Positions 1-64,000 of a DNA stretch of 64,000 bases are shown piece after piece (the stretch's first letter is position 1; each line of letters opens with the position of its first letter). The notes under the pieces are model-generated. The model had not been told where the DNA came from, did not search any database, and was given only the letters and a program-made list of their open reading frames with translations. A program made the position numbers and the translations under genes. Source of the stretch: Sediminispirochaeta bajacaliforniensis DSM 16054 (lineage in GTDB: Bacteria; Spirochaetota; Spirochaetia; DSM-16054; Sediminispirochaetaceae); contig NZ_KB899411.1 in assembly GCF_000378205.1 (NCBI RefSeq), positions 124,001 through 188,000 of the forward strand, read 5' to 3'.

Positions 1-1310
1 TCACTGTCGGCAAGGGCAAAGGTGCCCCCAAAGGCCGGGGTATGTGAGCGAAAGCGCATGAGCCGAAAAAGCCGTTTATTCACCGGCCGTTCTATTTCAA
101 CAGCAATCTCATCGAGACTGTAGGGATGGCGGTTGATATCCCGACCCTGCTTGGTTTGCTCAATGAGATCGGTATCGTTCCGTCCCGAAAGTGCTCCAAC
201 ATAATAGACTTGAGGGATGCCTGGTGCGAAAAACTGGACGGCCCTGGAAAGGATGTAGGCATCATCATCTTCACCGGTAGCGGAATAGTAGGTACAGTTG
301 ATCTGATAGATATCGAGGTTGTTGTACTCTTCCGACGAATATCTCCGGTTGACATTGGAACCCCGTTCATAAAGAGCATCAACGGTTTTCTCTATCTCCT
401 CAGAAGAAAGAAGATCGGCTGCATCGACAACTCCGATACCATCGTGGGTATCCAGGGTGGTGATTTGGTTGTGCGGAGAAATCATCAGCCACTCCTTGAG
501 CCTTCTGCTGCTGCCGCTGAAGATGGTATGAAGCAGCAGCATGGGAAGGGCGAAATCATATACGCGATAGCCCTTGTTCGCAAGCTTCAGCTGAATCGAG
601 TAGTGCTCATGGATCTCGGGCAAGATCTCCACACCATATTCGGCCACGATCGTTTGGATTCGATGCAGGAGCTCCCATACATCGGGCTCCACAAAGAAGC
701 AGTTGGTACCGAGCCTCTTCGTCACGTAGGCGAAGGCGTCGAGGCGAAGCATGGATATGCCGTGACTGCAAAGGGAACGAAGGTTATCCTCCAGAAACGC
801 CGTACCGACGGGAGAGGCAATATCGAGGTCGATCTGTTCCTCGCTGAAGGTACACCACAGGGTATCTTCACTTCCGTCCGGATGTATCACTCCGGTAAGA
901 GGTGCCCGTGGTTTTCTGGTATAGATTTTTGCCAGATCACCGGGAGGGATCTCCCCCGAAGGATGAAACTTGCGCACATTGAGGAAAAGGTCCGCCCAGG
1001 GGCTTTTACCTCCCCGTTCAAGAAAATCAAGGAATTGAGGGGAGTGCCGCGAGATGTGGTTGACCATAAAATCAACCACGATATCATACCTGCCGGCGAG
1101 GCCTTCCACCGCCTTCCAGTCACCGAACTGCGGATCGACTCGATCATACCCAAGGGGTGCAAAGCCGCGGTCTGCCGAAGAGGGATAAAAGGGAAGAAGA
1201 TGAATCCCGGTAAAAAGATCGGGAAAATAGCGTTCCAGAGCAGTAGATAGTTCTTCGAGATTGATGCCGAGACTATCGGGATAGGTGATAAGTTGAACGC
1301 CGTTTTTCAT
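1..1310 (-). CDS. Sucrose phosphorylase (GH13_18), 3' end outside window
   Basis: Cytoplasmic enzyme splitting sucrose with phosphate into glucose-1-phosphate and fructose. The frame is open from ATG at 1310 to the window edge, about 436 codons of a family usually near 490-500 aa, so only the C-terminal end is missing. All four GH13 regions are visible: DFMVNHIS at residues 80-87, MLRLDAFAY with the nucleophile at D191, LPEIHEHY with the acid/base at E232, and a TLDTHDGIG region IV. These catalytic positions fall almost exactly where characterised bifidobacterial enzymes have them. A strong GAGGAGG site precedes the ATG. The gene lies 21 bp behind a LacI regulator and is probably co-transcribed with it. 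Other GH13_18 specificities, such as glucosylglycerate or sucrose-6-phosphate phosphorylase, cannot be excluded. Confidence 0.88.
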   Translation of the reverse strand, partial: MKNGVQLITYPDSLGINLEELSTALERYFPDLFTGIHLLPFYPSSADRGFAPLGYDRVDPQFGDWKAVEGLAGRYDIVVDFMVNHISRHSPQFLDFLERGGKSPWADLFLNVRKFHPSGEIPPGDLAKIYTRKPRAPLTGVIHPDGSEDTLWCTFSEEQIDLDIASPVGTAFLEDNLRSLCSHGISMLRLDAFAYVTKRLGTNCFFVEPDVWELLHRIQTIVAEYGVEILPEIHEHYSIQLKLANKGYRVYDFALPMLLLHTIFSGSSRRLKEWLMISPHNQITTLDTHDGIGVVDAADLLSSEEIEKTVDALYERGSNVNRRYSSEEYNNLDIYQINCTYYSATGEDDDAYILSRAVQFFAPGIPQVYYVGALSGRNDTDLIEQTKQGRDINRHPYSLDEIAVEIERPVNKRLFRLMRFRSHTPAFGGTFALADS

Positions 1311-1331
1311 GTGTAAAGGTTCCTCCTCATA

Positions 1332-2333
1332 TTAGGCGGTATCACGTTCGATAAGGGTTACAGGAAGTCGTATCACTTCCGGGATCTGTCCGAAACTGCC
1401 GCGGAAGGCCAGCTCTATCATTTTCGCGGCAAGCCGACCGGACTCGTCAAGCTGCTGATCGATCGTCGAAAGGCCGATAAATTCGGCCGCCTCGATGTTA
1501 TCGTACCCGAGGATAGCAAGATCACCAGGCACCTGAAGCCCCGCGTTCCGGGCGATGCGATACAGAATCAGGGCATCATAATCGCTGGCGGCAAAGACCA
1601 CCTCGGGAAGAAATTTTCCCGAAATAAGCTTACGGGCCGCCCCACGTGCATAATAGGCCCCGGCATAGTGAAAGCAAATGTGCTCTTTCTCCATCTCTAT
1701 TTCCCCGGCCCCAAGCCTCTCGGAAAAGGCTTGAAAGCGACTACGGGCCGAATCGACCACATAATCGGGATGCCCCCCTTCACCAAGGAAAGCAGGATGG
1801 CGGTACCCTTTACGAAGCAGGTACTCAGCGGCAATCCTTCCTCCCTCCTGGTTATCCGAAAGGATCGAACAGACATATTCAATACGCGTTTCAAGGCTCA
1901 CCAGCGGCATACCCCGTCTGCGAAAAAGCATAAGGGCCTCCTTGTCAAGCGGAAGAGCCATAACAACAACGCCGTCGACCCGGTCCCCTGCCGAAAGCAT
2001 TGCAAAAACAGAATCAAGCTGGCCGCGATTTTCCACCGAATAGGTGGTTATCTCATATTCGCGGGGAGACAAATGCTTGCTGAGCCCCCGAATTCGCTGG
2101 ACAAAAGAGTAAGACCAGGCAAAGGGCGCTACCACACCTACCCGTTTCAAACCTACCCGGGCCCTGGCTACCGCTTCCGAGGTCGGAGAGAAACCGAGCC
2201 TTGTCATGACCGAGAGAATACGTGAACGGGTAACAGGGGCTACCCTTTCGGGGTGGTTCATGACACGGGAAACGGTGGCGATGCTGACACCGGCTTCCCG
2301 GGCGACATCATAAATCGTTGAATCGTTTCTCAC
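1332..2333 (-). CDS. LacI-family transcriptional regulator of the sucrose phosphorylase operon
   Basis: A 333-aa repressor of usual LacI/GalR length. The N-terminal helix-turn-helix reads TIYDVAREAGVSIATVSRVM, followed by a hinge region and a periplasmic-binding-protein-like effector domain (VDGVVVMALPLD, ILGYDNIEAAEFIGLSTID near the C-terminus). It is encoded immediately upstream of sucrose phosphorylase on the same strand, so it is inferred to sense sucrose or a related sugar and to control itself and the enzyme. A palindromic site just upstream of its start fits autoregulation. Ligand assignment is by neighbourhood only. Confidence 0.9.
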   Translation of the reverse strand: MRNDSTIYDVAREAGVSIATVSRVMNHPERVAPVTRSRILSVMTRLGFSPTSEAVARARVGLKRVGVVAPFAWSYSFVQRIRGLSKHLSPREYEITTYSVENRGQLDSVFAMLSAGDRVDGVVVMALPLDKEALMLFRRRGMPLVSLETRIEYVCSILSDNQEGGRIAAEYLLRKGYRHPAFLGEGGHPDYVVDSARSRFQAFSERLGAGEIEMEKEHICFHYAGAYYARGAARKLISGKFLPEVVFAASDYDALILYRIARNAGLQVPGDLAILGYDNIEAAEFIGLSTIDQQLDESGRLAAKMIELAFRGSFGQIPEVIRLPVTLIERDTA

Positions 2334-2345
2334 AGCATGCTCCGA

Positions 2346-2361
2346 ATGTAAGCTCTTACAT
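2346..2361. promoter_or_regulatory. Candidate LacI-type operator upstream of the LacI gene
   Basis: ATGTAAGCTCTTACAT is a 16-bp near-palindrome (7 of 8 half-site positions match) lying 12 bp before the regulator start codon at 2333. Size and symmetry are typical of LacI-family operators. It also lies upstream of the divergent methyltransferase gene, but its position favours autoregulation of the sucrose operon. Confidence 0.5.
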
Positions 2362-2454
2362 CGGTACTATACTGAGTGACAGAACGTGGGTCAAGGCGCA
2401 AACGCTTGCTCAAAACAATACGATGATATAGCGTAGCAAAAAAGAGGAGAGAAA

Positions 2455-3084
2455 ATGGAACGTGTAGCACACTATATCGAAGCATTGTATGCAGAGAAAA
2501 AGGGGCTTAATAAAAAAGAATACATAGATCAAACTGCACTCAAAGCCTTTATACCCGTTGTCGACGATGATGTTGCAAGGATCTTGCAATTGCTTATTAT
2601 GCTGAAACGTCCTGCCAGAATTCTCGAAATCGGGACCAGCATCGGCTACTCAACAAGTTCAATGGCAAAGGCAATACAAACATGGGATGGCAGGATAACA
2701 AGTATTGAATACGACGAACGGGTTGCGGCTCAGGCCCAAGAAAACTTTCGAAGAGAGGGGGTCGATGATGTGATAGAACTCGTCATCGACGATGCACGAA
2801 AGGCCCTTCCCCGTTTGGAACCGCAGTATGATCTCATTTTTCAGGATGCGGATAAACACCTCTATCCCGACCTTTTCGAAGAGTGCGTGCGCTTATTAAA
2901 GCCAGGTGCCCTTTTTCTTGCTGAGGACACCCTCTTCCCCGTCATCGATTTGGATCCGAAATGGCACGGCCTTATTGCGCCTATCGAACGCTTTAACAAG
3001 CTCATCGCCGGAGACGAGAGGATCGTCAGCACGATCCTGCCGGTCGGAGACGGTCTGACGATTGCCATCAAAAAGGCGCCGTAG
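2455..3084 (+). CDS. Class I SAM-dependent O-methyltransferase (family 3, COG4122-like)
   Basis: A 209-aa protein matching the small bacterial O-methyltransferase family (catechol-OMT-like; relatives include the tRNA-modifying TrmR). The SAM-binding motif I is ARILEIGTSIGYST around residue 58. The acidic end of the next strand is ITSIEYDERV. The metal/substrate motif is YDLIFQDADKHLYPD. The start follows a GAGGAGAGAAA ribosome site. Substrate is unknown: tRNA hydroxyuridine or a small catechol-like molecule are both possible. It stands alone, divergent from the LacI gene, and 76 bp before the polyamine operon. Confidence 0.82.
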   Translation: MERVAHYIEALYAEKKGLNKKEYIDQTALKAFIPVVDDDVARILQLLIMLKRPARILEIGTSIGYSTSSMAKAIQTWDGRITSIEYDERVAAQAQENFRREGVDDVIELVIDDARKALPRLEPQYDLIFQDADKHLYPDLFEECVRLLKPGALFLAEDTLFPVIDLDPKWHGLIAPIERFNKLIAGDERIVSTILPVGDGLTIAIKKAP

Positions 3085-3160
3085 TTTTTCCTTGTCGATT
3101 GAAATTCGCCGAGTGATTCGCCATACTTCCATCATTCCATCCCCCATAAGGAGGTGACCC

Positions 3161-4342
3161 ATGAATCGTGTTCTTATCATCGGGGCCGGCGGAGTCGGCC
3201 GGGTAGTCGCTCATAAGTGTGCACAACTACCGGAAACCTTTCATTCCATCATGCTTGCAAGCCGCACAAAAGCGAAGTGCGATCAGATAGCCGAAGAATT
3301 GCCGAGAGCGATCGAAACGGCACGGGTCGATGCCGATAACGTTTCGGAATTGGCAGCCTTGATGCGTTCATATAAGCCCGACCTCGTTATCAATGTAGCC
3401 CTTCCCTATCAGGATCTCACCATCATGGATGCCTGCCTTGAGGTGGGGGTGCACTACCTCGATACGGCGAATTACGAGCCGAAAGAGGTGGCTAAATTCG
3501 AATACTCCTGGCAATGGGCCTATCAGGATAAATTTGAAAAGGCTGGATTGATGGCCCTGCTCGGCAGCGGTTTCGATCCCGGCGTGACAAACGTCTTCAC
3601 CGCCTATTTAGCCCGCCACCAGTTCGACGAACTTGAGGAGATTGAAATCGTCGATGTCAACGGCGGAGACCACGGAAAACCCTTCGCAACCAACTTCAAC
3701 CCCGAAATCAACATTCGGGAGGTAACGGCCTCCTGCCGTCACTGGGAATCGGGAGGTTTCATCGAAACCCCGCCAATGAGTGCATCCAAAGCCTTTACCT
3801 GCCCGGAAGGTGTGGGAACCTATACCATCTACCGTCTCTATCACGAGGAACTGGAATCCCTGGTAAAGCACATTCCAAGCCTGAAAAAGGCCCAGTTCTG
3901 GATGAGCTTTTCAGAAAACTACCTGAAACATCTGGAAGTACTCCAAAATGTCGGCATGACCAGCATCGAGCCGGTAGACTACAAGGGGACAAAGATCATT
4001 CCCCTCCAGTTTCTTAAAGCCGTGCTGCCGGAACCGGCAAGCCTCGGTCCCGATACCAAAGGAGAGACCTGCATCGGTGTCATCGGTCGGGGACGGAAAG
4101 AAGGAAAGAGCCGCGATGCCTATATCTACAACATCTGCAGCCACGAGGCAGCCTATGAAGAGACCAACAGTCAGGGCGTCAGCTATACGACAGGCGTTCC
4201 GGCAATGGTCGGTGCAAAAATGATGCTCGAAGGAACGTGGAGTGGAAAAGGGGTGTATAACATGGAGCAGTTCGACCCCGATCCCTTTCTCGACGATCTC
4301 GCAAGGTACGGTCTGCCGTGGAAGTTGACTATTTCGGATTAG
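3161..4342 (+). CDS. Carboxynorspermidine dehydrogenase/synthase (saccharopine dehydrogenase fold)
   Basis: A 393-aa NAD(P)-dependent enzyme that condenses a diamine with aspartate semialdehyde to carboxy(nor)spermidine, the first step of the alternative polyamine pathway. The Rossmann motif VLIIGAGGVGRVVAHK is at the N-terminus. Family-typical stretches are HYLDTANYEP and LLGSGFDPGVTNVF. The start has a perfect AAGGAGGTG site. Its stop lies 25 bp inside the GTG-started decarboxylase gene, and agmatinase follows, so the three genes form one operon. The family also contains saccharopine dehydrogenases, but the neighbouring decarboxylase makes the polyamine role much more likely. Confidence 0.88.
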   Translation: MNRVLIIGAGGVGRVVAHKCAQLPETFHSIMLASRTKAKCDQIAEELPRAIETARVDADNVSELAALMRSYKPDLVINVALPYQDLTIMDACLEVGVHYLDTANYEPKEVAKFEYSWQWAYQDKFEKAGLMALLGSGFDPGVTNVFTAYLARHQFDELEEIEIVDVNGGDHGKPFATNFNPEINIREVTASCRHWESGGFIETPPMSASKAFTCPEGVGTYTIYRLYHEELESLVKHIPSLKKAQFWMSFSENYLKHLEVLQNVGMTSIEPVDYKGTKIIPLQFLKAVLPEPASLGPDTKGETCIGVIGRGRKEGKSRDAYIYNICSHEAAYEETNSQGVSYTTGVPAMVGAKMMLEGTWSGKGVYNMEQFDPDPFLDDLARYGLPWKLTISD

Positions 4343-5481
4343 AGGGATTTCGGCCGGAAGCGGTCCCCTCTCCCTGTTTTGTCGTCGACAAAGCGGCCAT
4401 CAGGAAAAACCTGGCAATACTTGACTCAATACAGAAAACAAGCGGTGCCCGAATACTTCTTGCCCAAAAGGGCTTTTCGATGTTCAGCCTCTACCCGATG
4501 ATCTCGCAGACCCTTAAAGGGGTCTGTGCGTCGGGGGTTTATGAAGCGAAACTGGGAAGGGAAGCGTTCGGAAAGGAGGTACACACCTACAGTCCCGCAT
4601 TTGTTCCGGAGCAGTTTGAAACGATACTCGAACTTTCCGACCATGTCGTTTTCAACTCTTTCTCACAGTGGGCACGATTTCGAAGCAGTTGCCTTTCCTT
4701 TGAAGGGAGGGTGTCATGTGGAATACGGGTAAATCCGGAAGTATCCACTGCCGCTGTCAGGCTGTATGATCCCTCGGCACCGGGGAGCAGGCTTGGTGTC
4801 ACGGCTGCCGAATTCCGGCCGGAACTCCTTGACGGAATCGAGGGGCTCCATTTCCATGCGCTCTGCGAACAGAATGCCGACGATCTTGAACGGGTCCTTA
4901 AGGGCTTTCATCACTCCTTTGGAACATGGGCCGGGAGGATGAGGTGGATCAACTTCGGCGGCGGGCACCATATCACAAGAAACGACTACGACAGAGCCCT
5001 ACTCTGTCGACTCATTGAGGAGTGTTCCGATCGCTACGGCGTTGACGTCTACCTCGAACCTGGCGAAGCAGTAGCCCTCAACAGCGGCGTGCTGGTAGCC
5101 ACGGTTCTCGATATCATACAAAACGACGGCAGGATAGCGCTTCTCGACACCAGTGCGGCGACCCACATGCCCGACGTACTGGAGATGCCCTATCGGCCTG
5201 AGATTGCCGGAGCAGGAAAGCAGGGAGAGAAACGGTACACCTACCGTCTCGGCGGCAGCTCCTGCCTTGCCGGCGATGTGATTGGCACCTACTCCTTTGA
5301 TACCCCTTTAGAGCCGGGCAGTCGCCTGGTCTTTGGGGACATGGCCCACTACTCGATGGTAAAGACCACCACCTTCAACGGAGTCCCCCTTCCTGCCATC
5401 GCCACCTATGATTCGGCGACAGGCACGCTGGAAGTGGTAAAACAATTTGGATTTGAAGACTTCAGGGAGCGTTTGTCATGA
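4318..5481 (+). CDS. nspC: Carboxynorspermidine decarboxylase
   Basis: A 387-aa PLP-dependent, alanine-racemase-fold decarboxylase acting on carboxy(nor)spermidine. The PLP lysine is expected at K51 in RILLAQKGFSMFS. A glycine-rich phosphate-binding stretch (INFGGGHHIT) and the C-terminal GSSCLAGD motif, with the active-site cysteine, are present. Translation probably starts at GTG 4318, overlapping the dehydrogenase gene by 25 bp, which implies coupling. Its stop overlaps the agmatinase start (ATGA). Whether the product is spermidine or norspermidine depends on the diamine supplied. The adjacent agmatinase favours putrescine, hence spermidine. Confidence 0.9.
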   Translation: MEVDYFGLEGFRPEAVPSPCFVVDKAAIRKNLAILDSIQKTSGARILLAQKGFSMFSLYPMISQTLKGVCASGVYEAKLGREAFGKEVHTYSPAFVPEQFETILELSDHVVFNSFSQWARFRSSCLSFEGRVSCGIRVNPEVSTAAVRLYDPSAPGSRLGVTAAEFRPELLDGIEGLHFHALCEQNADDLERVLKGFHHSFGTWAGRMRWINFGGGHHITRNDYDRALLCRLIEECSDRYGVDVYLEPGEAVALNSGVLVATVLDIIQNDGRIALLDTSAATHMPDVLEMPYRPEIAGAGKQGEKRYTYRLGGSSCLAGDVIGTYSFDTPLEPGSRLVFGDMAHYSMVKTTTFNGVPLPAIATYDSATGTLEVVKQFGFEDFRERLS

Positions 5482-6383
5482 ACTATCGATCGTTTCTCGG
5501 TGAGGAATTAACCGAACAGCAGAAAAGTGAAGGACTCTTTCACATCATTCCGGTTCCATTTGAGGCGAGTGTCTCCTACGGGCACGGTACCGCCGGAGGT
5601 CCGGAGGCCATTCTCGAAGCTTCACAGCAGCTCGAACTATGGGACGGCACAGGGATTCCCGCCCTTAGAGGAATTGTTACGGACAAGGCTGTTGAGGCAG
5701 AAAAGGCTGACGCCATGGTCGAGGCCTGCGCGGCAAAAGTGATAGAGGCCCTTGGAAAAGAGAGAGTTCCCATCATACTGGGGGGCGAACATACCGTCAG
5801 CGTCGGGGCCTTCTACGCTCTTGACCGATGGCGCAAGGAAACAGGCAAGGAAATCGGCATTGTTCAGATTGATGCCCACGGAGACCTGCGAAGCGATTAT
5901 CGCGGTATTCACATGAGCCATGCCTGTGTGATGCGCCGGGCCGTAGAGCTGGGATTTCCCATATTTCAGGTGGGGGTCCGCAGTATATCCCCCGAAGAAG
6001 TTACATTTCGGAACGAGCAAAAGGCCCTGAGGCCGGAGTCCATCGGCTGGCTGGACGCAGCGGAGGCGGTTAGGCGACAGGTCGATATCATCCCCCTCCC
6101 CGATACTTTTCCTGAACATGTCTATCTTACGATCGACATCGACGGTCTTGATCCCGCCCTCTTCCCCTCGACAGGAACCCCGGAACCAGGCGGCCTTTCA
6201 TGGTATCAGACCATTGATATGATCACATCACTGACCAGAAGCCGAAATGTAATCGGTTTCGATCTTGTCGAGCTTGCTCCTGTTCGGGATCGCAACGCCG
6301 ACCCCTTCGGAGCAGCCAGACTCATCTACGAAGTAATGGGTCTGGTCGAACGGAACTGTCGGCCGGAGAAAAAACAGGGATAA
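5478..6383 (+). CDS. speB: Agmatinase (arginase/ureohydrolase family)
   Basis: A 301-aa manganese ureohydrolase that would convert agmatine to putrescine and urea. The metal-binding motifs are complete: GGEHTVSVG (H105), IDAHGDLR (D132, H134, D136) and TIDIDGLDPALFPSTGTPEP near residue 217. Length is normal for the family. It overlaps nspC by 4 bp, so it is translated from the same message and supplies the diamine to the two upstream enzymes. No arginine decarboxylase is in the window. Arginase or guanidinobutyrase activity cannot be excluded from sequence alone. Confidence 0.87.
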   Translation: MNYRSFLGEELTEQQKSEGLFHIIPVPFEASVSYGHGTAGGPEAILEASQQLELWDGTGIPALRGIVTDKAVEAEKADAMVEACAAKVIEALGKERVPIILGGEHTVSVGAFYALDRWRKETGKEIGIVQIDAHGDLRSDYRGIHMSHACVMRRAVELGFPIFQVGVRSISPEEVTFRNEQKALRPESIGWLDAAEAVRRQVDIIPLPDTFPEHVYLTIDIDGLDPALFPSTGTPEPGGLSWYQTIDMITSLTRSRNVIGFDLVELAPVRDRNADPFGAARLIYEVMGLVERNCRPEKKQG

Positions 6384-6395
6384 AGGCGTTTTTGT

Positions 6396-7262
6396 TCAGG
6401 TTCCGTAGGGATTTGAGATATTTCTCCAGCGGCCGGTCCTTTCACCGTCGAAATGTACTTCAAGCAATGCAAAATGGCCAAGACCGGCCGCCCATGAATC
6501 AAAAAAAACTTCACCCTTTATAGGAATCCCGCGGACGAGATCCAAGCCTCCGCCGCCGTCTCCCCGGATCGTGCCGCCCACGATAGCCTCGTGCCGGCCC
6601 CCTTCGCTGTCCACGAGCAAAGCATCGGAGAAACCAAGCCACTGGCCGGAAAGCTCGGTAGAAACCAAAAAGGTACAGACCAAATGGTCGTTCCGAACAT
6701 CCACAGCGCTCAGCCTGATCGAAATATCATCAATCAGTATCGTCGGCTCAAATTGAGAAGGCCCCACCGCTTCTCGAGAACCACCTGAGGCCATAGGAGG
6801 AGTAACCTCGGTTATAGGTTTGCCGCCTACCTCAAAATGAACAGCACCGTGATAGATTTTCCCACTATTGTTATCTTTCAGGAAAATTTCAATACGATGT
6901 TTCCCCCGCAGGGCCGAGGGCGCAATGGTAAAAAAGCGTTCACGGCGGAAAGTCCAGTCTATTCCCTCCTGAAATCCGCTGTAGGACTCGGTATCGGTCA
7001 TGTGACTTAAATGTCCATTTATATAGTATTTAAAATTCCAGGAAACAGAGCCCTTCCCCTGCCGAATCCGTAAGTCGTTTACAACGATAAGCGTCTTGAA
7101 GGTTTCACCCGGCCGAAACAAGGGGTCCACGAGCTGCTTGACATCCCCGGAAGCATTATCGTCCCCCTCTACGATCCAGAAGCGATCAATTTCATTCCCG
7201 ACAACAGAGAAAATTGCAAAAAAAAGAAAGAAAAATAATAAGACGAGCCTCGGAGTCCCCAT
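6396..7262 (-). CDS. Secreted or membrane-anchored protein of unknown function
   Basis: I do not recognise the family. Starting at ATG 7262 gives 288 aa beginning MGTPRLVLLFFFLFFAIFSVVG, a signal peptide or N-terminal anchor. The open frame extends to 7373, but that would overlap the divergent PAP2 gene and lacks a better ribosome site. The rest is beta-rich, with a region resembling a DUF2914-like or Ig-like fold (SWNFKYYINGHLSHM, HRIEIFLKDNNSGKIYHGAVHFEV) and a second sandwich-like segment (LIDDISIRLSAVDV). Probably an envelope protein. It ends 12 bp from the agmatinase stop in convergent orientation. Confidence 0.6.
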   Translation of the reverse strand: MGTPRLVLLFFFLFFAIFSVVGNEIDRFWIVEGDDNASGDVKQLVDPLFRPGETFKTLIVVNDLRIRQGKGSVSWNFKYYINGHLSHMTDTESYSGFQEGIDWTFRRERFFTIAPSALRGKHRIEIFLKDNNSGKIYHGAVHFEVGGKPITEVTPPMASGGSREAVGPSQFEPTILIDDISIRLSAVDVRNDHLVCTFLVSTELSGQWLGFSDALLVDSEGGRHEAIVGGTIRGDGGGGLDLVRGIPIKGEVFFDSWAAGLGHFALLEVHFDGERTGRWRNISNPYGT

Positions 7263-7360
7263 TACAATTGAGACACACTCCGCGACGGTATATACTCTAT
7301 TCTTCATAAGGGCACTGTAACCCGTCACTGCTAAATTGGCAAGAAGAGTAGGATGTGAAG

Positions 7361-8263
7361 ATGCAGGAATCAATTCTCATGGCTTTTCAGGGCATTTCGA
7401 CCCCTTTTCTTGATCATCTGGTCCAGCTGATCACCATGTTTGGTGAAGAAACGATCATGGTCGTCGTTCTGTGCTGGATCTACTGGAATGTTTCAAAGAG
7501 GGAAGGCTCCAACATTGCCCTCCTGCTACTCCTATCGGTAGCGGTAAAGGGCTTTCTCAAGCTGATTTTCGGCGTTCCGCGTCCCTATGAACTCCTTTAT
7601 GCCATTAGCGCAAAGCGACTCGAAACCGCTACGGGATACAGTTTTCCCAGCGGTCACACACAGGCTGCGGCGACCTTCTATTTCGCATGCGCCGCCTCTC
7701 TTCCCGAGCGTTTTAGGAAAGAAGCAATAGGCTGTGCTCTGGTCATTACCGCTCTGGTAGCTCTAAGCAGACTTTACCTCGGGGTACACTGGCCGACCGA
7801 TGTGGCGGCAGGCGCGATCCTCGGGGTTCTCTTTGCATTGCCGCTCTTTTTCTACCGCCCCTCCATCTTTTCACGAATCCCGATTATTGCCGTCGTGCTG
7901 TTTACCGCAGGAGTAGTTGTCGCTTCTATCGACAAATCCGTAGGCTGGAACCTCAAGGGAGTCGAAGCCGCAACAAAATCGGCGGGAATGCTTTTAGGTT
8001 TGGCCGTGGCTCGCAGAATGGAACAGCGGCTCGTTGCCTTCGAGTGCCATGCGCCACTTTCCAAAAAGGTCATCAGATTTCTCGTCGGGATGACCACGAC
8101 TCTGTTTTTGAGCCTGCTCTTGAAACTTTTCATTCCCGAGAATCCGATCGGCGGCGGATTGGCCTACCTCGTTATAGGCTTATGGGTTACGGTCTGGTAC
8201 CCGGCTGCCGCAATGAAGGTATCGCTTTTCGAAAAGACCCAACGCCACCCGCGGGAGAGGTGA
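7361..8263 (+). CDS. PAP2-family membrane phosphatase
   Basis: An integral membrane protein of about 300 aa with the PAP2 active-site triad: KGFLKLIFGVPRP (motif 1), SFPSGH (motif 2, catalytic His) and SRLYLGVHWPTDV (motif 3). Several hydrophobic helices surround them, and there is an extended C-terminal set of membrane segments. Likely substrates are lipid phosphates such as undecaprenyl pyrophosphate or phosphatidic acid. GTG at 7355 is an alternative start, but ATG 7361 has better spacing from AGGA. The C-terminal extension beyond the PAP2 domain is longer than in minimal family members. Confidence 0.87.
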   Translation: MQESILMAFQGISTPFLDHLVQLITMFGEETIMVVVLCWIYWNVSKREGSNIALLLLLSVAVKGFLKLIFGVPRPYELLYAISAKRLETATGYSFPSGHTQAAATFYFACAASLPERFRKEAIGCALVITALVALSRLYLGVHWPTDVAAGAILGVLFALPLFFYRPSIFSRIPIIAVVLFTAGVVVASIDKSVGWNLKGVEAATKSAGMLLGLAVARRMEQRLVAFECHAPLSKKVIRFLVGMTTTLFLSLLLKLFIPENPIGGGLAYLVIGLWVTVWYPAAAMKVSLFEKTQRHPRER

Positions 8264-8286
8264 ACCAAATGGTACGGATATCGGCG

Positions 8287-8308
8287 ACCACCAGGATTCG
8301 TAACACTA
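8287..8308. repeat. Degenerate solo arm of the TGTTCGGAATCCTGG repeat family
   Basis: The stretch ACCACCAGGATTC..AACACTA matches the right arm of the full element at 34562-34710 in 20 of 22 positions. No partner arm is visible upstream. It lies 23 bp after the PAP2 stop codon and just before the promoter of the sucrose-phosphate-synthase-like gene. Confidence 0.55.
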
Positions 8309-8311
8309 CCC

Positions 8312-8340
8312 TTGCCTTTATGGCACCATATCAATATACT
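8312..8340 (+). promoter_or_regulatory. Candidate sigma-70 promoter of the sucrose synthesis operon
   Basis: TTGCCT at 8312-8317 and TATACT at 8335-8340 are separated by 17 bp. Transcription would start near 8347, about 70 bp before ATG 8417. An inverted repeat sits exactly over the predicted start point. Confidence 0.5.
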
Positions 8341-8346
8341 TACAGT

Positions 8347-8361
8347 ACGAAATAATTTCGT
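8347..8361. promoter_or_regulatory. Candidate operator over the sucrose operon start point
   Basis: ACGAAATAATTTCGT is a perfect 7-bp inverted repeat with one central base. It follows the -10 box at 8335-8340 by 6 bp, the place expected for a repressor site. The cognate regulator is unknown. Confidence 0.4.
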
Positions 8362-8416
8362 TGTGTTCAGGCCGTTTTCCTATTCTGTGATCATTTCCCG
8401 GACAGAGGAGGAAAAT

Positions 8417-9703
8417 ATGCATGATAAAAAACGAATTATGATGATCTCTACCCATGGATACGTGGCGGCCGATCCACCCCTCGGAGCCCCCGACACGGGA
8501 GGACAGGTGGTCTATATCCTCGAACTGGCCAGAAAATTGGGGCAGTTCGGTTATGATGTCGACATTTGGACCCGACGTTTTGAGGACCAACCGGACACCG
8601 ACATAGTAGACGAACATGTTCGGGTCCTGAGGGTCCCCTGCGGCGGAAAAGCCTTTATCCCGAAAGAGTACCTTGTTCGATCCATTCCCGAATGGGTGGA
8701 AAACACAAGAAAACGCATCAAAAAAGAAAAGCTCAACTATAGTTTTATCAATAGCCACTACTGGGATGCCGGTGTTGCAGGTCAACATCTGGCACACCAG
8801 CTCTCAATTCCCCATGTTCATACACCCCACTCCATTGGAACCTGGAAACAGAAACAGATGCTTACCGATTTTCCCGACAGTGAGGAGGAATTTGAAGAGC
8901 GTTATAATTTCACGGAGCGCATACGAACAGAGGGGCAGCTCTATCGTTCCTGCGATCTGATTACCGCAACAACCCCGATCCAGGTGGATCTCATCCAAGA
9001 GGCCTACGATATCGACCAGGAAAAAATACGCATGATTCCGCCAGGCTATGATGACAATCGCTTCTTTCCCGTCGGGCCCTCCACAAAGGCGGCACGAAAA
9101 GAACGCCTCGGCTTCGGTCCGGCAACGATTTTTGCGGTCAGCAGGCTCGCTCATAATAAGGGCTTCGATCTGTTGATTGATGCCTTTAGTGTTGCCGTAC
9201 AACGAATTCCCGAAGCAGAACTGGTCTTGGCGATAGGACATGAAGACAGAAATGAAACGGAACAGGCAATCTATGAAACACTTCTCGATCGGGTTTCTCA
9301 ATATGGATTGGGAAATCGAGTCAGGTTTACCGGTTTTATCGCCGACGAAGATCTTCCCGATTACTACCGTGCGGCAGATCTATTCGTTCTCTCTAGTCGA
9401 TACGAACCCTTCGGCATGACAAGCATCGAGGCAATGGCAAGCGGAACCCCGGTAGTTGTGACCGCCCACGGAGGGCTCGCCAGGGTTCTCAGCTTTGGAG
9501 ACAACGCCCTCATTGCCGACCCCTTCGACAGTGAGGAGTTCGGAATAGCCATCTATCAAGCCCTGCACTACCGACGTCTTCGCAGACGACTTTCAAGCAG
9601 AGGGGCGGCACTTGCCCGATCCAGATTTACCTGGACAGGGATTGCACAGCAGCTGCTTGACGCCGTCGATACCTGTACAGATGCGTTTGAGGAGGATGAA
9701 TGA
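8417..9703 (+). CDS. Sucrose-phosphate synthase-like GT4 glycosyltransferase
   Basis: A 428-aa GT-B glycosyltransferase of family 4. The N-terminal acceptor domain has the sucrose-synthase/SPS signature LGAPDTGGQVVYILELA. The C-terminal donor domain has FAVSRLAHNKGFDLLIDA and the EX7E motif EPFGMTSIEAMASGTPVV. I chose ATG 8417, preceded by GAGGAGGAAAAT; the frame is open further upstream without a ribosome site. The next gene overlaps by 4 bp and begins with a sucrose-phosphatase-like domain. That makes UDP-glucose plus fructose-6-phosphate to sucrose-6-phosphate the best guess. Mannosylfructose-phosphate synthase is the main alternative. Confidence 0.8.
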   Translation: MHDKKRIMMISTHGYVAADPPLGAPDTGGQVVYILELARKLGQFGYDVDIWTRRFEDQPDTDIVDEHVRVLRVPCGGKAFIPKEYLVRSIPEWVENTRKRIKKEKLNYSFINSHYWDAGVAGQHLAHQLSIPHVHTPHSIGTWKQKQMLTDFPDSEEEFEERYNFTERIRTEGQLYRSCDLITATTPIQVDLIQEAYDIDQEKIRMIPPGYDDNRFFPVGPSTKAARKERLGFGPATIFAVSRLAHNKGFDLLIDAFSVAVQRIPEAELVLAIGHEDRNETEQAIYETLLDRVSQYGLGNRVRFTGFIADEDLPDYYRAADLFVLSSRYEPFGMTSIEAMASGTPVVVTAHGGLARVLSFGDNALIADPFDSEEFGIAIYQALHYRRLRRRLSSRGAALARSRFTWTGIAQQLLDAVDTCTDAFEEDE

Positions 9704-11784
9704 AGAAAGCGGCACGACTCTTTTCTTCCGATCTTGACGGAACATTGATTGGCAAGCCGGATGCTACGGTCTCATTCAAGCGATCATGGGAAGGGTTACG
9801 CAGGAAAAAAGGAAGTGCCGCCCCCCTGCTTGTTTACAACAGCGGCAGGCTGCTCTCTCATACCTTTGAGCTGTTGAAGCAGAGCGACCTTCCTGATCCC
9901 GACTATCTCATCTGCGGGGTAGGAACCCTTATCTACGACTTCCGGAAGCGGGAACTGATTAAACGCTTTGCCGAAACCCTCAATACGGGATGGGATCTGA
10001 AAACGGTCAGGGCTTGCCTCGATTCATTTCCCGATACCGAGGAACAGCCGCCCAAATATCAAAACGACTTTAAATCAAGCTGGTATATCCATGACGCCAC
10101 ACCAGAGCGTCTTCAGGAAATCAAAGATGCCCTGCGCGGACTCGGACTATCGGTCAATGTGGTCTACTCATCGAGCAGAGATCTTGATATTCTTCCCCAG
10201 TACGCCAATAAGGGAAATGCCCTTGCCTGGCTTCTGAAGCGAATAGAAATCGAAGCCGAAGAGGTGATTGTCGCCGGAGATACCGGCAACGACAGCTCCA
10301 TGTTCACCATCAGAGGCGTCAGGGGAATCATTGTCGAGAACGCTCAGCCGGAGTTGTTTTTGGCGACTATGGAGTTGCCCACCTATACGGCTGGGCGGCC
10401 TTTTGCCGATGGGGTCCTCGACGGGCTTCTCCACTACGAACTCATCGAAGAAATTGCGGATATCAGTGATATAGAACTAGTTCACAGCCAATTCGATCCC
10501 AGATTCCATAGTGTAGTAAACTCAGACGCTTTCAAGAGCCTGAGTGAATCACAGCACGGGCTGATCAACGAAGCCTATCAGGAGGCGGTAAACGCTTTAA
10601 AACGCTGTATTACCCCAAAAGGTTTTTCGGCCTGCAGCCTCGACGACAATATCCTCGACGCTACCGATTCAAACTACAAAAGCATATGGGCCAGAGACGG
10701 AGCGATTGTTGTCATGAACAGCCTATCCCTCAAGGACCCTGATATTCAACGATGCCAGCACGCAACCATGGAAACCCTGCTTTCCCATATCACGCCAAGA
10801 GGACAGGTGCCGAGTAATGTCTCAATCGACACAGGAGAGCCTGATTATTCCGGTATCGGAGGCATCGCCTCCATCGATTCCGGGCTCTGGCTGGTGATTG
10901 CCTTTTATCACTTCATACGAGAGACCAGAGATTACCAGTTTCTTCGCAGCTGGGCGGGCGAAATCAAAAACGCCATGAATTGGCTCGAGGCACAGGACAG
11001 CAACAACGATTCGCTTCTTGAAATCCCGGAAGCAGGTGACTGGATGGATCTTTTCGGAAGAAGCTATAATATCCTATACGACGAGGTCCTCTGGTACAAT
11101 GCAAATCTCTGCCACGGCAGAATTGCCGAACTATTGGGCGACTTCGATACCGCAGGGCAGCGGCTGCGAATGGCCCAACAGATCAAAGAAACCATTAACC
11201 GCAAGTTCTGGCCCTCGATACACAGCGATGCCATCAAGGCTTTTTCCGATCAGCAATTCTCCATGGGAGATACATCTTATCTTCTTGCCGAGATTACCCC
11301 CTTCGGTTTTGACTGGCGCTGCGATGTTTACGGCAATATTCTTGCAGCCCTGTTCAATGTGCTATCCGCCGAGCGGGCAAAGATTGCCTTTCAGTTTATG
11401 TGGGGAGTCGGGGTAAACGAACCGGCTCCGGTGGCCAATCTTTATCCGCCTGTCAATGCAGGAGATCCTGCTTGGCGCACCTATTATACCGTAAATTTAC
11501 TCAACCTCCCCCACCACTACCACAACGGAGGTATATGGCCCTTTATCGGAGCCTATTGGGTGATGTTTATCAGCAGGCTCGGCCTCAGAGACCTTGCCCA
11601 GCAAGAATTGTTTCGGCTTGCGCTGGTCAATCATGAAGGGATTGAGCATGAGTGGGAGTTCAACGAATGGGTACACGGCAGAACCGGCAGGCCGATGGGA
11701 AAAAGATATCAGGCATGGTCTGCCGCCGGTTTTATCGGAGCTTATTATGCGCTACAGCTTGAAGCCGATAACTCGGAGCAGTAG
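9700..11784 (+). CDS. Bifunctional fusion: HAD sucrose-phosphate phosphatase-like domain plus (alpha/alpha)6 glycosidase
   Basis: A 694-aa two-domain protein. Residues 1-260 form a HAD-IIB phosphatase with SSDLDGTLIG, YNSGR, KGNALAWLL and VAGDTGNDSSMF, the complete motif set of sucrose-6-phosphatases. Residues 270-694 form an amylo-1,6-glucosidase or GH100-invertase-like (alpha/alpha)6 barrel: SIWARDGAIVV, AGDWMDLFGRSYN, YHNGGIWPFIGAY and EFNEWVHGRTGRPMG. It overlaps the SPS-like gene by 4 bp, so it should dephosphorylate that product. Carrying a possible sucrose-splitting domain on the same polypeptide is odd. The glycosidase may instead act on another glycoside. A single frame spans both domains, so this is a true fusion. 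Confidence 0.78.
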   Translation: MKKAARLFSSDLDGTLIGKPDATVSFKRSWEGLRRKKGSAAPLLVYNSGRLLSHTFELLKQSDLPDPDYLICGVGTLIYDFRKRELIKRFAETLNTGWDLKTVRACLDSFPDTEEQPPKYQNDFKSSWYIHDATPERLQEIKDALRGLGLSVNVVYSSSRDLDILPQYANKGNALAWLLKRIEIEAEEVIVAGDTGNDSSMFTIRGVRGIIVENAQPELFLATMELPTYTAGRPFADGVLDGLLHYELIEEIADISDIELVHSQFDPRFHSVVNSDAFKSLSESQHGLINEAYQEAVNALKRCITPKGFSACSLDDNILDATDSNYKSIWARDGAIVVMNSLSLKDPDIQRCQHATMETLLSHITPRGQVPSNVSIDTGEPDYSGIGGIASIDSGLWLVIAFYHFIRETRDYQFLRSWAGEIKNAMNWLEAQDSNNDSLLEIPEAGDWMDLFGRSYNILYDEVLWYNANLCHGRIAELLGDFDTAGQRLRMAQQIKETINRKFWPSIHSDAIKAFSDQQFSMGDTSYLLAEITPFGFDWRCDVYGNILAALFNVLSAERAKIAFQFMWGVGVNEPAPVANLYPPVNAGDPAWRTYYTVNLLNLPHHYHNGGIWPFIGAYWVMFISRLGLRDLAQQELFRLALVNHEGIEHEWEFNEWVHGRTGRPMGKRYQAWSAAGFIGAYYALQLEADNSEQ

Positions 11785-11796
11785 CAGAAGCTGCAA

Positions 11797-11814
11797 CCAC
11801 CATTATTCCGGACA
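11797..11814. repeat. Degenerate solo arm of the TGTCCGGAATCGTGG repeat family
   Basis: CACCATTATTCCGGACAC matches the right arm of the element at 25724-25844 in 16 of 18 positions. It begins 12 bp after the stop codon of the fusion gene. No partner arm is visible. Confidence 0.5.
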
Positions 11815-11835
11815 CCGGGATACCACCCCAAAAGA

Positions 11836-11861
11836 GGGGCGGTACCGATCAGTACCGCCCC
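11836..11861 (+). terminator. Hairpin downstream of the sucrose operon
   Basis: GGGGCGGTAC and GTACCGCCCC form a perfect 10-bp stem with a 6-nt loop, 51 bp after the stop of the fusion gene and before the convergent PII-like gene. There is no T-run on either side, so it may be a weak or bidirectional terminator, or an RNA-stability element. Confidence 0.45.
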
Positions 11862-11892
11862 CGCATATTTCGAAACGCCTTCATTCCAGGAA

Positions 11893-12186
11893 TCACAAAA
11901 GGCGACTTATATCACGTTTCACGTAGCAGCGTATTCCCTCTTGTTCAAACTTCTCCTTGAGCAACTTCAGATCGGCTACAAGAACATCTATTTGATCATC
12001 CTCCATAACGATATAAAACATAACATTCTTCTCCGGCCAAATAGCCGAAGCTTCTCTCCGGCCGTGACGGCCACGGCCGAAAAGGGGAGAAAAAAGGGAA
12101 AAGTTATCCCTGAATCCGTGGGCCTCCAGTACCTCGATAATATCTTCCTCGATGGATTGGTTTGCAATGATATTCATTTCAATCAT
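11893..12186 (-). CDS. Small PII-like protein coupled to the RND efflux operon
   Basis: A 97-aa protein (MIEMNIIANQSIEEDIIEVLEAH...) with the length and alternating strand-helix pattern of PII-like/DUF3240-type ferredoxin-fold proteins, which often trail RND transporter genes. I chose ATG 12186, which overlaps the RND stop as ATGA and sits behind GAGGAGG. The frame opens further upstream inside the RND gene. A loop with GRGRHGRR may correspond to the T-loop. A regulatory or sensing role for the pump is inferred from context only. Confidence 0.6.
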   Translation of the reverse strand: MIEMNIIANQSIEEDIIEVLEAHGFRDNFSLFSPLFGRGRHGRREASAIWPEKNVMFYIVMEDDQIDVLVADLKLLKEKFEQEGIRCYVKRDISRLL

Positions 12187-15100
12187 TTGTTGCCCTCCTC
12201 TTTTTTCTTCTTCCGAAACCATTTACGGTCCCTGTTGATGAGCGAATAGACCACTGGCGTAACAAAAAGCGTAAGGAAGGTACTTGCGACAAGTCCGCCG
12301 ACGATGGTTTGACCGATGGCCTGAATAGATTCGGTGCCCTCAGACCCGAAAAATCCCATAGGGACCATTCCGAGAATGGTGGTAAGACTTGTCATCAATA
12401 CCGGCCGCAATCTGCTTCTGGCACCGGTCTGGACCGCCTCCATCAGCGGCACGTCCTTGTGGCGCAATAGGTTCGTATAATCGACAAGTACGATTCCGTT
12501 GTTTACGACGATCCCGACAAGAACAACCATTCCAACGATCGAAAAAAGACTAAGCGGTTGGCCCAGCAGGGTATAGACAAAGACAACTCCGATAAGCAGC
12601 ATCGGTATCGAGAAAAAGATGATAAAAGGATCGACAAGAGATTCAAACAGACTCGCCATCACGGCAAAAACCATGATGATGGCTATGACCATAACGATGA
12701 CCAAAGGCCCACCCATTCGGGATATATCCTCGGCCTCGCCGCTGAAAGAAAGCGTCACTCCGTCGGGAACCACAAAAGAGGTACTAAGATACTCCTGGAG
12801 CATCGCATTCACCTCGGTTGCTGTAGTATCGGAGGTGATATCAGAGGTTACATGGACGACACGCTTTTCATCCTCGCGATCGATATCCTCAGGTCCTGCC
12901 GTCAACTCGAAGGAGGCGATATTGGAAAGCGGGATTGCTTCCTTCGAGGAAGAAATGACGGATAGAGAGCTAAGTACCGTCTCGCTGTTTCGGTCTTCTT
13001 CCTTCAAGCGAACCAGTACATCCAGCTCATCGCCGTTGAGCCAATAGGTAACCGGAGCATCGCCGTCCACAAGGTCGCTCACCGCAGAAGCCACATCGGA
13101 AACTGTCAGGCCGAGGGCAGCGGCGCGATCTTTATCAATAACAATACGGTATTCGGGGGCACCGTTCTCAAGAGAAGACAAAGGATCGACGATTTGCGGC
13201 AGATCGCGAATAAGATCACGTATCTTGGACGCAGTTTCCCCAGCAAGAGTGAGATCGCTGGAAATCACCTCGATATCGACGGGGTCGCTGGTACCGCCAA
13301 ATCCTCGTCCCGAAGGAAATTTGAAACTGGCGTTGGGTATCTCATTCAGGTAGGGCCGCAGTTTCTTCTTGATCGTCGTAGGGTTGTCGATCTGATCTTC
13401 AAGATCCGGCAGCATGATCTCGATACTGCCTTCACCCGATTCCACCGTTATGATGATATTTTCGTAACCTTTGATCTCTTTTTCGATCGTTTTGCGCATC
13501 TCCATCAAAACGGCTTCGGTGCTATCAAGTGCCGTACCAACGGGCATGGTAAGATCGATGGTAACCTCGTCGTCAGAATCGGAATTGGGTTGGAATTGAA
13601 GCCCCATGGTGGACAATTGTGCAAGAGACAGCAGGAAGAGAACAATTACCAAAGTCAGGACAAGGGCCCTGTTCCTCAGTGCAAAACGAAGCGCCGACGC
13701 ATAGCCGTCTTCAAAGGCTGTGAAACCCTTTTCCGATATGGTATCCAACTTTCGAAGCAAAGGATTTTTCAGCGGTTTCTGCTTTCGGGAATAGACCTTG
13801 AGATACGTACTGCTCAAGGCAGGGACGACCATGAGCGCGACAGCAAGGGAGGAAAGCAGAGAGATAACAATGGTGAAGATCATATCCTGAAACATCTGGC
13901 CAAGCATCTCAAGATCGTCTTTCCAGATGATCATGGGGATGAACACACAAAGGGTCGTCAAGGTGGAGGCAACGATGGCCGTGACCATCTCTCTGGATCC
14001 CAAAATTGCGGCAGCATGCAGCTTTGCCCCGCGTTCCCGATATTTGTAGATGTTTTCAAGGATGACGATGGAACTATCAACAATCATTCCCAGGCCGAGA
14101 ATCAATCCGGTGAGGGATATCATGTTTAACGTCAGCTTGAAAAAGAACATCGCTCCGAGGGTAATTAAAAGGGAGATGGGAATGGATATACCGATGATCA
14201 ATGTACTTTTGATGTTTCGCAGGAATACAAAGAGGATAAGCATGGCAAGAGCGGCACCTTGCAAGGCAGAGATGTAGACCTGATTCAAAAGAGTGGAGAT
14301 CATGGTTGTCGTATTGTAGAGGATATCGACCTTTACCTCTGGAGGAAGGCTCTTATTGATCTCGGGAAGGGCCTCTCTAACCGCATTTGCAATCTGCACG
14401 GTATTGGTATTGGTCTCGTTTCTGATCACCATCGATACCGAAGGAGAACCGTTTACATAGACCCTCGTGTCTGAATCTTTTTCGTCAAGATAGACGTCGG
14501 CAATATCTTCAAGACGGACTACGTTGGAACGATTGACCGAACCTGAGGAATTGTTTGTATCGATACTGGCCACAACGGTCCTGCGAATATCGTCTAAGCT
14601 GCCGAAACGTTCGTTGATACGCAGGTTGTACGACATTCCTCCTTTTTCAAAGTCTCCGCCGCTAAGGAGCACATCCTGGGCTTTAAGGGCCGACTCTACC
14701 GTCGAAAAGGAAATACCGTATGCCGCCATCCTGTTGAGAGAGAGATCTACCTTCACCTCTTTGGTCTCACCTCCACGGACATCTGCCGAGGCAACGCCCT
14801 TGATACGTTCCAGTCTCGGCTGAATGGTGTCTTCGGCAAGCTGCGTCAGGACATCGGAGCTTTCCTCTCCCGAAACCATCAATAGCATGATGGGCATCGA
14901 GCTGCTGTCGAATTTCAGAATCTGAGGGGATCCGGCATCGTCGGGCAGCGCCGAAGTAACACGCTCAAGGGAATCACGTATGTCGTTTGTGGCGTCGTCA
15001 AGATCCGTGCTGTAATCAAACTTCAGACGGATAAGACTCGATCCCTCCATAGAGGTTGAGGTGATTGATTCTATTCCGCTTACATTGGAAAGCTGTTTTT

Positions 15101-15302
15101 CCAGAACACTGGTAACTCCATCCTCAACCTCCTCGGGACTGGCGCCGGTATAGGTCGTCCGAACCATGATCACGGGATAGTCGGCCGAGGGAAACATCTC
15201 AACAGCAAGATCGGGAACCATAAAGAGGGAAAGCCCGACAAGCAAGGCCGTTACAACCAGTATGGTGACGGGACGCCGTACCGATAACTCTGTAATATTC
15301 AT
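12183..15302 (-). CDS. RND-family inner-membrane efflux transporter (AcrB/HAE1 type)
   Basis: A full-length 1039-aa RND pump. It begins MNITELSVRRPVTILVV, the hallmark of the first transmembrane helix. Two large periplasmic loops alternate with helices such as LILGLGMIVDSSIVILENIY (with the conserved D in TM4) and VGMVVLVGIVVNNGIVLVDY (TM10). It works with the upstream membrane fusion and TolC genes; all three are abutting and in order tolC, MFP, pump. The central sequence is of the spirochaete/Bacteroides HAE type rather than the heavy-metal CzcA type. Substrates are unknown. Confidence 0.92.
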   Translation of the reverse strand: MNITELSVRRPVTILVVTALLVGLSLFMVPDLAVEMFPSADYPVIMVRTTYTGASPEEVEDGVTSVLEKQLSNVSGIESITSTSMEGSSLIRLKFDYSTDLDDATNDIRDSLERVTSALPDDAGSPQILKFDSSSMPIMLLMVSGEESSDVLTQLAEDTIQPRLERIKGVASADVRGGETKEVKVDLSLNRMAAYGISFSTVESALKAQDVLLSGGDFEKGGMSYNLRINERFGSLDDIRRTVVASIDTNNSSGSVNRSNVVRLEDIADVYLDEKDSDTRVYVNGSPSVSMVIRNETNTNTVQIANAVREALPEINKSLPPEVKVDILYNTTTMISTLLNQVYISALQGAALAMLILFVFLRNIKSTLIIGISIPISLLITLGAMFFFKLTLNMISLTGLILGLGMIVDSSIVILENIYKYRERGAKLHAAAILGSREMVTAIVASTLTTLCVFIPMIIWKDDLEMLGQMFQDMIFTIVISLLSSLAVALMVVPALSSTYLKVYSRKQKPLKNPLLRKLDTISEKGFTAFEDGYASALRFALRNRALVLTLVIVLFLLSLAQLSTMGLQFQPNSDSDDEVTIDLTMPVGTALDSTEAVLMEMRKTIEKEIKGYENIIITVESGEGSIEIMLPDLEDQIDNPTTIKKKLRPYLNEIPNASFKFPSGRGFGGTSDPVDIEVISSDLTLAGETASKIRDLIRDLPQIVDPLSSLENGAPEYRIVIDKDRAAALGLTVSDVASAVSDLVDGDAPVTYWLNGDELDVLVRLKEEDRNSETVLSSLSVISSSKEAIPLSNIASFELTAGPEDIDREDEKRVVHVTSDITSDTTATEVNAMLQEYLSTSFVVPDGVTLSFSGEAEDISRMGGPLVIVMVIAIIMVFAVMASLFESLVDPFIIFFSIPMLLIGVVFVYTLLGQPLSLFSIVGMVVLVGIVVNNGIVLVDYTNLLRHKDVPLMEAVQTGARSRLRPVLMTSLTTILGMVPMGFFGSEGTESIQAIGQTIVGGLVASTFLTLFVTPVVYSLINRDRKWFRKKKKEEGNK

Positions 15303-16304
15303 CTATTCCTCCACGGCATCCGGATCGTTGACCATCCGCACAGGAGAACCATCGGTTACGGAAGAGACTCCCTGGGTAACTACAAGTTCATTTTCGGAAA
15401 GGCCCGAAAGGACCTCGACCATTTCATCCGATTTCAGTCCCAGGCTTACCACCCGGCGCTCCACACTATTATCGTCCTTGACGACATATACAACGGAATC
15501 ATCGTAATAGTTTGAAACAGCGTCGGACGGGACCGCGATACAATCACGGCTTTCCCTGGTGATGAGTTTCATCGAAGCAAACATTCCGGCTCGAATACGG
15601 GAATCCTGATTGACTATTTCGAGTTTGACTTCCATGGAACGGGATTCGTTATCTACGACGGGATTAAGCTGAACAACCCCGGCATCGAAAACCGTGTCAG
15701 GAAAGGCTTCGAAAAAGACCTCTGCGTGAAGCCCCAATTTGAGATAGGTAATGTATCGTTCGGGCACATAGGTTATAAGGGATAGTTTCGTAAGATCACC
15801 AACGACGGCCACCGAGGTGGAAGTGGAAACGGTGTCTCCGACATTCACATTCACATCGGTAATCGTCCCTGAAATCGTCGACGGAATCGGACTTCGGCTG
15901 TAAAATTCGCCGGGAACCGAGGGGTCAACGATGGCAACCACATCGCCCTTTTTCACGAAATTGCCGGGATCAACGTTTCGCACGACGATCTTGCCGGCCA
16001 CATCCGGATAGATATCGACCGAAACATCGCTTATGACATCACCATTTACACGAATAAACTGACTCACAGTCTGTCTTGCGGCATATTCGGCCTCAACGGC
16101 GACCGTGGAAGATTCTCCCGATTCATCTGAAGATTTCTGCTGTGCAGTAGACGCGCCACCTGCACCTTGGCCTCCCGGCATGCCGCCTTTTTGTCCTGAA
16201 GCGGCACCAGAGCCTTTAAGTATCAATGCGATACCTGCAAAACCTGCAGCTATTATCAACAAGAGTATGATCTGAATTATCCGATCGCCTTTTTTCGTCT
16301 CCAT
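15303..16304 (-). CDS. RND efflux membrane fusion protein (HlyD/AcrA family)
   Basis: A 333-aa periplasmic adaptor. An N-terminal membrane anchor (IIQIILLLIIAAGFAGIALIL) is followed by a Gly/Ala/Ser-rich linker. The barrel-sandwich (lipoyl-like) domain has GKIVVRNVDPGNFVKKGDVVAIVD and SGTITDVNVNVGDTVSTSTSV, then a beta-barrel and membrane-proximal domain. Its stop codon abuts the pump ATG, showing co-translation. It bridges the RND pump and TolC. The alpha-helical hairpin is very short, which may mean partner contact differs from AcrA. Confidence 0.9.
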   Translation of the reverse strand: METKKGDRIIQIILLLIIAAGFAGIALILKGSGAASGQKGGMPGGQGAGGASTAQQKSSDESGESSTVAVEAEYAARQTVSQFIRVNGDVISDVSVDIYPDVAGKIVVRNVDPGNFVKKGDVVAIVDPSVPGEFYSRSPIPSTISGTITDVNVNVGDTVSTSTSVAVVGDLTKLSLITYVPERYITYLKLGLHAEVFFEAFPDTVFDAGVVQLNPVVDNESRSMEVKLEIVNQDSRIRAGMFASMKLITRESRDCIAVPSDAVSNYYDDSVVYVVKDDNSVERRVVSLGLKSDEMVEVLSGLSENELVVTQGVSSVTDGSPVRMVNDPDAVEE

Positions 16305-16308
16305 GCAA

Positions 16309-17637
16309 TCACTCCTTATCCGCTTTGTTCAACTCATCCAGAGATTCAATACCAAGGGCTCCGCGCAACGTAATAAGATCACTCATGTAATCATATTGGC
16401 TGTCAAGAAGGTTTTGCCGAGCGGTCAAAAGATCCTGCTGAGCATCATCAAGGGTAATACGGTCGCTTTTTCCACGTGAAAAACTTTCTTCGGTCATCGC
16501 GTAGGATTTTTCCGATAACTCCAGATTCAACTTGGAAAGCTCGATATTCTCACGATCCGTATTGATCGAATTAACGACATTGATAATCTCCAGACGGGCG
16601 TCCTGAATCAATTGATCAAGAGAGAGCTGGGCCTTTTTTATAGAATCTTCAAGTTCTTTGATTTCCAGATCCGTAGATGAACCGGGAATATAATTATCCA
16701 AACCCAAGGAAACTCCGATTGAAAACGCAAGTCCGGTTTCCTGGGAAAAATCCTGCCACGTGCCGGAAGAAAACGGCTTGGAATAATCTTCCGACACAGT
16801 GGCAGAAAGAGAGATCGATGGTAAATGTCCGGTCTTCCGAGAGTAACGAAGTGAACTTTCAAGCAGTTCTAAACTATTTTGCTGAGCCTTGATATCCGAT
16901 CGATTCGCAAGGTACTGCTCAACCAATTGAAGGGCGTCCAACTCATAGGCATCAACATCGAGGGAACCTTCCAGGGAAACCTCTTGAGAGGGGTCAAGTC
17001 CGAGAACTACCAGGAATTCCTTTAAGCGATTCTGATATGCGGCTTTAAGAGAACTATAGGTGGGTTTCAAATTCGCAACATTAACCCGCTCCTGAAGGAC
17101 ATCCAATTCAGGAACCAGACCATTTCTAAATTTTTCCCGAACCTGCTCATATCTTCGCTGAGCAAGTTCAATATCGTTCTTCTGTATCTCAAGATTTCCC
17201 CGACTAGTGAGGAGATAATAGAATTCGCTCTCTACATTCATCTTGAGCTGTAAAACGGCATCATCATAACTGATTTGAGAACCTTCCAAGTTAATTTGAA
17301 GCTGCCTCATCGACTCCTTGAGCCCGGGAGAAACAGTATAGGTCAATGAAAGCCCCGGACTTACTCCAAGCTTTGTCAAATCCGTATCATCATCAGCGTA
17401 GCTCGAAGAACTACTCAGCGAAAGAGAAGTTGAAACATCGGGTAAAAGGAGGTTCCAGCTATTTTTCGCACTGCGCTCGGAGATTTGGAGAGAGATGGCC
17501 TTTTCCAGGAGTCCGGTATTGTTCTTAAGAGCAAGGGCAATACACTTCTCTTTGTCGAGAGAAAGGGTTTCCGCCGAAAGCTGCATGAGGGAAAACATCG
17601 TAAACATGATTACCCCCGTGGCCATACGTTTTCTCAT
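16309..17637 (-). CDS. TolC-family outer-membrane efflux protein
   Basis: An outer-membrane channel of about 442 aa. It begins MRKRMATGVIMFTMFSLMQLSAETL, a signal peptide, then two OEP repeats rich in long amphipathic helices (ALKNNTGLLEKAISLQISE, NLEIQKNDIELAQRRYEQV). I prefer ATG 17637, with GGAG 9 bp upstream, over ATG 17652, which has no ribosome site. It is first in the efflux operon. Upstream lies a striking array of phased GTAAA repeats, suggesting activator control. Confidence 0.87.
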   Translation of the reverse strand: MRKRMATGVIMFTMFSLMQLSAETLSLDKEKCIALALKNNTGLLEKAISLQISERSAKNSWNLLLPDVSTSLSLSSSSSYADDDTDLTKLGVSPGLSLTYTVSPGLKESMRQLQINLEGSQISYDDAVLQLKMNVESEFYYLLTSRGNLEIQKNDIELAQRRYEQVREKFRNGLVPELDVLQERVNVANLKPTYSSLKAAYQNRLKEFLVVLGLDPSQEVSLEGSLDVDAYELDALQLVEQYLANRSDIKAQQNSLELLESSLRYSRKTGHLPSISLSATVSEDYSKPFSSGTWQDFSQETGLAFSIGVSLGLDNYIPGSSTDLEIKELEDSIKKAQLSLDQLIQDARLEIINVVNSINTDRENIELSKLNLELSEKSYAMTEESFSRGKSDRITLDDAQQDLLTARQNLLDSQYDYMSDLITLRGALGIESLDELNKADKE

Positions 17638-17666
17638 ATCATCATTCTCCATTCATTAAGTTTTCA

Positions 17667-17734
17667 ATGATAGTCTAATAATTTACCGGTAAAGCGTTGT
17701 AAAAGCGAGGTAAAAGGAGTGTAAAGTATGTAAA
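17667..17734 (-). promoter_or_regulatory. Phased GTAAA direct-repeat array upstream of the tolC-RND operon
   Basis: On the plus strand GTAAA occurs at 17689, 17699, 17710, 17721 and 17730, spacings of 10, 11, 11 and 9 bp, one helical turn each. The first copy is part of the perfect palindrome TTTACCGGTAAA (17683-17694). A possible -10 box TATCAT (minus strand) lies at 17672-17667 with no good -35, which fits an activator-dependent promoter. Direct repeats at 11-bp period are typical of OmpR/PhoB-type response regulators, but no such gene is adjacent. Confidence 0.55.
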
Positions 17735-17762
17735 AAAGCCGCCTACATAAGCAGGCGGCTTT
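17735..17762 (-). terminator. Rho-independent terminator of the opuA operon
   Basis: AAAGCCGCCT and AGGCGGCTTT form a 10-bp stem with an 8-nt loop, followed on the minus strand by a T-run. It lies 26 bp past the opuAC stop and insulates the opu operon from the tolC operon. Confidence 0.85.
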
Positions 17763-17788
17763 GTCTATTCATCTTTGGTCGGGTCGTA

Positions 17789-18691
17789 TTATGGAATCCA
17801 ACTATCAATGAGGTCGGAATGATCGTTCATCCACTGACGTGCAACAACTTCGATATCGTCGTCAGACTCTTCAATTTTGACCATCAGGTCTCCAAGCTGA
17901 GCCTCATCAAAAAACATATTTGATAGAAATGTGGCAAGGGTAGGCTTATCTTCGCGGATGTTTTTGCGGGCCATAATATGGATATTACCTTTTCCCCATA
18001 CCGTTTTATCCGGGTCCTGCTGTAGAAACTTCAGATCCCACTTTCCGAACATCCAGTGCGGGGTCCAGCCGGTAACGACGATCGGCTCTTTTTTTGCATA
18101 GGCATCCTTTAAAGCGGCCGCCATCGCGGGGCCACTGGAAGACATAAGACTGAGTTCGAGATCGTAAAGATCAATAACCTCTTCGGTGGTCTTCATAACA
18201 CCGGCCCCGGCATCGATACCGGTAATCTTGCCGCCGAGATCATCCTTAATGGAATTAAGCTCGCTGATCTTGTCGATCGACATGTATGCAGGAACAACAA
18301 GACCGCTTTGGGTCCCTTCGAAGACATGTCCCAAATCTACGATATCGTCTTTGTACTCATCGTAATAATCCTTATGAAGAACCGGGAGCCATGTCTCCAT
18401 AAAGGCATCTTTGTCTCCCTGTGCAATGGAAACATACCCCGGGGCTACATCGGTGGCGGTGATGGTGACGTCATAACCCATCTTATCCTCGAGCACCACC
18501 TTCGCAAGGTTGGTGTAAGCAACCCCCTCTGCCCAATTGACGTACACAAGTTCAGCTGTTTTTTCTTCGGCAGGGGCTGCGCTTTCCGCCGAAGCAGATT
18601 CGGTAGCTTCCTCATCTTTCTGAGAGCAAGAGACTGCAAACACGAGGGTCACGGCCATCAGTGCAAGCAACAATTTGTTAGTAAACTTCAT
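17789..18691 (-). CDS. opuAC: Glycine betaine/proline ABC transporter, substrate-binding lipoprotein
   Basis: A 300-aa lipoprotein: MKFTNKLLLALMAVTLVFAVSC carries a signal peptide ending in a lipobox cysteine, and an acidic Ser/Ala-rich linker follows. The body matches the OpuAC/ProX type II fold, with betaine-cage aromatic residues in VYVNWAEGVAYTN and VVTGWTPHWMFGKWDL. I start at ATG 18691 behind AGGAGG; the frame is open upstream to 18757 but without a ribosome site. It is last in the opuAA-AB-AC operon and would deliver osmoprotectant to the permease. Confidence 0.9.
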   Translation of the reverse strand: MKFTNKLLLALMAVTLVFAVSCSQKDEEATESASAESAAPAEEKTAELVYVNWAEGVAYTNLAKVVLEDKMGYDVTITATDVAPGYVSIAQGDKDAFMETWLPVLHKDYYDEYKDDIVDLGHVFEGTQSGLVVPAYMSIDKISELNSIKDDLGGKITGIDAGAGVMKTTEEVIDLYDLELSLMSSSGPAMAAALKDAYAKKEPIVVTGWTPHWMFGKWDLKFLQQDPDKTVWGKGNIHIMARKNIREDKPTLATFLSNMFFDEAQLGDLMVKIEESDDDIEVVARQWMNDHSDLIDSWIP

Positions 18692-18725
18692 GAAACCTCC
18701 TGAAAAAAAGTTCATCATTATATCC

Positions 18726-19580
18726 TTAACGCCGACGAGTGCCGGCGACTTTTCCAAGTGCCTGGGTTACCCTGTCGAGGTACATTGCGAGTATGACTAT
18801 GGCAATTCCCCCTTCAAAACCCTGATCAATTTTTAACTGTGTAATGCCCTTAAGAACCTCATTTCCAAGGCCTCCGGCACCGATCATACCGGCGATGACT
18901 ACCATGGAAAGGGCCAGCATGATGGTCTGATTCACCCCGGCAAGGATGGTGGGAAGGGCTACCGGTAGTTCCGCCTTAAGAAGCATTTGATGGCTTGTGG
19001 CCCCAAAGCTTTTGGCAGCCTCCTTAATCTCCTTGGGGACCTGGCGGATACCGAGGTTGGTAAGTCGAACCGAAGGAGGCATGGCAAAAATCAACGTGGC
19101 AACGACACCGGGAACCGGCCCAAGCTTGAAAAAAAGTACGGCTGGAATCAGGTAGACAAAGGCCGGCAGGGTCTGCATAAAGTCAAGGACGGGGCGCACA
19201 ATACGCTGTACCGTATCCTTTTTCGAAGACCAAATTCCAACCGGTACAGCAATGAGCAAAGCAAGGATGACGGAGGTCACCACGAGGGAGAGGGTTTCCA
19301 TAGTTTCCCCCCATAAGCCCATGATCCAGATAAGAGAAAACCCAATAAAGCTCAGGATTCCTGCACCACGACTAACAAGCAACCAGGCAAGGACCGCAAG
19401 CAAAAGAACCAAAACAATCGGTGGCGGAAAAGAGAAGACGGCCAAGAACGCACTTAGAACAGCTTGAACAATAGCACTTACGCCGTCGAAAAAGCCGTCC
19501 CAATGGAGGGTCATCCAATCGATAATAGTCTCGAACCATCCACCGACATCCAAAATATCTCGTAACGTCTCCAATATCAT
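18726..19580 (-). CDS. opuAB: Glycine betaine/proline ABC transporter permease
   Basis: A 284-aa ProW/OpuAB-type permease. Hydrophobic helices are interrupted by the EAA-type loop KEIKEAAKSFGATSHQMLLKAELPVALPTILAGVNQ, which couples to the ATPase. An N-terminal amphipathic segment precedes the first helix. It overlaps the ATPase gene by 4 bp, so it is translationally coupled. Normal length for the family. Confidence 0.92.
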   Translation of the reverse strand: MILETLRDILDVGGWFETIIDWMTLHWDGFFDGVSAIVQAVLSAFLAVFSFPPPIVLVLLLAVLAWLLVSRGAGILSFIGFSLIWIMGLWGETMETLSLVVTSVILALLIAVPVGIWSSKKDTVQRIVRPVLDFMQTLPAFVYLIPAVLFFKLGPVPGVVATLIFAMPPSVRLTNLGIRQVPKEIKEAAKSFGATSHQMLLKAELPVALPTILAGVNQTIMLALSMVVIAGMIGAGGLGNEVLKGITQLKIDQGFEGGIAIVILAMYLDRVTQALGKVAGTRRR

Positions 19581-20836
19581 ATGTCCTCTCCTCCGTTTCC
19601 GTTCTGTTCAATGAACTCACTGAGGAAGACAGGACCACCGTCGTCGTTTTCGTCGCTCACCTCGGCGATAATCGCACCTCTATCCACGGCTCCATGGAAA
19701 ACCCCATCATCGTCGATCACGGCAATGGGATATTCTGAATTGAAAGCCACCGAAAGCAACTCCGATATCGGAGTTGCCGGATGTGTGGTGTACACCTGAT
19801 CAACAAGAATCGATTCCAGGCTTTTTATCTTCTGTTTCTGGAGACGCACCGTATCATCGATCTTCACAATACCAAGCAATTTCCTATCCGAATCAACAAC
19901 ACCGATACGATCCATGGAAGCCTTTTCCATCAAACGAGTTGCAGTTCCGGGTCCATCTTTATCGATATTCACGACTTGCGCGTTTCGCATAATCGAAGAG
20001 ACGGTGATAATCTTTGTCTTATCCACGTTCTGAACGAATGCCTTTACATAATCATCTGCGGGATCGGAAAGAATTTCTTCCGGAGTTCCAATCTGTCTGA
20101 TAACACCTCCGGGACCAAGAATGAGTATACGGTCGCCAAGTTTGAGGGCCTCATCAAGATCGTGAGTGATAAAAACGATGGTCTTATGCATCTTAGCCTG
20201 AAGACTTAAAAGCTCATCCTGCATCTGTGTCCTGATAAGAGGATCCAGAGCGCTGAAGGCCTCATCCATCAGAAGCACTTCAGGATCGTTTGCAAGGGCC
20301 CTGGCAAGCCCGACCCGCTGCTGCATACCACCGGAAAGCTCGTCGGGCATACTCTTTTCGTAGCCTTTTAAACCTACCAGGTCCAGAGAAGAGAAGGCCT
20401 TCTCCCGCCTGGTTTTTTTGTCCATACCACTGATTTCGAGTCCGAATTCCACATTTTCAAGCACTGTTCGATGCGGAAGCAGGCCAAAATGCTGAAAAAC
20501 CATCGAGAGGGTATACCTTCGGACCTTCCGCAACTGTTCTTTGTCCATATCGAGAATATTTTCCCCATCGATCAGAATCCTTCCTGCCGTGGGATTTATC
20601 AGACGATTCAGGCAACGGATAAGCGTTGATTTACCACTTCCCGAAAGCCCCATAATGACAAAGGTCTCCCTCTTTCCAATTTCAAAGCTGACATCGTTGA
20701 CAGCAACGACACAGCCGCTTTTTTTGAGAATCTCCTCTTTTGTCCGTCCCTGCTCAAGGAGGGGAAAAACCCGTTTGGGGTTCGGACCAAAAATTTTGTA
20801 AAGATTCTCAATTTTAATCTTTACCTCGTGTTCCAT
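19577..20836 (-). CDS. opuAA: Glycine betaine/proline ABC transporter ATPase with tandem CBS domains
   Basis: A 419-aa ATPase of the ProV/OpuAA type. It has the family N-terminus (NLYKIFGPNPKRVFPLLEQGRTKEEIL), Walker A GLSGSGKST near residue 66, Q-loop VFQHFGLLPHRTV, signature LSGGMQQRVG and Walker B VLLMDEAFSALD. A C-terminal pair of CBS domains (about residues 280-400) in relatives senses ionic strength or cyclic-di-AMP. It is first in the opu operon, behind an extremely AT-rich promoter region. Osmotic regulation is therefore expected at both transcription and activity. Confidence 0.93.
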   Translation of the reverse strand: MEHEVKIKIENLYKIFGPNPKRVFPLLEQGRTKEEILKKSGCVVAVNDVSFEIGKRETFVIMGLSGSGKSTLIRCLNRLINPTAGRILIDGENILDMDKEQLRKVRRYTLSMVFQHFGLLPHRTVLENVEFGLEISGMDKKTRREKAFSSLDLVGLKGYEKSMPDELSGGMQQRVGLARALANDPEVLLMDEAFSALDPLIRTQMQDELLSLQAKMHKTIVFITHDLDEALKLGDRILILGPGGVIRQIGTPEEILSDPADDYVKAFVQNVDKTKIITVSSIMRNAQVVNIDKDGPGTATRLMEKASMDRIGVVDSDRKLLGIVKIDDTVRLQKQKIKSLESILVDQVYTTHPATPISELLSVAFNSEYPIAVIDDDGVFHGAVDRGAIIAEVSDENDDGGPVFLSEFIEQNGNGGEDI

Positions 20837-21103
20837 TCAATGTCCTTATATATACTGTTCATATCATTTCCCGGATATTTACTCTTATATATTATATAAT
20901 TATACAGATAAGGTCAAGTTATGTGCTTTTTAATTCTTTTATTTATATGTATTTATATATCATAAACATATTTATCTCTATTTACTCTATAAATTTATTT
21001 TCAATTCTATTATTTATTTGTCTACTTATTAGATCCCGATGTTATTCCGTCTTGACCTTTTCGAGCAAGCCCTGGATACTTTTCTGAAAGAGGAAAACGC
21101 CAT
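20837..21103. promoter_or_regulatory. Very AT-rich divergent intergenic region (opuA / lipase)
   Basis: This gap of 267 bp is dominated by A and T. For the minus-strand opu operon, TTGACC (20917-20912) pairs with TAATAT (20894-20889) at 17 bp, or with TATAAT at 15 bp. For the plus-strand hydrolase, TTGACC (21052-21057) pairs with GATACT (21075-21080) at 17 bp. TATTTACTCT is repeated at 20876 and 20979. The composition suggests intrinsically curved DNA or a UP element, as often found at osmotically controlled promoters. Confidence 0.45.
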
Positions 21104-21952
21104 ATGACAGAACATAATGAATCGATACAGGGGTTCGACGGAGGAAACCGGCTTCTTCGTATCTGGTCGGCAGAATCCTTCGAAAGGAAGGCCCCAAAGG
21201 GGATTATTTTTATTTCCCACGGCTATGCCGAACATTCGGGACGATACCGAGGACTTGCCGAAGTGCTCACCTCATCAGGTTTCAAGGTTGTAGCCCATGA
21301 CCATTACGGGCACGGACAATCCGGCGGAAAGCGGGCGGATATTCCTCGTTTTGAATGCTACCTCGACGACCTGATGTTGGTCATACGATCTCAGGAGAAG
21401 GAAACGCCCGGGCTTCCTGTTATTCTGCTCGGACACAGCATGGGAGGCGCCATTGTAACAGCCTTTGCCTGCCGTCACCCCGACAAGATCGATGCACTTA
21501 TTCTCTCCGGCGCTGCAATACGCAACGAGGCAGGGGCCTCCCTTCCCTTACGATGGGGTGCAACGGTACTTGCGGCTTGGGCACCGAATATGGGTGTGCG
21601 CCCTTTCGATACAGCAGGAATCAGCAGAGACACTCATGTCGTAGAGGCCTATGTGGCGGACCCACTGGTCTATACCGGTCCCATGAAGGCGCGGATGGGC
21701 AGGGAAATGTTGAGGATATCCAAACTAACGAGTGCGGAGAAACTGGCGCGAGTTAGGGTGCCTGCCCTTATCCTGCACGGAAGTGCAGACAGAATCGTCG
21801 ACCCCGGATGCAGCAGATTGCTGCTTAAGGGCCTGGGATCAACGGACAAGAGACTGGAAATTTTCGACGGCTTATACCACGAAATTCTCAACGAACCGGA
21901 AAAACAAAAGGTCTTCGCCACCATCTCCATCTGGCTGGCAGAACACTTCTGA
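21104..21952 (+). CDS. Alpha/beta hydrolase, monoacylglycerol lipase/lysophospholipase-like
   Basis: A 282-aa serine hydrolase with the MGLL/PldB (Hydrolase_4) layout. The oxyanion motif is FISHGYAEHSGRYRGLAEVL near residue 32, the nucleophile elbow is ILLGHSMGGAIV, the acid residue is in LILHGSADRIVDP, and the catalytic histidine is in DGLYHEILNEPE at the end. No signal peptide, so cytoplasmic or peripheral. It likely releases fatty acid from monoglycerides or lysophospholipids. Monocistronic and convergent with topA, with only 2 bp between stop codons. Confidence 0.87.
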   Translation: MTEHNESIQGFDGGNRLLRIWSAESFERKAPKGIIFISHGYAEHSGRYRGLAEVLTSSGFKVVAHDHYGHGQSGGKRADIPRFECYLDDLMLVIRSQEKETPGLPVILLGHSMGGAIVTAFACRHPDKIDALILSGAAIRNEAGASLPLRWGATVLAAWAPNMGVRPFDTAGISRDTHVVEAYVADPLVYTGPMKARMGREMLRISKLTSAEKLARVRVPALILHGSADRIVDPGCSRLLLKGLGSTDKRLEIFDGLYHEILNEPEKQKVFATISIWLAEHF

Positions 21953-21954
21953 TC

Positions 21955-24516
21955 CTACTTTTTCCCCTTGGCCTTAGAAGCCGTGGTGATAATTTCAAGG
22001 ACCTCTTCCGAAGAAAGTTTTTCGATCGCCTCTTTCTCTCGTTTGTCATCCGGAAGCCGAATGTTCTTTGCACCGCATTTAATATATGGTCCGTACTTTC
22101 CGTCGTATACGGCAACCTTGCGTCCTCCATCAGCAATGGCTCCAAAATCCTTCAGAACGGAAACTCCTCCCCTACCCCGCTTCGGTTCGGCAAGGATTTC
22201 GAGGGCCCGATCAAGGCCTATCGTAAAAAGATCGTCATCTTTCTTCAATGAACGAAATTCTCCGTCATGGAGGACATAGGGCCCGAAACGGCCGTCGTTC
22301 ACCAAAACCTCTTTACCGGTTTCGGGGTTGATGCCGAGGAGTCGCGGGAGACTTAGGCGCTGCAGAGCAAGTTCAAGACTCACCTCCGAAGGCTTTACCC
22401 CCTTAGGAACAGCCGCACGTTTGGGCTTGGGATTCTCGTCGCTCTTTTCACCAAGCTGGACATAAGGGCCGTACCTACCGGTCAGGCAATAGACAGGTTC
22501 ACCGCTTTCCGGGTCGCTGCCAAGGGGTTCCGGTCCGTTTTTCTGGGCCCGAATCAACTCCTGGATCTCCTCTTCACGGAGATCCGCAGGGGCGATATCT
22601 TCCGGAATGGAGGCATGGATCTCTTCACCATCATGATGCTGCACAAGGTAGGGGCCATATTTACCGACCTTGATTCCTTCCGTGATATGCGGCAAGTCGA
22701 TGGTACGCGACTCCTCGGGTTTGATCGCCTTTTCACGATGCTCGACCCGCGTTTTCAGTCCGGAATCCCCCAAATAAAAGGAGGTCAAGTAGTCAAGCCT
22801 GTCTCGCTTTCCCACGGCAATCTGGTCGAGCGCAGCTTCCATGTCGCTTGTAAAGCTATATTCGATCATTTCCTGGAAATGGCGCTCAAGGAGCTGCACA
22901 ACGGCAAAACCGGTAAAGGTGGGAACCAGTGCATTTCCCTGCTTACGCACATATTGTCGCTCAAACAGGGTGTTGATGATGGTGGCATAGGTAGAGGGCC
23001 GGCCGATCCCAAGACTTTCAAGCTCCCGCACCAGGGTAGCTTCGGTAAAGCGGGCTGGGGGCTTGGTCTCATGGACAAGCCCCTCAAGCCCCTTCAGGCT
23101 AAGTTCCTGTCCCTCGACCAGAGGAGGAAGAAACGTCTCTTTGTCGTCGAGAGCCGCTTCGGGATCATCCTTACCTTCTACGTAGACGCGAATAAATCCG
23201 GGAAACTCGATTCTCGTTCCGGTTGCCGAAAACCGCGTCCGTCCGGCATCGATCTTTGCAGTGACAGAAACCTTTCGTGCCTCTGCCATCTGACAGGCAA
23301 GGGTCCGCTTCCAAATCAAGGTGTACAGGGATTTTTCCCTGCCGGAAAGGCCCGTTTCATCGGGATGACGGAAACGATCTCCAGCCGGGCGAATTGCCTC
23401 ATGGGCCTCCTGCGCCCCCTTGGATTTTGCAGCATACTGACGAGGAGCCTCAGAGAGATACTCCTTTCCATAAAGCTCCTGGACCGCGCTACGAGCCCCC
23501 TGGAGGGCCTCGGTACTAAGGGTCGGAGAGTCGGTTCTCATGTAGGTGATAAAGCCCTGCTCATAGAGCCGTTGAGCGGTGCGCATGGTCTCCCGTGCGG
23601 ACATTCGCAGTTTCCGGTTTCCCTCCTGCTGAAGGGTACTGGTGATAAAGGGAGGTGCAGGCCGTGTCTTGGAATGCTTCTCCGAGAGCTCGGAGACGGC
23701 CCACTGGACATCGGAAAGCTCCTTTTCCAGGCTTCGGGCAGTGGCTTCATCAACAACGACAACATTCTTTTTATTTGGCAGCAGCTTACCAGTGGCAGGA
23801 TCGAAGTCTTTACCTCCGGCAATTCTGCTGCCGTCGATGGATTCAAGTTTCGCCTCGAAACTCTTCTTTTCATCCTCAGGAAAAAGTTCAGCCTTTATAT
23901 CCCAATATACAGACTTCACAAAGGAAATTCGCTCCCGTTCCCTTTGAACAATGAGACGCAGGCCGGGGCTCTGAACCCGACCGGCAGAAAGGCCATAGGC
24001 GATTTTCTTCCAGATAAGGGGACTCAGCGTATAGCCGTAGAGACGATCAAGAATACGTCGGGTTTCCTGGGCATTGACCAGGTCCATATCGATGGCGCGT
24101 TCATTCTCCAATGCCCGTTCAATCGCCTTTTTGGTAATCTCATGAAAAACCATGCGCTTCACCGGTACCTTGGGCTGCAGCACCTCGGTGAGATGCCACG
24201 ATATGCTCTCTCCCTCACGATCTTCATCGGTGGCAAGCAGCACAAGATCAACCTCTTTGATCCGCTTCTTTAGCTCGCGGATAATCTTGCCCTTTCCCCG
24301 GGGGATGACATACAAGGGACGGAATTGATTATCGATATCGATACCGAGACGCCCCCATTCCTCCTTTTTTAACTCTTTTGGAATATCTGATGCTGATTGA
24401 GGAAGATCACGAACATGACCGACGCTTGCTTCGACAATGAAATTTTTTGGAAGAAAGCGTTTTATCGTGCGGGCCTTCGTAGGCGACTCGACAATTACCA
24501 ATGTTTTTCCGTCCAT
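21955..24516 (-). CDS. topA: DNA topoisomerase I (type IA)
   Basis: An 853-aa relaxing enzyme. The Toprim domain begins KTLVIVESPTKARTIKRFL, with its metal triad in LATDEDREGE. The active-site tyrosine is Y325 in GFITYMRTDSPTLS. The C-terminal part lacks the cysteine zinc fingers of E. coli TopA. Instead it has repeats built around GxYGPY/GRFGPY (GKYGPYLVQ, GRYGPYVQL, GRFGPYVLH, GKYGPYIKC), as in many zinc-free TopA proteins. It lies 83 bp downstream of mnmA on the same strand. Essential housekeeping gene. Confidence 0.95.
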   Translation of the reverse strand: MDGKTLVIVESPTKARTIKRFLPKNFIVEASVGHVRDLPQSASDIPKELKKEEWGRLGIDIDNQFRPLYVIPRGKGKIIRELKKRIKEVDLVLLATDEDREGESISWHLTEVLQPKVPVKRMVFHEITKKAIERALENERAIDMDLVNAQETRRILDRLYGYTLSPLIWKKIAYGLSAGRVQSPGLRLIVQRERERISFVKSVYWDIKAELFPEDEKKSFEAKLESIDGSRIAGGKDFDPATGKLLPNKKNVVVVDEATARSLEKELSDVQWAVSELSEKHSKTRPAPPFITSTLQQEGNRKLRMSARETMRTAQRLYEQGFITYMRTDSPTLSTEALQGARSAVQELYGKEYLSEAPRQYAAKSKGAQEAHEAIRPAGDRFRHPDETGLSGREKSLYTLIWKRTLACQMAEARKVSVTAKIDAGRTRFSATGTRIEFPGFIRVYVEGKDDPEAALDDKETFLPPLVEGQELSLKGLEGLVHETKPPARFTEATLVRELESLGIGRPSTYATIINTLFERQYVRKQGNALVPTFTGFAVVQLLERHFQEMIEYSFTSDMEAALDQIAVGKRDRLDYLTSFYLGDSGLKTRVEHREKAIKPEESRTIDLPHITEGIKVGKYGPYLVQHHDGEEIHASIPEDIAPADLREEEIQELIRAQKNGPEPLGSDPESGEPVYCLTGRYGPYVQLGEKSDENPKPKRAAVPKGVKPSEVSLELALQRLSLPRLLGINPETGKEVLVNDGRFGPYVLHDGEFRSLKKDDDLFTIGLDRALEILAEPKRGRGGVSVLKDFGAIADGGRKVAVYDGKYGPYIKCGAKNIRLPDDKREKEAIEKLSSEEVLEIITTASKAKGKK

Positions 24517-24599
24517 ATATCAAACCTGTCCGTAAAAATGAAAATATGCTTGCACATAACTATAATTTTTACCGGCAGGATGTAAAGGGGGAAAGAGGC

Positions 24600-25682
24600 C
24601 TATCGGTCGATGATTCCGCCGCCGATCACCAAATCATCCCGATAAAAGACGGCTGACTGGCCGGGAGTGACGGAGGCAGGCTCTTCCAGCTGAACCAGAA
24701 GCGAACCGGACTCAGACAATCCCTCGACCCGGCAGGGGACTTCTCCTGAGTTATAGCGTATTTTAACCATGCATTCGAAAGGAGGAGCATCAGGGAGATC
24801 CCAGATCACCTCGGAAAGGCTAAAACGTCGGGTACCGAACTCCCCTTTACGGGCGACAACGACCCTATTGGCATCACCATCAATTTGCGAAACATACCAC
24901 GGTCCATCCCCTAGGCCAAGCCCTTGCCTTTGACCAATGGTGTAATGCAGATAGCCGCGATGCTGCCCCAGCCGCTTGCCGGAACTATCCACAAGGTCCC
25001 CCGGACGATCAACAAATTCGGTTCCAAGACGGTTGCGAAGGAAATCGATATAACCGCCGTCGGCAAAGCAAATGTCCTGACTCTCCTTTATGCTCTTGGT
25101 CGGGAGGTTTTCACGGAGGGCAATCTCCACCACCTCTTTTTTTGTATATTCACCAAGGGGAAAACAGACATGGGGAAGAACATCCCTTGGAATTCGGTAA
25201 AGCATATAAGACTGGTCCTTGGAGGGATCAACCCCCTTGCGAATATAGGTAACCCCGTCCACCACCGCGGTTCGGGCATAGTGGCCAGTGGCGATCCGCG
25301 GCCTCTCAGTTTCACGAAGGGCCCCCTCCTCGACGAGAAGCCTGCGAACCTGATGATAAAAATCGCCGAAACGAAGCCGTTCATTACAGCGAACGCAGGG
25401 ATTTGGGGTCTCTGCACGGCGATACGTTTCCACAAAGGGATCAACAACACTTTGCCGGAAGGAACTTCGCATGTCCAGCAGGCGATAAGGAATACCGAGG
25501 TCTCTGCAGATTACCCGGGCCCGATAAATCGTCTTGGTATTGCAGCAGGGAGAGTCGTCCTGTATGTAGTGAGTGGCACCGAAGACCCTGCCTGACTGTC
25601 TGGATAGCATCCAGGCGGCAACGCTGGAATCGACACCGCCGCTAAGAGCGATAACCACAGCATCGTTGTGTGTATTGGTCAT
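24600..25682 (-). CDS. mnmA: tRNA-specific 2-thiouridylase MnmA
   Basis: A 360-aa enzyme forming s2U34 in tRNA-Lys/Glu/Gln. The PP-loop is ALSGGVDSSVAAWML (residues 13-27). The two catalytic cysteines are in NPCVRCNERLRFG and SQDICFADGGYIDFL. The C-terminal beta-barrel carries VVARKGE and IRYNSGEVPC. Length is normal. The start ATG 25682 is preceded by a weak ribosome site. Downstream topA is probably in the same transcription unit. Confidence 0.93.
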   Translation of the reverse strand: MTNTHNDAVVIALSGGVDSSVAAWMLSRQSGRVFGATHYIQDDSPCCNTKTIYRARVICRDLGIPYRLLDMRSSFRQSVVDPFVETYRRAETPNPCVRCNERLRFGDFYHQVRRLLVEEGALRETERPRIATGHYARTAVVDGVTYIRKGVDPSKDQSYMLYRIPRDVLPHVCFPLGEYTKKEVVEIALRENLPTKSIKESQDICFADGGYIDFLRNRLGTEFVDRPGDLVDSSGKRLGQHRGYLHYTIGQRQGLGLGDGPWYVSQIDGDANRVVVARKGEFGTRRFSLSEVIWDLPDAPPFECMVKIRYNSGEVPCRVEGLSESGSLLVQLEEPASVTPGQSAVFYRDDLVIGGGIIDR

Positions 25683-25723
25683 GATGATTTCTTACCAAAA
25701 TTCTATGATTTGGTAAAGTCAAC

Positions 25724-25844
25724 TACTGTCCGGAATCGTGGTGAAAAATGAATAAAATCTCCTTCGCTCGTAGTGGACGATTGACTATCTTCCTTCTTAT
25801 GCGTGAGCGTAAAGGTAAAGGAATCACCACGATTCCGGACACTA
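25724..25844. repeat. Full copy 1 of a short inverted-repeat element family
   Basis: A 121-bp element between mnmA and the LacI gene. The 21-bp arms (25724-25744 and 25824-25844) contain TGTCCGGAATCGTGGTGA and its reverse complement with a single mismatch at the third base (TAC at the left end, TAG when the right arm is read inward). Inside is a hairpin GGACGA-TTGACTA-TCTTCC (25775-25793). The outermost bases of the right arm are the TAG stop codon of the LacI gene. No open frame inside, so it is non-autonomous: REP/BIME-like or MITE-like. Confidence 0.8.
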
Positions 25845-26876
25845 TGGGCAGCTCTCCCGCTCAATCAACTGCGGCTTGACAATAAGCTGCATAGGCGGAT
25901 CCCCAGCACCTTCAATTAATTCCACAAGACGAGCACAAGCAAGTCCTGCATGCTCCTCCCGAGGCTGATGAATTGTGGTGAGCGGTGGATGAAAAACCGC
26001 ACCGAGCTCAGTATCATCGTAGCCGATAACCGGTATATCACCAGGAATAGAAACATTAAGGCCTTTCAACGCCTCAATACAGCCGATGGCAACAAGATCC
26101 GCCTCGGCGAAGATACCGTCAATTTCATGCAGGCGATCTTGCATCTCAAGTATCGTGCGATACCCAAATTCGAATGAAACCATTCCCTTTTTTACAAGTC
26201 GGGCATCAAAAGGGATTCCGGCCTCGGCAAGAGCACGCTTATACCCATCAGTACGCTCTTGAAACTGCGGCTCGACAGAATCTTCGCTGAGGCAGAGAAT
26301 TTTTCGACATCCAGCTTCAATCAGCCTCCGTGTTGCAAGTTCGCCACCATAGACGTGATCGGTAAAAAGATAATTCATGTGAGAATAATCATAGCTTCTC
26401 GGTTTAAAGTGAAGTACAACAAAGGGAATCCCCGATTTTTCGATGTATTCCCAATCTCCGGGGTCAATCTCGGGATGGACAATTAACAGGCCATCAATCT
26501 TTCGCCGACTAATAAGTCTGTTTATATTACTTTCACCGGTGTATTCGTTCTTGGCAAAAGTGGCGATACTGTCGATGGAAAAACGATCGAAACCATGCCG
26601 AACCCCTTGAATCAACATCCCCATATACAGCGAATTTCCAAAATAATCAAAGAGTTCGGGGAAAATCACCGCAACACTTCCCGTTCTTCCGGTAGAAAGG
26701 CTGCGGGCACTTGAATCGAAAACAAAATTCAATTCTTTGGCGATTTTCTGTATACGCTGCTTTGTGACTTGAGAAATGAGAGAACTATTGTTAAGGCTTC
26801 GCGACACCGTCGAATGGCTAACACCGGCAATTCTCGCAATATCCTTAATAGTTACCGGTTTGTGCTCCTTCTCCAT
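25842..26876 (-). CDS. LacI-family transcriptional regulator of the GH65 gene
   Basis: A 344-aa repressor. Its HTH is TIKDIARIAGVSHSTVSRSLN, with hinge ELNFVFDSSARSLSTGRTGSV and a full effector domain ending VIGYDDTELGAVFHPPLTTIHQPREEH. It is divergently transcribed from the GH65 phosphorylase, so an alpha-linked glucose disaccharide or derivative is the probable ligand. The stop codon is supplied by the end of the repeat element at 25724-25844, suggesting the element inserted at, or shaped, the gene's 3' end. Confidence 0.9.
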   Translation of the reverse strand: MEKEHKPVTIKDIARIAGVSHSTVSRSLNNSSLISQVTKQRIQKIAKELNFVFDSSARSLSTGRTGSVAVIFPELFDYFGNSLYMGMLIQGVRHGFDRFSIDSIATFAKNEYTGESNINRLISRRKIDGLLIVHPEIDPGDWEYIEKSGIPFVVLHFKPRSYDYSHMNYLFTDHVYGGELATRRLIEAGCRKILCLSEDSVEPQFQERTDGYKRALAEAGIPFDARLVKKGMVSFEFGYRTILEMQDRLHEIDGIFAEADLVAIGCIEALKGLNVSIPGDIPVIGYDDTELGAVFHPPLTTIHQPREEHAGLACARLVELIEGAGDPPMQLIVKPQLIERESCP

Positions 26877-26911
26877 CTTTCAGCTCCTGATAAAAACTGC
26901 GTCAGTATAGC

Positions 26912-26930
26912 GAAAAAAACGTTTCATTTG
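26912..26930. promoter_or_regulatory. Candidate LacI operator in the GH65/LacI divergent region
   Basis: GAAAAAAACGTTTCATTTG is centred on AAACGTTT with A-rich and T-rich flanks, the central-CpG form typical of LacI-family sites. A shortened second copy of the same string (CGAAAAAAGCGTCATTGCA, 26941-26959) follows 30 bp later. Confidence 0.4.
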
Positions 26931-26955
26931 CAGCAATAATCGAAAAAAGCGTCAT

Positions 26956-26969
26956 TGCACACGGTTGCA
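26956..26969. promoter_or_regulatory. Second candidate LacI operator upstream of GH65
   Basis: TGCACACGGTTGCA is symmetric at 10 of 14 positions around a central CG. It lies 46 bp before the GH65 start codon, suitable for repression of that promoter. Confidence 0.35.
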
Positions 26970-27014
26970 TAACCAATTATACTACGAAAACTCATATATC
27001 GAAAGGAGTAAATA

Positions 27015-29330
27015 ATGAAGAGCTCGCCTCACTTCGCAGGCCCTTGGCTACTCGAACAGGATGCACACAACAAGGAAGGAGTCGTTGCAATGGGCAGCAA
27101 CTTTCTCTGCGCAAATGGATACCTCGGCTACCGTGGAACCTTTCCCCATTGGCGAAAAGAATCATATGTTGCCTGTGTGGTCGAGGATACCTGGGACAAC
27201 GCTGATGGAATCTGGAGCGAACTTTCTTCGATACCAAACGGCCTCTATTTTCGGGTAGAAAATGGAGAAGGAAAAGCCTTACAGACATCAACTGCCCCCG
27301 AGGCAAAAAGCTTCCTGCGCCTTGATTTGGAAAAGGCACTGTTATCGGGCTCCATGGATTTCGACCTTCCAGAAAGCGGGCGCATTACCTGCTCCTTCAC
27401 TCGGCTGGCAAATATCAGCGGCATCCATCTCCTTGCTCAGCGCATGGTTCTCTCTGCAGATACCGATTGTTCCATAATCGCGGTTGTCGGTATCGATACC
27501 GATGTATGGAGCCTCAATGGCAATCACTTTGCAACACTTTCCCAGGCGCAACAAGCCACTAATGCTGGTCCGGGCATCGATATGAGAACAGGCCAGTCCG
27601 GTATCGATATAGCCCTCCGCCAGGCTCTTCTTCTAAATGGAACAAAGCCAAGGGAAGGGTCCAATTTTATGATACAAGAAGGCATCATGCTGCGCCCTTT
27701 TCGCCTCGCCCTCAGGGCAGGCGAAAGCGTAACCATCGATGTAGGTGTAAGTATATACTCTTCCCGGGACCTACCCCATCCCCAGGAAGAGTCGGAAGAA
27801 GACGCAAAGCAGTTTTTAGAGCAAGGCTTTGATGCCATACGAGAGGAACACGAGGCCTGCTGGAAAAAGATCTGGGAACGTTACACTGCTTCCGTCGATA
27901 GTGATGATGATGCCTGGGGCATACTTAACTTCAATACCTATCACAACGTCATTGCCACCCCCTCCCATAGCGACCATCTTCCCATCGGGGCCAGAGGGCT
28001 CTCCTGCCAGGCATATCAGGGGGCGGCATTTTGGGACCAGGAGATATTCAACCTTCCCGGACACCTCTACGCCCAGCCGGAAACGGCACGACGGCTTTTA
28101 AGCTATCGATACAAAACCTTGGACGGAGCAAGACGCAAGGCGGCCCGACTCGGTTTCGAGGGGGCCTTTTACGCCTGGATCAGCGGTGACAGCGGTGACG
28201 AGCTTTGTCCCGACTACTTTTTCAAGGATGTGCTGACAGGAAGGAAAATCAGGAACCACTTCAACGACTGGCAAATTCACATAAGCCCAGATATTGCCTA
28301 TGCCATACGAAGCTACCGTATTGCCACCGGTGATGACTCTTTCTCTGTTGGAGAGGGGGCGGAAATTCTCTTTGAGGTTGCCAGGTTTATCGCCAGCAGG
28401 GTGGTCTGGCTTCCCCGGAAGAGCCGCTATGAAATCCACCAGGTAATAGGTCCCGACGAGTACCATGAGAATGCAAACAACAACCTTTTTACCAACGTCC
28501 AGTGTCGTTTCGCACTTACCGAAGCCTTTGAAACCCTGCAAAACCTGAAACAACACCACCCAAAGCGCCTTGAGGAGCTCACATCACTACTGCAACTTGA
28601 AGAACAAGAACCCGCACTTTGGAACGACATCGCCGACAAACTCTTCATCCCTGGTATAGATCCAACGACGGGGTTACTTCCTCAATTCGACGGCTATTTT
28701 GATTTGGAGGATATAGCGCCCTCCGAGCTTGCCGGACGCCTGAAAGACAGTAATGAGTACTGGGGCTGGCCAAACGGCATTGCCTTCGAAACCCAGGTGA
28801 TCAAGCAGGCCGATGTGATACAACTTTTTTACCAGCACCCTCACCTGTATGACAAAGAGACGATGCGTCGCAACTATCGCTATTATGAGAAACGGACACA
28901 ACACCGTTCATCTTTGAGCCCGGCGATCCATGCCATTGTGGCCGCCCGCCTCGGTTTCGCCGATGAGGCCTATCGCTATTTTCTCGATGCAGGGCTCATC
29001 GACCTCTATAATTCCAAGCCGGCCATAAGCGGAGGTACCTTCATCGGGGGTATTCATACCGCAGCATGCGGCATCGCCCGCCAGATGGCAATACAGGGCT
29101 TTGCCGGCATAGAGGCGTGCGAAAGGGGAATCCGCTTTGAACCGGCTTTGCCTGAAGTGTGGAAAAAGCTCTCGTTCCCTTTTTATTACCATGGCAACAG
29201 AATCGAAGTTACTGTGGAGAAAGAACGGGCCATTTTCGAACATAAAGGAAAGGGGAAGTCGATACCCCTTCTATTGCCTGAAAAAGTAGTGGAACTTGCG
29301 GCGGGAGAAAATGTGGAAGTTCATTTGTAA
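27015..29330 (+). CDS. Glycoside hydrolase family 65 disaccharide phosphorylase
   Basis: A 771-aa cytoplasmic enzyme. The N-terminal beta-sandwich contains ANGYLGYRGTFPHW. The (alpha/alpha)6 catalytic barrel contains YQGAAFWDQEIFNLPG and the general acid at E482 in HQVIGPDEYHENANNN. A phosphate-binding stretch GGTFIGGIHTAACG and a small C-terminal beta domain follow. Inverting phosphorolysis of an alpha-glucobiose (maltose, kojibiose, nigerose or trehalose) to beta-glucose-1-phosphate is expected; the exact linkage is not readable by eye. The start is preceded by GAAAGGAG. The gene stands alone, with no phosphoglucomutase or transporter beside it. Confidence 0.88.
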   Translation: MKSSPHFAGPWLLEQDAHNKEGVVAMGSNFLCANGYLGYRGTFPHWRKESYVACVVEDTWDNADGIWSELSSIPNGLYFRVENGEGKALQTSTAPEAKSFLRLDLEKALLSGSMDFDLPESGRITCSFTRLANISGIHLLAQRMVLSADTDCSIIAVVGIDTDVWSLNGNHFATLSQAQQATNAGPGIDMRTGQSGIDIALRQALLLNGTKPREGSNFMIQEGIMLRPFRLALRAGESVTIDVGVSIYSSRDLPHPQEESEEDAKQFLEQGFDAIREEHEACWKKIWERYTASVDSDDDAWGILNFNTYHNVIATPSHSDHLPIGARGLSCQAYQGAAFWDQEIFNLPGHLYAQPETARRLLSYRYKTLDGARRKAARLGFEGAFYAWISGDSGDELCPDYFFKDVLTGRKIRNHFNDWQIHISPDIAYAIRSYRIATGDDSFSVGEGAEILFEVARFIASRVVWLPRKSRYEIHQVIGPDEYHENANNNLFTNVQCRFALTEAFETLQNLKQHHPKRLEELTSLLQLEEQEPALWNDIADKLFIPGIDPTTGLLPQFDGYFDLEDIAPSELAGRLKDSNEYWGWPNGIAFETQVIKQADVIQLFYQHPHLYDKETMRRNYRYYEKRTQHRSSLSPAIHAIVAARLGFADEAYRYFLDAGLIDLYNSKPAISGGTFIGGIHTAACGIARQMAIQGFAGIEACERGIRFEPALPEVWKKLSFPFYYHGNRIEVTVEKERAIFEHKGKGKSIPLLLPEKVVELAAGENVEVHL

Positions 29331-29341
29331 CAAAGAATAAA

Positions 29342-29362
29342 AGCCGCAGTCCTGCTGCGGCT
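29342..29362. terminator. Bidirectional terminator between GH65 and the DUF3100-like operon
   Basis: AGCCGCAG and CTGCGGCT form an 8-bp stem with a 5-nt loop. On the minus strand it is followed by TTTT, so it should end the 29400-32060 operon. It also lies 11 bp after the GH65 stop. Confidence 0.65.
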
Positions 29363-29399
29363 CATGAAAGAAGCAAAATACACTGTAAAAAAGAATTTC

Positions 29400-29870
29400 C
29401 TAGATAGCTTTTGTCAGGCGAAGCAGAAATTCCGCAACCAGAGCGGAACCCACGAATGTACCGGAAAATACGAGAAAAACAACAAATATTCCCTTCCAGC
29501 CGACCTTTTTAAATTTACTCCAATCTTTTCCCACCGCTATCCCTGCAAAAGCTAATGGCGGGGTGGCGGTGGCAAGAAAAGGAATCCTGTTTGCATAATC
29601 AATAAAGGAATCGGTCCAGGGGAAAAGACCCGGAACAGAAAAGATGACACCTAAAACAGCCACCCACCCGACAGCGGGAAAGGGAACAGGAATAATATCG
29701 GCAAGAAGAAGTCCACCAAGAGAGAGAAACGCAAAGAGAAGCAGACCCGGCATCACTTCCAGAGGAGAGGTATGGTAGCCAACCCCAATTCCCAACATGA
29801 TCAGGAGAGAAACAACCAGCAAGATACAAAACGTTGAAACAAACCTCAGAGAATAAGCGGAATCACTCAT
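29400..29870 (-). CDS. Small integral membrane protein, partner of the DUF3100-like protein
   Basis: A 156-aa protein with about four or five hydrophobic helices (FCILLVVSLLIMLGIGVGY, MPGLLLFAFLSLGGLLLADI, WVAVLGVIFSVPGLF, GIFVVFLVFSGTFVGSALVAEF). Its ATG overlaps the stop of the upstream 282-aa membrane protein by 4 bp. The two probably form a two-component transporter, encoded downstream of an AbgA-like amidohydrolase. Import of an N-acyl or aminobenzoyl-glutamate-like substrate is a guess from context. Confidence 0.6.
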   Translation of the reverse strand: MSDSAYSLRFVSTFCILLVVSLLIMLGIGVGYHTSPLEVMPGLLLFAFLSLGGLLLADIIPVPFPAVGWVAVLGVIFSVPGLFPWTDSFIDYANRIPFLATATPPLAFAGIAVGKDWSKFKKVGWKGIFVVFLVFSGTFVGSALVAEFLLRLTKAI

Positions 29871-30715
29871 ATTGTTTTCTCCTCATCCTTTTTCTTTCCG
29901 ATAATAGGCGACAACCACGCATAGAGGCGGTTGGTAAGAGGTAAGAAAATGAAAATTGACATATACAATCCCGTTGCAGTCGTCAAAACCTGGCTGGCCC
30001 CAGCATAGGCCAAGATATCTTTGGCACGATCGGGGAAAACGGTGCTAAGGGCCCCACTGGAAGCAGCCATCATACTGCCGCTGCCAACCCCGGATGCAAG
30101 GGCCCACGCTTCAACATGGAGTGAGGGAATCATTTTTACAAAAACGGGAACCATCAATCCATAAAACAGGGTCCCCAACAAGGTTCCGACAATGTAAATG
30201 GTCATAACCCCTCTTCCCTCATCCGAATCGATACCGTAACGTTCGGCAATAAGTGATACATTTGCCTCCCGGCCAATAGAGTGGGTCATTCCCACTAATT
30301 CACGGCGAAACCCAAACAAAAGACCAATAGGTAGGGCAATAAGAATTGAACCGACATGGCCGAATTCCTGAAGTAAGATAGCAAGTCCCATATCCGATAG
30401 CTTAGAAAGGGATGGCCCAATAGACATACCAAGTTTCGCTATCAAAGGAAGGATCGCTAACAAAATCATGTTCTCTGCTTTTTCGCTCTGTTCTTTTTTC
30501 ACCGCTTTTAAAAAGTAAGAAAACATTCCCAAAATCATGGCATAGAGCATCGGAAACAGTGCTATTGACAGAGAAGCACCTAAAGGGATTTTGACAATTC
30601 CTATCAATTCCGATACAACAACGATGCCGACGACAGATAGCATGAGCCGGCTGTCTTTTACAACTGCGAAAAAACCGCCCAATGCTCCTGAATCTGTACC
30701 TTTGCCTCCTTTCAT
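29867..30715 (-). CDS. DUF3100-like multi-pass membrane protein
   Basis: A 282-aa polytopic protein with roughly eight helices, resembling the DUF3100 family. The conserved-looking central stretch GVGSGSMMAASSGALSTVFPD is glycine/serine-rich, as in transporter substrate paths. It has a cytoplasmic charged loop KAVKKEQSEKAEN. It sits between the M20 amidohydrolase and a small membrane partner. Transport of the amidohydrolase substrate is the likely role; no direct evidence in the sequence. Confidence 0.65.
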   Translation of the reverse strand: MKGGKGTDSGALGGFFAVVKDSRLMLSVVGIVVVSELIGIVKIPLGASLSIALFPMLYAMILGMFSYFLKAVKKEQSEKAENMILLAILPLIAKLGMSIGPSLSKLSDMGLAILLQEFGHVGSILIALPIGLLFGFRRELVGMTHSIGREANVSLIAERYGIDSDEGRGVMTIYIVGTLLGTLFYGLMVPVFVKMIPSLHVEAWALASGVGSGSMMAASSGALSTVFPDRAKDILAYAGASQVLTTATGLYMSIFIFLPLTNRLYAWLSPIIGKKKDEEKTI

Positions 30716-30743
30716 GCAAACCTCCTATAATGTTGTAATTCTT

Positions 30744-32060
30744 CTATATAGTAAATTTTGTAAGCGCTTCGTAGATCGCCGCATATGTGACTGCAGCATT
30801 GCGAATTACCTTTTCGTCAATTTCGAGCGAATCACTATGGAGGCCTCCTCCCACAGGACTTCCATGAAGCATATACATGGCCTGCCCTCCCCGCCTCCGG
30901 ACAATGTTTGCCATGGCCACAAAATCTTCAGAAGCATTGACCTGCGCCGTAGGAACAGCAGTTACACAAGAAAGCCCATCGATTGCCCGCTTTCCAAGCT
31001 CTATCAGTTCAGGAGAGTTATGGCCCGCTTCAGAACTCACAACCAACCGACTCTCCACATGCAAATCATAGCTTTCGGCCGCCCCCTCCAAGACTTGTTG
31101 CACTCTCCGTTGAAGATACGCATCAATATCGGAACTTGCTGCCCGGACTTCTATCCACAATGAGGCGCGGTCCGCTACATTATTCCAGCTGTCGCCACCG
31201 GTAATCTTACCGACATGGACTACAGAAAGGCCATTTCCGTGTCGGGCAATGGTGTGAAGATTCAAAGCGGCACTACAGGCGCCGAGGATTGCATTTTTGC
31301 CGAGATCCGGTCTTCCTGTAGAATGGGCCGATGCACCGTGAAAGGTGATTTCAGAACGTGATACCGACAGCATATTTGAAACATGAAAAGCAACAGCTCC
31401 AGTTTCAGCCATGGTTGCCGCAATATGCCCGGCCATTAAATAATCAACATCGTCGACAACACCTGCGGCAACCATGGATTTAGCACCCGATAGCCGTTCC
31501 TCATCCGGCTGAAAAATCAATTTAACGGTACCGCATAATGAGTCGACTCTTTGTGAGAGATATTTTGCTAATAGAAGTCCTGTTGCCGTATTTGCATCAT
31601 GGCCACACATGTGTGCATATCCTCTATAGCAGGAAACAAAGCCCTCTTTGTTAGCTGCCAGTTCCGGATTGTTTGTTTCGGTTATTTCTAAGGAATCAAT
31701 ATCAAACCGATATGCAATCACAGGACCAGGTTGTTTTCCCTGAATAATACCGACAACACCGGTCAGACCTCCTTTGGCAGGACGAATATACTGTTCATCA
31801 ATACCAGCCGAAAGGGCATTCCCATACGCCTCATCCATGGTTTCGGGAGCAGGCAAAAACAAACGCGAATGAGGGTCAATTATCTTATCACCCAACAAAA
31901 CCTGATATCCCCAGGATTCAAGTTTTTTTGCAACAAAGCCCGTAGCATAAAATTCCAACCATCCCGATTGAGGGTGTCGATGTAAACTTCTTCTCCATTC
32001 AACGGCTTCGGAAAATAGGGCCGAAATTTCCGTCTCCATTTGTTGCGTCTCACTTGCCAT
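30744..32060 (-). CDS. M20-family amidohydrolase (AbgA-like)
   Basis: A 438-aa zinc-dependent amidase, close in length and motifs to the aminobenzoyl-glutamate hydrolase A subunit. RRSLHRHPQSGWLEF is at the N-terminus. The metal motifs are YAHMCGHDANTATGLLLA and LIFQPDEERLSGAKSMV. The dimerisation insert is SRSEITFHGASAHSTGRPDLGKNA. A final metal histidine is in MLHGSPVGGGLHSDS. It is first in an operon with two membrane proteins, preceded by a perfect inverted repeat that may be its operator. Substrate is unknown (folate fragments or N-acyl amino acids). Confidence 0.85.
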   Translation of the reverse strand: MASETQQMETEISALFSEAVEWRRSLHRHPQSGWLEFYATGFVAKKLESWGYQVLLGDKIIDPHSRLFLPAPETMDEAYGNALSAGIDEQYIRPAKGGLTGVVGIIQGKQPGPVIAYRFDIDSLEITETNNPELAANKEGFVSCYRGYAHMCGHDANTATGLLLAKYLSQRVDSLCGTVKLIFQPDEERLSGAKSMVAAGVVDDVDYLMAGHIAATMAETGAVAFHVSNMLSVSRSEITFHGASAHSTGRPDLGKNAILGACSAALNLHTIARHGNGLSVVHVGKITGGDSWNNVADRASLWIEVRAASSDIDAYLQRRVQQVLEGAAESYDLHVESRLVVSSEAGHNSPELIELGKRAIDGLSCVTAVPTAQVNASEDFVAMANIVRRRGGQAMYMLHGSPVGGGLHSDSLEIDEKVIRNAAVTYAAIYEALTKFTI

Positions 32061-32097
32061 CTTTGTATGTTCCTTTTTCGCATATGCGCATTATTAT

Positions 32098-32132
32098 CGG
32101 TATAATTAAGGAATTATTCCTTAATTATACCG
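32098..32132. promoter_or_regulatory. Perfect 16-bp inverted repeat, probable operator of the amidohydrolase operon
   Basis: CGGTATAATTAAGGAA and its exact reverse complement flank a 3-bp centre. It lies 38 bp upstream of the amidohydrolase start and 53 bp past the regulator gene's stop. A third half-site-like string, GTAATTTATACC, follows at 32132-32143. It is too AT-rich for a good terminator and has no T-run, so an operator for the adjacent regulator is preferred. Confidence 0.6.
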
Positions 32133-32184
32133 TAATTTATACCATGCCTTATCTATCCTGTCCACATTTTTCTACCGAAAGATC

Positions 32185-33501
32185 CTATGAAAGAGATTGA
32201 TCGATCGGTACAAATTGATAAATCCGTCCAGGCCGACCACTGGCCCCAATACTCTCTTCCCCTATAGCCTTAACGAGACCAACACGGAAAAGGCCGGCCA
32301 ATATTCGACGAACATTACGGTTGGTTACTCCCATCTGTTGTGCTATTTCAGCCGCAGAAAAACCATCCGGACTTAAGTTACGGGAATAAGCCTGTATTTT
32401 CCTATATGTCCTGATACTGACCTTTGCTTCACGCAGACGACGATTCAGTACCTCATCATCGGATGAGGTACCATACTGCAACGCTCCAGCCTCACTACCA
32501 TATTCGATGATTTCACGCCCATCTTCCACAACAACGATACGTCTCCCCTGCCGGGAATGCTTTAAGGCCTTATATGCATTAATCTGGGCAGCAAAAACAG
32601 TTTCACCATATCCAATGCCGATAGTAATAGTACTGTCCAAGTCAAGGGCGATTGAAGTTTTTACATCCTGAAGTTCACTGATTTTTTGTTCAATACGCCC
32701 TCGGGAAGCAAAAATTTCATAATGGCCGTTTTCCTTATAAACAAGATACCCGCCAATTCCCTCACTGTACATAAGCAGCATATTACGAATTTTCAATTCT
32801 AAAAGCTGAAGTTTATAAGGAGTTTGGGCCTTTTCAATAAGCGCATCAAAATCTTCTATCTCAAACATTACCAAACTCGACTGCGTATTACGGAAATAGG
32901 AACCGCGGATTTTTTCTATAAGGAGTTCAAGCGACAGGCGAATTTCAAGCCGTGATGAATGCACCCCGTATACAGGAATACCTTTCTGCTTGAGATATTT
33001 GTATACAAAAGGGATTGTTGTTATTACGTACTGTATCGCTTTGCTTTCCCACAAATCTTGATGAAACTTGAGGATCTCTTCTTCAACTACAGGAATCTTA
33101 TAGCGCTTCACCTTAACATCATGTCGCGGGAGGCCCAATTCATTCAGCACCTCTTCAATATCAGCAGCATCATCAATAAAATCAATCGATAACTTTTCCA
33201 GAAATGAATGACATTCAAATGCCATCTTCAAGAGTTCCATCAAAAGTCCGGTTTCCGTCACTCGGCAATATATAAGATTTTCAACAGAGCCTACATGATG
33301 CTTTGCAACTGCAAAAGGCAAGGGGCCGGAAAGAAGCCAGAAAGGAAAGGCTTCCATATGTTCATCGAGAATATCTGCAATTTCCTCCAGCCGTTCAAAG
33401 ACAAAAGGAATAAGCTCCAGGTCATCAGAAAACTCTTTGGCTATCTCAAGGATCCTTTCCGATGACCAAAGAGGGGCTATAAGTCCAACCTGAAAACGCA
33501 C
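32185..33501 (-). CDS. Transcriptional regulator with cyclase/GGDEF-like middle domain and C-terminal winged helix
   Basis: A 438-aa protein with GTG start behind AAGGAG. The N-terminal 180 residues look like a ligand-sensing alpha/beta domain. The middle part (about 210-330) contains SSLVMFEIEDFDAL and SITIGIGYGETVFAAQINAYKAL, reminiscent of GGDEF/GTP-cyclohydrolase-III folds but without a GGDEF motif. The C-terminus has a winged HTH (SAAEIAQQMGVTNRNVRRILAGLFRVGLVK). It is upstream of the amidohydrolase operon and presumably controls it through the 16-bp inverted repeat. Family name not recognised. Confidence 0.65.
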   Translation of the reverse strand: MRFQVGLIAPLWSSERILEIAKEFSDDLELIPFVFERLEEIADILDEHMEAFPFWLLSGPLPFAVAKHHVGSVENLIYCRVTETGLLMELLKMAFECHSFLEKLSIDFIDDAADIEEVLNELGLPRHDVKVKRYKIPVVEEEILKFHQDLWESKAIQYVITTIPFVYKYLKQKGIPVYGVHSSRLEIRLSLELLIEKIRGSYFRNTQSSLVMFEIEDFDALIEKAQTPYKLQLLELKIRNMLLMYSEGIGGYLVYKENGHYEIFASRGRIEQKISELQDVKTSIALDLDSTITIGIGYGETVFAAQINAYKALKHSRQGRRIVVVEDGREIIEYGSEAGALQYGTSSDDEVLNRRLREAKVSIRTYRKIQAYSRNLSPDGFSAAEIAQQMGVTNRNVRRILAGLFRVGLVKAIGEESIGASGRPGRIYQFVPIDQSLS

Positions 33502-33531
33502 TCAAAGCTCCTTATGATGTATTACATTGTA

Positions 33532-34536
33532 TCAGGAAAGCGCTGCCTGCATTCCCCGGTGCCAGGCACTAAGGACCCGTTCAATCACCTCGTCGATCTG
33601 CTCATTTACGCACTGGCGGGCAGGATCGGCAAGATACCATGCTACCGATTCGCGAACCCCCTGAGGAAAGGGAATGGTCGTTCGAAACTCGGGCACAAGG
33701 CGTTTGAGCTTGGAACAGTCGAAGAGGGCCGAGCAGGCCTTGTCGCCGAGAAAATGGGCTCCCATCTCGGGATCGACCGCAGCGATAAAATCCGATGGTA
33801 CATGGACGATCCTCGCTTCAACACCAAGGGCTGCGGCAACAGCCATGTGAATGGCCTCCCAGGTAAGAGCTTGATCCCCGGTGATCTGAAAAGCCTCGCC
33901 AATGGCCGCAGGGTTACCGAGAAGGCCAACCAAGCCAACGGCGAAGTCTCTGGTATGGGTGAGGGTCCAGAGGGATTGTCCGTCGCCATGAACAACGAGC
34001 TCTTTTCCCGCCAGCATCCTGGCGGCAACGGTAAAATCGGAAGAGCTCCACGCTGTGGGAATCCACCGACTGCTGTAGGTATGAGAAGGCCTGACAATGG
34101 TGACGGGAAAGCCGGACGCACGGTACGCTCTCTCAAGAAGCTGCTCGCAGGCAATCTTTTTTGCAGAGTAGTCCCAATAGGGATTCTCCAAAGGGGTCGC
34201 CTCGGTTATCACATGATGGACCGGAGGCTTGCGATAAGCGGAGGCGGTGGAAATAAAGATATACTGCTTCGTCTTACCAGTAAACAGGCGAATATCCCGC
34301 TCCACCTGATCGGGGTTGAAAGCGATAAAATCAACCACCGCATCGAAGTGCATTCCCGCAAGTTTTGAGGCGATCGCTGCCTCATCATTCATATCCCCGA
34401 CGATGGTTTGAACGCCTGGGACCGAAAGGGAACTGTGACCTCGATTTAGATGGTAGAGATGGTGGCCCTGGGAGATCGCCCGAAGGGAACAGTCGAGGGA
34501 AAGATTTCCCGTTCCTCCGATAAACAAAACTTTCAT
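33532..34536 (-). CDS. NAD(P)-dependent epimerase/dehydratase (extended SDR)
   Basis: A 334-aa atypical extended SDR. The dinucleotide motif is VLFIGGTGNLSLDCS, where the usual GxxGxxG is changed to GGTGNLS as in the CSP41/isoflavone-reductase-like branch. The active-site region is YIFISTASAYRKPP, with YxxxK-like DYSAKKIACEQLL. The RPSHTYS stretch follows. The substrate is probably a sugar nucleotide or unknown. It lies downstream of repeat element 2 and is separate from the thrC operon. Confidence 0.78.
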   Translation of the reverse strand: MKVLFIGGTGNLSLDCSLRAISQGHHLYHLNRGHSSLSVPGVQTIVGDMNDEAAIASKLAGMHFDAVVDFIAFNPDQVERDIRLFTGKTKQYIFISTASAYRKPPVHHVITEATPLENPYWDYSAKKIACEQLLERAYRASGFPVTIVRPSHTYSSRWIPTAWSSSDFTVAARMLAGKELVVHGDGQSLWTLTHTRDFAVGLVGLLGNPAAIGEAFQITGDQALTWEAIHMAVAAALGVEARIVHVPSDFIAAVDPEMGAHFLGDKACSALFDCSKLKRLVPEFRTTIPFPQGVRESVAWYLADPARQCVNEQIDEVIERVLSAWHRGMQAALS

Positions 34537-34561
34537 GACATATCCTCCAGTAATCTTTATC

Positions 34562-34710
34562 TACTGTTCGGAATCCTGGTGGTTGAAGGAACATAATTCC
34601 ATTTCCCGTAGCCAATTGAAAGCAAAACTATGGGAGAAAGCAAGCATTGGCATAAAAGCAAGTATTTTACCGGCAAAGTGGCTCGCACACCACCAGGATT
34701 CCGAACACTA
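34562..34710. repeat. Full copy 2 of the short inverted-repeat element family
   Basis: A 149-bp element with 22-bp arms (34562-34583, 34689-34710) containing TGTTCGGAATCCTGGTGGT and its complement, with the same single third-base mismatch as copy 1. Relative to copy 1 the arms differ by C-to-T and G-to-C substitutions, and both changes are compensated in the opposite arm. An inner hairpin TCCCGTAG/CTATGGGA (34604-34635) encloses TTGA, 54 bp from the left end. The right end lies 8 bp from the stop of the aPGAM-like gene. Confidence 0.8.
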
Positions 34711-34718
34711 AGACATTC

Positions 34719-35930
34719 CTATCGTGCGGTGAAACGCCGCATCAGCTTTGGTCCATGATCAAAGAAAATTCCCGTTTCCTTCCCCGATGCCTCGGAGAAA
34801 CGGTGTTCGGGATTGAAAAGCTCCTGCTCGCTGTCGAAGAGTACATAGGGCACAGGATCGGCAACATGGGTACGCAACGATATGGGAGTCGGATGATCGG
34901 GAAGAACGAGAATTCGGTAGGGCTCCCCGGATGCCTTCAGCGCCGCATAGATGGGGGCAATGATCTTCTCGTCGATCAGCTCCATGGAGCGCACTTTTCC
35001 CGGGACATCACCCTGATGGCCACACTCATCCGGGGCCTCAAGGTGAACATAGACAAACTCATCCCCGGCCCCGAAGGCACGAATCGCAGCATCGGCCTTA
35101 CCTTTGAAATTGGTATGTATGGTACCGGTCACCCCTTCAACTTCAAGAGAGCGAAGGCCGGCCAGAATTCCGATTCCGCGGATAAGGTCCACCGCGGAAA
35201 CAACCGATCCGCCGATGCCGAAACGTTCTCGAAACGGAGGAAGCACGGGCTTCTTTCCCTCTCCCCATATCCAGATGGAGTTTGCGGGATTCAGGCCCCG
35301 CACCTTTCTCCGCTGGTTTACCGGATGGTTTTCCAGGATTGCCTTGGAGGTCTTCATCAGCTTGAGAAAACGCTCTCCATAGGGCCCCGAAGGCAGGTAA
35401 TCGGCGATCTTTCGTTCAAGGATGTCGTGAGGAGGGGTAAAAGAAAAATCGAAGGGACCGTCCCGCCAGACCAAAAGGTGACGGTAGCTTACCCCAGGAA
35501 AAAACTCCAATCCCCCGCCGCCAAGCTCACGCCCTACCGCTTCGATCAATTCACCAGCCTCTTCGCTGGTGATCTCACCGGAAGAGTGGTCCTCCATGGT
35601 CATCTCTTCGTAGTCGCCTTTCCCCCTCAGTGTCACAAGATTACAGCGAAAGGTCACATCGCTATCGGAAAGAGCCACCCCCATGCTCGCCGCCTCCAGA
35701 GGAGAACGACCGGTATGGTACCGTTCAGGCTCGTAACCCATCACCGAGAGGTTTGCAACATCGGAACCGGGGGCCATGCCGTTGGGAATGGTTTTTACCA
35801 ATCCGACCTCTCCCCGGGATGCAAGTTCGTTGACAACGGGGATAGAAGCCGCCTCCAGGGGGGTCTTCCCGCCCAATTCATCAAGGGGATAGTCGGCCAT
35901 GCCGTCGGCCAGAACGGTAAGAAATTTCAT
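34719..35930 (-). CDS. Cofactor-independent phosphoglycerate mutase-like protein, probable homoserine kinase
   Basis: A 403-aa alkaline-phosphatase-superfamily protein of the archaeal aPGAM type: MKFLTVLADGMADYPLDELGGKTPLEAA at the N-terminus, the PGSDVANLSVMGYEP phosphoserine motif, HLEAPDECGHQGD and LVLPDHPTPISLRTH metal motifs. It overlaps threonine synthase by 4 bp. In many bacteria lacking ThrB this family, beside thrC, is the proposed functional homoserine kinase (TIGR02535-type). That function is therefore preferred over glycolytic mutase. No thrB is visible in the window. Confidence 0.75.
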   Translation of the reverse strand: MKFLTVLADGMADYPLDELGGKTPLEAASIPVVNELASRGEVGLVKTIPNGMAPGSDVANLSVMGYEPERYHTGRSPLEAASMGVALSDSDVTFRCNLVTLRGKGDYEEMTMEDHSSGEITSEEAGELIEAVGRELGGGGLEFFPGVSYRHLLVWRDGPFDFSFTPPHDILERKIADYLPSGPYGERFLKLMKTSKAILENHPVNQRRKVRGLNPANSIWIWGEGKKPVLPPFRERFGIGGSVVSAVDLIRGIGILAGLRSLEVEGVTGTIHTNFKGKADAAIRAFGAGDEFVYVHLEAPDECGHQGDVPGKVRSMELIDEKIIAPIYAALKASGEPYRILVLPDHPTPISLRTHVADPVPYVLFDSEQELFNPEHRFSEASGKETGIFFDHGPKLMRRFTAR

Positions 35931-37417
35931 GATAAAAGCTCCTCTACGACCCTTGCCATTTCATCTTTTTTGCAGGTTTCAGGATGACGAATAGGACGAT
36001 CCGCGATTCCTCTGATCGGAGCAGGAATATCAAGACAGCACCGCTCCGCAAGGAGGTCAATCAATTCAAAATCGCTCTTTCCCTCCACGGGAACACCGAC
36101 CGCATCGGCAACACTCCTGCTGAACTTAAAGGGACTTGCCGTCGAGGCAAGAAGCACCGGCCGGTCGTCCCCGGTTTCCCGCAGAAAATCCTGATAGACC
36201 CGATATCCGACAGCGGTGTGGGTATCCACCACATAACCATATGTACGATATAGCTCTTCGATTGCCGATACTGTTGACGTATCGTCGGCAAAGCCCCCAT
36301 AAAAATCGTCCATGTTTTTCATCATTGTCCGATCGATCTCATAAACGCCGTCATTTTTTAGGTCGCTCATAAGGGAGACAACCTTTGCCGGGTCCCGGTC
36401 GGCCAGCTCGTAAAGAAATCGTTCAAGATTGCTGGAGATGAGAATATCCATGGAGGGACTGATGGTGGGAGAAAATCTCCGATCCAGGCTATAGCGCCCG
36501 GTCCGTATAAAATCGGTAAGAACGTTGTTACTATTTGAGGCACAGATAAAGCGCCCCACAGGCAGCCCCATGTGACGGGCATACCAGGCTGCAAGGATAT
36601 TGCCGAAATTGCCGGTCGGCACGACAACATGTACTTTTTCCCCCGGCCGAATTGTATTTCGTCGTACAAGTTCAAGATAGCCGTTGATATAGTACACAAT
36701 CTGCGGAAGCAGTCTCCCCGGATTGATGGAATTGGCGGAGGAAAAGCGGTAGCCCCTTCGGGCGATTCGTTCCCGTATCTCGCCATCGGCAAAAATCGCC
36801 TTGACGCCGTTCTGGGCATCATCAAAATTACCGGTAATCCCAACAACATGGGTATTGGCCCCTTCCTGGGTCGTCATTTGACGTTTCTGGACCTCACTGA
36901 CCCCATCGGTGGGATAAAACACCACGATCTGCGTTCCCGGAACATCCGCAAAGCCTTCAAGGGCAGCCTTTCCCGTATCACCGCTGGTGGCGGTAAGGAT
37001 CACGATGGTGTCATCGATCCCGAGCTTTCCGGCGGCGGTGGTGAGAATATGAGGGAGAATAGAGAGGGCCATATCCTTAAAGGCCAGGGTCGGTCCATGG
37101 TAGAGCTCGATAAAGTGAACATTCCCACAGCTATGTATCGGTGCCACCCCAGGGTGACGAAAGCCCGAGCCATAGGCCCGATGGACGCAGGAGGAGAGTT
37201 CCTCTTTCGAAAAATCGGTAATCAGAAGGGAAAGGACCTTCTCCGCAAGTTCCTCATAATCAAGAGCAGCAAGCTGCGGATCGGTGATATTGAGGGTTGG
37301 AAAAGAAGAGGGAACATAGAGGCCGCCGTCGGGAGCAATACCCCGTACAACGGCCTGTGAAAAGGGAATTGCCTCACGTGCGGCGTCCCTTGTGCTGTGA
37401 TAGGTAATCTCTGCCAT
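35927..37417 (-). CDS. thrC: Threonine synthase
   Basis: A 496-aa PLP enzyme converting O-phosphohomoserine to threonine. The PLP lysine is K114 in HGPTLAFKDMALS. The phosphate cradle and cofactor motifs are ILTATSGDTGKAALEGF and VPTGNFGNILAAWYAR. The N-terminal long-form domain (ITYHSTRDAAREAIPFSQAVVRGIAPDGGLYVP spans residues 4-36) is present. It overlaps the downstream aPGAM-like gene by 4 bp and follows a histidine kinase gene by 21 bp. Confidence 0.94.
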   Translation of the reverse strand: MAEITYHSTRDAAREAIPFSQAVVRGIAPDGGLYVPSSFPTLNITDPQLAALDYEELAEKVLSLLITDFSKEELSSCVHRAYGSGFRHPGVAPIHSCGNVHFIELYHGPTLAFKDMALSILPHILTTAAGKLGIDDTIVILTATSGDTGKAALEGFADVPGTQIVVFYPTDGVSEVQKRQMTTQEGANTHVVGITGNFDDAQNGVKAIFADGEIRERIARRGYRFSSANSINPGRLLPQIVYYINGYLELVRRNTIRPGEKVHVVVPTGNFGNILAAWYARHMGLPVGRFICASNSNNVLTDFIRTGRYSLDRRFSPTISPSMDILISSNLERFLYELADRDPAKVVSLMSDLKNDGVYEIDRTMMKNMDDFYGGFADDTSTVSAIEELYRTYGYVVDTHTAVGYRVYQDFLRETGDDRPVLLASTASPFKFSRSVADAVGVPVEGKSDFELIDLLAERCCLDIPAPIRGIADRPIRHPETCKKDEMARVVEELLS

Positions 37418-37438
37418 ATCTGCATGATAGAGGAAGGA

Positions 37439-39004
37439 TTATCCCTGTTCAAGCGGGAGAGAGGGCGTAAGTTGCTGAAAGGTGAGGTGCCAAGCAGTCC
37501 CTGTGGGGCTAAGCCGTTCCAGAACAATATCGCCCGACAACTGCCGGACCATCAACCGCACCATTTCCAGTCCGAATCCCCCGCCCCGCTGAGCACTGAT
37601 TCCTTCGCGTATGCCCGAACCATCATCCTGAACAATAATCCGCAGCCCCCGATCAGGGTTTAGGCGCTTCACACGAATCATGATAACGCCCTTTGGCGTC
37701 ACACGGTAGGCATGCTTGATTGCATTGGTCACCAATTCGTTCACCATAATCCCTATGGGAAAAATCTTGGGAATATTCAGATAGATGGTTTCGATATCGA
37801 CCTCGATTTTCAAATCCCCGGGAGGGAGCAGATTACGCTTGATCTCGAAAAGAAGCTCTCCAAGATAGTCATGGAGAGCGGAGCGATCATACCGATCGGT
37901 CCGGTAAAGCCTGTCATAGAGCAGCTGCATGCCGTTCACCCTTCCCTTGAGCTCCTGAAGAGCCTCGACCGCTTCGCTATTGTGCAATTCGGCACTCTGC
38001 AGAGAAATAAGGGAAGCAATGAGGCTCATATTGTTTTTTACCCTATGATGAACCTCACGAAGTAAAAGCTCTTTCTCCGACAACAGCTCACGAATTTGAC
38101 GTTCGGCACTCTTTCTATCGGTGATATTCTGAATGATCCCGAAAAGCATATGATATTCGCGGTCATATTCCGCCTTCGAATGGACATCGAGGATCTCTCC
38201 GCTGCCGGAGCGGAGGCGAAATTCCACATCGTAGGGCACACCATTCTCGACGAGTTCTTTCAGAGCCTTATCAAGGAGCGGACGATACTCAGGCAGGGGA
38301 GCTGATTGGACCTCTTCCAGGGTCAAAAAGCCATCCGCCACTCCGTAAATCTTACGCGTTTCTTCCGATCCGTCGGCCAATCCCGACTTCAAGTCGATTT
38401 CCCAGTGGCCGATTTCTCCAATCTCCTGGGCTCGAGTAAAAAATCGCCGATGCCGCTCCAGCTCCTGCCGAAGCAGAACTTGGGGGGTGATATCGGTATG
38501 GGTACCAACCATTCGCAGGGGCTTTCCTTCCCGATCACGCTCAACAACCTTACCGCGGTCGAGAATCCAGCACCAGCTCCCGTCTTTTTTCCGCAGGCGG
38601 TGCTGATTTCGATAGGAAGGAGTTCGCCCTTCTATCTGGTCCCAGAGATCCTTTTCTGCCTGAGCAATATCATCGGGATGGACCCGGGAGTACCATTCTT
38701 CATAACGATTGGAAATTTCATCATCACGATAACCGATCATCAGTTTCCAGGAAGGAGAAAAAAAGACCCGCCCCGATGGTATATGCCAATCCCAGACACC
38801 GTCTCCCGCACTCTCCAGGGCATTGCGCCAAAGCAACTCCACATCCCGTAACGAGTGTAATTGGAAGAGAAGCTTTTTCAGCAGTTGCTTATCCATCACA
38901 ACATTGGAAGAGGAAGGATCTTCTTCTAAAAATTTCTCCGCTTCATCGAAGCAATCCTCCCATTCGTCTTCACCGGGAACAGGAAGAACGGGTTCGACAG
39001 CCAT
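37439..39004 (-). CDS. PAS-domain sensor histidine kinase (HisKA_2 type)
   Basis: A 521-aa soluble kinase with no membrane segment. Two PAS/PAC domains (about 65-180 with DGVWDWHIPSGRVFFSPSWK, and 195-300 with GHWEIDLKSGLADGSEETRKIYG). The phosphoacceptor is H319 in LREVHHRVKNNMSLIASL. The HATPase_c domain has the N-box NELVTNAIKHA, DDGSGI and GGGFGLEMV. This type commonly phosphorylates a separate receiver, but none is adjacent. It lies just upstream of thrC on the same strand; a functional link is doubtful. Confidence 0.9.
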   Translation of the reverse strand: MAVEPVLPVPGEDEWEDCFDEAEKFLEEDPSSSNVVMDKQLLKKLLFQLHSLRDVELLWRNALESAGDGVWDWHIPSGRVFFSPSWKLMIGYRDDEISNRYEEWYSRVHPDDIAQAEKDLWDQIEGRTPSYRNQHRLRKKDGSWCWILDRGKVVERDREGKPLRMVGTHTDITPQVLLRQELERHRRFFTRAQEIGEIGHWEIDLKSGLADGSEETRKIYGVADGFLTLEEVQSAPLPEYRPLLDKALKELVENGVPYDVEFRLRSGSGEILDVHSKAEYDREYHMLFGIIQNITDRKSAERQIRELLSEKELLLREVHHRVKNNMSLIASLISLQSAELHNSEAVEALQELKGRVNGMQLLYDRLYRTDRYDRSALHDYLGELLFEIKRNLLPPGDLKIEVDIETIYLNIPKIFPIGIMVNELVTNAIKHAYRVTPKGVIMIRVKRLNPDRGLRIIVQDDGSGIREGISAQRGGGFGLEMVRLMVRQLSGDIVLERLSPTGTAWHLTFQQLTPSLPLEQG

Positions 39005-39032
39005 AGACCACTCCCCTTGAGAGCTTGGATTT

Positions 39033-39314
39033 CTACTCCTGTACCAGTTGGCTAGAAGCTTTTTCTATCCGGCGGTTACGAAAGTAAAGCATGGCATCAA
39101 CAGCTACCAGACAAAAATTAAGTGCATAAAGGAAGATTACCGGATCGTAATTGTAAAAAAGCTTATGAATTATTCCCGCCACATAGCCGGTCAGGATAAC
39201 AAAGAGAAAGCCGATGCTTTTCCCTCCGGTACTTTTCGAACGCCAACTTTTTTGTATTGAAACGGGCCAGGCGGCACCAAAACAGAGCAGCATAATAATT
39301 TCAAAAGGACTCAT
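39033..39314 (-). CDS. Small three-helix membrane protein, PQ-loop/SemiSWEET-like
   Basis: A 93-aa protein with three hydrophobic helices and a P..SIQKSWRSKSTGGKSIGFLF segment resembling the PQ-loop of SemiSWEET sugar transporters. The conserved PQ is not exact. The frame is clean, starting at ATG 39314, and it is 28 bp upstream of the histidine kinase gene. Transport of a small metabolite is possible but unproven. Confidence 0.6.
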   Translation of the reverse strand: MSPFEIIMLLCFGAAWPVSIQKSWRSKSTGGKSIGFLFVILTGYVAGIIHKLFYNYDPVIFLYALNFCLVAVDAMLYFRNRRIEKASSQLVQE

Positions 39315-39470
39315 TCAAGTAAAACCCTCCAGAGCATCCTATCGGCTCCCGGGGAGGCGGTCAAGAGAGGCATAGGCCCTGCGTTGAAGACCGAGCCTTA
39401 GGCAGCGAGAGACCTGAGACTCTTCTTAACTCGCTTTCCTCTTCGAGGTAAAAAGGTTATATTTTCACTT

Positions 39471-41048
39471 ATGAATATGGGAAAAAAGACACAGGAAGAA
39501 CAATCATGCGACTTCGAACGAGAGGGGTGGAAATTTGAGCGGAGGCTCATGCTGGAGTTGATCGATTCCAGCCAGAACCTGGTCGAATCGTCTCTTTCGT
39601 CCTACAAAACGGGTATGATGCAGGACCTTGAGCAGGTATCTGAAATCCTCGATAAGATGGTTTCGGGGGTCGGAGAGGTGGCCGATGCGGCAGACACGCT
39701 ACTCTCGGCGGTCACCGCTCAAAAAGGACATTTGGATAGTATTGCCGCAGGGCAGACAAGTATCGATAAAAATAGTCAGTCGGGGGTCGAGGCGATGGAA
39801 GAATTTTCCCTTTCTATCGAAAACCTCGGAGAATTATCCTCACTTTTAAAGGCCATGATAGCCGATAACCACGATATAGCCGAACAGCTTCACCTATTGA
39901 GCATCAACGGGTCGATCGAGGCAGCACGAGCGGGCACAGTGGTCGGAGCCCCTTTTAAGGTTGTGGCTCAGGAGATTAGTAATCTATCCACGAAGGCGGG
40001 AGAGATTATTTCCCGACAGGAAGATTCGGTCAATCATATCGGCGAGGTGATAGAAAGCCTTACTTCCGGTAATAAAGAGATCGTCGACCGAATAAAAAGC
40101 AACGGGGCCACCATTGCAGAGGCTGCTGCATCGATCCAGAACATAAACAACGAAATGGGGCAGATTGCCTCCGGTGCAGAAGAGCTTTCGGCCATTTCCC
40201 ATCAATTCTCAGCGGCAATAAGTCAGATGCAGCAAGCGGTCGAACGGCTGCAGGAAAATGCAAATGGATTTTTTCTCTCACTCCAAAATGAATTCGATTT
40301 TAACAAGACCGTTACTTCAATCTTCACCAAACTGATCACACGGCCGGAAGAGACCACAAATATGGAAGAGATGGCGAAGTGGATCATCGATACCATCTAC
40401 AACCATTTTCGGGATGAGCAGGGTAACCATACCCTCGCCCTTGCCCGCTTGTTCGTCGCCCTCCCCGAAGAAAAGCTCGATTCGACGGCTGCCCAAGCAA
40501 TCAGAAACAAACAAAGCGCTTCCGGCCGCTATCTTTGTCTAATGGCGACAAAGGGCAGCGAAGCGGCGTGGAACGAGAGGACCAGATCGGTACATCACAA
40601 GGCAATTTCCCTTCCGAGATCACAGCAAGAGTTGGAGATTATGCCTATGCTGGCCGAGATGTTCAGGAACATGAAGGTTGATTATCAGAGAATCATATCG
40701 CCTATAATAAACGACGATTTCAGTGCCGCCTCTTTGACCGACGGCTATATGCTTGTAGAGGAAACCGTCGGCTCCCGCTTCATCCCTGCCCAGGATGATT
40801 TCATCAAACCCTACGGTATTGCAAGTGAGCTTGGATATGGAGGGATTCTTCCTTCGGGAGCGATCTTTACCTGCTTTCTCTTTTCGAAGAGCCCCATTTC
40901 TCATCACATGGCCGACGGACTCAGACTGCTGAGCAGCGCCATTCAGCAGGCACTGCTTCCCTTCGATCTCAAGGGCCTCTACTGGGAAGAGCAAGGGGTG
41001 GTGCCTGAGTTAGTCACCACAGCAGCCGCAAAAGGGGCAATCGGTTAA
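39471..41048 (+). CDS. Soluble MCP-like signalling protein with C-terminal GAF-like domain
   Basis: A 525-aa protein without membrane segments. The N-terminal half is a long coiled coil with an MCP signalling hairpin tip around residues 137-170 (LHLLSINGSIEAARAG, KVVAQEISNLSTKAGEI), matching the canonical NxxIEAARAGE consensus imperfectly. The C-terminal half (about 285-510) is an alpha/beta domain, possibly GAF-like (LALARLFVALPEE, YMLVEETVGSRFIP, GILPSGAIFTCFLFSKSPIS). The usual MCP order is sensor first; here the putative sensor is last. No clear ribosome site precedes ATG 39471, and ATG 39477 is an alternative start. Confidence 0.7.
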   Translation: MNMGKKTQEEQSCDFEREGWKFERRLMLELIDSSQNLVESSLSSYKTGMMQDLEQVSEILDKMVSGVGEVADAADTLLSAVTAQKGHLDSIAAGQTSIDKNSQSGVEAMEEFSLSIENLGELSSLLKAMIADNHDIAEQLHLLSINGSIEAARAGTVVGAPFKVVAQEISNLSTKAGEIISRQEDSVNHIGEVIESLTSGNKEIVDRIKSNGATIAEAAASIQNINNEMGQIASGAEELSAISHQFSAAISQMQQAVERLQENANGFFLSLQNEFDFNKTVTSIFTKLITRPEETTNMEEMAKWIIDTIYNHFRDEQGNHTLALARLFVALPEEKLDSTAAQAIRNKQSASGRYLCLMATKGSEAAWNERTRSVHHKAISLPRSQQELEIMPMLAEMFRNMKVDYQRIISPIINDDFSAASLTDGYMLVEETVGSRFIPAQDDFIKPYGIASELGYGGILPSGAIFTCFLFSKSPISHHMADGLRLLSSAIQQALLPFDLKGLYWEEQGVVPELVTTAAAKGAIG

Positions 41049-42220
41049 AGAGCCTTTCGGCAACGGTCGTAAAAGGCCTCGATTCCTTTAGGGTTTGAAC
41101 CGATACCCTGCCACATCGGGGCCTTCCCTCCTCCTTTACCGTCAATGGCAGAAAGCAGCTCTTTTCGTAATTCGTTAAAGGGAAAGTCGAGACCTCCGAG
41201 AGCGGCAACAAGCCACTGCACACCGCTCTCTGTCCTGTTTGTTAATGCAACGAGCAGAGGTTTTTCTTCGGGAAGAGCATCGGCAACATTCCTGAGAAAA
41301 TCTTTTTCCTGTCCGGCAAAGGAGCGTGAAAGAAAAGAAGCATTTGCCGCCTGCTCGGACAAATTTCGGGCCTCTGCGGCGGCTTGTTCGCGGCGAAGCG
41401 ATTCGATAGTGACCTTTAAACGTTGCTGTTCGGCAATAAGCTGCCTGCTCCGTTCTTCCAGCCCATCACTCTTTACCGAATTGAGCTCACACAGACGAGT
41501 GACCAGCTCCATTTTTTCCCCATAATCACGAAATGCACGACCACCGGCCTTCCACTGGATTCTCATATGGCCGCGGATTCGCTCGACGCCGCAGCGCCGA
41601 ATCAGAAGGACCTCACCGGTCTTACTGCAATGGACACCGCCGCAGGCAACGGCATCGTAGTTGCCAAGCCTGACGATCCTGATATGGCCGAAGACCTTTG
41701 GGGTCCTGCGGAGATCAAAAGAGGCCACCTTTTCATCATCGGTCCAGAAGGTCTCTATGGACAGATTCCGGCACACGAGCTCCTGTGCAAAAAAGTCCAC
41801 CTTTTCGAGAACCCCTTCATCGATCTCTTCCCGATCGACTTCGATGGTAAGAACATCTTCGCCGAGGTGCACGGCAAGGGTGTTTATACCGAATTCACGA
41901 TAGAGAACCGCTGATAAAATATGCTGGGCGGTGTGTTGCTGCATATAGTCGAAACGGTGGTTCCAATCAAGCCGACACAGAACCGGTCCCTCGGCAGGAC
42001 GATTCTGAAGAAGGTGAACAACATCGCTTCCCACCTTCTTCACGTCAAGGAGGGGCTGCTCTCCGATCCAGCCGGTATCAGAAGGCTGCCCGCCGCCCTC
42101 GGGGTAGAATTGGGTTTTATCAAGGAGGACCTCGTATCCCTTGTCGGTTTTTGAGGAGGAAAGCACCGCTGCCTTAAATTCACTTTGATATTGGTTTTGG
42201 TAGTAAAGTTTCTCAGTCAT
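41045..42220 (-). CDS. AlaX-like alanyl-tRNA editing hydrolase with DHHA1 domain
   Basis: A 391-aa stand-alone relative of the AlaRS editing half, clearing mischarged tRNA-Ala. The zinc-site motifs are HTAQHILSAV and CGGVHC. A coiled-coil linker (SRQLIAEQQRLKVTIESLRRE) leads to a DHHA1 C-terminal domain with GKGGGKAPMWQGIGSNP. I start at ATG 42220 (MTEKLYYQNQYQSEF), inside the 3' end of the MobA-like gene with 8 bp overlap; the frame is open further upstream but reads through mobA. The stop overlaps the convergent MCP-like gene by 4 bp. Confidence 0.85.
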   Translation of the reverse strand: MTEKLYYQNQYQSEFKAAVLSSSKTDKGYEVLLDKTQFYPEGGGQPSDTGWIGEQPLLDVKKVGSDVVHLLQNRPAEGPVLCRLDWNHRFDYMQQHTAQHILSAVLYREFGINTLAVHLGEDVLTIEVDREEIDEGVLEKVDFFAQELVCRNLSIETFWTDDEKVASFDLRRTPKVFGHIRIVRLGNYDAVACGGVHCSKTGEVLLIRRCGVERIRGHMRIQWKAGGRAFRDYGEKMELVTRLCELNSVKSDGLEERSRQLIAEQQRLKVTIESLRREQAAAEARNLSEQAANASFLSRSFAGQEKDFLRNVADALPEEKPLLVALTNRTESGVQWLVAALGGLDFPFNELRKELLSAIDGKGGGKAPMWQGIGSNPKGIEAFYDRCRKAL

Positions 42221-42812
42221 GGGAAGATAGTAGCATAATCTTCGCCTCGGACAAAGACGCCGGGGTGTTGATATTCCAAAGTAAGGGAGCATTAAAGCCC
42301 GCATCGGAAAGTGCTTCTTCATCAATCTCCACCCTCGGCATATCGGTAATAACCGAAGAGAGGCGATAATCTGAACGCGCAAAGGCCTCTTCCCATCGGG
42401 ATAAAAGCCCGCGGGGGTAGAGTGCAGGAAAGGGCTGAAGCCTGTCTTCGATCCGAAAAAACACCGACTTGCCGGCCTGCCTTCGTTCGAACAGGAGATC
42501 AAGCATTGAGGGAGAGGCAAGGATGGTATCACAGGAAAGGAGAAGAAGCCAGGAGTCCACAAAGGGGGTCACGGTGATGATGCCGCTTATGGGCGTAAGG
42601 TCTTTACTTCTATCATGCAGCACCGTAACGCCATGGTCCTGCAGCGTTTGCCCCTTGGTCACCAAAAATAGGCGATCGGAATATCGGCGAGCATAAGAGA
42701 GGGCCCATTCAACCAGGCTCTTTTCTCCAAACATCACCTCACATTTGTTGCGCCCGAAACGTCTGCTCCGGCCTCCCGCCAATACAGCGGCAATCAGACC
42801 CGAAGAATACAT
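42213..42812 (-). CDS. Molybdenum cofactor guanylyltransferase-like nucleotidyltransferase (MobA type)
   Basis: A 199-aa protein of the NTP_transf_3 family. The signature is AAVLAGGRSRRFGRNKCEV, with LLLLSCDTILAS as the metal motif and LWNINTPASLSEA at the C-terminal end. It starts one base into the stop codon of the PfkB gene (TAATG) and overlaps AlaX by 8 bp. No other molybdopterin genes are visible in the window, so GTP-Mo cofactor transfer is a family-level inference. Related CTP:nucleotide transferases are possible. Confidence 0.78.
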   Translation of the reverse strand: MYSSGLIAAVLAGGRSRRFGRNKCEVMFGEKSLVEWALSYARRYSDRLFLVTKGQTLQDHGVTVLHDRSKDLTPISGIITVTPFVDSWLLLLSCDTILASPSMLDLLFERRQAGKSVFFRIEDRLQPFPALYPRGLLSRWEEAFARSDYRLSSVITDMPRVEIDEEALSDAGFNAPLLWNINTPASLSEAKIMLLSSHD

Positions 42813-43735
42813 TATGGAAGGATAGAACCAGGTCGCAGTAGCTCGGCATTTCTCGATGCCAGTTCATGGCCGAGGACCACACCGGAAGCAAGGGATTCCC
42901 CTGCGAGAAGAGAGAGGGCAAGCCCTGCGGTAAAAGCATCTCCGCAGCCAATGGTATTAAGAGCCTCGACAGGATGGGCTGGAACCATGGTTCGCTTTCC
43001 TTCTTTCAGAAAGAGCGTCTCGCGAGCGCCTCTGGAAAGGACCACCGGAGAACCGCTCTTATCAAGCCGCTCCATGATGGGCCAGGCGGCATTTACAAGC
43101 TCACGATCATCATCCTGCTCACCGATCGGCCCACTGCCGAGACGAAAGGTGGCGGCAAACTCACTCAAATTAATCTTTATCACCGACGGGTGAAAAGGCA
43201 AAGCCTTCAGAAGCATACTGCCACGAAAATCGGCAACCACCGGAATTCCATGTTCGGCAGCCTGACGGCAGAAACCTGCAAAAAGATCATCAGGGTAGCC
43301 CGGAGCAACCGACCCGGAGAGAACCAAAAGGGAACAGGAAACAAGCAATTCGGAAAAGCGCTTTTGTAAAGCGACGACTGTGGAAGCATCGACGGGAGTC
43401 GAAGGCTCAATGAACTCGGTGGCGCTGCCTTTCGATTCATCGACAATGGTCGTACAGGTACGAACCCCGCCTCCCCCGACCGTTTCGATCTCAATAGCAT
43501 CTTGTCGGCAGAGTCTTTCAAAAAGCCCACCTTCTTCGCCGCGACAATGGCTTAGGTGTAGGGAAAAGGCCTCGGAACCTTCATATTGATTGATAATTCG
43601 GGCGACATTTATCCCCTTACCAGAGGCATCCAAGCGCCCCAAACGGGCACGATTGACCTCTCCCGGACTCCAGGAAGAAAACAACAGGGTACGTTGAAGG
43701 GTTGGGTTCAGGCAAACAACGAGAATTTGTTTCAT
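42812..43735 (-). CDS. PfkB-family hexose-phosphate kinase (1-phosphofructokinase-like)
   Basis: A 307-aa ribokinase-fold kinase. It begins ILVVCLNPTLQRTLLF, a 1-phosphofructokinase/tagatose-6-P kinase start. ASGKGINVARII is the sugar-binding motif. The catalytic base and anion hole are in ALNTIGCGDAFTAGLAL. No PTS or fructose genes are adjacent; it is in an overlap operon with a PRTase (upstream) and MobA/AlaX (downstream). Substrate could be fructose-1-P, tagatose-6-P or another phosphosugar. Confidence 0.83.
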   Translation of the reverse strand: MKQILVVCLNPTLQRTLLFSSWSPGEVNRARLGRLDASGKGINVARIINQYEGSEAFSLHLSHCRGEEGGLFERLCRQDAIEIETVGGGGVRTCTTIVDESKGSATEFIEPSTPVDASTVVALQKRFSELLVSCSLLVLSGSVAPGYPDDLFAGFCRQAAEHGIPVVADFRGSMLLKALPFHPSVIKINLSEFAATFRLGSGPIGEQDDDRELVNAAWPIMERLDKSGSPVVLSRGARETLFLKEGKRTMVPAHPVEALNTIGCGDAFTAGLALSLLAGESLASGVVLGHELASRNAELLRPGSILP

Positions 43736-44259
43736 CGGACCACGGCTGCAAGGCGCTCCTGCTCATCAATATCTTCCGCGTCCCAGGGATAGCAGATCCA
43801 AACATCATCCAGAGTCTTACCACAATAGTAACGCTTTACGGCCTGAGGTATCGTACCGCTTTTCTTTTTTTGCTTGTTGTGAAGAACGGCAACCGCCATC
43901 TCACTCGGTTTTTGCTGCAGGAGCTCTCTGAGACAGTATTCGAGGGTCACCCGGGTATCGTCGACCTCATCCACGAGCAGTATCTTTTTCCCTTTCAGTT
44001 TGCTTTCTACCTCATCGATCCACTGAATCTTGCGGGGAAACTCCTTGGGCTTATTGAATTCGTCGTAATAGGAAAGTCCGACGGTCAAAATCGGCCTGTC
44101 GATGAAGGTTCGCAGCATCCTTGCGGGAATAAATCCACCGGTTCCGATTGCAACAATAATATCGGGATCGAAACCTGATTCCATGATTTGGGATGCTATA
44201 TGCTTTACAGCTTTATGAATGGTATTATAGGTAAGATAGTATTTTTCGGCTGCGGCCAT
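43732..44259 (-). CDS. Phosphoribosyltransferase (xanthine/hypoxanthine type)
   Basis: A 175-aa type I PRTase. The PRPP-binding motif is KKILLVDEVDDTRVTLEYCL, and the N-terminal IVAIGTGGFIPARML supplies the pyrophosphate loop. I start at ATG 44259 with AAGGAG 7 bp upstream; the frame is open to 44730 but would run under the divergent gene. It overlaps the PfkB gene by 4 bp. Purine salvage is likely; the base specificity is not clear. Confidence 0.82.
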   Translation of the reverse strand: MAAAEKYYLTYNTIHKAVKHIASQIMESGFDPDIIVAIGTGGFIPARMLRTFIDRPILTVGLSYYDEFNKPKEFPRKIQWIDEVESKLKGKKILLVDEVDDTRVTLEYCLRELLQQKPSEMAVAVLHNKQKKKSGTIPQAVKRYYCGKTLDDVWICYPWDAEDIDEQERLAAVVR

Positions 44260-44398
44260 TGCCTTACTCCTTGGTAAGAGGATGAGTGTCATCCTATCGG
44301 GTTCTCCCCCCTTGATGCAAGAGTCCGGGCCTTGAGTAATCACTTGCCGAAGGGGGGCGACAGGCGTTACATTACCATCATTAAGAGGAGAAAAGCGT

Positions 44399-44995
44399 AT
44401 GGCACAGATAAAATCGGCTCTGGAACTTGCTCTCGAAAACACCGCCGACATCGTAGGTGACAAAGCTGCTATCAAACGTAAGGAGCTTGAAGAGCAGGGG
44501 CGCCGTCTTGCTTCAAAATTCTTGTTTGATCTCGAAGCGACAAGCGATGAATTGGCAAAGGCGCTCAAGGAAACAAAAAAAGAAGATCGCGGTCCGGTAA
44601 AAACATCGACCATCGATGTGTTGTTAGCAAATATCACCCTGCCGAGGGAAGAGGTCGATGAAGACCTGCTGAAGCGGATAGGAGAAGGGATTGCCGTCGT
44701 CACCGGTGAGAAAAAGCAGGCTGCAAACACATTGGACCAGCTTACTCAGTTTTTCCAGCAATATCTGCAAAATCGTGAACAAATCCTCGATCACCTAAAA
44801 AGACAATATCAGCCCCAGCTGGATGCGAAGCAGGAAGCCCTCAGTCGTCAATACGGCCAAAAGGTGGCACTGCAGCCCGAGCAGGACCCGGATTTTATGC
44901 AACTTCTGAATCGCAACATCGGCCGCCTCGAAGAACAATATCAACAGGCGCTGGATCAGGCTAAAGGCGAAATCAGGCAACTGCTGAAACTGTAA
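44399..44995 (+). CDS. Conserved coiled-coil protein of unknown function
   Basis: A 198-aa, charged, Glu/Gln/Lys-rich cytoplasmic protein with no membrane or signal segment. Predicted to be nearly all helix: AAIKRKELEEQGRRLASKFLFDLEATSDELAKAL in the N-terminal third and NRNIGRLEEQYQQALDQAKGEIRQLLKL at the end. I believe similar proteins occur in other spirochaetes, but cannot check here. The start has AGAGGAG. It faces the serine protease gene convergently, 10 bp away. Confidence 0.6.
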   Translation: MAQIKSALELALENTADIVGDKAAIKRKELEEQGRRLASKFLFDLEATSDELAKALKETKKEDRGPVKTSTIDVLLANITLPREEVDEDLLKRIGEGIAVVTGEKKQAANTLDQLTQFFQQYLQNREQILDHLKRQYQPQLDAKQEALSRQYGQKVALQPEQDPDFMQLLNRNIGRLEEQYQQALDQAKGEIRQLLKL

Positions 44996-45005
44996 TTACA
45001 CTATA

Positions 45006-46529
45006 TCAAAGGTTGTGGAGGTTGATCGTCTTGAGCCATGCCTCGGGTACGGCAGAAACGGGCGTAACATAGGCGATCTGCCCTCCTTCTTCCCCTATGA
45101 TTACCGTAGGGATGCCGATCAATTGATAATAGGCGTCGACGGCGGCCCCTCCCGAATTGCCGCTGTTGATTTCGGCGTCGGTCTTTATGAAGAGACGATC
45201 ACCCACCGCTTCAAAACCACTCACAATACCCCGGGTAACCGAAATGGAAGCCCGGGAGCCGGTCCCCCCGATACCGGGATAACCGAAAAACGAAAGAGGC
45301 TGGCCAATCTTCAGCGAAGCGGAATCTCCAACGGAGATATAAGGGAAACGATACCCCGAGGGGAGAAGTTCGCCGTTCAACCCCTTATCGACCCGCAGCA
45401 AAGCAAGATCGGCATCGGGATCGGATTCAACAAGCTCAGCCTGAAAAAGTTCCTTCGGCGGGATGCTGTTTTCGAGGTTCACGGCAACATAGATCGAAGG
45501 TGATACCTTTCCATCGTAGTTTTCCACCACATGCCAGTTGGTAAGGATCAGACCATCTTTGCTGACAAGACAGCCACTCCCCTTCCCTGCCGTCCCTATG
45601 ACCTCAACGGTAGAGAGTAAAACAATCTCAGACTCATCGGAAGGAAGGGGCAGAGGGTCTATCTCCTTCAACTGCTCCGGTACCGAACGATCGAAGGTCG
45701 ACAGGATGGTAAAACGCTCGGGATGATCGGAAGAGACCTGGTCGAAGGCCGTGATATAGTAACGTCCAGGCTCAAGGGGCGGGTCCGATTTTCCGGTAAT
45801 GACCAGACTCTCTCTGCCGAGAAAACTCTCCTTCACATAATCGGCCTCTTCCCTGTTGGCAACGGGATTATCCCGGGAAACAAGGAGATCAATATCCGCC
45901 TCCGCATCGGTAATATCGAGACGAAGCGCTCCGGCATCCTCCGGAACGTCGATAAAGAAGCGGCGGCTCATCCCCTCTTCAGGCTGAAGCGTCGCTTCCC
46001 TTGGGGTACCGGCTGAAAGGGCCGATATAGCCTTGCCGTCAATGAAACGAAGCGAAAGAGAAAAGGGGATTTTATCGGAACGCTCTCCGTCGATCCTCGG
46101 TTTACTATTGCGCTGATATGCAACATCAAGGTAGTAGATGCCGCTCTTGAGGGAGGGATCGGTTAATCTGCTAAAGAAAATGGTTTCATTGTAGTTGTCG
46201 CTCATGCTGTAGAAATCGACCTGATCGTAACTGCGTATTTCACTTCCGTACTGCACAAAGAGATCAAGGTCCGCAGCGGAATCGAAAAGCTTTACCTCCA
46301 CCCCGAAGACCCCCTCGGGCACGGTAAAACGATATGTTAGATAGCCTGGAGCATCATCGGAAACATCGAGAGTCTCGCTCGACACCCTTCCCGGAGTCAA
46401 AAGTCGAAAGGAACGTTCCTTCTCCAAAGCAGCCGCCTGGGAAGCGGGCAGGAGGAATGAAAGCGCCAAAGAAAAAAACAAAAACGTACTATAAAATCGG
46501 CCGATGAATCGGAACGGAAATAGTTGCAC
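45006..46529 (-). CDS. Secreted trypsin-like serine protease with PPC-type domains
   Basis: About 507 aa. GTG 46529 is preferred (GAGGG 6 bp upstream) over TTG 46544. A signal peptide (FYSTFLFFSLALSFLLPASQA) is followed by two beta-sandwich regions with PPC-like patterns (DLFVQYGSE, GIYYLDVAY; DIDLLVSRD, GRYYITAFD). The S1C-type protease domain follows with the triad H in LTNWHVVEN, D in PDADLALLRV and S in INSGNSGGAAV. No PDZ domain. Periplasmic or surface; likely quality control or processing. Divergent from gpsA across an 87-bp promoter region. Confidence 0.84.
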   Translation of the reverse strand: MQLFPFRFIGRFYSTFLFFSLALSFLLPASQAAALEKERSFRLLTPGRVSSETLDVSDDAPGYLTYRFTVPEGVFGVEVKLFDSAADLDLFVQYGSEIRSYDQVDFYSMSDNYNETIFFSRLTDPSLKSGIYYLDVAYQRNSKPRIDGERSDKIPFSLSLRFIDGKAISALSAGTPREATLQPEEGMSRRFFIDVPEDAGALRLDITDAEADIDLLVSRDNPVANREEADYVKESFLGRESLVITGKSDPPLEPGRYYITAFDQVSSDHPERFTILSTFDRSVPEQLKEIDPLPLPSDESEIVLLSTVEVIGTAGKGSGCLVSKDGLILTNWHVVENYDGKVSPSIYVAVNLENSIPPKELFQAELVESDPDADLALLRVDKGLNGELLPSGYRFPYISVGDSASLKIGQPLSFFGYPGIGGTGSRASISVTRGIVSGFEAVGDRLFIKTDAEINSGNSGGAAVDAYYQLIGIPTVIIGEEGGQIAYVTPVSAVPEAWLKTINLHNL

Positions 46530-46559
46530 AACAAACCCTCGCAAAAACGGTCTTGCCTA

Positions 46560-46587
46560 ATAGTATCACAATTCACACCCTTTTCAA
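46560..46587 (-). promoter_or_regulatory. Candidate promoter of the serine protease gene
   Basis: On the minus strand TTGAAA (46587-46582) and TACTAT (46565-46560) are 16 bp apart, 30 bp upstream of the GTG start. Confidence 0.4.
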
Positions 46588-46590
46588 CAT

Positions 46591-46603
46591 CCCCGAGTCG
46601 GGG
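46591..46603 (+). other. Small palindrome in the gpsA leader
   Basis: CCCCGAGTCGGGG is a perfect palindrome with one central base, 13 bp before the gpsA ATG. It could fold in the mRNA leader or bind a protein; no function is recognised. Confidence 0.3.
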
Positions 46604-46616
46604 TATAACAGGGGGC

Positions 46617-47720
46617 ATGAGCAACGAACAACAGCTAAACCATATTGGGGTTATTAATGCCGGTGCATGGGGAACCGCCGTCGCAAAGGTCCTGGCGGAA
46701 AAAGGCCATCAGGTCACTATCTGGGAACCCATGGAATCGGTTGTGAAAGAAATCAACAAGGAACGGAAAAACAGCCGTTTTCTACTTGGTGTGACACTAC
46801 CGGATACGATCATTGCCACCACCGATCTCAACGAAGCAGCTGGAAATAAAGATTATCTGATTCTTGCCACTCCTTCTCTCTATATTGTCGATATAGCAAA
46901 GAAACTCATCACCATTCCGGAAATTATGGAAGGGAAAACGGTCATCGGCGTTCTGACAAAGGGCTTTATCGATATTGGTTTCGGCCCTACCCTCATTACC
47001 AAAGCGCTGGAGGATTATCTTCCCGGCTTCTATAAAGGCTCTCTGGTCTATCTATCCGGCCCCAGCCATGCCGAAGAAGTAGCCCGGGGAAAGCTGACGG
47101 GCCTAATAAGTGCATCGGCAAACGGACGAAATGCCATACGGTTCAGGCAGATCTTTGCCTCGACAAACCTGATGCTCTTCTCCAGTCTCGATACCACCGG
47201 TGTACAAACCTGTGCCGCCGTCAAGAACGTCATCGCGATCGCCTTCGGCATGCTTGATGCGCTCAAGGAGCTTTCAGATCTCTTCGGCGACAATACCGAA
47301 AGCCTCTTACTGGCTGCCGGGTTAAATGAGATACAGATAATCGGCCAGGCTATAGGTGCGACCCATCCTGAAACTTTTACCAGTATAGCCGGGGTTGGAG
47401 ACCTCGACGTGACCTGCCGCAGCCGCTACGGAAGGAACCGCCGTTTCGGGAGTGAAATCATCAAAGCGGGGATCACCAGACAGTTTTCAGACCTCGAGGA
47501 TCTGATACGAAACATCCATAAGATCGGTTATCTGCCGGAAGGGGCGGTTGCCAGTAAGTATGTCCATGCCATTGTTGAAGACAAGAAGCTGAAACTTCCT
47601 ATCTGCGACATGGTATACCGAATACTGAACAGGGAACATGAGCCCCTCGAGGCCCTGACGACCCTCATGCGCGGGCTTACCGGCCCCTCTTTCGCCTTGC
47701 CGAGTGAGGGAAACGAGTAG
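46617..47720 (+). CDS. gpsA: Glycerol-3-phosphate dehydrogenase [NAD(P)+]
   Basis: A 367-aa enzyme reducing dihydroxyacetone phosphate to sn-glycerol-3-phosphate for phospholipids. The dinucleotide motif is NAGAWGTAVAKVLAEKG, where the usual first Gly of GAGxWG is Asn. Other motifs are intact: YLSGPSHAEEVARG, the catalytic lysine in AAVKNVIAIAFG, and TSIAGVGDLDVTCRSRYGRNRRFG. I start at ATG 46617; the longer frame begins in the divergent promoter region. The C-terminus is somewhat longer than in E. coli GpsA (339 aa). Confidence 0.9.
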   Translation: MSNEQQLNHIGVINAGAWGTAVAKVLAEKGHQVTIWEPMESVVKEINKERKNSRFLLGVTLPDTIIATTDLNEAAGNKDYLILATPSLYIVDIAKKLITIPEIMEGKTVIGVLTKGFIDIGFGPTLITKALEDYLPGFYKGSLVYLSGPSHAEEVARGKLTGLISASANGRNAIRFRQIFASTNLMLFSSLDTTGVQTCAAVKNVIAIAFGMLDALKELSDLFGDNTESLLLAAGLNEIQIIGQAIGATHPETFTSIAGVGDLDVTCRSRYGRNRRFGSEIIKAGITRQFSDLEDLIRNIHKIGYLPEGAVASKYVHAIVEDKKLKLPICDMVYRILNREHEPLEALTTLMRGLTGPSFALPSEGNE

Positions 47721-47725
47721 CATCG

Positions 47726-49099
47726 TCACCCCATACGGGCAAATCGCTTTGCTTCCTCCAGATCTTCTCGGCGCAGCCCCTCCCACTCCATAGGCATGAA
47801 GCTGTTATTCTGATACAGGGGTTCACGATCTATGGGGTAGCGGCTTTGTTCGACGCAGGTGTTCCACAGCAGGCTTCCGGGAACAGGGCTGAATTCGGCA
47901 ACCTGAACACCGAAGCCGCTGGCTCTTCCTCCTTTTATTGCTGAAAACAGGGCCTCTCTGCTTTGCCCCGGGAGGGCGCCGAGAACATAAAGCAAGACAT
48001 CGGAACGCTTAAAACCGGCTCGGCGCAGGGCCTGAAAGGAACGGGAGGCCTCCGAGGGCCGGAATTTGCCGTCATGTTCAAGGTGAAACGCCTCCGATTC
48101 CGACTCGTAGCCGAAACGGGCCTCCCGGAATCCCGCTCTTCGCATAAGAATTGCCGTTTCGAGATCGAGAAAGCGGAGATGCATTGCATTCGGGGTCCAG
48201 AAAGAGAGCCCCGGAAGTTTGCGAAGAATCATATCGAGAAAAGGGAGAAAAAGTCGTTCTTTATCCACAAGAAGCGCATCGTCGTAGAAGGCGAAATTCC
48301 TCACCCCGTAGCGTTCGTACAACTCCCGTACATAGGAAAAAAGCAGCTCGACATCACCACCACGCCAGGAAGGTTCAAGACGATGTGAAGCGCAATAGTC
48401 GCAGCGATAGGGGCAGCCCCGATTTAGTCTGATAGGAGCGGCACCGTTGCGCATGATCGCCCGGTGCAGTAAAGGGAACAGTGGCACGGCGCCTTCAGGA
48501 ACAGGCAAGGCCCGCTCCCCAAGTAAGCGGGCAAGCCTCTCTGCACCACTGCCGGCGTCGGGAGACCCCACAATCGCAAGATCGACACCGGGTAGAGCGT
48601 TGCAATGGCCGGGAAGAAGGGAGGCATAGACTCCACCCACGATAATCGGTATATCCTGCCACAAGGAACGACAGAGAGCCGCAACTTCCGCGACCCCCTG
48701 GTACCAGTAGGTCATACCGCCGGCGATAAACACAACATCGGGTGAAGGTCCGTCAAGCAGAAGCGAGCGGAGCATGGCAGGAGGAACCCCGTAGCGGCTG
48801 TAGCGTCTTGGAATCGGGGCCATTCCCTCAGGCAAAGAAACCGGAGAACGGAAAAATTTGCCTGTCCCGTTTGCCTTACGCTTCGGCCGCCTTCTGCCGC
48901 CTCCAAGCGGTAAATCGGGATCCAGCGCATCGACCACCCTGACGTGGTAACCGGAGGCCTGAAACCACGAGGCAATCCGTAAAAGGCCATAGGGCCGCAG
49001 AAAGAGATCATACAACGCAAAATCATAAATCGGGGGGGACAAAAAAAGTGCCACCGGATGGTCGGATTCGAAAAAGTTCATGCCACTGGACATAATCAC
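47726..49099 (-). CDS. B12-binding-domain radical SAM protein
   Basis: A 457-aa protein. The N-terminal cobalamin-binding-like region (LRIASWFQASGYHVRVVDALD, IPIIVGGVYASLLP) precedes a radical SAM core with the cluster motif GCPYRCDYC near residue 228. Family relatives modify unreactive carbons or make lipids and natural products; the substrate is unknown. ATG 49093 and 49081 are alternative starts. It is convergent with gpsA and divergent from tRNA-Cys. Confidence 0.82.
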   Translation of the reverse strand: MIMSSGMNFFESDHPVALFLSPPIYDFALYDLFLRPYGLLRIASWFQASGYHVRVVDALDPDLPLGGGRRRPKRKANGTGKFFRSPVSLPEGMAPIPRRYSRYGVPPAMLRSLLLDGPSPDVVFIAGGMTYWYQGVAEVAALCRSLWQDIPIIVGGVYASLLPGHCNALPGVDLAIVGSPDAGSGAERLARLLGERALPVPEGAVPLFPLLHRAIMRNGAAPIRLNRGCPYRCDYCASHRLEPSWRGGDVELLFSYVRELYERYGVRNFAFYDDALLVDKERLFLPFLDMILRKLPGLSFWTPNAMHLRFLDLETAILMRRAGFREARFGYESESEAFHLEHDGKFRPSEASRSFQALRRAGFKRSDVLLYVLGALPGQSREALFSAIKGGRASGFGVQVAEFSPVPGSLLWNTCVEQSRYPIDREPLYQNNSFMPMEWEGLRREDLEEAKRFARMG

Positions 49100-49115
49100 C
49101 TTTATTTGTTATCTT
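49087..49115 (+). promoter_or_regulatory. tRNA-Cys promoter
   Basis: TGGACA (49087-49092) and TATCTT (49110-49115) are separated by 17 bp, with the expected start about 5 bp before the mature tRNA. It lies at the 5' end of the divergent radical SAM gene. Confidence 0.5.
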
Positions 49116-49126
49116 AGCTTCCACAC

Positions 49127-49198
49127 GGCGCCGTACCCAAGTGGTAAGGGAGAGGTCTGCAAAACCTTTATGCAGCGGTTCGAATCCGCTCGGCGCCT
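49127..49198 (+). tRNA. tRNA-Cys (anticodon GCA)
   Basis: A complete cloverleaf: acceptor GGCGCCG/CGGCGCC, D-arm CCC/GGG, anticodon stem GAGGT/ACCTT with loop CTGCAAA, T-arm AGCGG-TTCGAAT-CCGCT. The discriminator base is T, as expected for tRNA-Cys. CCA is not encoded. It directly borders the AT-rich accessory block at 49.2-58.0 kb. Confidence 0.96.
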
Positions 49199-49226
49199 GA
49201 CATTTCATTACAATAAATGAGACGAC

Positions 49227-49259
49227 AAAACGGAGTGTGATTTTCGCACTCCGTTTTTT
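49227..49259 (+). terminator. Rho-independent terminator after tRNA-Cys
   Basis: AAAACGGAGTG and CACTCCGTTTT form an 11-bp stem with a 9-nt loop followed by a T-run, 28 bp downstream of the tRNA. Confidence 0.9.
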
Positions 49260-49709
49260 ATAGCAATCCCTTTCTTTAGAACAAGTTATACTAGGTTATC
49301 AAAAAAGCGGTGCTTATCCAAGTACTTCGGTGTATTTCGGCATGGTGGATTAAATCAATATAGTTTGCTGCGAAAGAAGCGGTATTGAATCTGATAAGCG
49401 CAATTCACCCAATGCACAATATCACCGTGTATTGGATGAACCGATAGTAGACAACAGTCACCAGACAATCACTAAAGCAGACGAAAAGCGAATCTCTTCC
49501 AACCTTTTTCGAAGCCGATCGGAAAAATAGTATACCTGGCTGTAAAAGCTATCTTCTTGTTTCATGGGCTGGTTCTTTAGGAAAAACCTCCTTGTGTCGA
49601 ACAAGATCCCAACAGGTCTCCTATCTGCTTTAATTCGAAACATCAATGGAATATGCTGCTACCCTAAACTTTGGATCGTATCCAACGACAGAAAGATTTG
49701 TTTTGAGGG
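49260..49709. other. Gap of about 450 bp holding only a gene remnant
   Basis: Between the tRNA terminator and the pseudokinase stop there is no full gene, no second tRNA end and no integrase. The only recognisable content is the short frame at 49458-49646. The region looks like decayed junction DNA of the accessory block. Confidence 0.4.
49458..49646 (-). pseudogene. Possible N-terminal remnant of a LuxR/MalT-type regulator
   Basis: A 62-codon frame ending in QVYYFSDRLRKRLEEIRFSSALVI and then a stop. This resembles the residues just before the P-loop (EAPSGYGKTT) of large LuxR/MalT-like ATPase regulators, with the rest missing. The match rests on a short stretch, so the identification is tentative. 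It may be a leftover of the gene disrupted when the accessory block formed. Confidence 0.28.
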
Positions 49710-51269
49710 CTAAGATCTATCAGCTAATGATCGTATCCAATGCAAAAAACGGTACCAACATCCATGACGAGTCATCTGCGGTGAGTTTTCATGTTTGCCT
49801 GGAATTTGTTTATCTTTCTCAAAATCGGTTTGCACAACCTCAGACACGGAATAATCAATCGTCTGGGCATGAGGGCCGGGAAACGGGATCTTCTTTGTCT
49901 CGGTGATGGGTTCAACAAGCTTAAAAGATTTGGCCGTTACCCGTAAATCTTTCATCCTATCCTGCTTCCGAGACGTCGAAAGAGGGCTATCCATGTTATC
50001 TTCACTGGTACGGTCCTCTCTCGTTTTGGTAGTGTCAGTATGATAAATAGGGCCACGTATGGGTTCCGTATATGCCGCTTCTTCCATATCGTCTTGTTTT
50101 TTACCGCCCTCACTATTTTGAATTGGCATATTATTATTGGGCTTCGATGATTTCCTGTACCCGAGGAAATAATCATCAAAGGTGCGATTTATCTGCCATG
50201 AAACCTTTTCACCCTCTTTTTCGGCATTTTCATCTATTTCCAGTAATTCTGCAGTATCCGGAATGTCTACAATGTCCTCTGCTTTTTCTCTGGAATTATG
50301 GGATCTGACAAAGAGATTCCGAAAAAATCCGGAAACGGTATCCCATAGTTTCCATAAGCTAATGGTATTGTTTTGTCCCCGGAGAGCTTGTGTATATCCT
50401 TTTTTATTGATTGATAGCTGTTTTTTTTGATATTCTGATTTTTCCAACAATTCCAATGCATTTCTTTCGTAAAAGAGAGCGGAAATCATATCCCGCAACT
50501 CTTTTATTGAAGAGAATTTTCTGGGAGAAAAAAGCATTCGTTCTATAATTTTTCGGGCATTCCCAGATAATGAAATATGCCTAATCACATCTTTGCTCGG
50601 AAAATAGTAACCGTCCCGTACTTGAAATGCGCTTATCCCAAATAACAAGGAATAGAGGGTCATGCCCAATGAGTATATATCACGATGGAGATCTATATTC
50701 GATAGTTTGGTACGATAGTTATAAAGGAAAAGCAAACGCTTCTGAATCCAATCGGGAACATTGTTTTCATCGTAGAAAGGCAACAGGCCCTGTACATAGC
50801 TATCGTTAAGCTGTGTATGCAAAACCGATACAGGATCAATGGAAATAGTTTCAAACGATACAAATCCATGATGGAGCCCCGCGGTCTCCAAGTAGTACAA
50901 GCTATCGACGATCCCGGAAAAAAGGGGAAGCGCATCTTTAAAAGGTAATTTCCAGCCGGAATTGAGTTTATCGGTCAAAGGAATACCAGTATCACGCAGA
51001 ATTGAAATAAAAGGATATTCATCGTAAAAGCCAAGCTCAATCAACGTCTCAATATTCCTATCCTTCACTTCATAAAGGCGAAAAAAAAGCGTCCGCAGAT
51101 CTTCCAGTACCGTAGCAGGGAATTCTGATCTCTTGCGACTTATAAAACAGATCGTAAAAGTATTTGCAGAATATACGGCATGAGCATTCCAAAATTCGAT
51201 AATTCCATCATCAGATATTTTCGAACGGATAAGGTAACAATTATTAATGGTAACCCCTTCAAGGTCCAT
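49710..51269 (-). CDS. Ser/Thr protein kinase-like pseudokinase with disordered tail
   Basis: A 519-aa protein. Residues 1-290 follow the eukaryotic-type kinase fold, best seen at DIYSLGMTLYSLLFG (197-211, subdomain IX). The catalytic loop HRDxxxxN is replaced by HHGFVSFET (133-141), the beta-3 lysine is absent (FTICFISRK) and no DFG is visible, so it should not transfer phosphate. Residues 290-519 are charged and low-complexity, probably disordered and a possible phosphorylation target. It is last in the left arm, 0 bp from the HipA-like kinase gene. Probable scaffold or allosteric partner of that kinase. Confidence 0.6.
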   Translation of the reverse strand: MDLEGVTINNCYLIRSKISDDGIIEFWNAHAVYSANTFTICFISRKRSEFPATVLEDLRTLFFRLYEVKDRNIETLIELGFYDEYPFISILRDTGIPLTDKLNSGWKLPFKDALPLFSGIVDSLYYLETAGLHHGFVSFETISIDPVSVLHTQLNDSYVQGLLPFYDENNVPDWIQKRLLFLYNYRTKLSNIDLHRDIYSLGMTLYSLLFGISAFQVRDGYYFPSKDVIRHISLSGNARKIIERMLFSPRKFSSIKELRDMISALFYERNALELLEKSEYQKKQLSINKKGYTQALRGQNNTISLWKLWDTVSGFFRNLFVRSHNSREKAEDIVDIPDTAELLEIDENAEKEGEKVSWQINRTFDDYFLGYRKSSKPNNNMPIQNSEGGKKQDDMEEAAYTEPIRGPIYHTDTTKTREDRTSEDNMDSPLSTSRKQDRMKDLRVTAKSFKLVEPITETKKIPFPGPHAQTIDYSVSEVVQTDFEKDKQIPGKHENSPQMTRHGCWYRFLHWIRSLADRS

Positions 51270-52205
51270 TTACGATTTTTTTCCCTTATAATAGTTCAGA
51301 AACGACTCTCCAAATCCTGAATAACGATCATTCTCCGCCTTTTCAACGGTTGCATCCCTTTTTTTGAACCATTTCCTGAAATAGTTATTTATATAGGTTC
51401 GTCGCTTCGATATGTTCGTCGAGACCAAAGTGGCAGTCTCCTGCACGGAAACATTCTTGATAATAGAATCACGCATGCTTTCCCTTGTAACAGATTCCAA
51501 TAACTCCAATGGGATCGACATCATGGTGGATAATCGGTCCTCGAATGTTTCTATCGAGAGCTTTTCAAAATTCTCTGTCTTCAATAGCGTGAGAAATCGT
51601 GTCTTTTCGGTACGGTGCCATCCGAATTTATCTTTGTTACCTGTTATTTTCATTTGAGTGCTCTTTAGATCTGCTTTGTTGTAGTCAATCACAACAACAC
51701 ACGGAGAAGAATCTCGATCATGGAAGACAAGATAATTATTGGGATTTCTGTCCTCATCGAAAAAAAGCCATCTATTTATGAGATCATTCGCTAAAATTCT
51801 CATAAATGGTTTTTCCAAATAATTATAACTAGAAATTTGCATTGCATTTTTTACATTCTTAGTAACACGATAATATGTGCCATTGATTTTTTTTAGAATA
51901 TTGGGCGCTGCAATGGTGTTTAGAAGAAAATCAATATAGTAGGCAATCTCCTGAAGTTTATGGTCATATGCCTCATTTTCGGGAATTTTTTTCAGCAGCC
52001 ATGAATTACCATCCTCGTCTTTTGCTCCGATATAACTTCTCATACTTGCAGTAAAGGGAACATCGGTATTATCACCAATATCAAATAGTTGAAGATTATT
52101 CATCTTGTCAATGAGCTCACCAATACTACAATCAAGATAAAGCCCTTTTCTGAATTCGCTGTCTTTGACAGTATAGAGCCGCTTTTCTTGCATATAATCA
52201 GACAT
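51270..52205 (-). CDS. HipA/PI-kinase-like atypical protein kinase
   Basis: A 311-aa protein with the residue pattern of HipA/PI3-4-kinase-fold enzymes: lysines in SWLLKKI (72-73), a helix-C glutamate near 86 (DHKLQEIAYYI), the catalytic loop FFDEDRNPNNYLVF (D152/N156) and metal motif VVIDYNKAD (D174). All key residues appear present, unlike the adjacent pseudokinase. No HipB-like antitoxin and no HipA N-subdomain, so it is not a classical HipBA toxin. It overlaps the phosphatase gene by 8 bp and abuts the pseudokinase. Targets unknown; the four paralogues and the tail of the pseudokinase are candidates. Confidence 0.6.
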   Translation of the reverse strand: MSDYMQEKRLYTVKDSEFRKGLYLDCSIGELIDKMNNLQLFDIGDNTDVPFTASMRSYIGAKDEDGNSWLLKKIPENEAYDHKLQEIAYYIDFLLNTIAAPNILKKINGTYYRVTKNVKNAMQISSYNYLEKPFMRILANDLINRWLFFDEDRNPNNYLVFHDRDSSPCVVVIDYNKADLKSTQMKITGNKDKFGWHRTEKTRFLTLLKTENFEKLSIETFEDRLSTMMSIPLELLESVTRESMRDSIIKNVSVQETATLVSTNISKRRTYINNYFRKWFKKRDATVEKAENDRYSGFGESFLNYYKGKKS

Positions 52206-53100
52206 AGAATCTCTCCCGTTCTTTTTCTATGGCAAACACATCGGTAATCTCACCATCATGGATTTTAAGGTAGGGAGCTCTGGTCTGCAGATTTGTATAG
52301 ATGATAATATGATTCTTTATACCAATAATATCCCTCCAAATCCCCGTTAAATTTCCGGTATTCCACATGGGATTATGGCCGACAATAAACGGCAGTTCCT
52401 CGGGCAGATCCAAGGCTTTCAGCATCTTTCGGATGTCACGTTCGTCGTATTCTTTCAAGCTTGGAGTTCCGCGGAATTCATGAAGGCGGTTCCACATCAG
52501 TTGATGACATATTTCCTGATCACTATACGCGTTGATCAATTCATCTCTTCCGCATCCCCCTCTGACAGGGCCTGCATGGGTAATGACAAACCCATTACCG
52601 ATAATAAAGAGCGGGAGGCTTTCAAAAAAATCACTAACGCTTTCAACATATTCTTCTCCACGGTGCTGCAGCAAAAATTCACGAAAAATTTTCCCCTGTT
52701 GGATCCCACTTTTCGCCAGACGTTCGTCGAAAGTATCGTGATTGCCTCTGATATAAAGAACATTTTCGCCATATGTCAAAATTAAACGAAACATCTCCTC
52801 AAGGACAAGAAGGGAACTTTCCATTTCAAGCATATGCCCCGTTTGATCGTTATGCACACCATCGCCGATAAAAACCACAAGCGATTTTCCCGCCTCAAGA
52901 GCTTTATCGTTCCCATCATGGGCGACAATTTTTACAAGATTATCGTAAGCTCCATGGAGATCGCCGATAACAATGACCTCACGTTTGTCTTTTGAGATAT
53001 CTATTAATCCGCCAGGTCGTCCCTCCCGATCCTTTGGACGATTCTTATTATTACCGAGAATCTTAATTACTTTTCGTATCAGTTCCGGCGTTATCTTCAT
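52198..53100 (-). CDS. PPP-type metallophosphoesterase (Ser/Thr protein phosphatase-like)
   Basis: A 300-aa calcineurin-fold phosphatase with the full PPP motif ladder: IGDLHG (45-50), FIGDGVHND (a variant of GDxVDRG, 78-86), RGNHDTFDE (118-126), VITHAGP near 173 and VGHNPMWN near 240. It overlaps the HipA-like kinase gene by 8 bp, which makes a writer/eraser pair on one message. Diadenosine tetraphosphatase is the alternative family function. It follows a paralogue gene by 39 bp. Confidence 0.8.
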   Translation of the reverse strand: MKITPELIRKVIKILGNNKNRPKDREGRPGGLIDISKDKREVIVIGDLHGAYDNLVKIVAHDGNDKALEAGKSLVVFIGDGVHNDQTGHMLEMESSLLVLEEMFRLILTYGENVLYIRGNHDTFDERLAKSGIQQGKIFREFLLQHRGEEYVESVSDFFESLPLFIIGNGFVITHAGPVRGGCGRDELINAYSDQEICHQLMWNRLHEFRGTPSLKEYDERDIRKMLKALDLPEELPFIVGHNPMWNTGNLTGIWRDIIGIKNHIIIYTNLQTRAPYLKIHDGEITDVFAIEKERERFYV

Positions 53101-53139
53101 GGCCGTTACCTCGCTTAGAATAATAAAGGTAAAAACATC

Positions 53140-53847
53140 TTATATGGAAGTATGAGAAAGTTTTTCCATAAATGCAAGAAACTCCGGTGAGGGCTTCACT
53201 TCGCTCTTTTCCCGCTCGATCCTGACCAATAATACTTTAGAAATAATGTCAGTCAATTTTTTCGTGTTATCAAAATAGGCCATCCTGATGCCATGGCTCT
53301 GCTTTGCAACGTTTATCTTTCTCAGGTCTCCATCGTATCGTCCAAGAATAGAAATCCAGTCAAGAATATCCAAAATCGTAGCATTTATGAGATCATCCTG
53401 GTCCATTTCCTGATCAAGAAATTTTCCGATGTTGTTTAGTTCGGAAATATCAAGATCGTAAATCTCGTATCCGTCGTTTGCATTATGATAACAAGACTCG
53501 ATGATACCAAGAATGGCAAGAAGAACCTTATAATAGATTTGGCCGGGATGCCAAACTGTCAGGAGCTGAAATGCTTTTTTGATAAGAGCCCTGTTAGGCT
53601 TTAGGATGGTAAAAAGAAGACGCGGATCATTATTGCCAACCAGAGAATCGACTATATATTTATTGTTGGTTTCCAATATCCTGAGAAAAATCCAATAATT
53701 AGTAGGATTGATACCGATATTTCTGATATATCGAGCAAAAAAAACACTAGACTCAACTTCGGAAGGAGTTGCCGCACCTATAATCCCATTCAAAATGATT
53801 TGTTTATTCTGTATCAAGATATCGTCATATTGATCTGGAATACTCAT
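53140..53847 (-). CDS. Paralogue 1 of an unrecognised four-member family
   Basis: A 235-aa, mostly helical, cytoplasmic protein. It shares with the plus-strand proteins at 55724, 56437 and 57294 an ordered set of motifs: ARYIRNIGINPTNYWIFLR, VDSLVGNNDP, WHPGQIYYKVLLAILGI, NDGYEIYDLDISELNNIGKFL and QDDLINATILDILDWI. I do not recognise the family. It is first in the left arm, upstream of the phosphatase and kinases, and is the most diverged member (IGKFL for LGKHL). Confidence 0.65.
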   Translation of the reverse strand: MSIPDQYDDILIQNKQIILNGIIGAATPSEVESSVFFARYIRNIGINPTNYWIFLRILETNNKYIVDSLVGNNDPRLLFTILKPNRALIKKAFQLLTVWHPGQIYYKVLLAILGIIESCYHNANDGYEIYDLDISELNNIGKFLDQEMDQDDLINATILDILDWISILGRYDGDLRKINVAKQSHGIRMAYFDNTKKLTDIISKVLLVRIEREKSEVKPSPEFLAFMEKLSHTSI

Positions 53848-53892
53848 TCCTCTGTTTTCCCTGGTGATACACTACTCTTACTCTACAGAGAT

Positions 53893-53922
53893 AGTATAAA
53901 ACTATTGTTTTCCCGTTGTCTA
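53893..53922 (-). promoter_or_regulatory. Promoter of the left arm (paralogue-phosphatase-kinase operon)
   Basis: On the minus strand TAGACA (53922-53917) and TATACT (53898-53893) are 18 bp apart, 46 bp upstream of ATG 53847. Confidence 0.5.
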
Positions 53923-53939
53923 ATGATCATGAAAGAAAT

Positions 53940-53980
53940 TTGTTTTCACGGTTGGGGTTTATTAGTATTTAAATAAATAC
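53940..53980 (+). promoter_or_regulatory. Promoter region and palindrome of the right arm
   Basis: TTGTTT (53940-53945) and TAGTAT (53963-53968) are 17 bp apart, a weak sigma-70 match. GTATTTAAATAAATAC (53965-53980) is a perfect 7-bp inverted repeat with a 2-bp centre, overlapping the -10 box. This divergent region lets one site control both arms. Confidence 0.4.
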
Positions 53981-53997
53981 CAAGTCGGGGGCTTACG

Positions 53998-55614
53998 GTG
54001 CAAAACAGTTCCCTGGACAAAGAACTTCTTGATCTCTATGCATTTGTTCGTCTACATGGATGGAAAAGCCAGACGAGCCAATTATTAAATGCCTTTAGCG
54101 CAAATTTTATTCAGGCGACTTCCTCTGACGATGAGAAAACAAAGGCTTCGCTTTTACAACATACCAAATCTGTTTTAGAAGCAGAGGGAACATCTCAAGA
54201 AAAAATTCTTTCGCTACTCCTCTACCACAAATTAGGTAAAAACTACGTTACCATCGCAGAAAATTTTTACCGGCATCTTTATGGAAGTATAGGTCAGGAG
54301 GACTTTTCTTTTATCTTTTCAGAGCTTTTTAGAGGGGAAAACCCTCTTCCAGATGACTTATCCTACGATATTTCCATAAGAAATTTCATATCATATAAAC
54401 GAGCAATCTATCATGCCATGCAAATCGACCACTTTCAGTCGGTTCATACCCCAGAGATGACAGCCCTCTTTTTTGTCTGCCTTTTATGCAAAAATGACGT
54501 GAAGGAACAAAACAAAGCACTCATTTGCTACCTCCTTTCCCGAATAGATGTAGATCTTCCGGCGAATATTGAAAAAGGCGTAATGAACTATCTCTCTTCG
54601 CTGCAAGACATTATAGAAGAAGTTGAAAAACGGAAAGAAGCTGTCTTGTCGGATCCTCTTTTCTTTGACAACGAGCCTTCGACCTCAGCCAATGCGGTCA
54701 AGAAGAATGCAAAAAGCAACAATGCTCCCGGGAATTATCAGCCTTCTATCGAGGCAAGGCAGACTACTAAGCATACCGATATCTTTAATCATATAGTCGA
54801 AGACCATCGTTTTTTTCCGGAGTCAAAAAAAGAGAGAACATCGATGAGCTCAACTAATCCTTCGGAAGCGATAAGTAACAAATCGTCAAGCTTCCTCCAC
54901 GCACACGATATCTTTTGGAAAAGAAAACGGATAATTGTCGATGAAGACAAACCTCACGATAGTAAAGCCGTTCTAAAAAATAGTACAAAAAAACACGGCA
55001 CTCCAGATATACTTTCGTATACACAGGCTCATGTTAATGCCGAAGAGAAAACAATAAAAATAGATGGAGAGAAGGTAGATGATGCAACCAGGTTTACGGT
55101 AACATTCAGTCGTAACAGAACAGCTGAAAAATCCTTAGAACAGAATGACAAAAAAAATAAACCACCGAAAAAAGCATTAAAGCGCCATCCATCAAAACAT
55201 AGGTGCCGTATTATTGTTCTTCTAATCATGGCTATAGGATTAATTGTAATCCTTTTTCCTGAAAAAAAACCTTCATCGAAGAAAATCGAGAAACCGACTA
55301 CCAATATTAATACAGAGATACAAACTTCCGACTTGCATCCAGTCACATCAAATACAAAATCTTATAGCCAAACATCTTCGACTTATACGAATGTAGGCTC
55401 TTATACTTTCGTATGGTACCCCTCAAAAGGAGAAAGTCTTTGGGTGCTTTACCAGAAAATAAAAAACGATCCGCATACCATATGGCATGAAGCCTTATCG
55501 GTAGCAAATAGTGGTTGGAGCGAGTTTCTTAACTATATACTTTCGATTAATCCTGAAATCGAATATCCAAATCTTATATATCCTGGAGAACCTATAAGAG
55601 TAGAGAAACCGTGA
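53998..55614 (+). CDS. Single-pass membrane protein with LysM-like periplasmic domain
   Basis: A 538-aa protein with GTG start. Residues 1-215 form a helical cytoplasmic domain of unknown type. Residues about 216-400 are polar, Lys/Ser/Asn-rich and likely disordered. One transmembrane helix (RIIVLLIMAIGLIVILF, about 402-420) follows a strongly basic stretch, giving N-in topology. The C-terminal segment (from about 466: YTFVWYPSKGESLWVLYQKI ... PNLIYPGEPIRV) resembles a LysM fold, so it may bind peptidoglycan. It heads the right arm and could link the cytoplasmic kinase machinery to the wall. Confidence 0.65.
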   Translation: MQNSSLDKELLDLYAFVRLHGWKSQTSQLLNAFSANFIQATSSDDEKTKASLLQHTKSVLEAEGTSQEKILSLLLYHKLGKNYVTIAENFYRHLYGSIGQEDFSFIFSELFRGENPLPDDLSYDISIRNFISYKRAIYHAMQIDHFQSVHTPEMTALFFVCLLCKNDVKEQNKALICYLLSRIDVDLPANIEKGVMNYLSSLQDIIEEVEKRKEAVLSDPLFFDNEPSTSANAVKKNAKSNNAPGNYQPSIEARQTTKHTDIFNHIVEDHRFFPESKKERTSMSSTNPSEAISNKSSSFLHAHDIFWKRKRIIVDEDKPHDSKAVLKNSTKKHGTPDILSYTQAHVNAEEKTIKIDGEKVDDATRFTVTFSRNRTAEKSLEQNDKKNKPPKKALKRHPSKHRCRIIVLLIMAIGLIVILFPEKKPSSKKIEKPTTNINTEIQTSDLHPVTSNTKSYSQTSSTYTNVGSYTFVWYPSKGESLWVLYQKIKNDPHTIWHEALSVANSGWSEFLNYILSINPEIEYPNLIYPGEPIRVEKP

Positions 55615-55648
55615 TTTTCAAAAATATCTGAAAAAAACGGTGTAAAAA

Positions 55649-55677
55649 TTGACATTCCAAATTCTGTTATCAATAAT
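55649..55677 (+). promoter_or_regulatory. Strong sigma-70 promoter before the three right-arm paralogues
   Basis: A perfect TTGACA (55649-55654), 17-bp spacer and AATAAT (55672-55677). The predicted start is about 40 bp before the ATG at 55724, in the gap after the LysM gene, so the three paralogues can be expressed on their own. Confidence 0.65.
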
Positions 55678-55723
55678 TTTTTCTATGGACATGTGCTTCA
55701 AACTATAAAAACGGAGGAACACG

Positions 55724-56422
55724 ATGGATAAAGAACAAACTCGAAGTGTTGAAGAAACTTGGAGTAAAGAATCAATAATGGATGTTGAAATAACCATTAT
55801 TGAAAGGATGATTGGCTGTCGAAGCGTTGAAGCGGTGGAGGCATCTATCAGCTATGCTCGATTTTTACATCTTGCTGGTCTCGATAATGACAATTATCCA
55901 TTGTTTCTGCGCCTCTTGGAAGTAGAAAATCATTGGGTTATCGATTCTTTAATCGAAAACAAAGATCCTTTTCTGCTCTTAAGCTCAGTGCACCCTAATA
56001 ATTATCTCATTTTGAATGCTTTCCGGCTCCTTACCAATTGGCATCCTGGCGGTATTTATCCCAAAACGCTGGCTATCATTCTCGGCGTTCTCCAGGCGGC
56101 CTTTAGTTCTCCCAAGGATGGATATCGTATATACAATGTCAGTATTAACGATATTAATAATTTGGGAAAGCATTTGAACAAGGAACTGGGCCAGGACGAT
56201 CTTAACAACAGATGCATGCTTGATATTCTTGATCGTATTGGTTCTTTGGCAGGAACTACCGAAAACGAAGCTATCGAGCAAGCAGCAAGACAGGCAAACA
56301 GCATTAGGACGTTTTTCTTCGACAAACGGAAAAAGATGGAAGACATTATTCCCCAGGTTCTCTTGGTCAAGTCTGATTATATTGCAAAAGAAATACCACC
56401 AGAGAAAGTCTTTGTAGATTAA
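55724..56422 (+). CDS. Paralogue 2 of an unrecognised four-member family
   Basis: A 232-aa helical protein. Key shared motifs: EAVEASISYARFLHLAGLDNDNYPLFLRLLE, VIDSLIENKDPFLLL, NWHPGGIYPKTLAIILGVLQ, KDGYRIYNVSINDINNLGKHLN and GQDDLNNRCMLDILD. The ATG follows GGAGGA. It is 14 bp upstream of paralogue 3. No signal peptide, no metal or nucleotide motif and no obvious catalytic residues, so a structural or adaptor role is more likely than an enzyme. Confidence 0.65.
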   Translation: MDKEQTRSVEETWSKESIMDVEITIIERMIGCRSVEAVEASISYARFLHLAGLDNDNYPLFLRLLEVENHWVIDSLIENKDPFLLLSSVHPNNYLILNAFRLLTNWHPGGIYPKTLAIILGVLQAAFSSPKDGYRIYNVSINDINNLGKHLNKELGQDDLNNRCMLDILDRIGSLAGTTENEAIEQAARQANSIRTFFFDKRKKMEDIIPQVLLVKSDYIAKEIPPEKVFVD

Positions 56423-56436
56423 TAAAGGAGAACACG

Positions 56437-57210
56437 ATGAAAGAACTTTTTGATAAGAAACAAGCCTATTCCAAGGAAGATATTGCTGCTATCGAATATA
56501 GTCAGCTCAAAGGAATTATGGGAGTTCGTACTGTCGAAGCAGTTGAAGCAGCGATGACGTACGCCAATTATCTCAATAGTATTGGAATCACATCAAGTAA
56601 CTATCCGATATTTCTCAAGGTTCTTGGTGTCCGAAATCACCATGTTATCGACTCCTTACTGGGGACACGTGATCCATTCCTTTTTCTCAGCTCAATACAG
56701 CCAAACTATTTTATCGTTGCAACGTGCTTTAGTTTTTTGGCAAAATATCATCCTGCAGAAATTTATTCGAAAACCCTTGGGATCATTCTTGGCGTATTCC
56801 AGGCAACATATTCCAATCCTTTAGACGGATACAAGATTTATCCCCCAACCATCGCTGACGTAAACAGCCTTGGAAAACACTTGATAGAAGAAAAAGGACA
56901 GGATGATTTATTGAACCGGTCGATTTTGGATGTCCTGGATAAGCTTAGTGAGCTTGAAGGACAAAATATAGACGAAGAAATGGAAGACCTTGCTGTACAT
57001 GCTCACAATATTAGAAACAATTTCTTCGATTCAACGAAACGCCTTGTGGATGTTATTCCCAACGTCCTGTTAAAAACCGAACCTAATCTGGATCTTGAAA
57101 TCAATCCCAGGAAAAATGGAAGCCTTAGCGATAATGCAAAACCACAAGCTCGTCCCACACCAGCTGCTAAACCGGAAGAAGAAAAACCTGCTGCCACAAA
57201 AAAGAAATAG
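56437..57210 (+). CDS. Paralogue 3 of an unrecognised four-member family, with Pro/Lys tail
   Basis: A 257-aa member with the shared core (AVEAAMTYANYLNSIGITSSNYPIFLKVLGV, VIDSLLGTRDPFLFL, YHPAEIYSKTLGIILGVFQ, LDGYKIYPPTIADVNSLGKHL, GQDDLLNRSILDVLD). It adds a C-terminal low-complexity extension (ARPTPAAKPEEEKPAATKKK), which the other copies lack. That basic, Pro/Ala-rich tail resembles flexible interaction or surface-binding tails. Confidence 0.65.
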   Translation: MKELFDKKQAYSKEDIAAIEYSQLKGIMGVRTVEAVEAAMTYANYLNSIGITSSNYPIFLKVLGVRNHHVIDSLLGTRDPFLFLSSIQPNYFIVATCFSFLAKYHPAEIYSKTLGIILGVFQATYSNPLDGYKIYPPTIADVNSLGKHLIEEKGQDDLLNRSILDVLDKLSELEGQNIDEEMEDLAVHAHNIRNNFFDSTKRLVDVIPNVLLKTEPNLDLEINPRKNGSLSDNAKPQARPTPAAKPEEEKPAATKKK

Positions 57211-57293
57211 AAGAGTAGTTGTGCCTCTCAAGGGCAACGAGGCGGCAAGAGAAATCCTCTTGTCAGAACAGGACTGATAAGGAGAAATGTATC

Positions 57294-57983
57294 ATGAAAC
57301 GATGGGAAGAAGAGGGTTGGCAGGAAGATGATCTGAACAAGCTAGAGCTTTCGTTTCTCCGGGATATTCTGAAGTGTAGAGAGGCAAAAGCAGTCGATGG
57401 TGCGATTGCCTATGCTTCTTATCTTAACAAGGTCGGTGTTAATTCTGATAATTACCCGATATATCTCAAGTTGTTGGCTATCAGAAATCACTGGGTTGTA
57501 GATGCTTTAGTAGGTACTACCGATCCTGATACGTTCTTTGGAAACATTCAGGCAAATTATTATATAATTAGAGATTGTTTCCAGGCCTTTGCAGCAGTAA
57601 GACGCGGAGGGATTTATGAAAAAAGTTTACTTGTTTATTTGGGTATGTTAAGAAGGACTTATCATAATCCTTTGGAGGGATACAGAATTTATCCCGTGAC
57701 TATTTCTGATGTGAACCATCTTGGCAAGCATTTGAATGAGGAAAAAGATCAAATGTTCGACCTGAATAAGAACATTTTATCGATTCTCGACAAGATTGCT
57801 TCCCTGCTTGATCCGGGGAATACTGAATCCATTGACGATGAACTACTTAAGGTTGCTACCCAGGCCAATAATATTCGTGGGAAATTTCTTGATATGACAA
57901 AGTCATTAAGTGAAGCGATACCTGATCTCATGCTGCAAACCGATGAATTCTCGACACAGGAAGTTCCTCCCTCAAAAAGTTGA
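57294..57983 (+). CDS. Paralogue 4 of an unrecognised four-member family
   Basis: A 229-aa member. I start at ATG 57294 behind AAGGAG; the frame is open upstream to 57219 with no ribosome site. Shared core: AVDGAIAYASYLNKVGVNSDNYPIYLKLLAI, VVDALVGTTDPDTFF, RRGGIYEKSLLVYLGMLRR, LEGYRIYPVTISDVNHLGKHLN, FDLNKNILSILDKI. The WHPG motif is changed to RRGG. Last gene of the right arm, followed by a terminator. Confidence 0.65.
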   Translation: MKRWEEEGWQEDDLNKLELSFLRDILKCREAKAVDGAIAYASYLNKVGVNSDNYPIYLKLLAIRNHWVVDALVGTTDPDTFFGNIQANYYIIRDCFQAFAAVRRGGIYEKSLLVYLGMLRRTYHNPLEGYRIYPVTISDVNHLGKHLNEEKDQMFDLNKNILSILDKIASLLDPGNTESIDDELLKVATQANNIRGKFLDMTKSLSEAIPDLMLQTDEFSTQEVPPSKS

Positions 57984-58001
57984 CGGCAATATCTCTTATA
58001 G

Positions 58002-58038
58002 AACGGCCTAAAGTGAAAATCTCTAGGCCGTTTGTTTT
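58002..58038 (+). terminator. Rho-independent terminator closing the accessory locus
   Basis: AACGGCCTA and TAGGCCGTT form a 9-bp stem with a 13-nt loop, followed by TGTTTT. It lies 18 bp after the paralogue 4 stop and marks the end of the right arm. Confidence 0.8.
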
Positions 58039-58104
58039 ATCTCTTATGAACAGTTTGACGACAAAACCTGTGGTTCTTTCAAGTTCCGCAACAATAACGA
58101 GAAT

Positions 58105-58158
58105 CAAGTCACTTGAACGTTCTTTCCTTCTACCTATACTATAGGATATAGTTCAAGT
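58105..58158 (+). promoter_or_regulatory. Nested palindromes at the AraC-type regulator promoter
   Basis: ACTTGAAC (58111-58118) and its exact complement GTTCAAGT (58151-58158) flank a perfect palindrome CCTATACTATAGG (58133-58145); CAAGT-C-ACTTG overlaps the left arm. The -35 TTGAAC (58113-58118) lies in the left arm and the -10 TATACT (58135-58140) in the palindrome, 16 bp apart. This architecture suggests autoregulation by the downstream AraC protein. Confidence 0.5.
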
Positions 58159-58211
58159 TAAAGGCGGGAGCAAAGAAGGGAAGAGCGTCAGGTTTTCTCT
58201 GATCAATTCAT

Positions 58212-59399
58212 ATGGTGAGTAAGAAAAAAGATTTTACCAGATCATATTTTGATCTAAATTTCATGGAGTATCTCCGTGGTATTCGACCGGGAGTTTTCAA
58301 TATTTTTGAAAAAGATTGCTCTGATTTCTTGGGTTTCAGCGGAGAGTATTATACCTGCTGCGTTATAGAAATAAAATGCAGAATGGAGACTCCCACGGCT
58401 CTTGAAAACATAACTATACATGTAAAAGACCTGAAAAAGGCGATTAGGAGTACATTAGAAGAAAGGTTTAGCGTCTATACCATGGAGCTCAGCAGTACCA
58501 TCCTTGTTTACATCGTTAATTTATATGATAAAGATGATAAAAGGGTGCTGACAGACATACTCCGTCTTTGGGGAGTTAATACTACCGACATTGAATTGAC
58601 AATAGGGATAGGAAGAGTTCGTCACCACATCAATAACATCTGGAAATCATATAGTGATGCAATGACCGCAATTGGCAATAGAAAGAGTGAGGCCGCTTAT
58701 CAGGTTGTTGATTCTGATGACATAACGATTTCATATAATATTCTTTATACGTTTGACCAGGAAAAAAAGATACTCAACTACCTAAGAACGAATGACTTTA
58801 AAAGCATTAATAAAATCTTTATAGAAATTATTGATGAAAACAGAAGAGTTTTTTTGTCGCATAAGCATATGAATATTCTGTTTATGCAGTTATTCAGTAC
58901 AGCAATTCGCTATGCGGCAGAGAATGGACTTGATATGAAAAAAGTCTCAACAGAAACTGAACAGGAATTGTTTAATACTGACAATACCGCTATATGCGAC
59001 TATGACTTGAAACTTATCTGTCTTTTGGACTTTTATTTCAGGGTGATGGAAATTACAGGCCAGAATAGAGCATGTCAAAATAAGGTTCTGGTTGAGCACA
59101 TCATAAAATATGTGAAGGACAATTATTGCAACGGATTATATATGGAGAAGGTAGCATCTCATATGGATCTCTCTTCCAAATATATCTCAAGAATTTTTAA
59201 ACAGAGGATGGGCATTTCGCTTGTTGATTACATCAGTCTGGTGCAGATCGACAAGTCAAAAGAGCTTCTTCTTGATACAAATAAAACAATAGATGAGATA
59301 GCCGGCAGCGTAGGCATTAATAGCCGGGTTACCTTTTACCGGTTATTCAAAAAACATGAGGGTATTAGTCCCAGCTCATTTAGAAGAGCAACTCCATAA
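58212..59399 (+). CDS. AraC-family transcriptional regulator
   Basis: A 395-aa regulator. The C-terminal ~100 residues carry two HTH motifs (YMEKVASHMDLSSKYISRIFKQRMG and TIDEIAGSVGINSRVTFYRLFKKHEG). The N-terminal 290 residues form a sensing region without a recognised domain; the stretch ELTIGIGRVRHHINNIWKSYSDAMTA resembles the degenerate nucleotide-cyclase-like part of YesN/CdaR-type sensors. It is 129 bp upstream of the flavoprotein reductase gene and probably controls it. Confidence 0.85.
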   Translation: MVSKKKDFTRSYFDLNFMEYLRGIRPGVFNIFEKDCSDFLGFSGEYYTCCVIEIKCRMETPTALENITIHVKDLKKAIRSTLEERFSVYTMELSSTILVYIVNLYDKDDKRVLTDILRLWGVNTTDIELTIGIGRVRHHINNIWKSYSDAMTAIGNRKSEAAYQVVDSDDITISYNILYTFDQEKKILNYLRTNDFKSINKIFIEIIDENRRVFLSHKHMNILFMQLFSTAIRYAAENGLDMKKVSTETEQELFNTDNTAICDYDLKLICLLDFYFRVMEITGQNRACQNKVLVEHIIKYVKDNYCNGLYMEKVASHMDLSSKYISRIFKQRMGISLVDYISLVQIDKSKELLLDTNKTIDEIAGSVGINSRVTFYRLFKKHEGISPSSFRRATP

Positions 59400-59462
59400 A
59401 AACCTGAGTAGTAAAAGTGAAACCGAAACAGCAATATTGAAACACCTCTTTTTTCCGTCGAT

Positions 59463-59471
59463 TGCTATAAT
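59463..59471 (+). promoter_or_regulatory. Extended -10 promoter of the flavoprotein gene
   Basis: TGCTATAAT is a perfect extended -10 (TGn plus TATAAT). No -35 at normal spacing, which fits activation by the upstream AraC regulator. It is 57 bp before the ATG. Confidence 0.5.
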
Positions 59472-59527
59472 GGGTAATAAATTATCAATACAGGTATTCA
59501 GACTCAAAAAGGAGAAGTGTACTAACA

Positions 59528-61744
59528 ATGAGAAAGGGCTATGCTTTTTTGATACCGGCAATAGCTGCCATGTTGCTTTTTACCGGATGTCATGCATCAA
59601 ATTTGAGTTTTACTGCAGGCTCGTATATCGGAACGGCCCAGGGTAAAAACGGACAGATCAAAGTAGAGGTGTCTGTTGATGAGGATTCAATTAACAGCAT
59701 AAAAATAGTTGAAAATCATGAGACAGAAGGTCTTGCAGACACTGCTCTGAAGCTGATTCCAGCTGAGATTATTAAGAACCAGAGTTTGGCTGTGGATACG
59801 GTGTCCGGCGCGACTATTGTCAGCGATGCAATAAAGGAAGCGGTCAAAAACGCTCTGGAGCCATCGGGTGTAGATTTAAAACGGCTCTCAGAAACACATT
59901 CCGAAGCACATAAAGAAAAGGGTTCAGCACAGAAGACACCAATGACACCCGGAGTTTACACTGGAAGTGCATACGGGAAATGGGCCAAGGGAAGCAATGA
60001 AGGTGCCCGTTTCGGTTCGCCCAAGGTAATACAACCGATAACAGTTGATGTAAAGCTTGATGAAGATTCGATCCTTGATGTTACCGTCACAAACTGTGAT
60101 GATACTCCTGGATTCAAGGAACCGGCAATAGAACGCATGCAGAAGGATATTGTTGAAAAACAAAGCATCGCTGTTGATGTTGTTTCCGGATGCACCATGA
60201 CCTGCCGGGGTATTATTTCTGCGGTTACCCAGGCCATGGAGCAAGCAGGCGCCGACCTTACGGATTTTAATGCAAAAACCGAAAAACGTAATTCCACTGA
60301 GGAATACACGGCTGATGTTGTTATAGCAGGAGGCGGTACGGCGGGAACTGCCGCTGCACTTGCGGCCATAGAAAAAGGCGCCAATGTTGTCATTGTAGAA
60401 AAGACAGGAAAAATCGGGGGTATGGGAGTCTGTTCCACGGGGTTTATCGGGGTTGAAAGCTCCTTTACAAAGGCTGCCGGTTCAAAGGTGACAGTCGATG
60501 AGGTTTTCAAGGAAATGATGGAATACTCGGACTGGACCGCAAACCCCTTGATAGTCAAAACCATCCTTGAAAAATCAGGAGATACCGCGGATTGGTTAGC
60601 TGCTCATGGGTACAAGTTAAAGATAGGTGGATACGGATATACCCACGATACCGGAAAAGGTACACAGAAAATGCAGGACCTTTACGACAATTATATCCTT
60701 CCGGCAGGCGCAAAGCTACTTCTTGAAACCTCCGCTACAGAGCTGCTCATGGACGGAGCCAGGGTCACAGGGCTCAAGGCTGTAAAAAAGGATGGAACCG
60801 TTGTAATAGTACATGCCGATGCCGTTATCATTGCCACCGGAGGTTTTGGAGGAAACCCCGAAATGCTTGAAAGGTATACAGGCAGTTCCAACTATTATCT
60901 TTCAGGACTATCTGCCAGCACCGGCGACGGGTTGAACATGGCCCTTTCTGCCGGAGCAATGATGAACGAAGAAATTTTTCCTCACCTGACGGAATTTGCT
61001 GCCAGCACCACCTTGGATTACAACAGTTACTTCATGAAGTATTTGAATTACGGAGGCCTCCTGCAAGTAAATATCGAAGGTAAACGGTTTATGGATGAGG
61101 GACTTTGTGCTGAGCAGCCTCTTGCAAAGGGAGCTTCGGCAATAAGGACCGCAGGCTCTTTTTATGTCATATTTGATCAAGCCACCCTTGATACCCTGCA
61201 TACCCAGGGGTTTCCGGGATTGTTTCCAAAAGAAACCACCGAAGTGCTCAAGAAAACGATCTTGTGGAGAGGCAGGGCTCTGGTCCCCTTTACCTCCATC
61301 ATGGATGAGATGCAGAGAGCCATGGATGCACATATTGCATGTAAGGGCAACAGCATCGAAGAACTGGAATCCCAGATGGGAGTTGAGAAAGATGTCCTTG
61401 TCAATACGGTAGCAAGGTACAAGCAAATGGTTGATCAAAAGCAGGATGATGATTTTTACAAGAATCCTGTATGGCTTACCCAGACAATTAATGAAGGCCC
61501 CTATTACGCTGTTCGTATGGAGCCTGCCATATTCGGAACAAGCGGCGGAATAAAAGTTAATGAACAATTCCAGGTTGTCAACAAAGACTTGCAGCCGATA
61601 GCAGGATTATATGCGGCAGGACAGGATACCGGAGGCTTCATGGGTTACCCCTACTACGATATCCCGGGCTGCACAATGGGGTATTCTTACAATTCAGGAA
61701 GAATAGCCGGTGAACATGCCGTTGATTATTCAAACAAGGACTAA
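59528..61744 (+). CDS. Lipoprotein flavin reductase with two FMN-binding domains and a fumarate-reductase-like FAD domain
   Basis: A 738-aa exported lipoprotein (LLFTGC21 lipobox). Two tandem FMN_bind domains follow: the first with DTVSGAT (90-96), the ApbE-type threonine flavinylation motif; the second with DVVSGCT (217-223), a Cys variant. From about residue 258 comes a flavocytochrome-c/urocanate-reductase-like FAD domain: VVIAGGGTAGTAAALAAIEKG, IATGGFGGNPEMLERY and the C-terminal GLYAAGQDTGGFMGYPYYDIPGCTMGY. It probably reduces an unsaturated carboxylate outside the membrane in anaerobic respiration. Substrate unknown. Confidence 0.86.
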   Translation: MRKGYAFLIPAIAAMLLFTGCHASNLSFTAGSYIGTAQGKNGQIKVEVSVDEDSINSIKIVENHETEGLADTALKLIPAEIIKNQSLAVDTVSGATIVSDAIKEAVKNALEPSGVDLKRLSETHSEAHKEKGSAQKTPMTPGVYTGSAYGKWAKGSNEGARFGSPKVIQPITVDVKLDEDSILDVTVTNCDDTPGFKEPAIERMQKDIVEKQSIAVDVVSGCTMTCRGIISAVTQAMEQAGADLTDFNAKTEKRNSTEEYTADVVIAGGGTAGTAAALAAIEKGANVVIVEKTGKIGGMGVCSTGFIGVESSFTKAAGSKVTVDEVFKEMMEYSDWTANPLIVKTILEKSGDTADWLAAHGYKLKIGGYGYTHDTGKGTQKMQDLYDNYILPAGAKLLLETSATELLMDGARVTGLKAVKKDGTVVIVHADAVIIATGGFGGNPEMLERYTGSSNYYLSGLSASTGDGLNMALSAGAMMNEEIFPHLTEFAASTTLDYNSYFMKYLNYGGLLQVNIEGKRFMDEGLCAEQPLAKGASAIRTAGSFYVIFDQATLDTLHTQGFPGLFPKETTEVLKKTILWRGRALVPFTSIMDEMQRAMDAHIACKGNSIEELESQMGVEKDVLVNTVARYKQMVDQKQDDDFYKNPVWLTQTINEGPYYAVRMEPAIFGTSGGIKVNEQFQVVNKDLQPIAGLYAAGQDTGGFMGYPYYDIPGCTMGYSYNSGRIAGEHAVDYSNKD

Positions 61745-61757
61745 CGTTACATAAAGA

Positions 61758-61826
61758 TAGTGTCCGGAATCGTGGTGATTTTCGTGACCGGCCCCACGCT
61801 GGAAGATTGACGCTCTTCCAGCGTGG
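61758..61826. repeat. Truncated copy 3 of the short inverted-repeat element family
   Basis: TAGTGTCCGGAATCGTGG begins at 61758, 13 bp after the reductase stop, and the arm is identical to copy 1's right arm read inward. An inner perfect 13-bp hairpin (CCACGCTGGAAGA / TCTTCCAGCGTGG, 61794-61826) has a 7-nt loop TTGACGC, aligning with copy 1's TTGACTA loop. The closing arm is missing. Confidence 0.7.
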
Positions 61827-61909
61827 CCGTGAATATGTATCTCCCGCAGCTTCCAGCCACTCCGGCTCATCGGCTGATCCAGAGAAAATTAAGCATACTT
61901 CTCAGGCGC

Positions 61910-63328
61910 TTATAGCAAAGCCGCAAGGTTTTTGACTCCTTCTTCGATTTCCGGCGTAATGGGTGAGGCAAAAGTGATTCGCATACAATTGCCGTAACGC
62001 TCTTCCGGAGAGAACGCCTTTCCCGGAACAATACTGATTCCCAAGTCGATGGCCTTTTCAAAAAGAGCCAACGTATCGTTGCCCTGAGGTAGCTCGACCC
62101 AGAGATAATAGCCCCCTTTGGGCTGGGAAATTGCGGTACCTTCGGGCAAATAGCGATGCAAAAGGGCCGACATCTCCCTGGCCTGGCGGGACATGGTTTT
62201 TTGCAGCCGCACCAGATGCCGCTCATAACCAGGAGTGGCCAGGTAGCGTGCCAGGACCTTCTGTGACAAGCCGCTGTTGCCTAATGTGAGGGACATCTTT
62301 AAATTTCGGCATCGACGGAGATAGGCCCCTCCGATAAGCCAGCCGGATCTCATGGCTGGGGAAAGTGTTTTTGAGAAAGAGGCACAATAGATCACCCTGC
62401 CGGAGCTATCGAAACTTTTCAGACATCGATCCTGTGCATGATGAAATGAGCAGTCATGATAAACATCGTCTTCGATAAGTACGGTTTCAAAGCGTTCGAC
62501 CAATTCCACAACCCGCTTTTCGGCCGCCTCATCCATCACAAAACCAAGGGGATTTTGATAGAGGGCCGTCAAGACCACGGCTTTGACATCCTCGTTGCAC
62601 AGCACCTCTTCCAAACGGCCAAGATCCATCCCTGTTTCGGGGGAGGTCGGCACGGTGATGATACGCCGCTTCAGCTCCTTGAGCATTCCAATCGTCCCCA
62701 TAAAGATCGGACATTCCAAGACAATCACATCACCCGGTGAGGAGCAGGACTGTATTGCCAGGGAAAGGGCTTCCGTGCATCCGTTTGTCAGTAAGATCTC
62801 TTCAGGATTCACTATGACTCCGCGGAGCTTCATGATCTTTGCTATTTCCTCACGAAGAGCGGGATCTCCCAGCTCATCGGTATATTCAATCAGGCATTCA
62901 GGCTGCTCCTTCAAAAGGGTATGAAATTCCCGTTTCAAAGCGGGCAAAGGCAAATAGGAGGAATCCGGCAAGCCCGCGCCAAGAGGCAGGACAGTGTGAT
63001 CGTTGCTGGCCTCCACAATCCTTCCGAGAATGCTCACCGGCTTGGCCTCCCTGGATTTGAGGGAAAAGGATTCCTTTTCCGGCGCAGGCAGCGGGGCGGA
63101 GGAACAATTTGCCGCGAAAAATCCCGATTTTTCCACGGAATAGATACGCCCCTGAGCTTCCAGAATCTCATAGGCCTGCATCACCACCGAAAGAGAACAG
63201 CGATAACGACGGCTCATAAGTCGCAAGGACGGTAGTTTTTCCTCCCGGGCGATCACACCCTCATCAAGGGCCTCTGAAATTTGGCGGACGATCTTTTCGT
63301 AGAGGAATTCGCCATCAGATAAAACCAT
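61910..63328 (-). CDS. MocR/GntR-family PLP-dependent transcriptional regulator
   Basis: A 472-aa fusion of an N-terminal GntR winged HTH (EKLPSLRLMSRRYRCSLSVVMQAYEILEAQG) with an aminotransferase fold I domain. The PLP lysine is K320 in YCASFSKTLSPAMRSGWLIGG. Divergent from a LysE-type exporter gene, which it likely controls. A perfect inverted repeat covers its own start codon, so it is likely autoregulated. Confidence 0.9.
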   Translation of the reverse strand: MVLSDGEFLYEKIVRQISEALDEGVIAREEKLPSLRLMSRRYRCSLSVVMQAYEILEAQGRIYSVEKSGFFAANCSSAPLPAPEKESFSLKSREAKPVSILGRIVEASNDHTVLPLGAGLPDSSYLPLPALKREFHTLLKEQPECLIEYTDELGDPALREEIAKIMKLRGVIVNPEEILLTNGCTEALSLAIQSCSSPGDVIVLECPIFMGTIGMLKELKRRIITVPTSPETGMDLGRLEEVLCNEDVKAVVLTALYQNPLGFVMDEAAEKRVVELVERFETVLIEDDVYHDCSFHHAQDRCLKSFDSSGRVIYCASFSKTLSPAMRSGWLIGGAYLRRCRNLKMSLTLGNSGLSQKVLARYLATPGYERHLVRLQKTMSRQAREMSALLHRYLPEGTAISQPKGGYYLWVELPQGNDTLALFEKAIDLGISIVPGKAFSPEERYGNCMRITFASPITPEIEEGVKNLAALL

Positions 63329-63352
63329 AACAGAAAGCTAATCTGTTATGGT
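63324..63352. promoter_or_regulatory. MocR operator overlapping the regulator's start codon
   Basis: ACCATAACAGA and its exact complement TCTGTTATGGT are separated by 7 bp. The left half covers the ATG at 63328-63326. A half-site-like CTGTTCTGTT lies further toward the LysE gene, near 63375-63385. Confidence 0.6.
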
Positions 63353-63432
63353 ACGATTGTCAAGTTTCTGCATCTGTTCTGTTTTGTCACGTTTTTACAT
63401 ACTCACGCATAAGAAACGCCAGGAGGTATCTT

Positions 63433-64000
63433 ATGCAGTCCATCTTCATGCCGCTCATCCTTTTCACCCTTTCCATGACCATCACCCCAGGCCCGAACAA
63501 CATGCTCCTCACGGTATCCGGTGCACAGTTCGGTTACAGGAGAAATCTACCGCTGATTATCGGCATCGTTTTGGGACTATTGAGCCAGCTTGTCCTAAGC
63601 GCAATGGGGCTGGGTTTGCTTTTTCAAGAATTCCCGGTAATCCAAAACATCTTGAAAATCATCGGAACTCTCTATCTTTTATACCTGGCCTTCCACATTG
63701 CGTTTCAAAACCGTAAAAGCAGGGAAAAAAAGCGCGCTCAAAACCCCCTGAATGTGTTCCAGGGAATAGCGCTGCAGTATCTTAACCCCAAGATATACGT
63801 TACGACGATAACGGCCATAAGTGTGTATACGCTGGAAGGAGAGCAGTATCTCCCCTCCGTACTGCTGATTACCGGATGCTTCCTGGTCATAACACCCCTT
63901 TCCGTATCGGTATGGGCCGCCTTCGGATCGTTTTTAAACCGATGGATGGGGGATGAGAAAGGGGCTAAGGGGATTCGCTATTTTCTGGGCGGCCTGACGG
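63433..64000 (+). CDS. LysE/RhtB-family amino-acid exporter, 3' end outside window
   Basis: The first 189 codons of a polytopic exporter. It opens with MPLILFTLSMTITPGPNNMLL, the RhtB TPGPNN signature, and continues through helices GIVLGLLSQLVLSAMGLGLLF, ILKIIGTLYLLYLAF and FQGIALQYLNPKIYVTT. AGGAGG precedes the ATG. Regulated, by inference, by the divergent MocR protein. The frame is open at the window end; members are about 205 aa, so only a few residues are missing. Confidence 0.88.
   Translation, partial: MQSIFMPLILFTLSMTITPGPNNMLLTVSGAQFGYRRNLPLIIGIVLGLLSQLVLSAMGLGLLFQEFPVIQNILKIIGTLYLLYLAFHIAFQNRKSREKKRAQNPLNVFQGIALQYLNPKIYVTTITAISVYTLEGEQYLPSVLLITGCFLVITPLSVSVWAAFGSFLNRWMGDEKGAKGIRYFLGGLT

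Follow-up and report, generated by a model that had tools for sequence, protein, structure and literature searches.

In the PASTA modules of bacteria, genes for StkP/PrkC Hanks kinases and for PPM phosphatases lie together and a wall-binding membrane component is present. In the eukaryotic PP2A/STRIPAK system, a PPP enzyme, solenoid proteins and kinases belong to one set. Spirochaetes possess SpoIIE/STAS partner-switching loci, in which a phosphatase is at the center of a regulatory cluster, and the atypical kinase families PI4K-II, CtkA and HipA are characterized by a D-x4-N motif and a metal-binding Asp in a common layout.

Here we describe an eight-gene locus from the window, that is, the whole stretch of 64,000 nucleotides from Sediminispirochaeta bajacaliforniensis DSM 16054 that was analysed, which resembles each of these systems in part. 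As in the PASTA modules, kinase and phosphatase genes occur together with a wall-binding membrane component, but in this locus the Hanks domain (PK) is dead, the intact kinase (HK) has another fold, the phosphatase is of the PPP and not of the PPM type, and wall contact would be made by a separate LysM protein (LYSM). As in PP2A/STRIPAK, a PPP enzyme, solenoid proteins and kinases form one set, here known as genes and predicted folds; however, the solenoid (P) proteins are short paralogues of about 230 amino acids and no homology to PR65 is demonstrated. HK shares its predicted fold and the D-x4-N/metal-binding Asp layout with type II PI 4-kinases, CtkA and HipA/HipT, but has no sequence-level family match to them and differs in its N- and C-terminal parts; it always occurs in genomes with P proteins and has no HipB or HipS partner. 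Certain SpoIIE/STAS loci of spirochaetes contain the same P2-P3 pair beside their phosphatase-centered cluster, but lack HK, the PPP orthologue, P1, P4, PK and LYSM.

Neither the family libraries nor the open-access literature that were searched contained a named or published system with this architecture, in line with the first-pass annotation of this DNA, which knew of no named system with this gene set. Keyword searches of a pseudokinase-family review (PMC12599244) and of a HipA-family survey (PMC8262856) returned no such system. The enzymes belong to known superfamilies, but nothing described in the sources searched matches the families of P and HK proteins or their combination. The novelty is the system; as a principle, reversible phosphorylation on a scaffold is already known. 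The locus thus adds a conserved multi-protein system with uncharacterised P and HK families, found in free-living spirochaetes and SAR324.

Organization of the locus

The open reading frames of the window place eight genes between positions 49710 and 57983, in two divergent four-gene arms. The minus arm has the order P1-PPP-HK-PK and the plus arm the order LYSM-P2-P3-P4. The features are the following.

PK, 49710..51269, minus strand: Hanks-type pseudokinase domain at the N terminus, then a long low-complexity region and a short conserved motif at the C terminus
HK, 51270..52205, minus strand: atypical kinase with the predicted PI4K-II/CtkA/HipA fold; K72, D152, N157 and D174 intact
PPP, 52198..53100, minus strand: PPP-family phosphatase
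P1, 53140..53847, minus strand: paralogue of the P (predicted helical solenoid) family, assigned by paralogue search and tree
Intergenic region P1/LYSM, 53848..53997, no strand: 150 bp, divergent
LYSM, 53998..55614, plus strand: conserved N-terminal domain, then a linker, a single transmembrane span and a LysM-like domain at the C terminus
P2, 55724..56422, plus strand: most conserved P paralogue
P3, 56437..57210, plus strand: P paralogue with a low-complexity C-terminal tail
P4, 57294..57983, plus strand: P paralogue; reading frame open from TTG 57219
Probable intrinsic terminator of the plus arm, 58002..58038, plus strand: 9-bp stem, 13-nt loop, T-rich tail; read by eye

All eight genes proposed at first pass were found in their places and the control region said to be common to both arms measures exactly 150 bp. 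The PPP and HK frames share 8 nt, and the start of PK abuts the stop of HK with zero gap, which fits operons. Going by relatives, ATG 57294 is a likelier start of P4 than TTG 57219. The hairpin and T's directly 3' of P4 probably constitute an intrinsic terminator, with a loop longer than the terminator scanner permits. The divergent P1/LYSM pair is also present in loci of other genomes (types A and C, see below).

Kinase, phosphatase, pseudokinase and membrane protein

The first-pass annotation had read the locus as encoding a phosphatase with full PPP motifs, a HipA/PI-like atypical kinase with apparently complete catalytic residues, a pseudokinase, a membrane protein with a LysM-like end and four paralogues, and these identifications held up, for the LysM-like end by way of relatives. 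When the eight proteins were scanned against known families, only PPP (Pfam Metallophos, 3e-13) and, weakly, PK were recognised. The profile of PPP matches BSU1 (1e-6) and PP5 (2e-5), and the six metal ligands of its GDxHG, GDxx, GNH, H and GH motifs (D47, H49, D80, N120, H175 and H242) show no variation across 15 relatives. PPP is apparently active as a phosphatase.

The structure of HK was predicted with AF2 (pLDDT 90) and its nearest solved folds are, in this order, type II PI 4-kinases together with CtkA, then FAM20/CotH, and then HipA. Foldseek matched CtkA (5e-5), and VIA-align gave Z scores of 15.7 for PI4KIIbeta (226 aligned residues, 3.9 A), 15.2 for CtkA and 10-12 for HipA. D152, N157 and D174 do not vary among 32 relatives and K72 hardly does, and HK is apparently an active kinase. 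Neither Pfam nor NCBIfam nor PADLOC gave a HipA-family match for HK, and a search of PDB sequences with HK and P2 returned no significant relatives. HK is an atypical kinase family for which the family libraries and open-access literature searched hold no described match.

The family profile of PK matches StkP (5e-25). HRD and DFG are missing from the 12 alignment rows inspected; PK also lacks an equivalent of the VAIK lysine but retains the alpha-F Asp197. The C-terminal conserved motif is F/W-x-R-x-L-x-x-I-x-x-L. Among the eight proteins, PK alone matched PADLOC models, namely and weakly those of Hanks kinases (MkoA 4e-8, PD-T4-6 3e-7), and the other seven had no match to the anti-phage families of PADLOC.

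LYSM consists of a conserved N-terminal domain of about 220 amino acids, which is probably cytosolic, a linker, one transmembrane span and a C-terminal LysM-like end. In the window protein this end scores E 0.005, below the Pfam cut-off, and two relatives exceed it with clear Pfam LysM matches (L085 and L090; 4e-14 and 5e-6). In genomes that lack a copy of LYSM in the block, matches to it elsewhere were confined to the C-terminal LysM domain. The N-terminal domain was also considered as an additional P paralogue, and profile comparison was negative.

The P proteins

A search of the genome with P1 matches exactly four places, all inside the block. In a tree of 202 sequences, in which group labels were assigned from profile scores, the P proteins form five ancient groups, P1 to P5, each of them a clade with a support of 0.94-0.99 except for P3, whose basal node has a support of 0.08. 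Genomes with the full system contain four or five P paralogues each, fragmentary assemblies aside. No P protein matched a known family in scans of the family libraries.

The P2 and P3 proteins of a relative (L035) were modelled with AF2 as a single chain obtained by reading through the stop, using 26 alignment rows from loci with both genes in one frame and from one natural fusion (L058). The joined chain is all-helical (mean pLDDT 82.9, pTM 0.80), and the model suggests that its two halves hold a defined relative placement. Compared with the PDB, the model weakly matches generic HEAT/ARM solenoids (best Foldseek E 0.014; VIA Z 9 with an rmsd of 22 A). The P proteins are predicted to be all-helical and HEAT/ARM-like.

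Median identities within the loci resembling the window (type A) are 84% for P2, 82% for P3, 56% for HK, 32% for LYSM and 26% for PK. Slow evolution of P2 and P3 is as expected for proteins that would have many obligatory contacts. The slowest evolution of these two paralogues, together with the HEAT/ARM-like model of the pair, suggests that they are a structural scaffold rather than effectors. The helical character of the effectors proposed at first pass agrees with the P2-P3 model; a role as effectors appears less likely for them than one as scaffold.

Distribution and co-occurrence of the gene set

Relatives were gathered from 60 genomes related to that of the window, from 296 genomes of the phylum, and from a named scan that covered about 85,000 species. 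The species scan yielded 49 loci, all of them in Spirochaetota or in SAR324/'Deltaproteobacteria' assemblies, and profile annotation shows the gene set rearranged in order across them. The 13 type A loci all contain P1, PPP, HK, P2, P3 and P4, whereas PK was found in 11 and LYSM in 9 of them, counts in which some contigs are short. Type B (18 loci) is mostly P1-PPP-HK-P2-P3-P4-PK in a single direction and without LYSM. In type C, LYSM and P1 are divergent, the fifth paralogue P5 is added and PK was not found. Type D, from SAR324, comprises P5-P2-P3-P4 and PPP, and in type E P2-P3 stand alone, in another lineage next to genes for ParA, a SpoIIE-type phosphatase, STAS and HDOD proteins. Outside the set, flanking genes differ between loci except in close relatives, which marks the set itself as the conserved unit. 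Viral copies of the set were not detected. An origin from a phage or mobile element was rejected, since there are no viral contigs and no mobile gene recurs in the variable flanks.

Co-occurrence of the block in other genomes had been named beforehand as the check on a system, and homologues scattered without their partners as the contrary observation; besides the 49 loci, it is the content of whole genomes that bears on this. Among 296 Spirochaetota genomes, HK was detected in 9 and P paralogues in 11, and all 9 HK genomes lie within the P genomes (Fisher p ~1e-15); the two P genomes without HK are assemblies 81-83% complete. Similarly, the same 6 of 52 genomes from the SAR324 phylum carry both HK and P proteins (Fisher p 5e-8), although HK is unlinked to the P genes in 5 of these 6 and in several of them adjoins a gene for an MtxA-like periplasmic protein. 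Most genomes are metagenome assemblies (MAGs), and the Fisher tests ignore phylogeny, so that their p values overstate the evidence, since members of one clade do not count as independent; the pattern itself is nevertheless clean. Each of the 14 full-system genomes searched has a PPP orthologue (E < 1e-120), whereas the 5 P2-P3-only genomes searched have none and also lack HK. For the core, scattered homologues were thus not what was found. A chance neighbourhood of genes is ruled out by the recurrence of reordered blocks and by the co-occurrence at the genome level.

From these distributions, the gene block looks like one functional system, with a core whose members are jointly present or jointly absent across free-living spirochaetes and SAR324. 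The core consists of the P proteins, HK and PPP, and PK and LYSM are lineage-specific. The first-pass annotation had counted a wall-contacting sensor and a pseudokinase scaffold among the parts of the module; LYSM and PK are not universal, and each is missing from whole lineages. Its proposal of a self-contained module is supported by the gene set and by the co-occurrence of the core, while its writer (kinase), eraser (phosphatase) and scaffold (pseudokinase) are putative roles. In type E, P2-P3 occur without HK and PPP, so that these enzymes are not required in all uses of the P proteins.

Proposed mechanism and alternatives

The system is probably switched by phosphorylation. Our preferred reading, to which we give about an even chance, is that the P proteins form a hetero-oligomeric scaffold whose phosphorylation state is controlled by HK and PPP and which PK and LYSM connect with the envelope. 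The four or five P proteins (P1-P5) of a cell would assemble into a hetero-oligomeric HEAT/ARM-like scaffold, HK would act as a protein kinase and phosphorylate either a P protein or a docked partner of the scaffold, and PPP, on or near the same scaffold, would take the phosphate off. The phosphorylation state may then alter the assembly of the scaffold or the binding of partners. In the lineage of the window, PK and LYSM would anchor the scaffold at the inner membrane and peptidoglycan; the LysM protein and the strong conservation are the only grounds for favoring an envelope-linked role. If this mechanism is true, bacteria possess their own version of a design, better known from eukaryotes, that combines an atypical kinase, a PPP phosphatase, a pseudokinase and a solenoid scaffold.

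Beside the P genes of SAR324, PPP is present in 6 of 6 loci but HK in only 1 of 6, and this tighter linkage of PPP makes an arrangement like that of PP2A/STRIPAK a serious alternative. The P proteins would in that case be the regulatory scaffold of PPP, kinase and pseudokinase would be recruited to it, and the phosphatase rather than the kinase would be central. The weak matches of the P2-P3 model include PP2A scaffold chains and PPP is nearest to the eukaryotic BSU1 and PP5; however, these solenoid matches are non-significant (E 0.01 or worse) and of a kind that any HEAT protein would produce, and P2-P3 are also found without this PPP. Weighing both sides, we consider the phosphatase-centered arrangement unlikely. 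A broader idea, put forward tentatively and with the chances against it, is that of an independently evolved bacterial counterpart of PP2A/STRIPAK, in which a hetero-oligomer of four or five solenoid subunits would hold PPP, HK and PK together and the LysM protein would couple the wall to the cytoplasm. If true, this phospho-controlled scaffold or skeleton would resemble no bacterial one described so far.

In the case of lipid-kinase signalling, HK would make a phosphoinositide-like lipid to which the other proteins respond at the membrane. The top structural score of HK is with type II PI 4-kinases, and both PK and LYSM show features that are membrane-related or putatively amphipathic. However, the protein kinases CtkA, FAM20 and HipA score within 1 to 5 Z units of that match, so that the fold of HK cannot separate a lipid from a protein kinase, and the partnership with a PPP phosphatase points to a phosphoprotein, leaving the lipid alternative improbable.

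Similarly, there is little probability that the block is a motility-linked module for the placement or envelope anchoring of periplasmic flagella. Among the relatives, flagellin is encoded in 11 of 11 P-positive genomes and in 34 of 49 without P, but this association is borderline (Fisher p 0.05) and ignores phylogeny, most flagellated relatives lack the system, and the neighbours of the block include no recurrent flagellar or chemotaxis gene.

It is very improbable that the block is a HipA-like toxin-antitoxin or persistence module in which HK, the toxin, would phosphorylate a translation factor and the other genes would serve as antitoxin: HK does fall in the HipA/CtkA/HipT fold group, but it lacks a HipA match in the libraries scanned, no HipB-type DNA-binding or HipS-like antitoxin gene was detected among all eight genes scanned (the neighbours of HK being PPP, PK and P genes), SAR324 retains HK without linkage, and the core is single-copy, slow-evolving and multi-gene, includes a phosphatase and 4-5 paralogues and has no viral copies.

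The organism of the window is a congener of Sediminispirochaeta smaragdinae, and a genome of the same genus contains a P1 that is 98% identical; with S. smaragdinae in culture and its P1 identical to this extent, the system is open to experiment.

Contexts of the P family outside the full block

Features of the paralogous, predicted-helical P proteins
L081:3994-14048 (also L082, L084, L086, L087): P2-P3 pair with regulatory neighbours and without the atypical kinase HK or the phosphatase PPP
L058:10001-11329 = L038:9056-10384 (one locus): in-frame P2-P3 fusion
L033:4417-4986: additional divergent P1-like ORF of 189 aa, past the gene for the LysM-like membrane protein (LYSM)

At L081 and the four loci listed with it, the P2-P3 pair has several regulatory genes nearby: one for a ParA-type ATPase, accompanied by a small partner gene, and others for a PP2C phosphatase of the SpoIIE type, for STAS proteins and for an HDOD protein. 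This neighbourhood is a second genomic context for the P family. The assembly carrying the P2-P3 fusion is devoid of HK and of an orthologous PPP and retains a LYSM gene nearby; the system there may be reduced or in decay, or the fusion may be an artefact of the assembly. Genome G025 possesses a fifth P-like copy, which lies outside the block and has an internal stop.

Genes adjoining the block and unlinked HK genes

Features beside the block
L053:9246-9779: short gene with an N-terminal membrane span and a C-terminal four-cysteine zinc-ribbon-like motif
L045:10925-12328 and L088:14723: second PPP phosphatase with fused N-terminal CBS domains
Window 49200-49700: apparent regulator-gene remnant between tRNA-Cys and the pseudokinase gene, from comparison with L030:14609-17128

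Genes similar to the short L053 gene were detected in L032, L034, L049, L061, L070, L071 and L072, and such genes adjoin the block in types A (window-like), B (mostly in one direction, without LYSM) and C (with P5, and LYSM and P1 divergent). A motif search of the window found none; the short gene is a possible ninth member of the set. In one type C lineage the CBS-PPP gene comes after the block, and its fused CBS domains suggest a nucleotide-sensing phosphatase variant. In the window flank, only a remnant seems to be left of an 839-aa LuxR/MalT-type regulator gene; genome G001, which is S. smaragdinae-like, has this gene in intact form.

In four SAR324 loci (L099, L100, L101, L103), an unlinked HK gene is adjoined by a gene resembling MtxA, a magnetotaxis-associated periplasmic protein; the resemblance was identified with Pfam in L103. 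A DHH-type phosphoesterase-like gene also lies beside HK in several of these loci.
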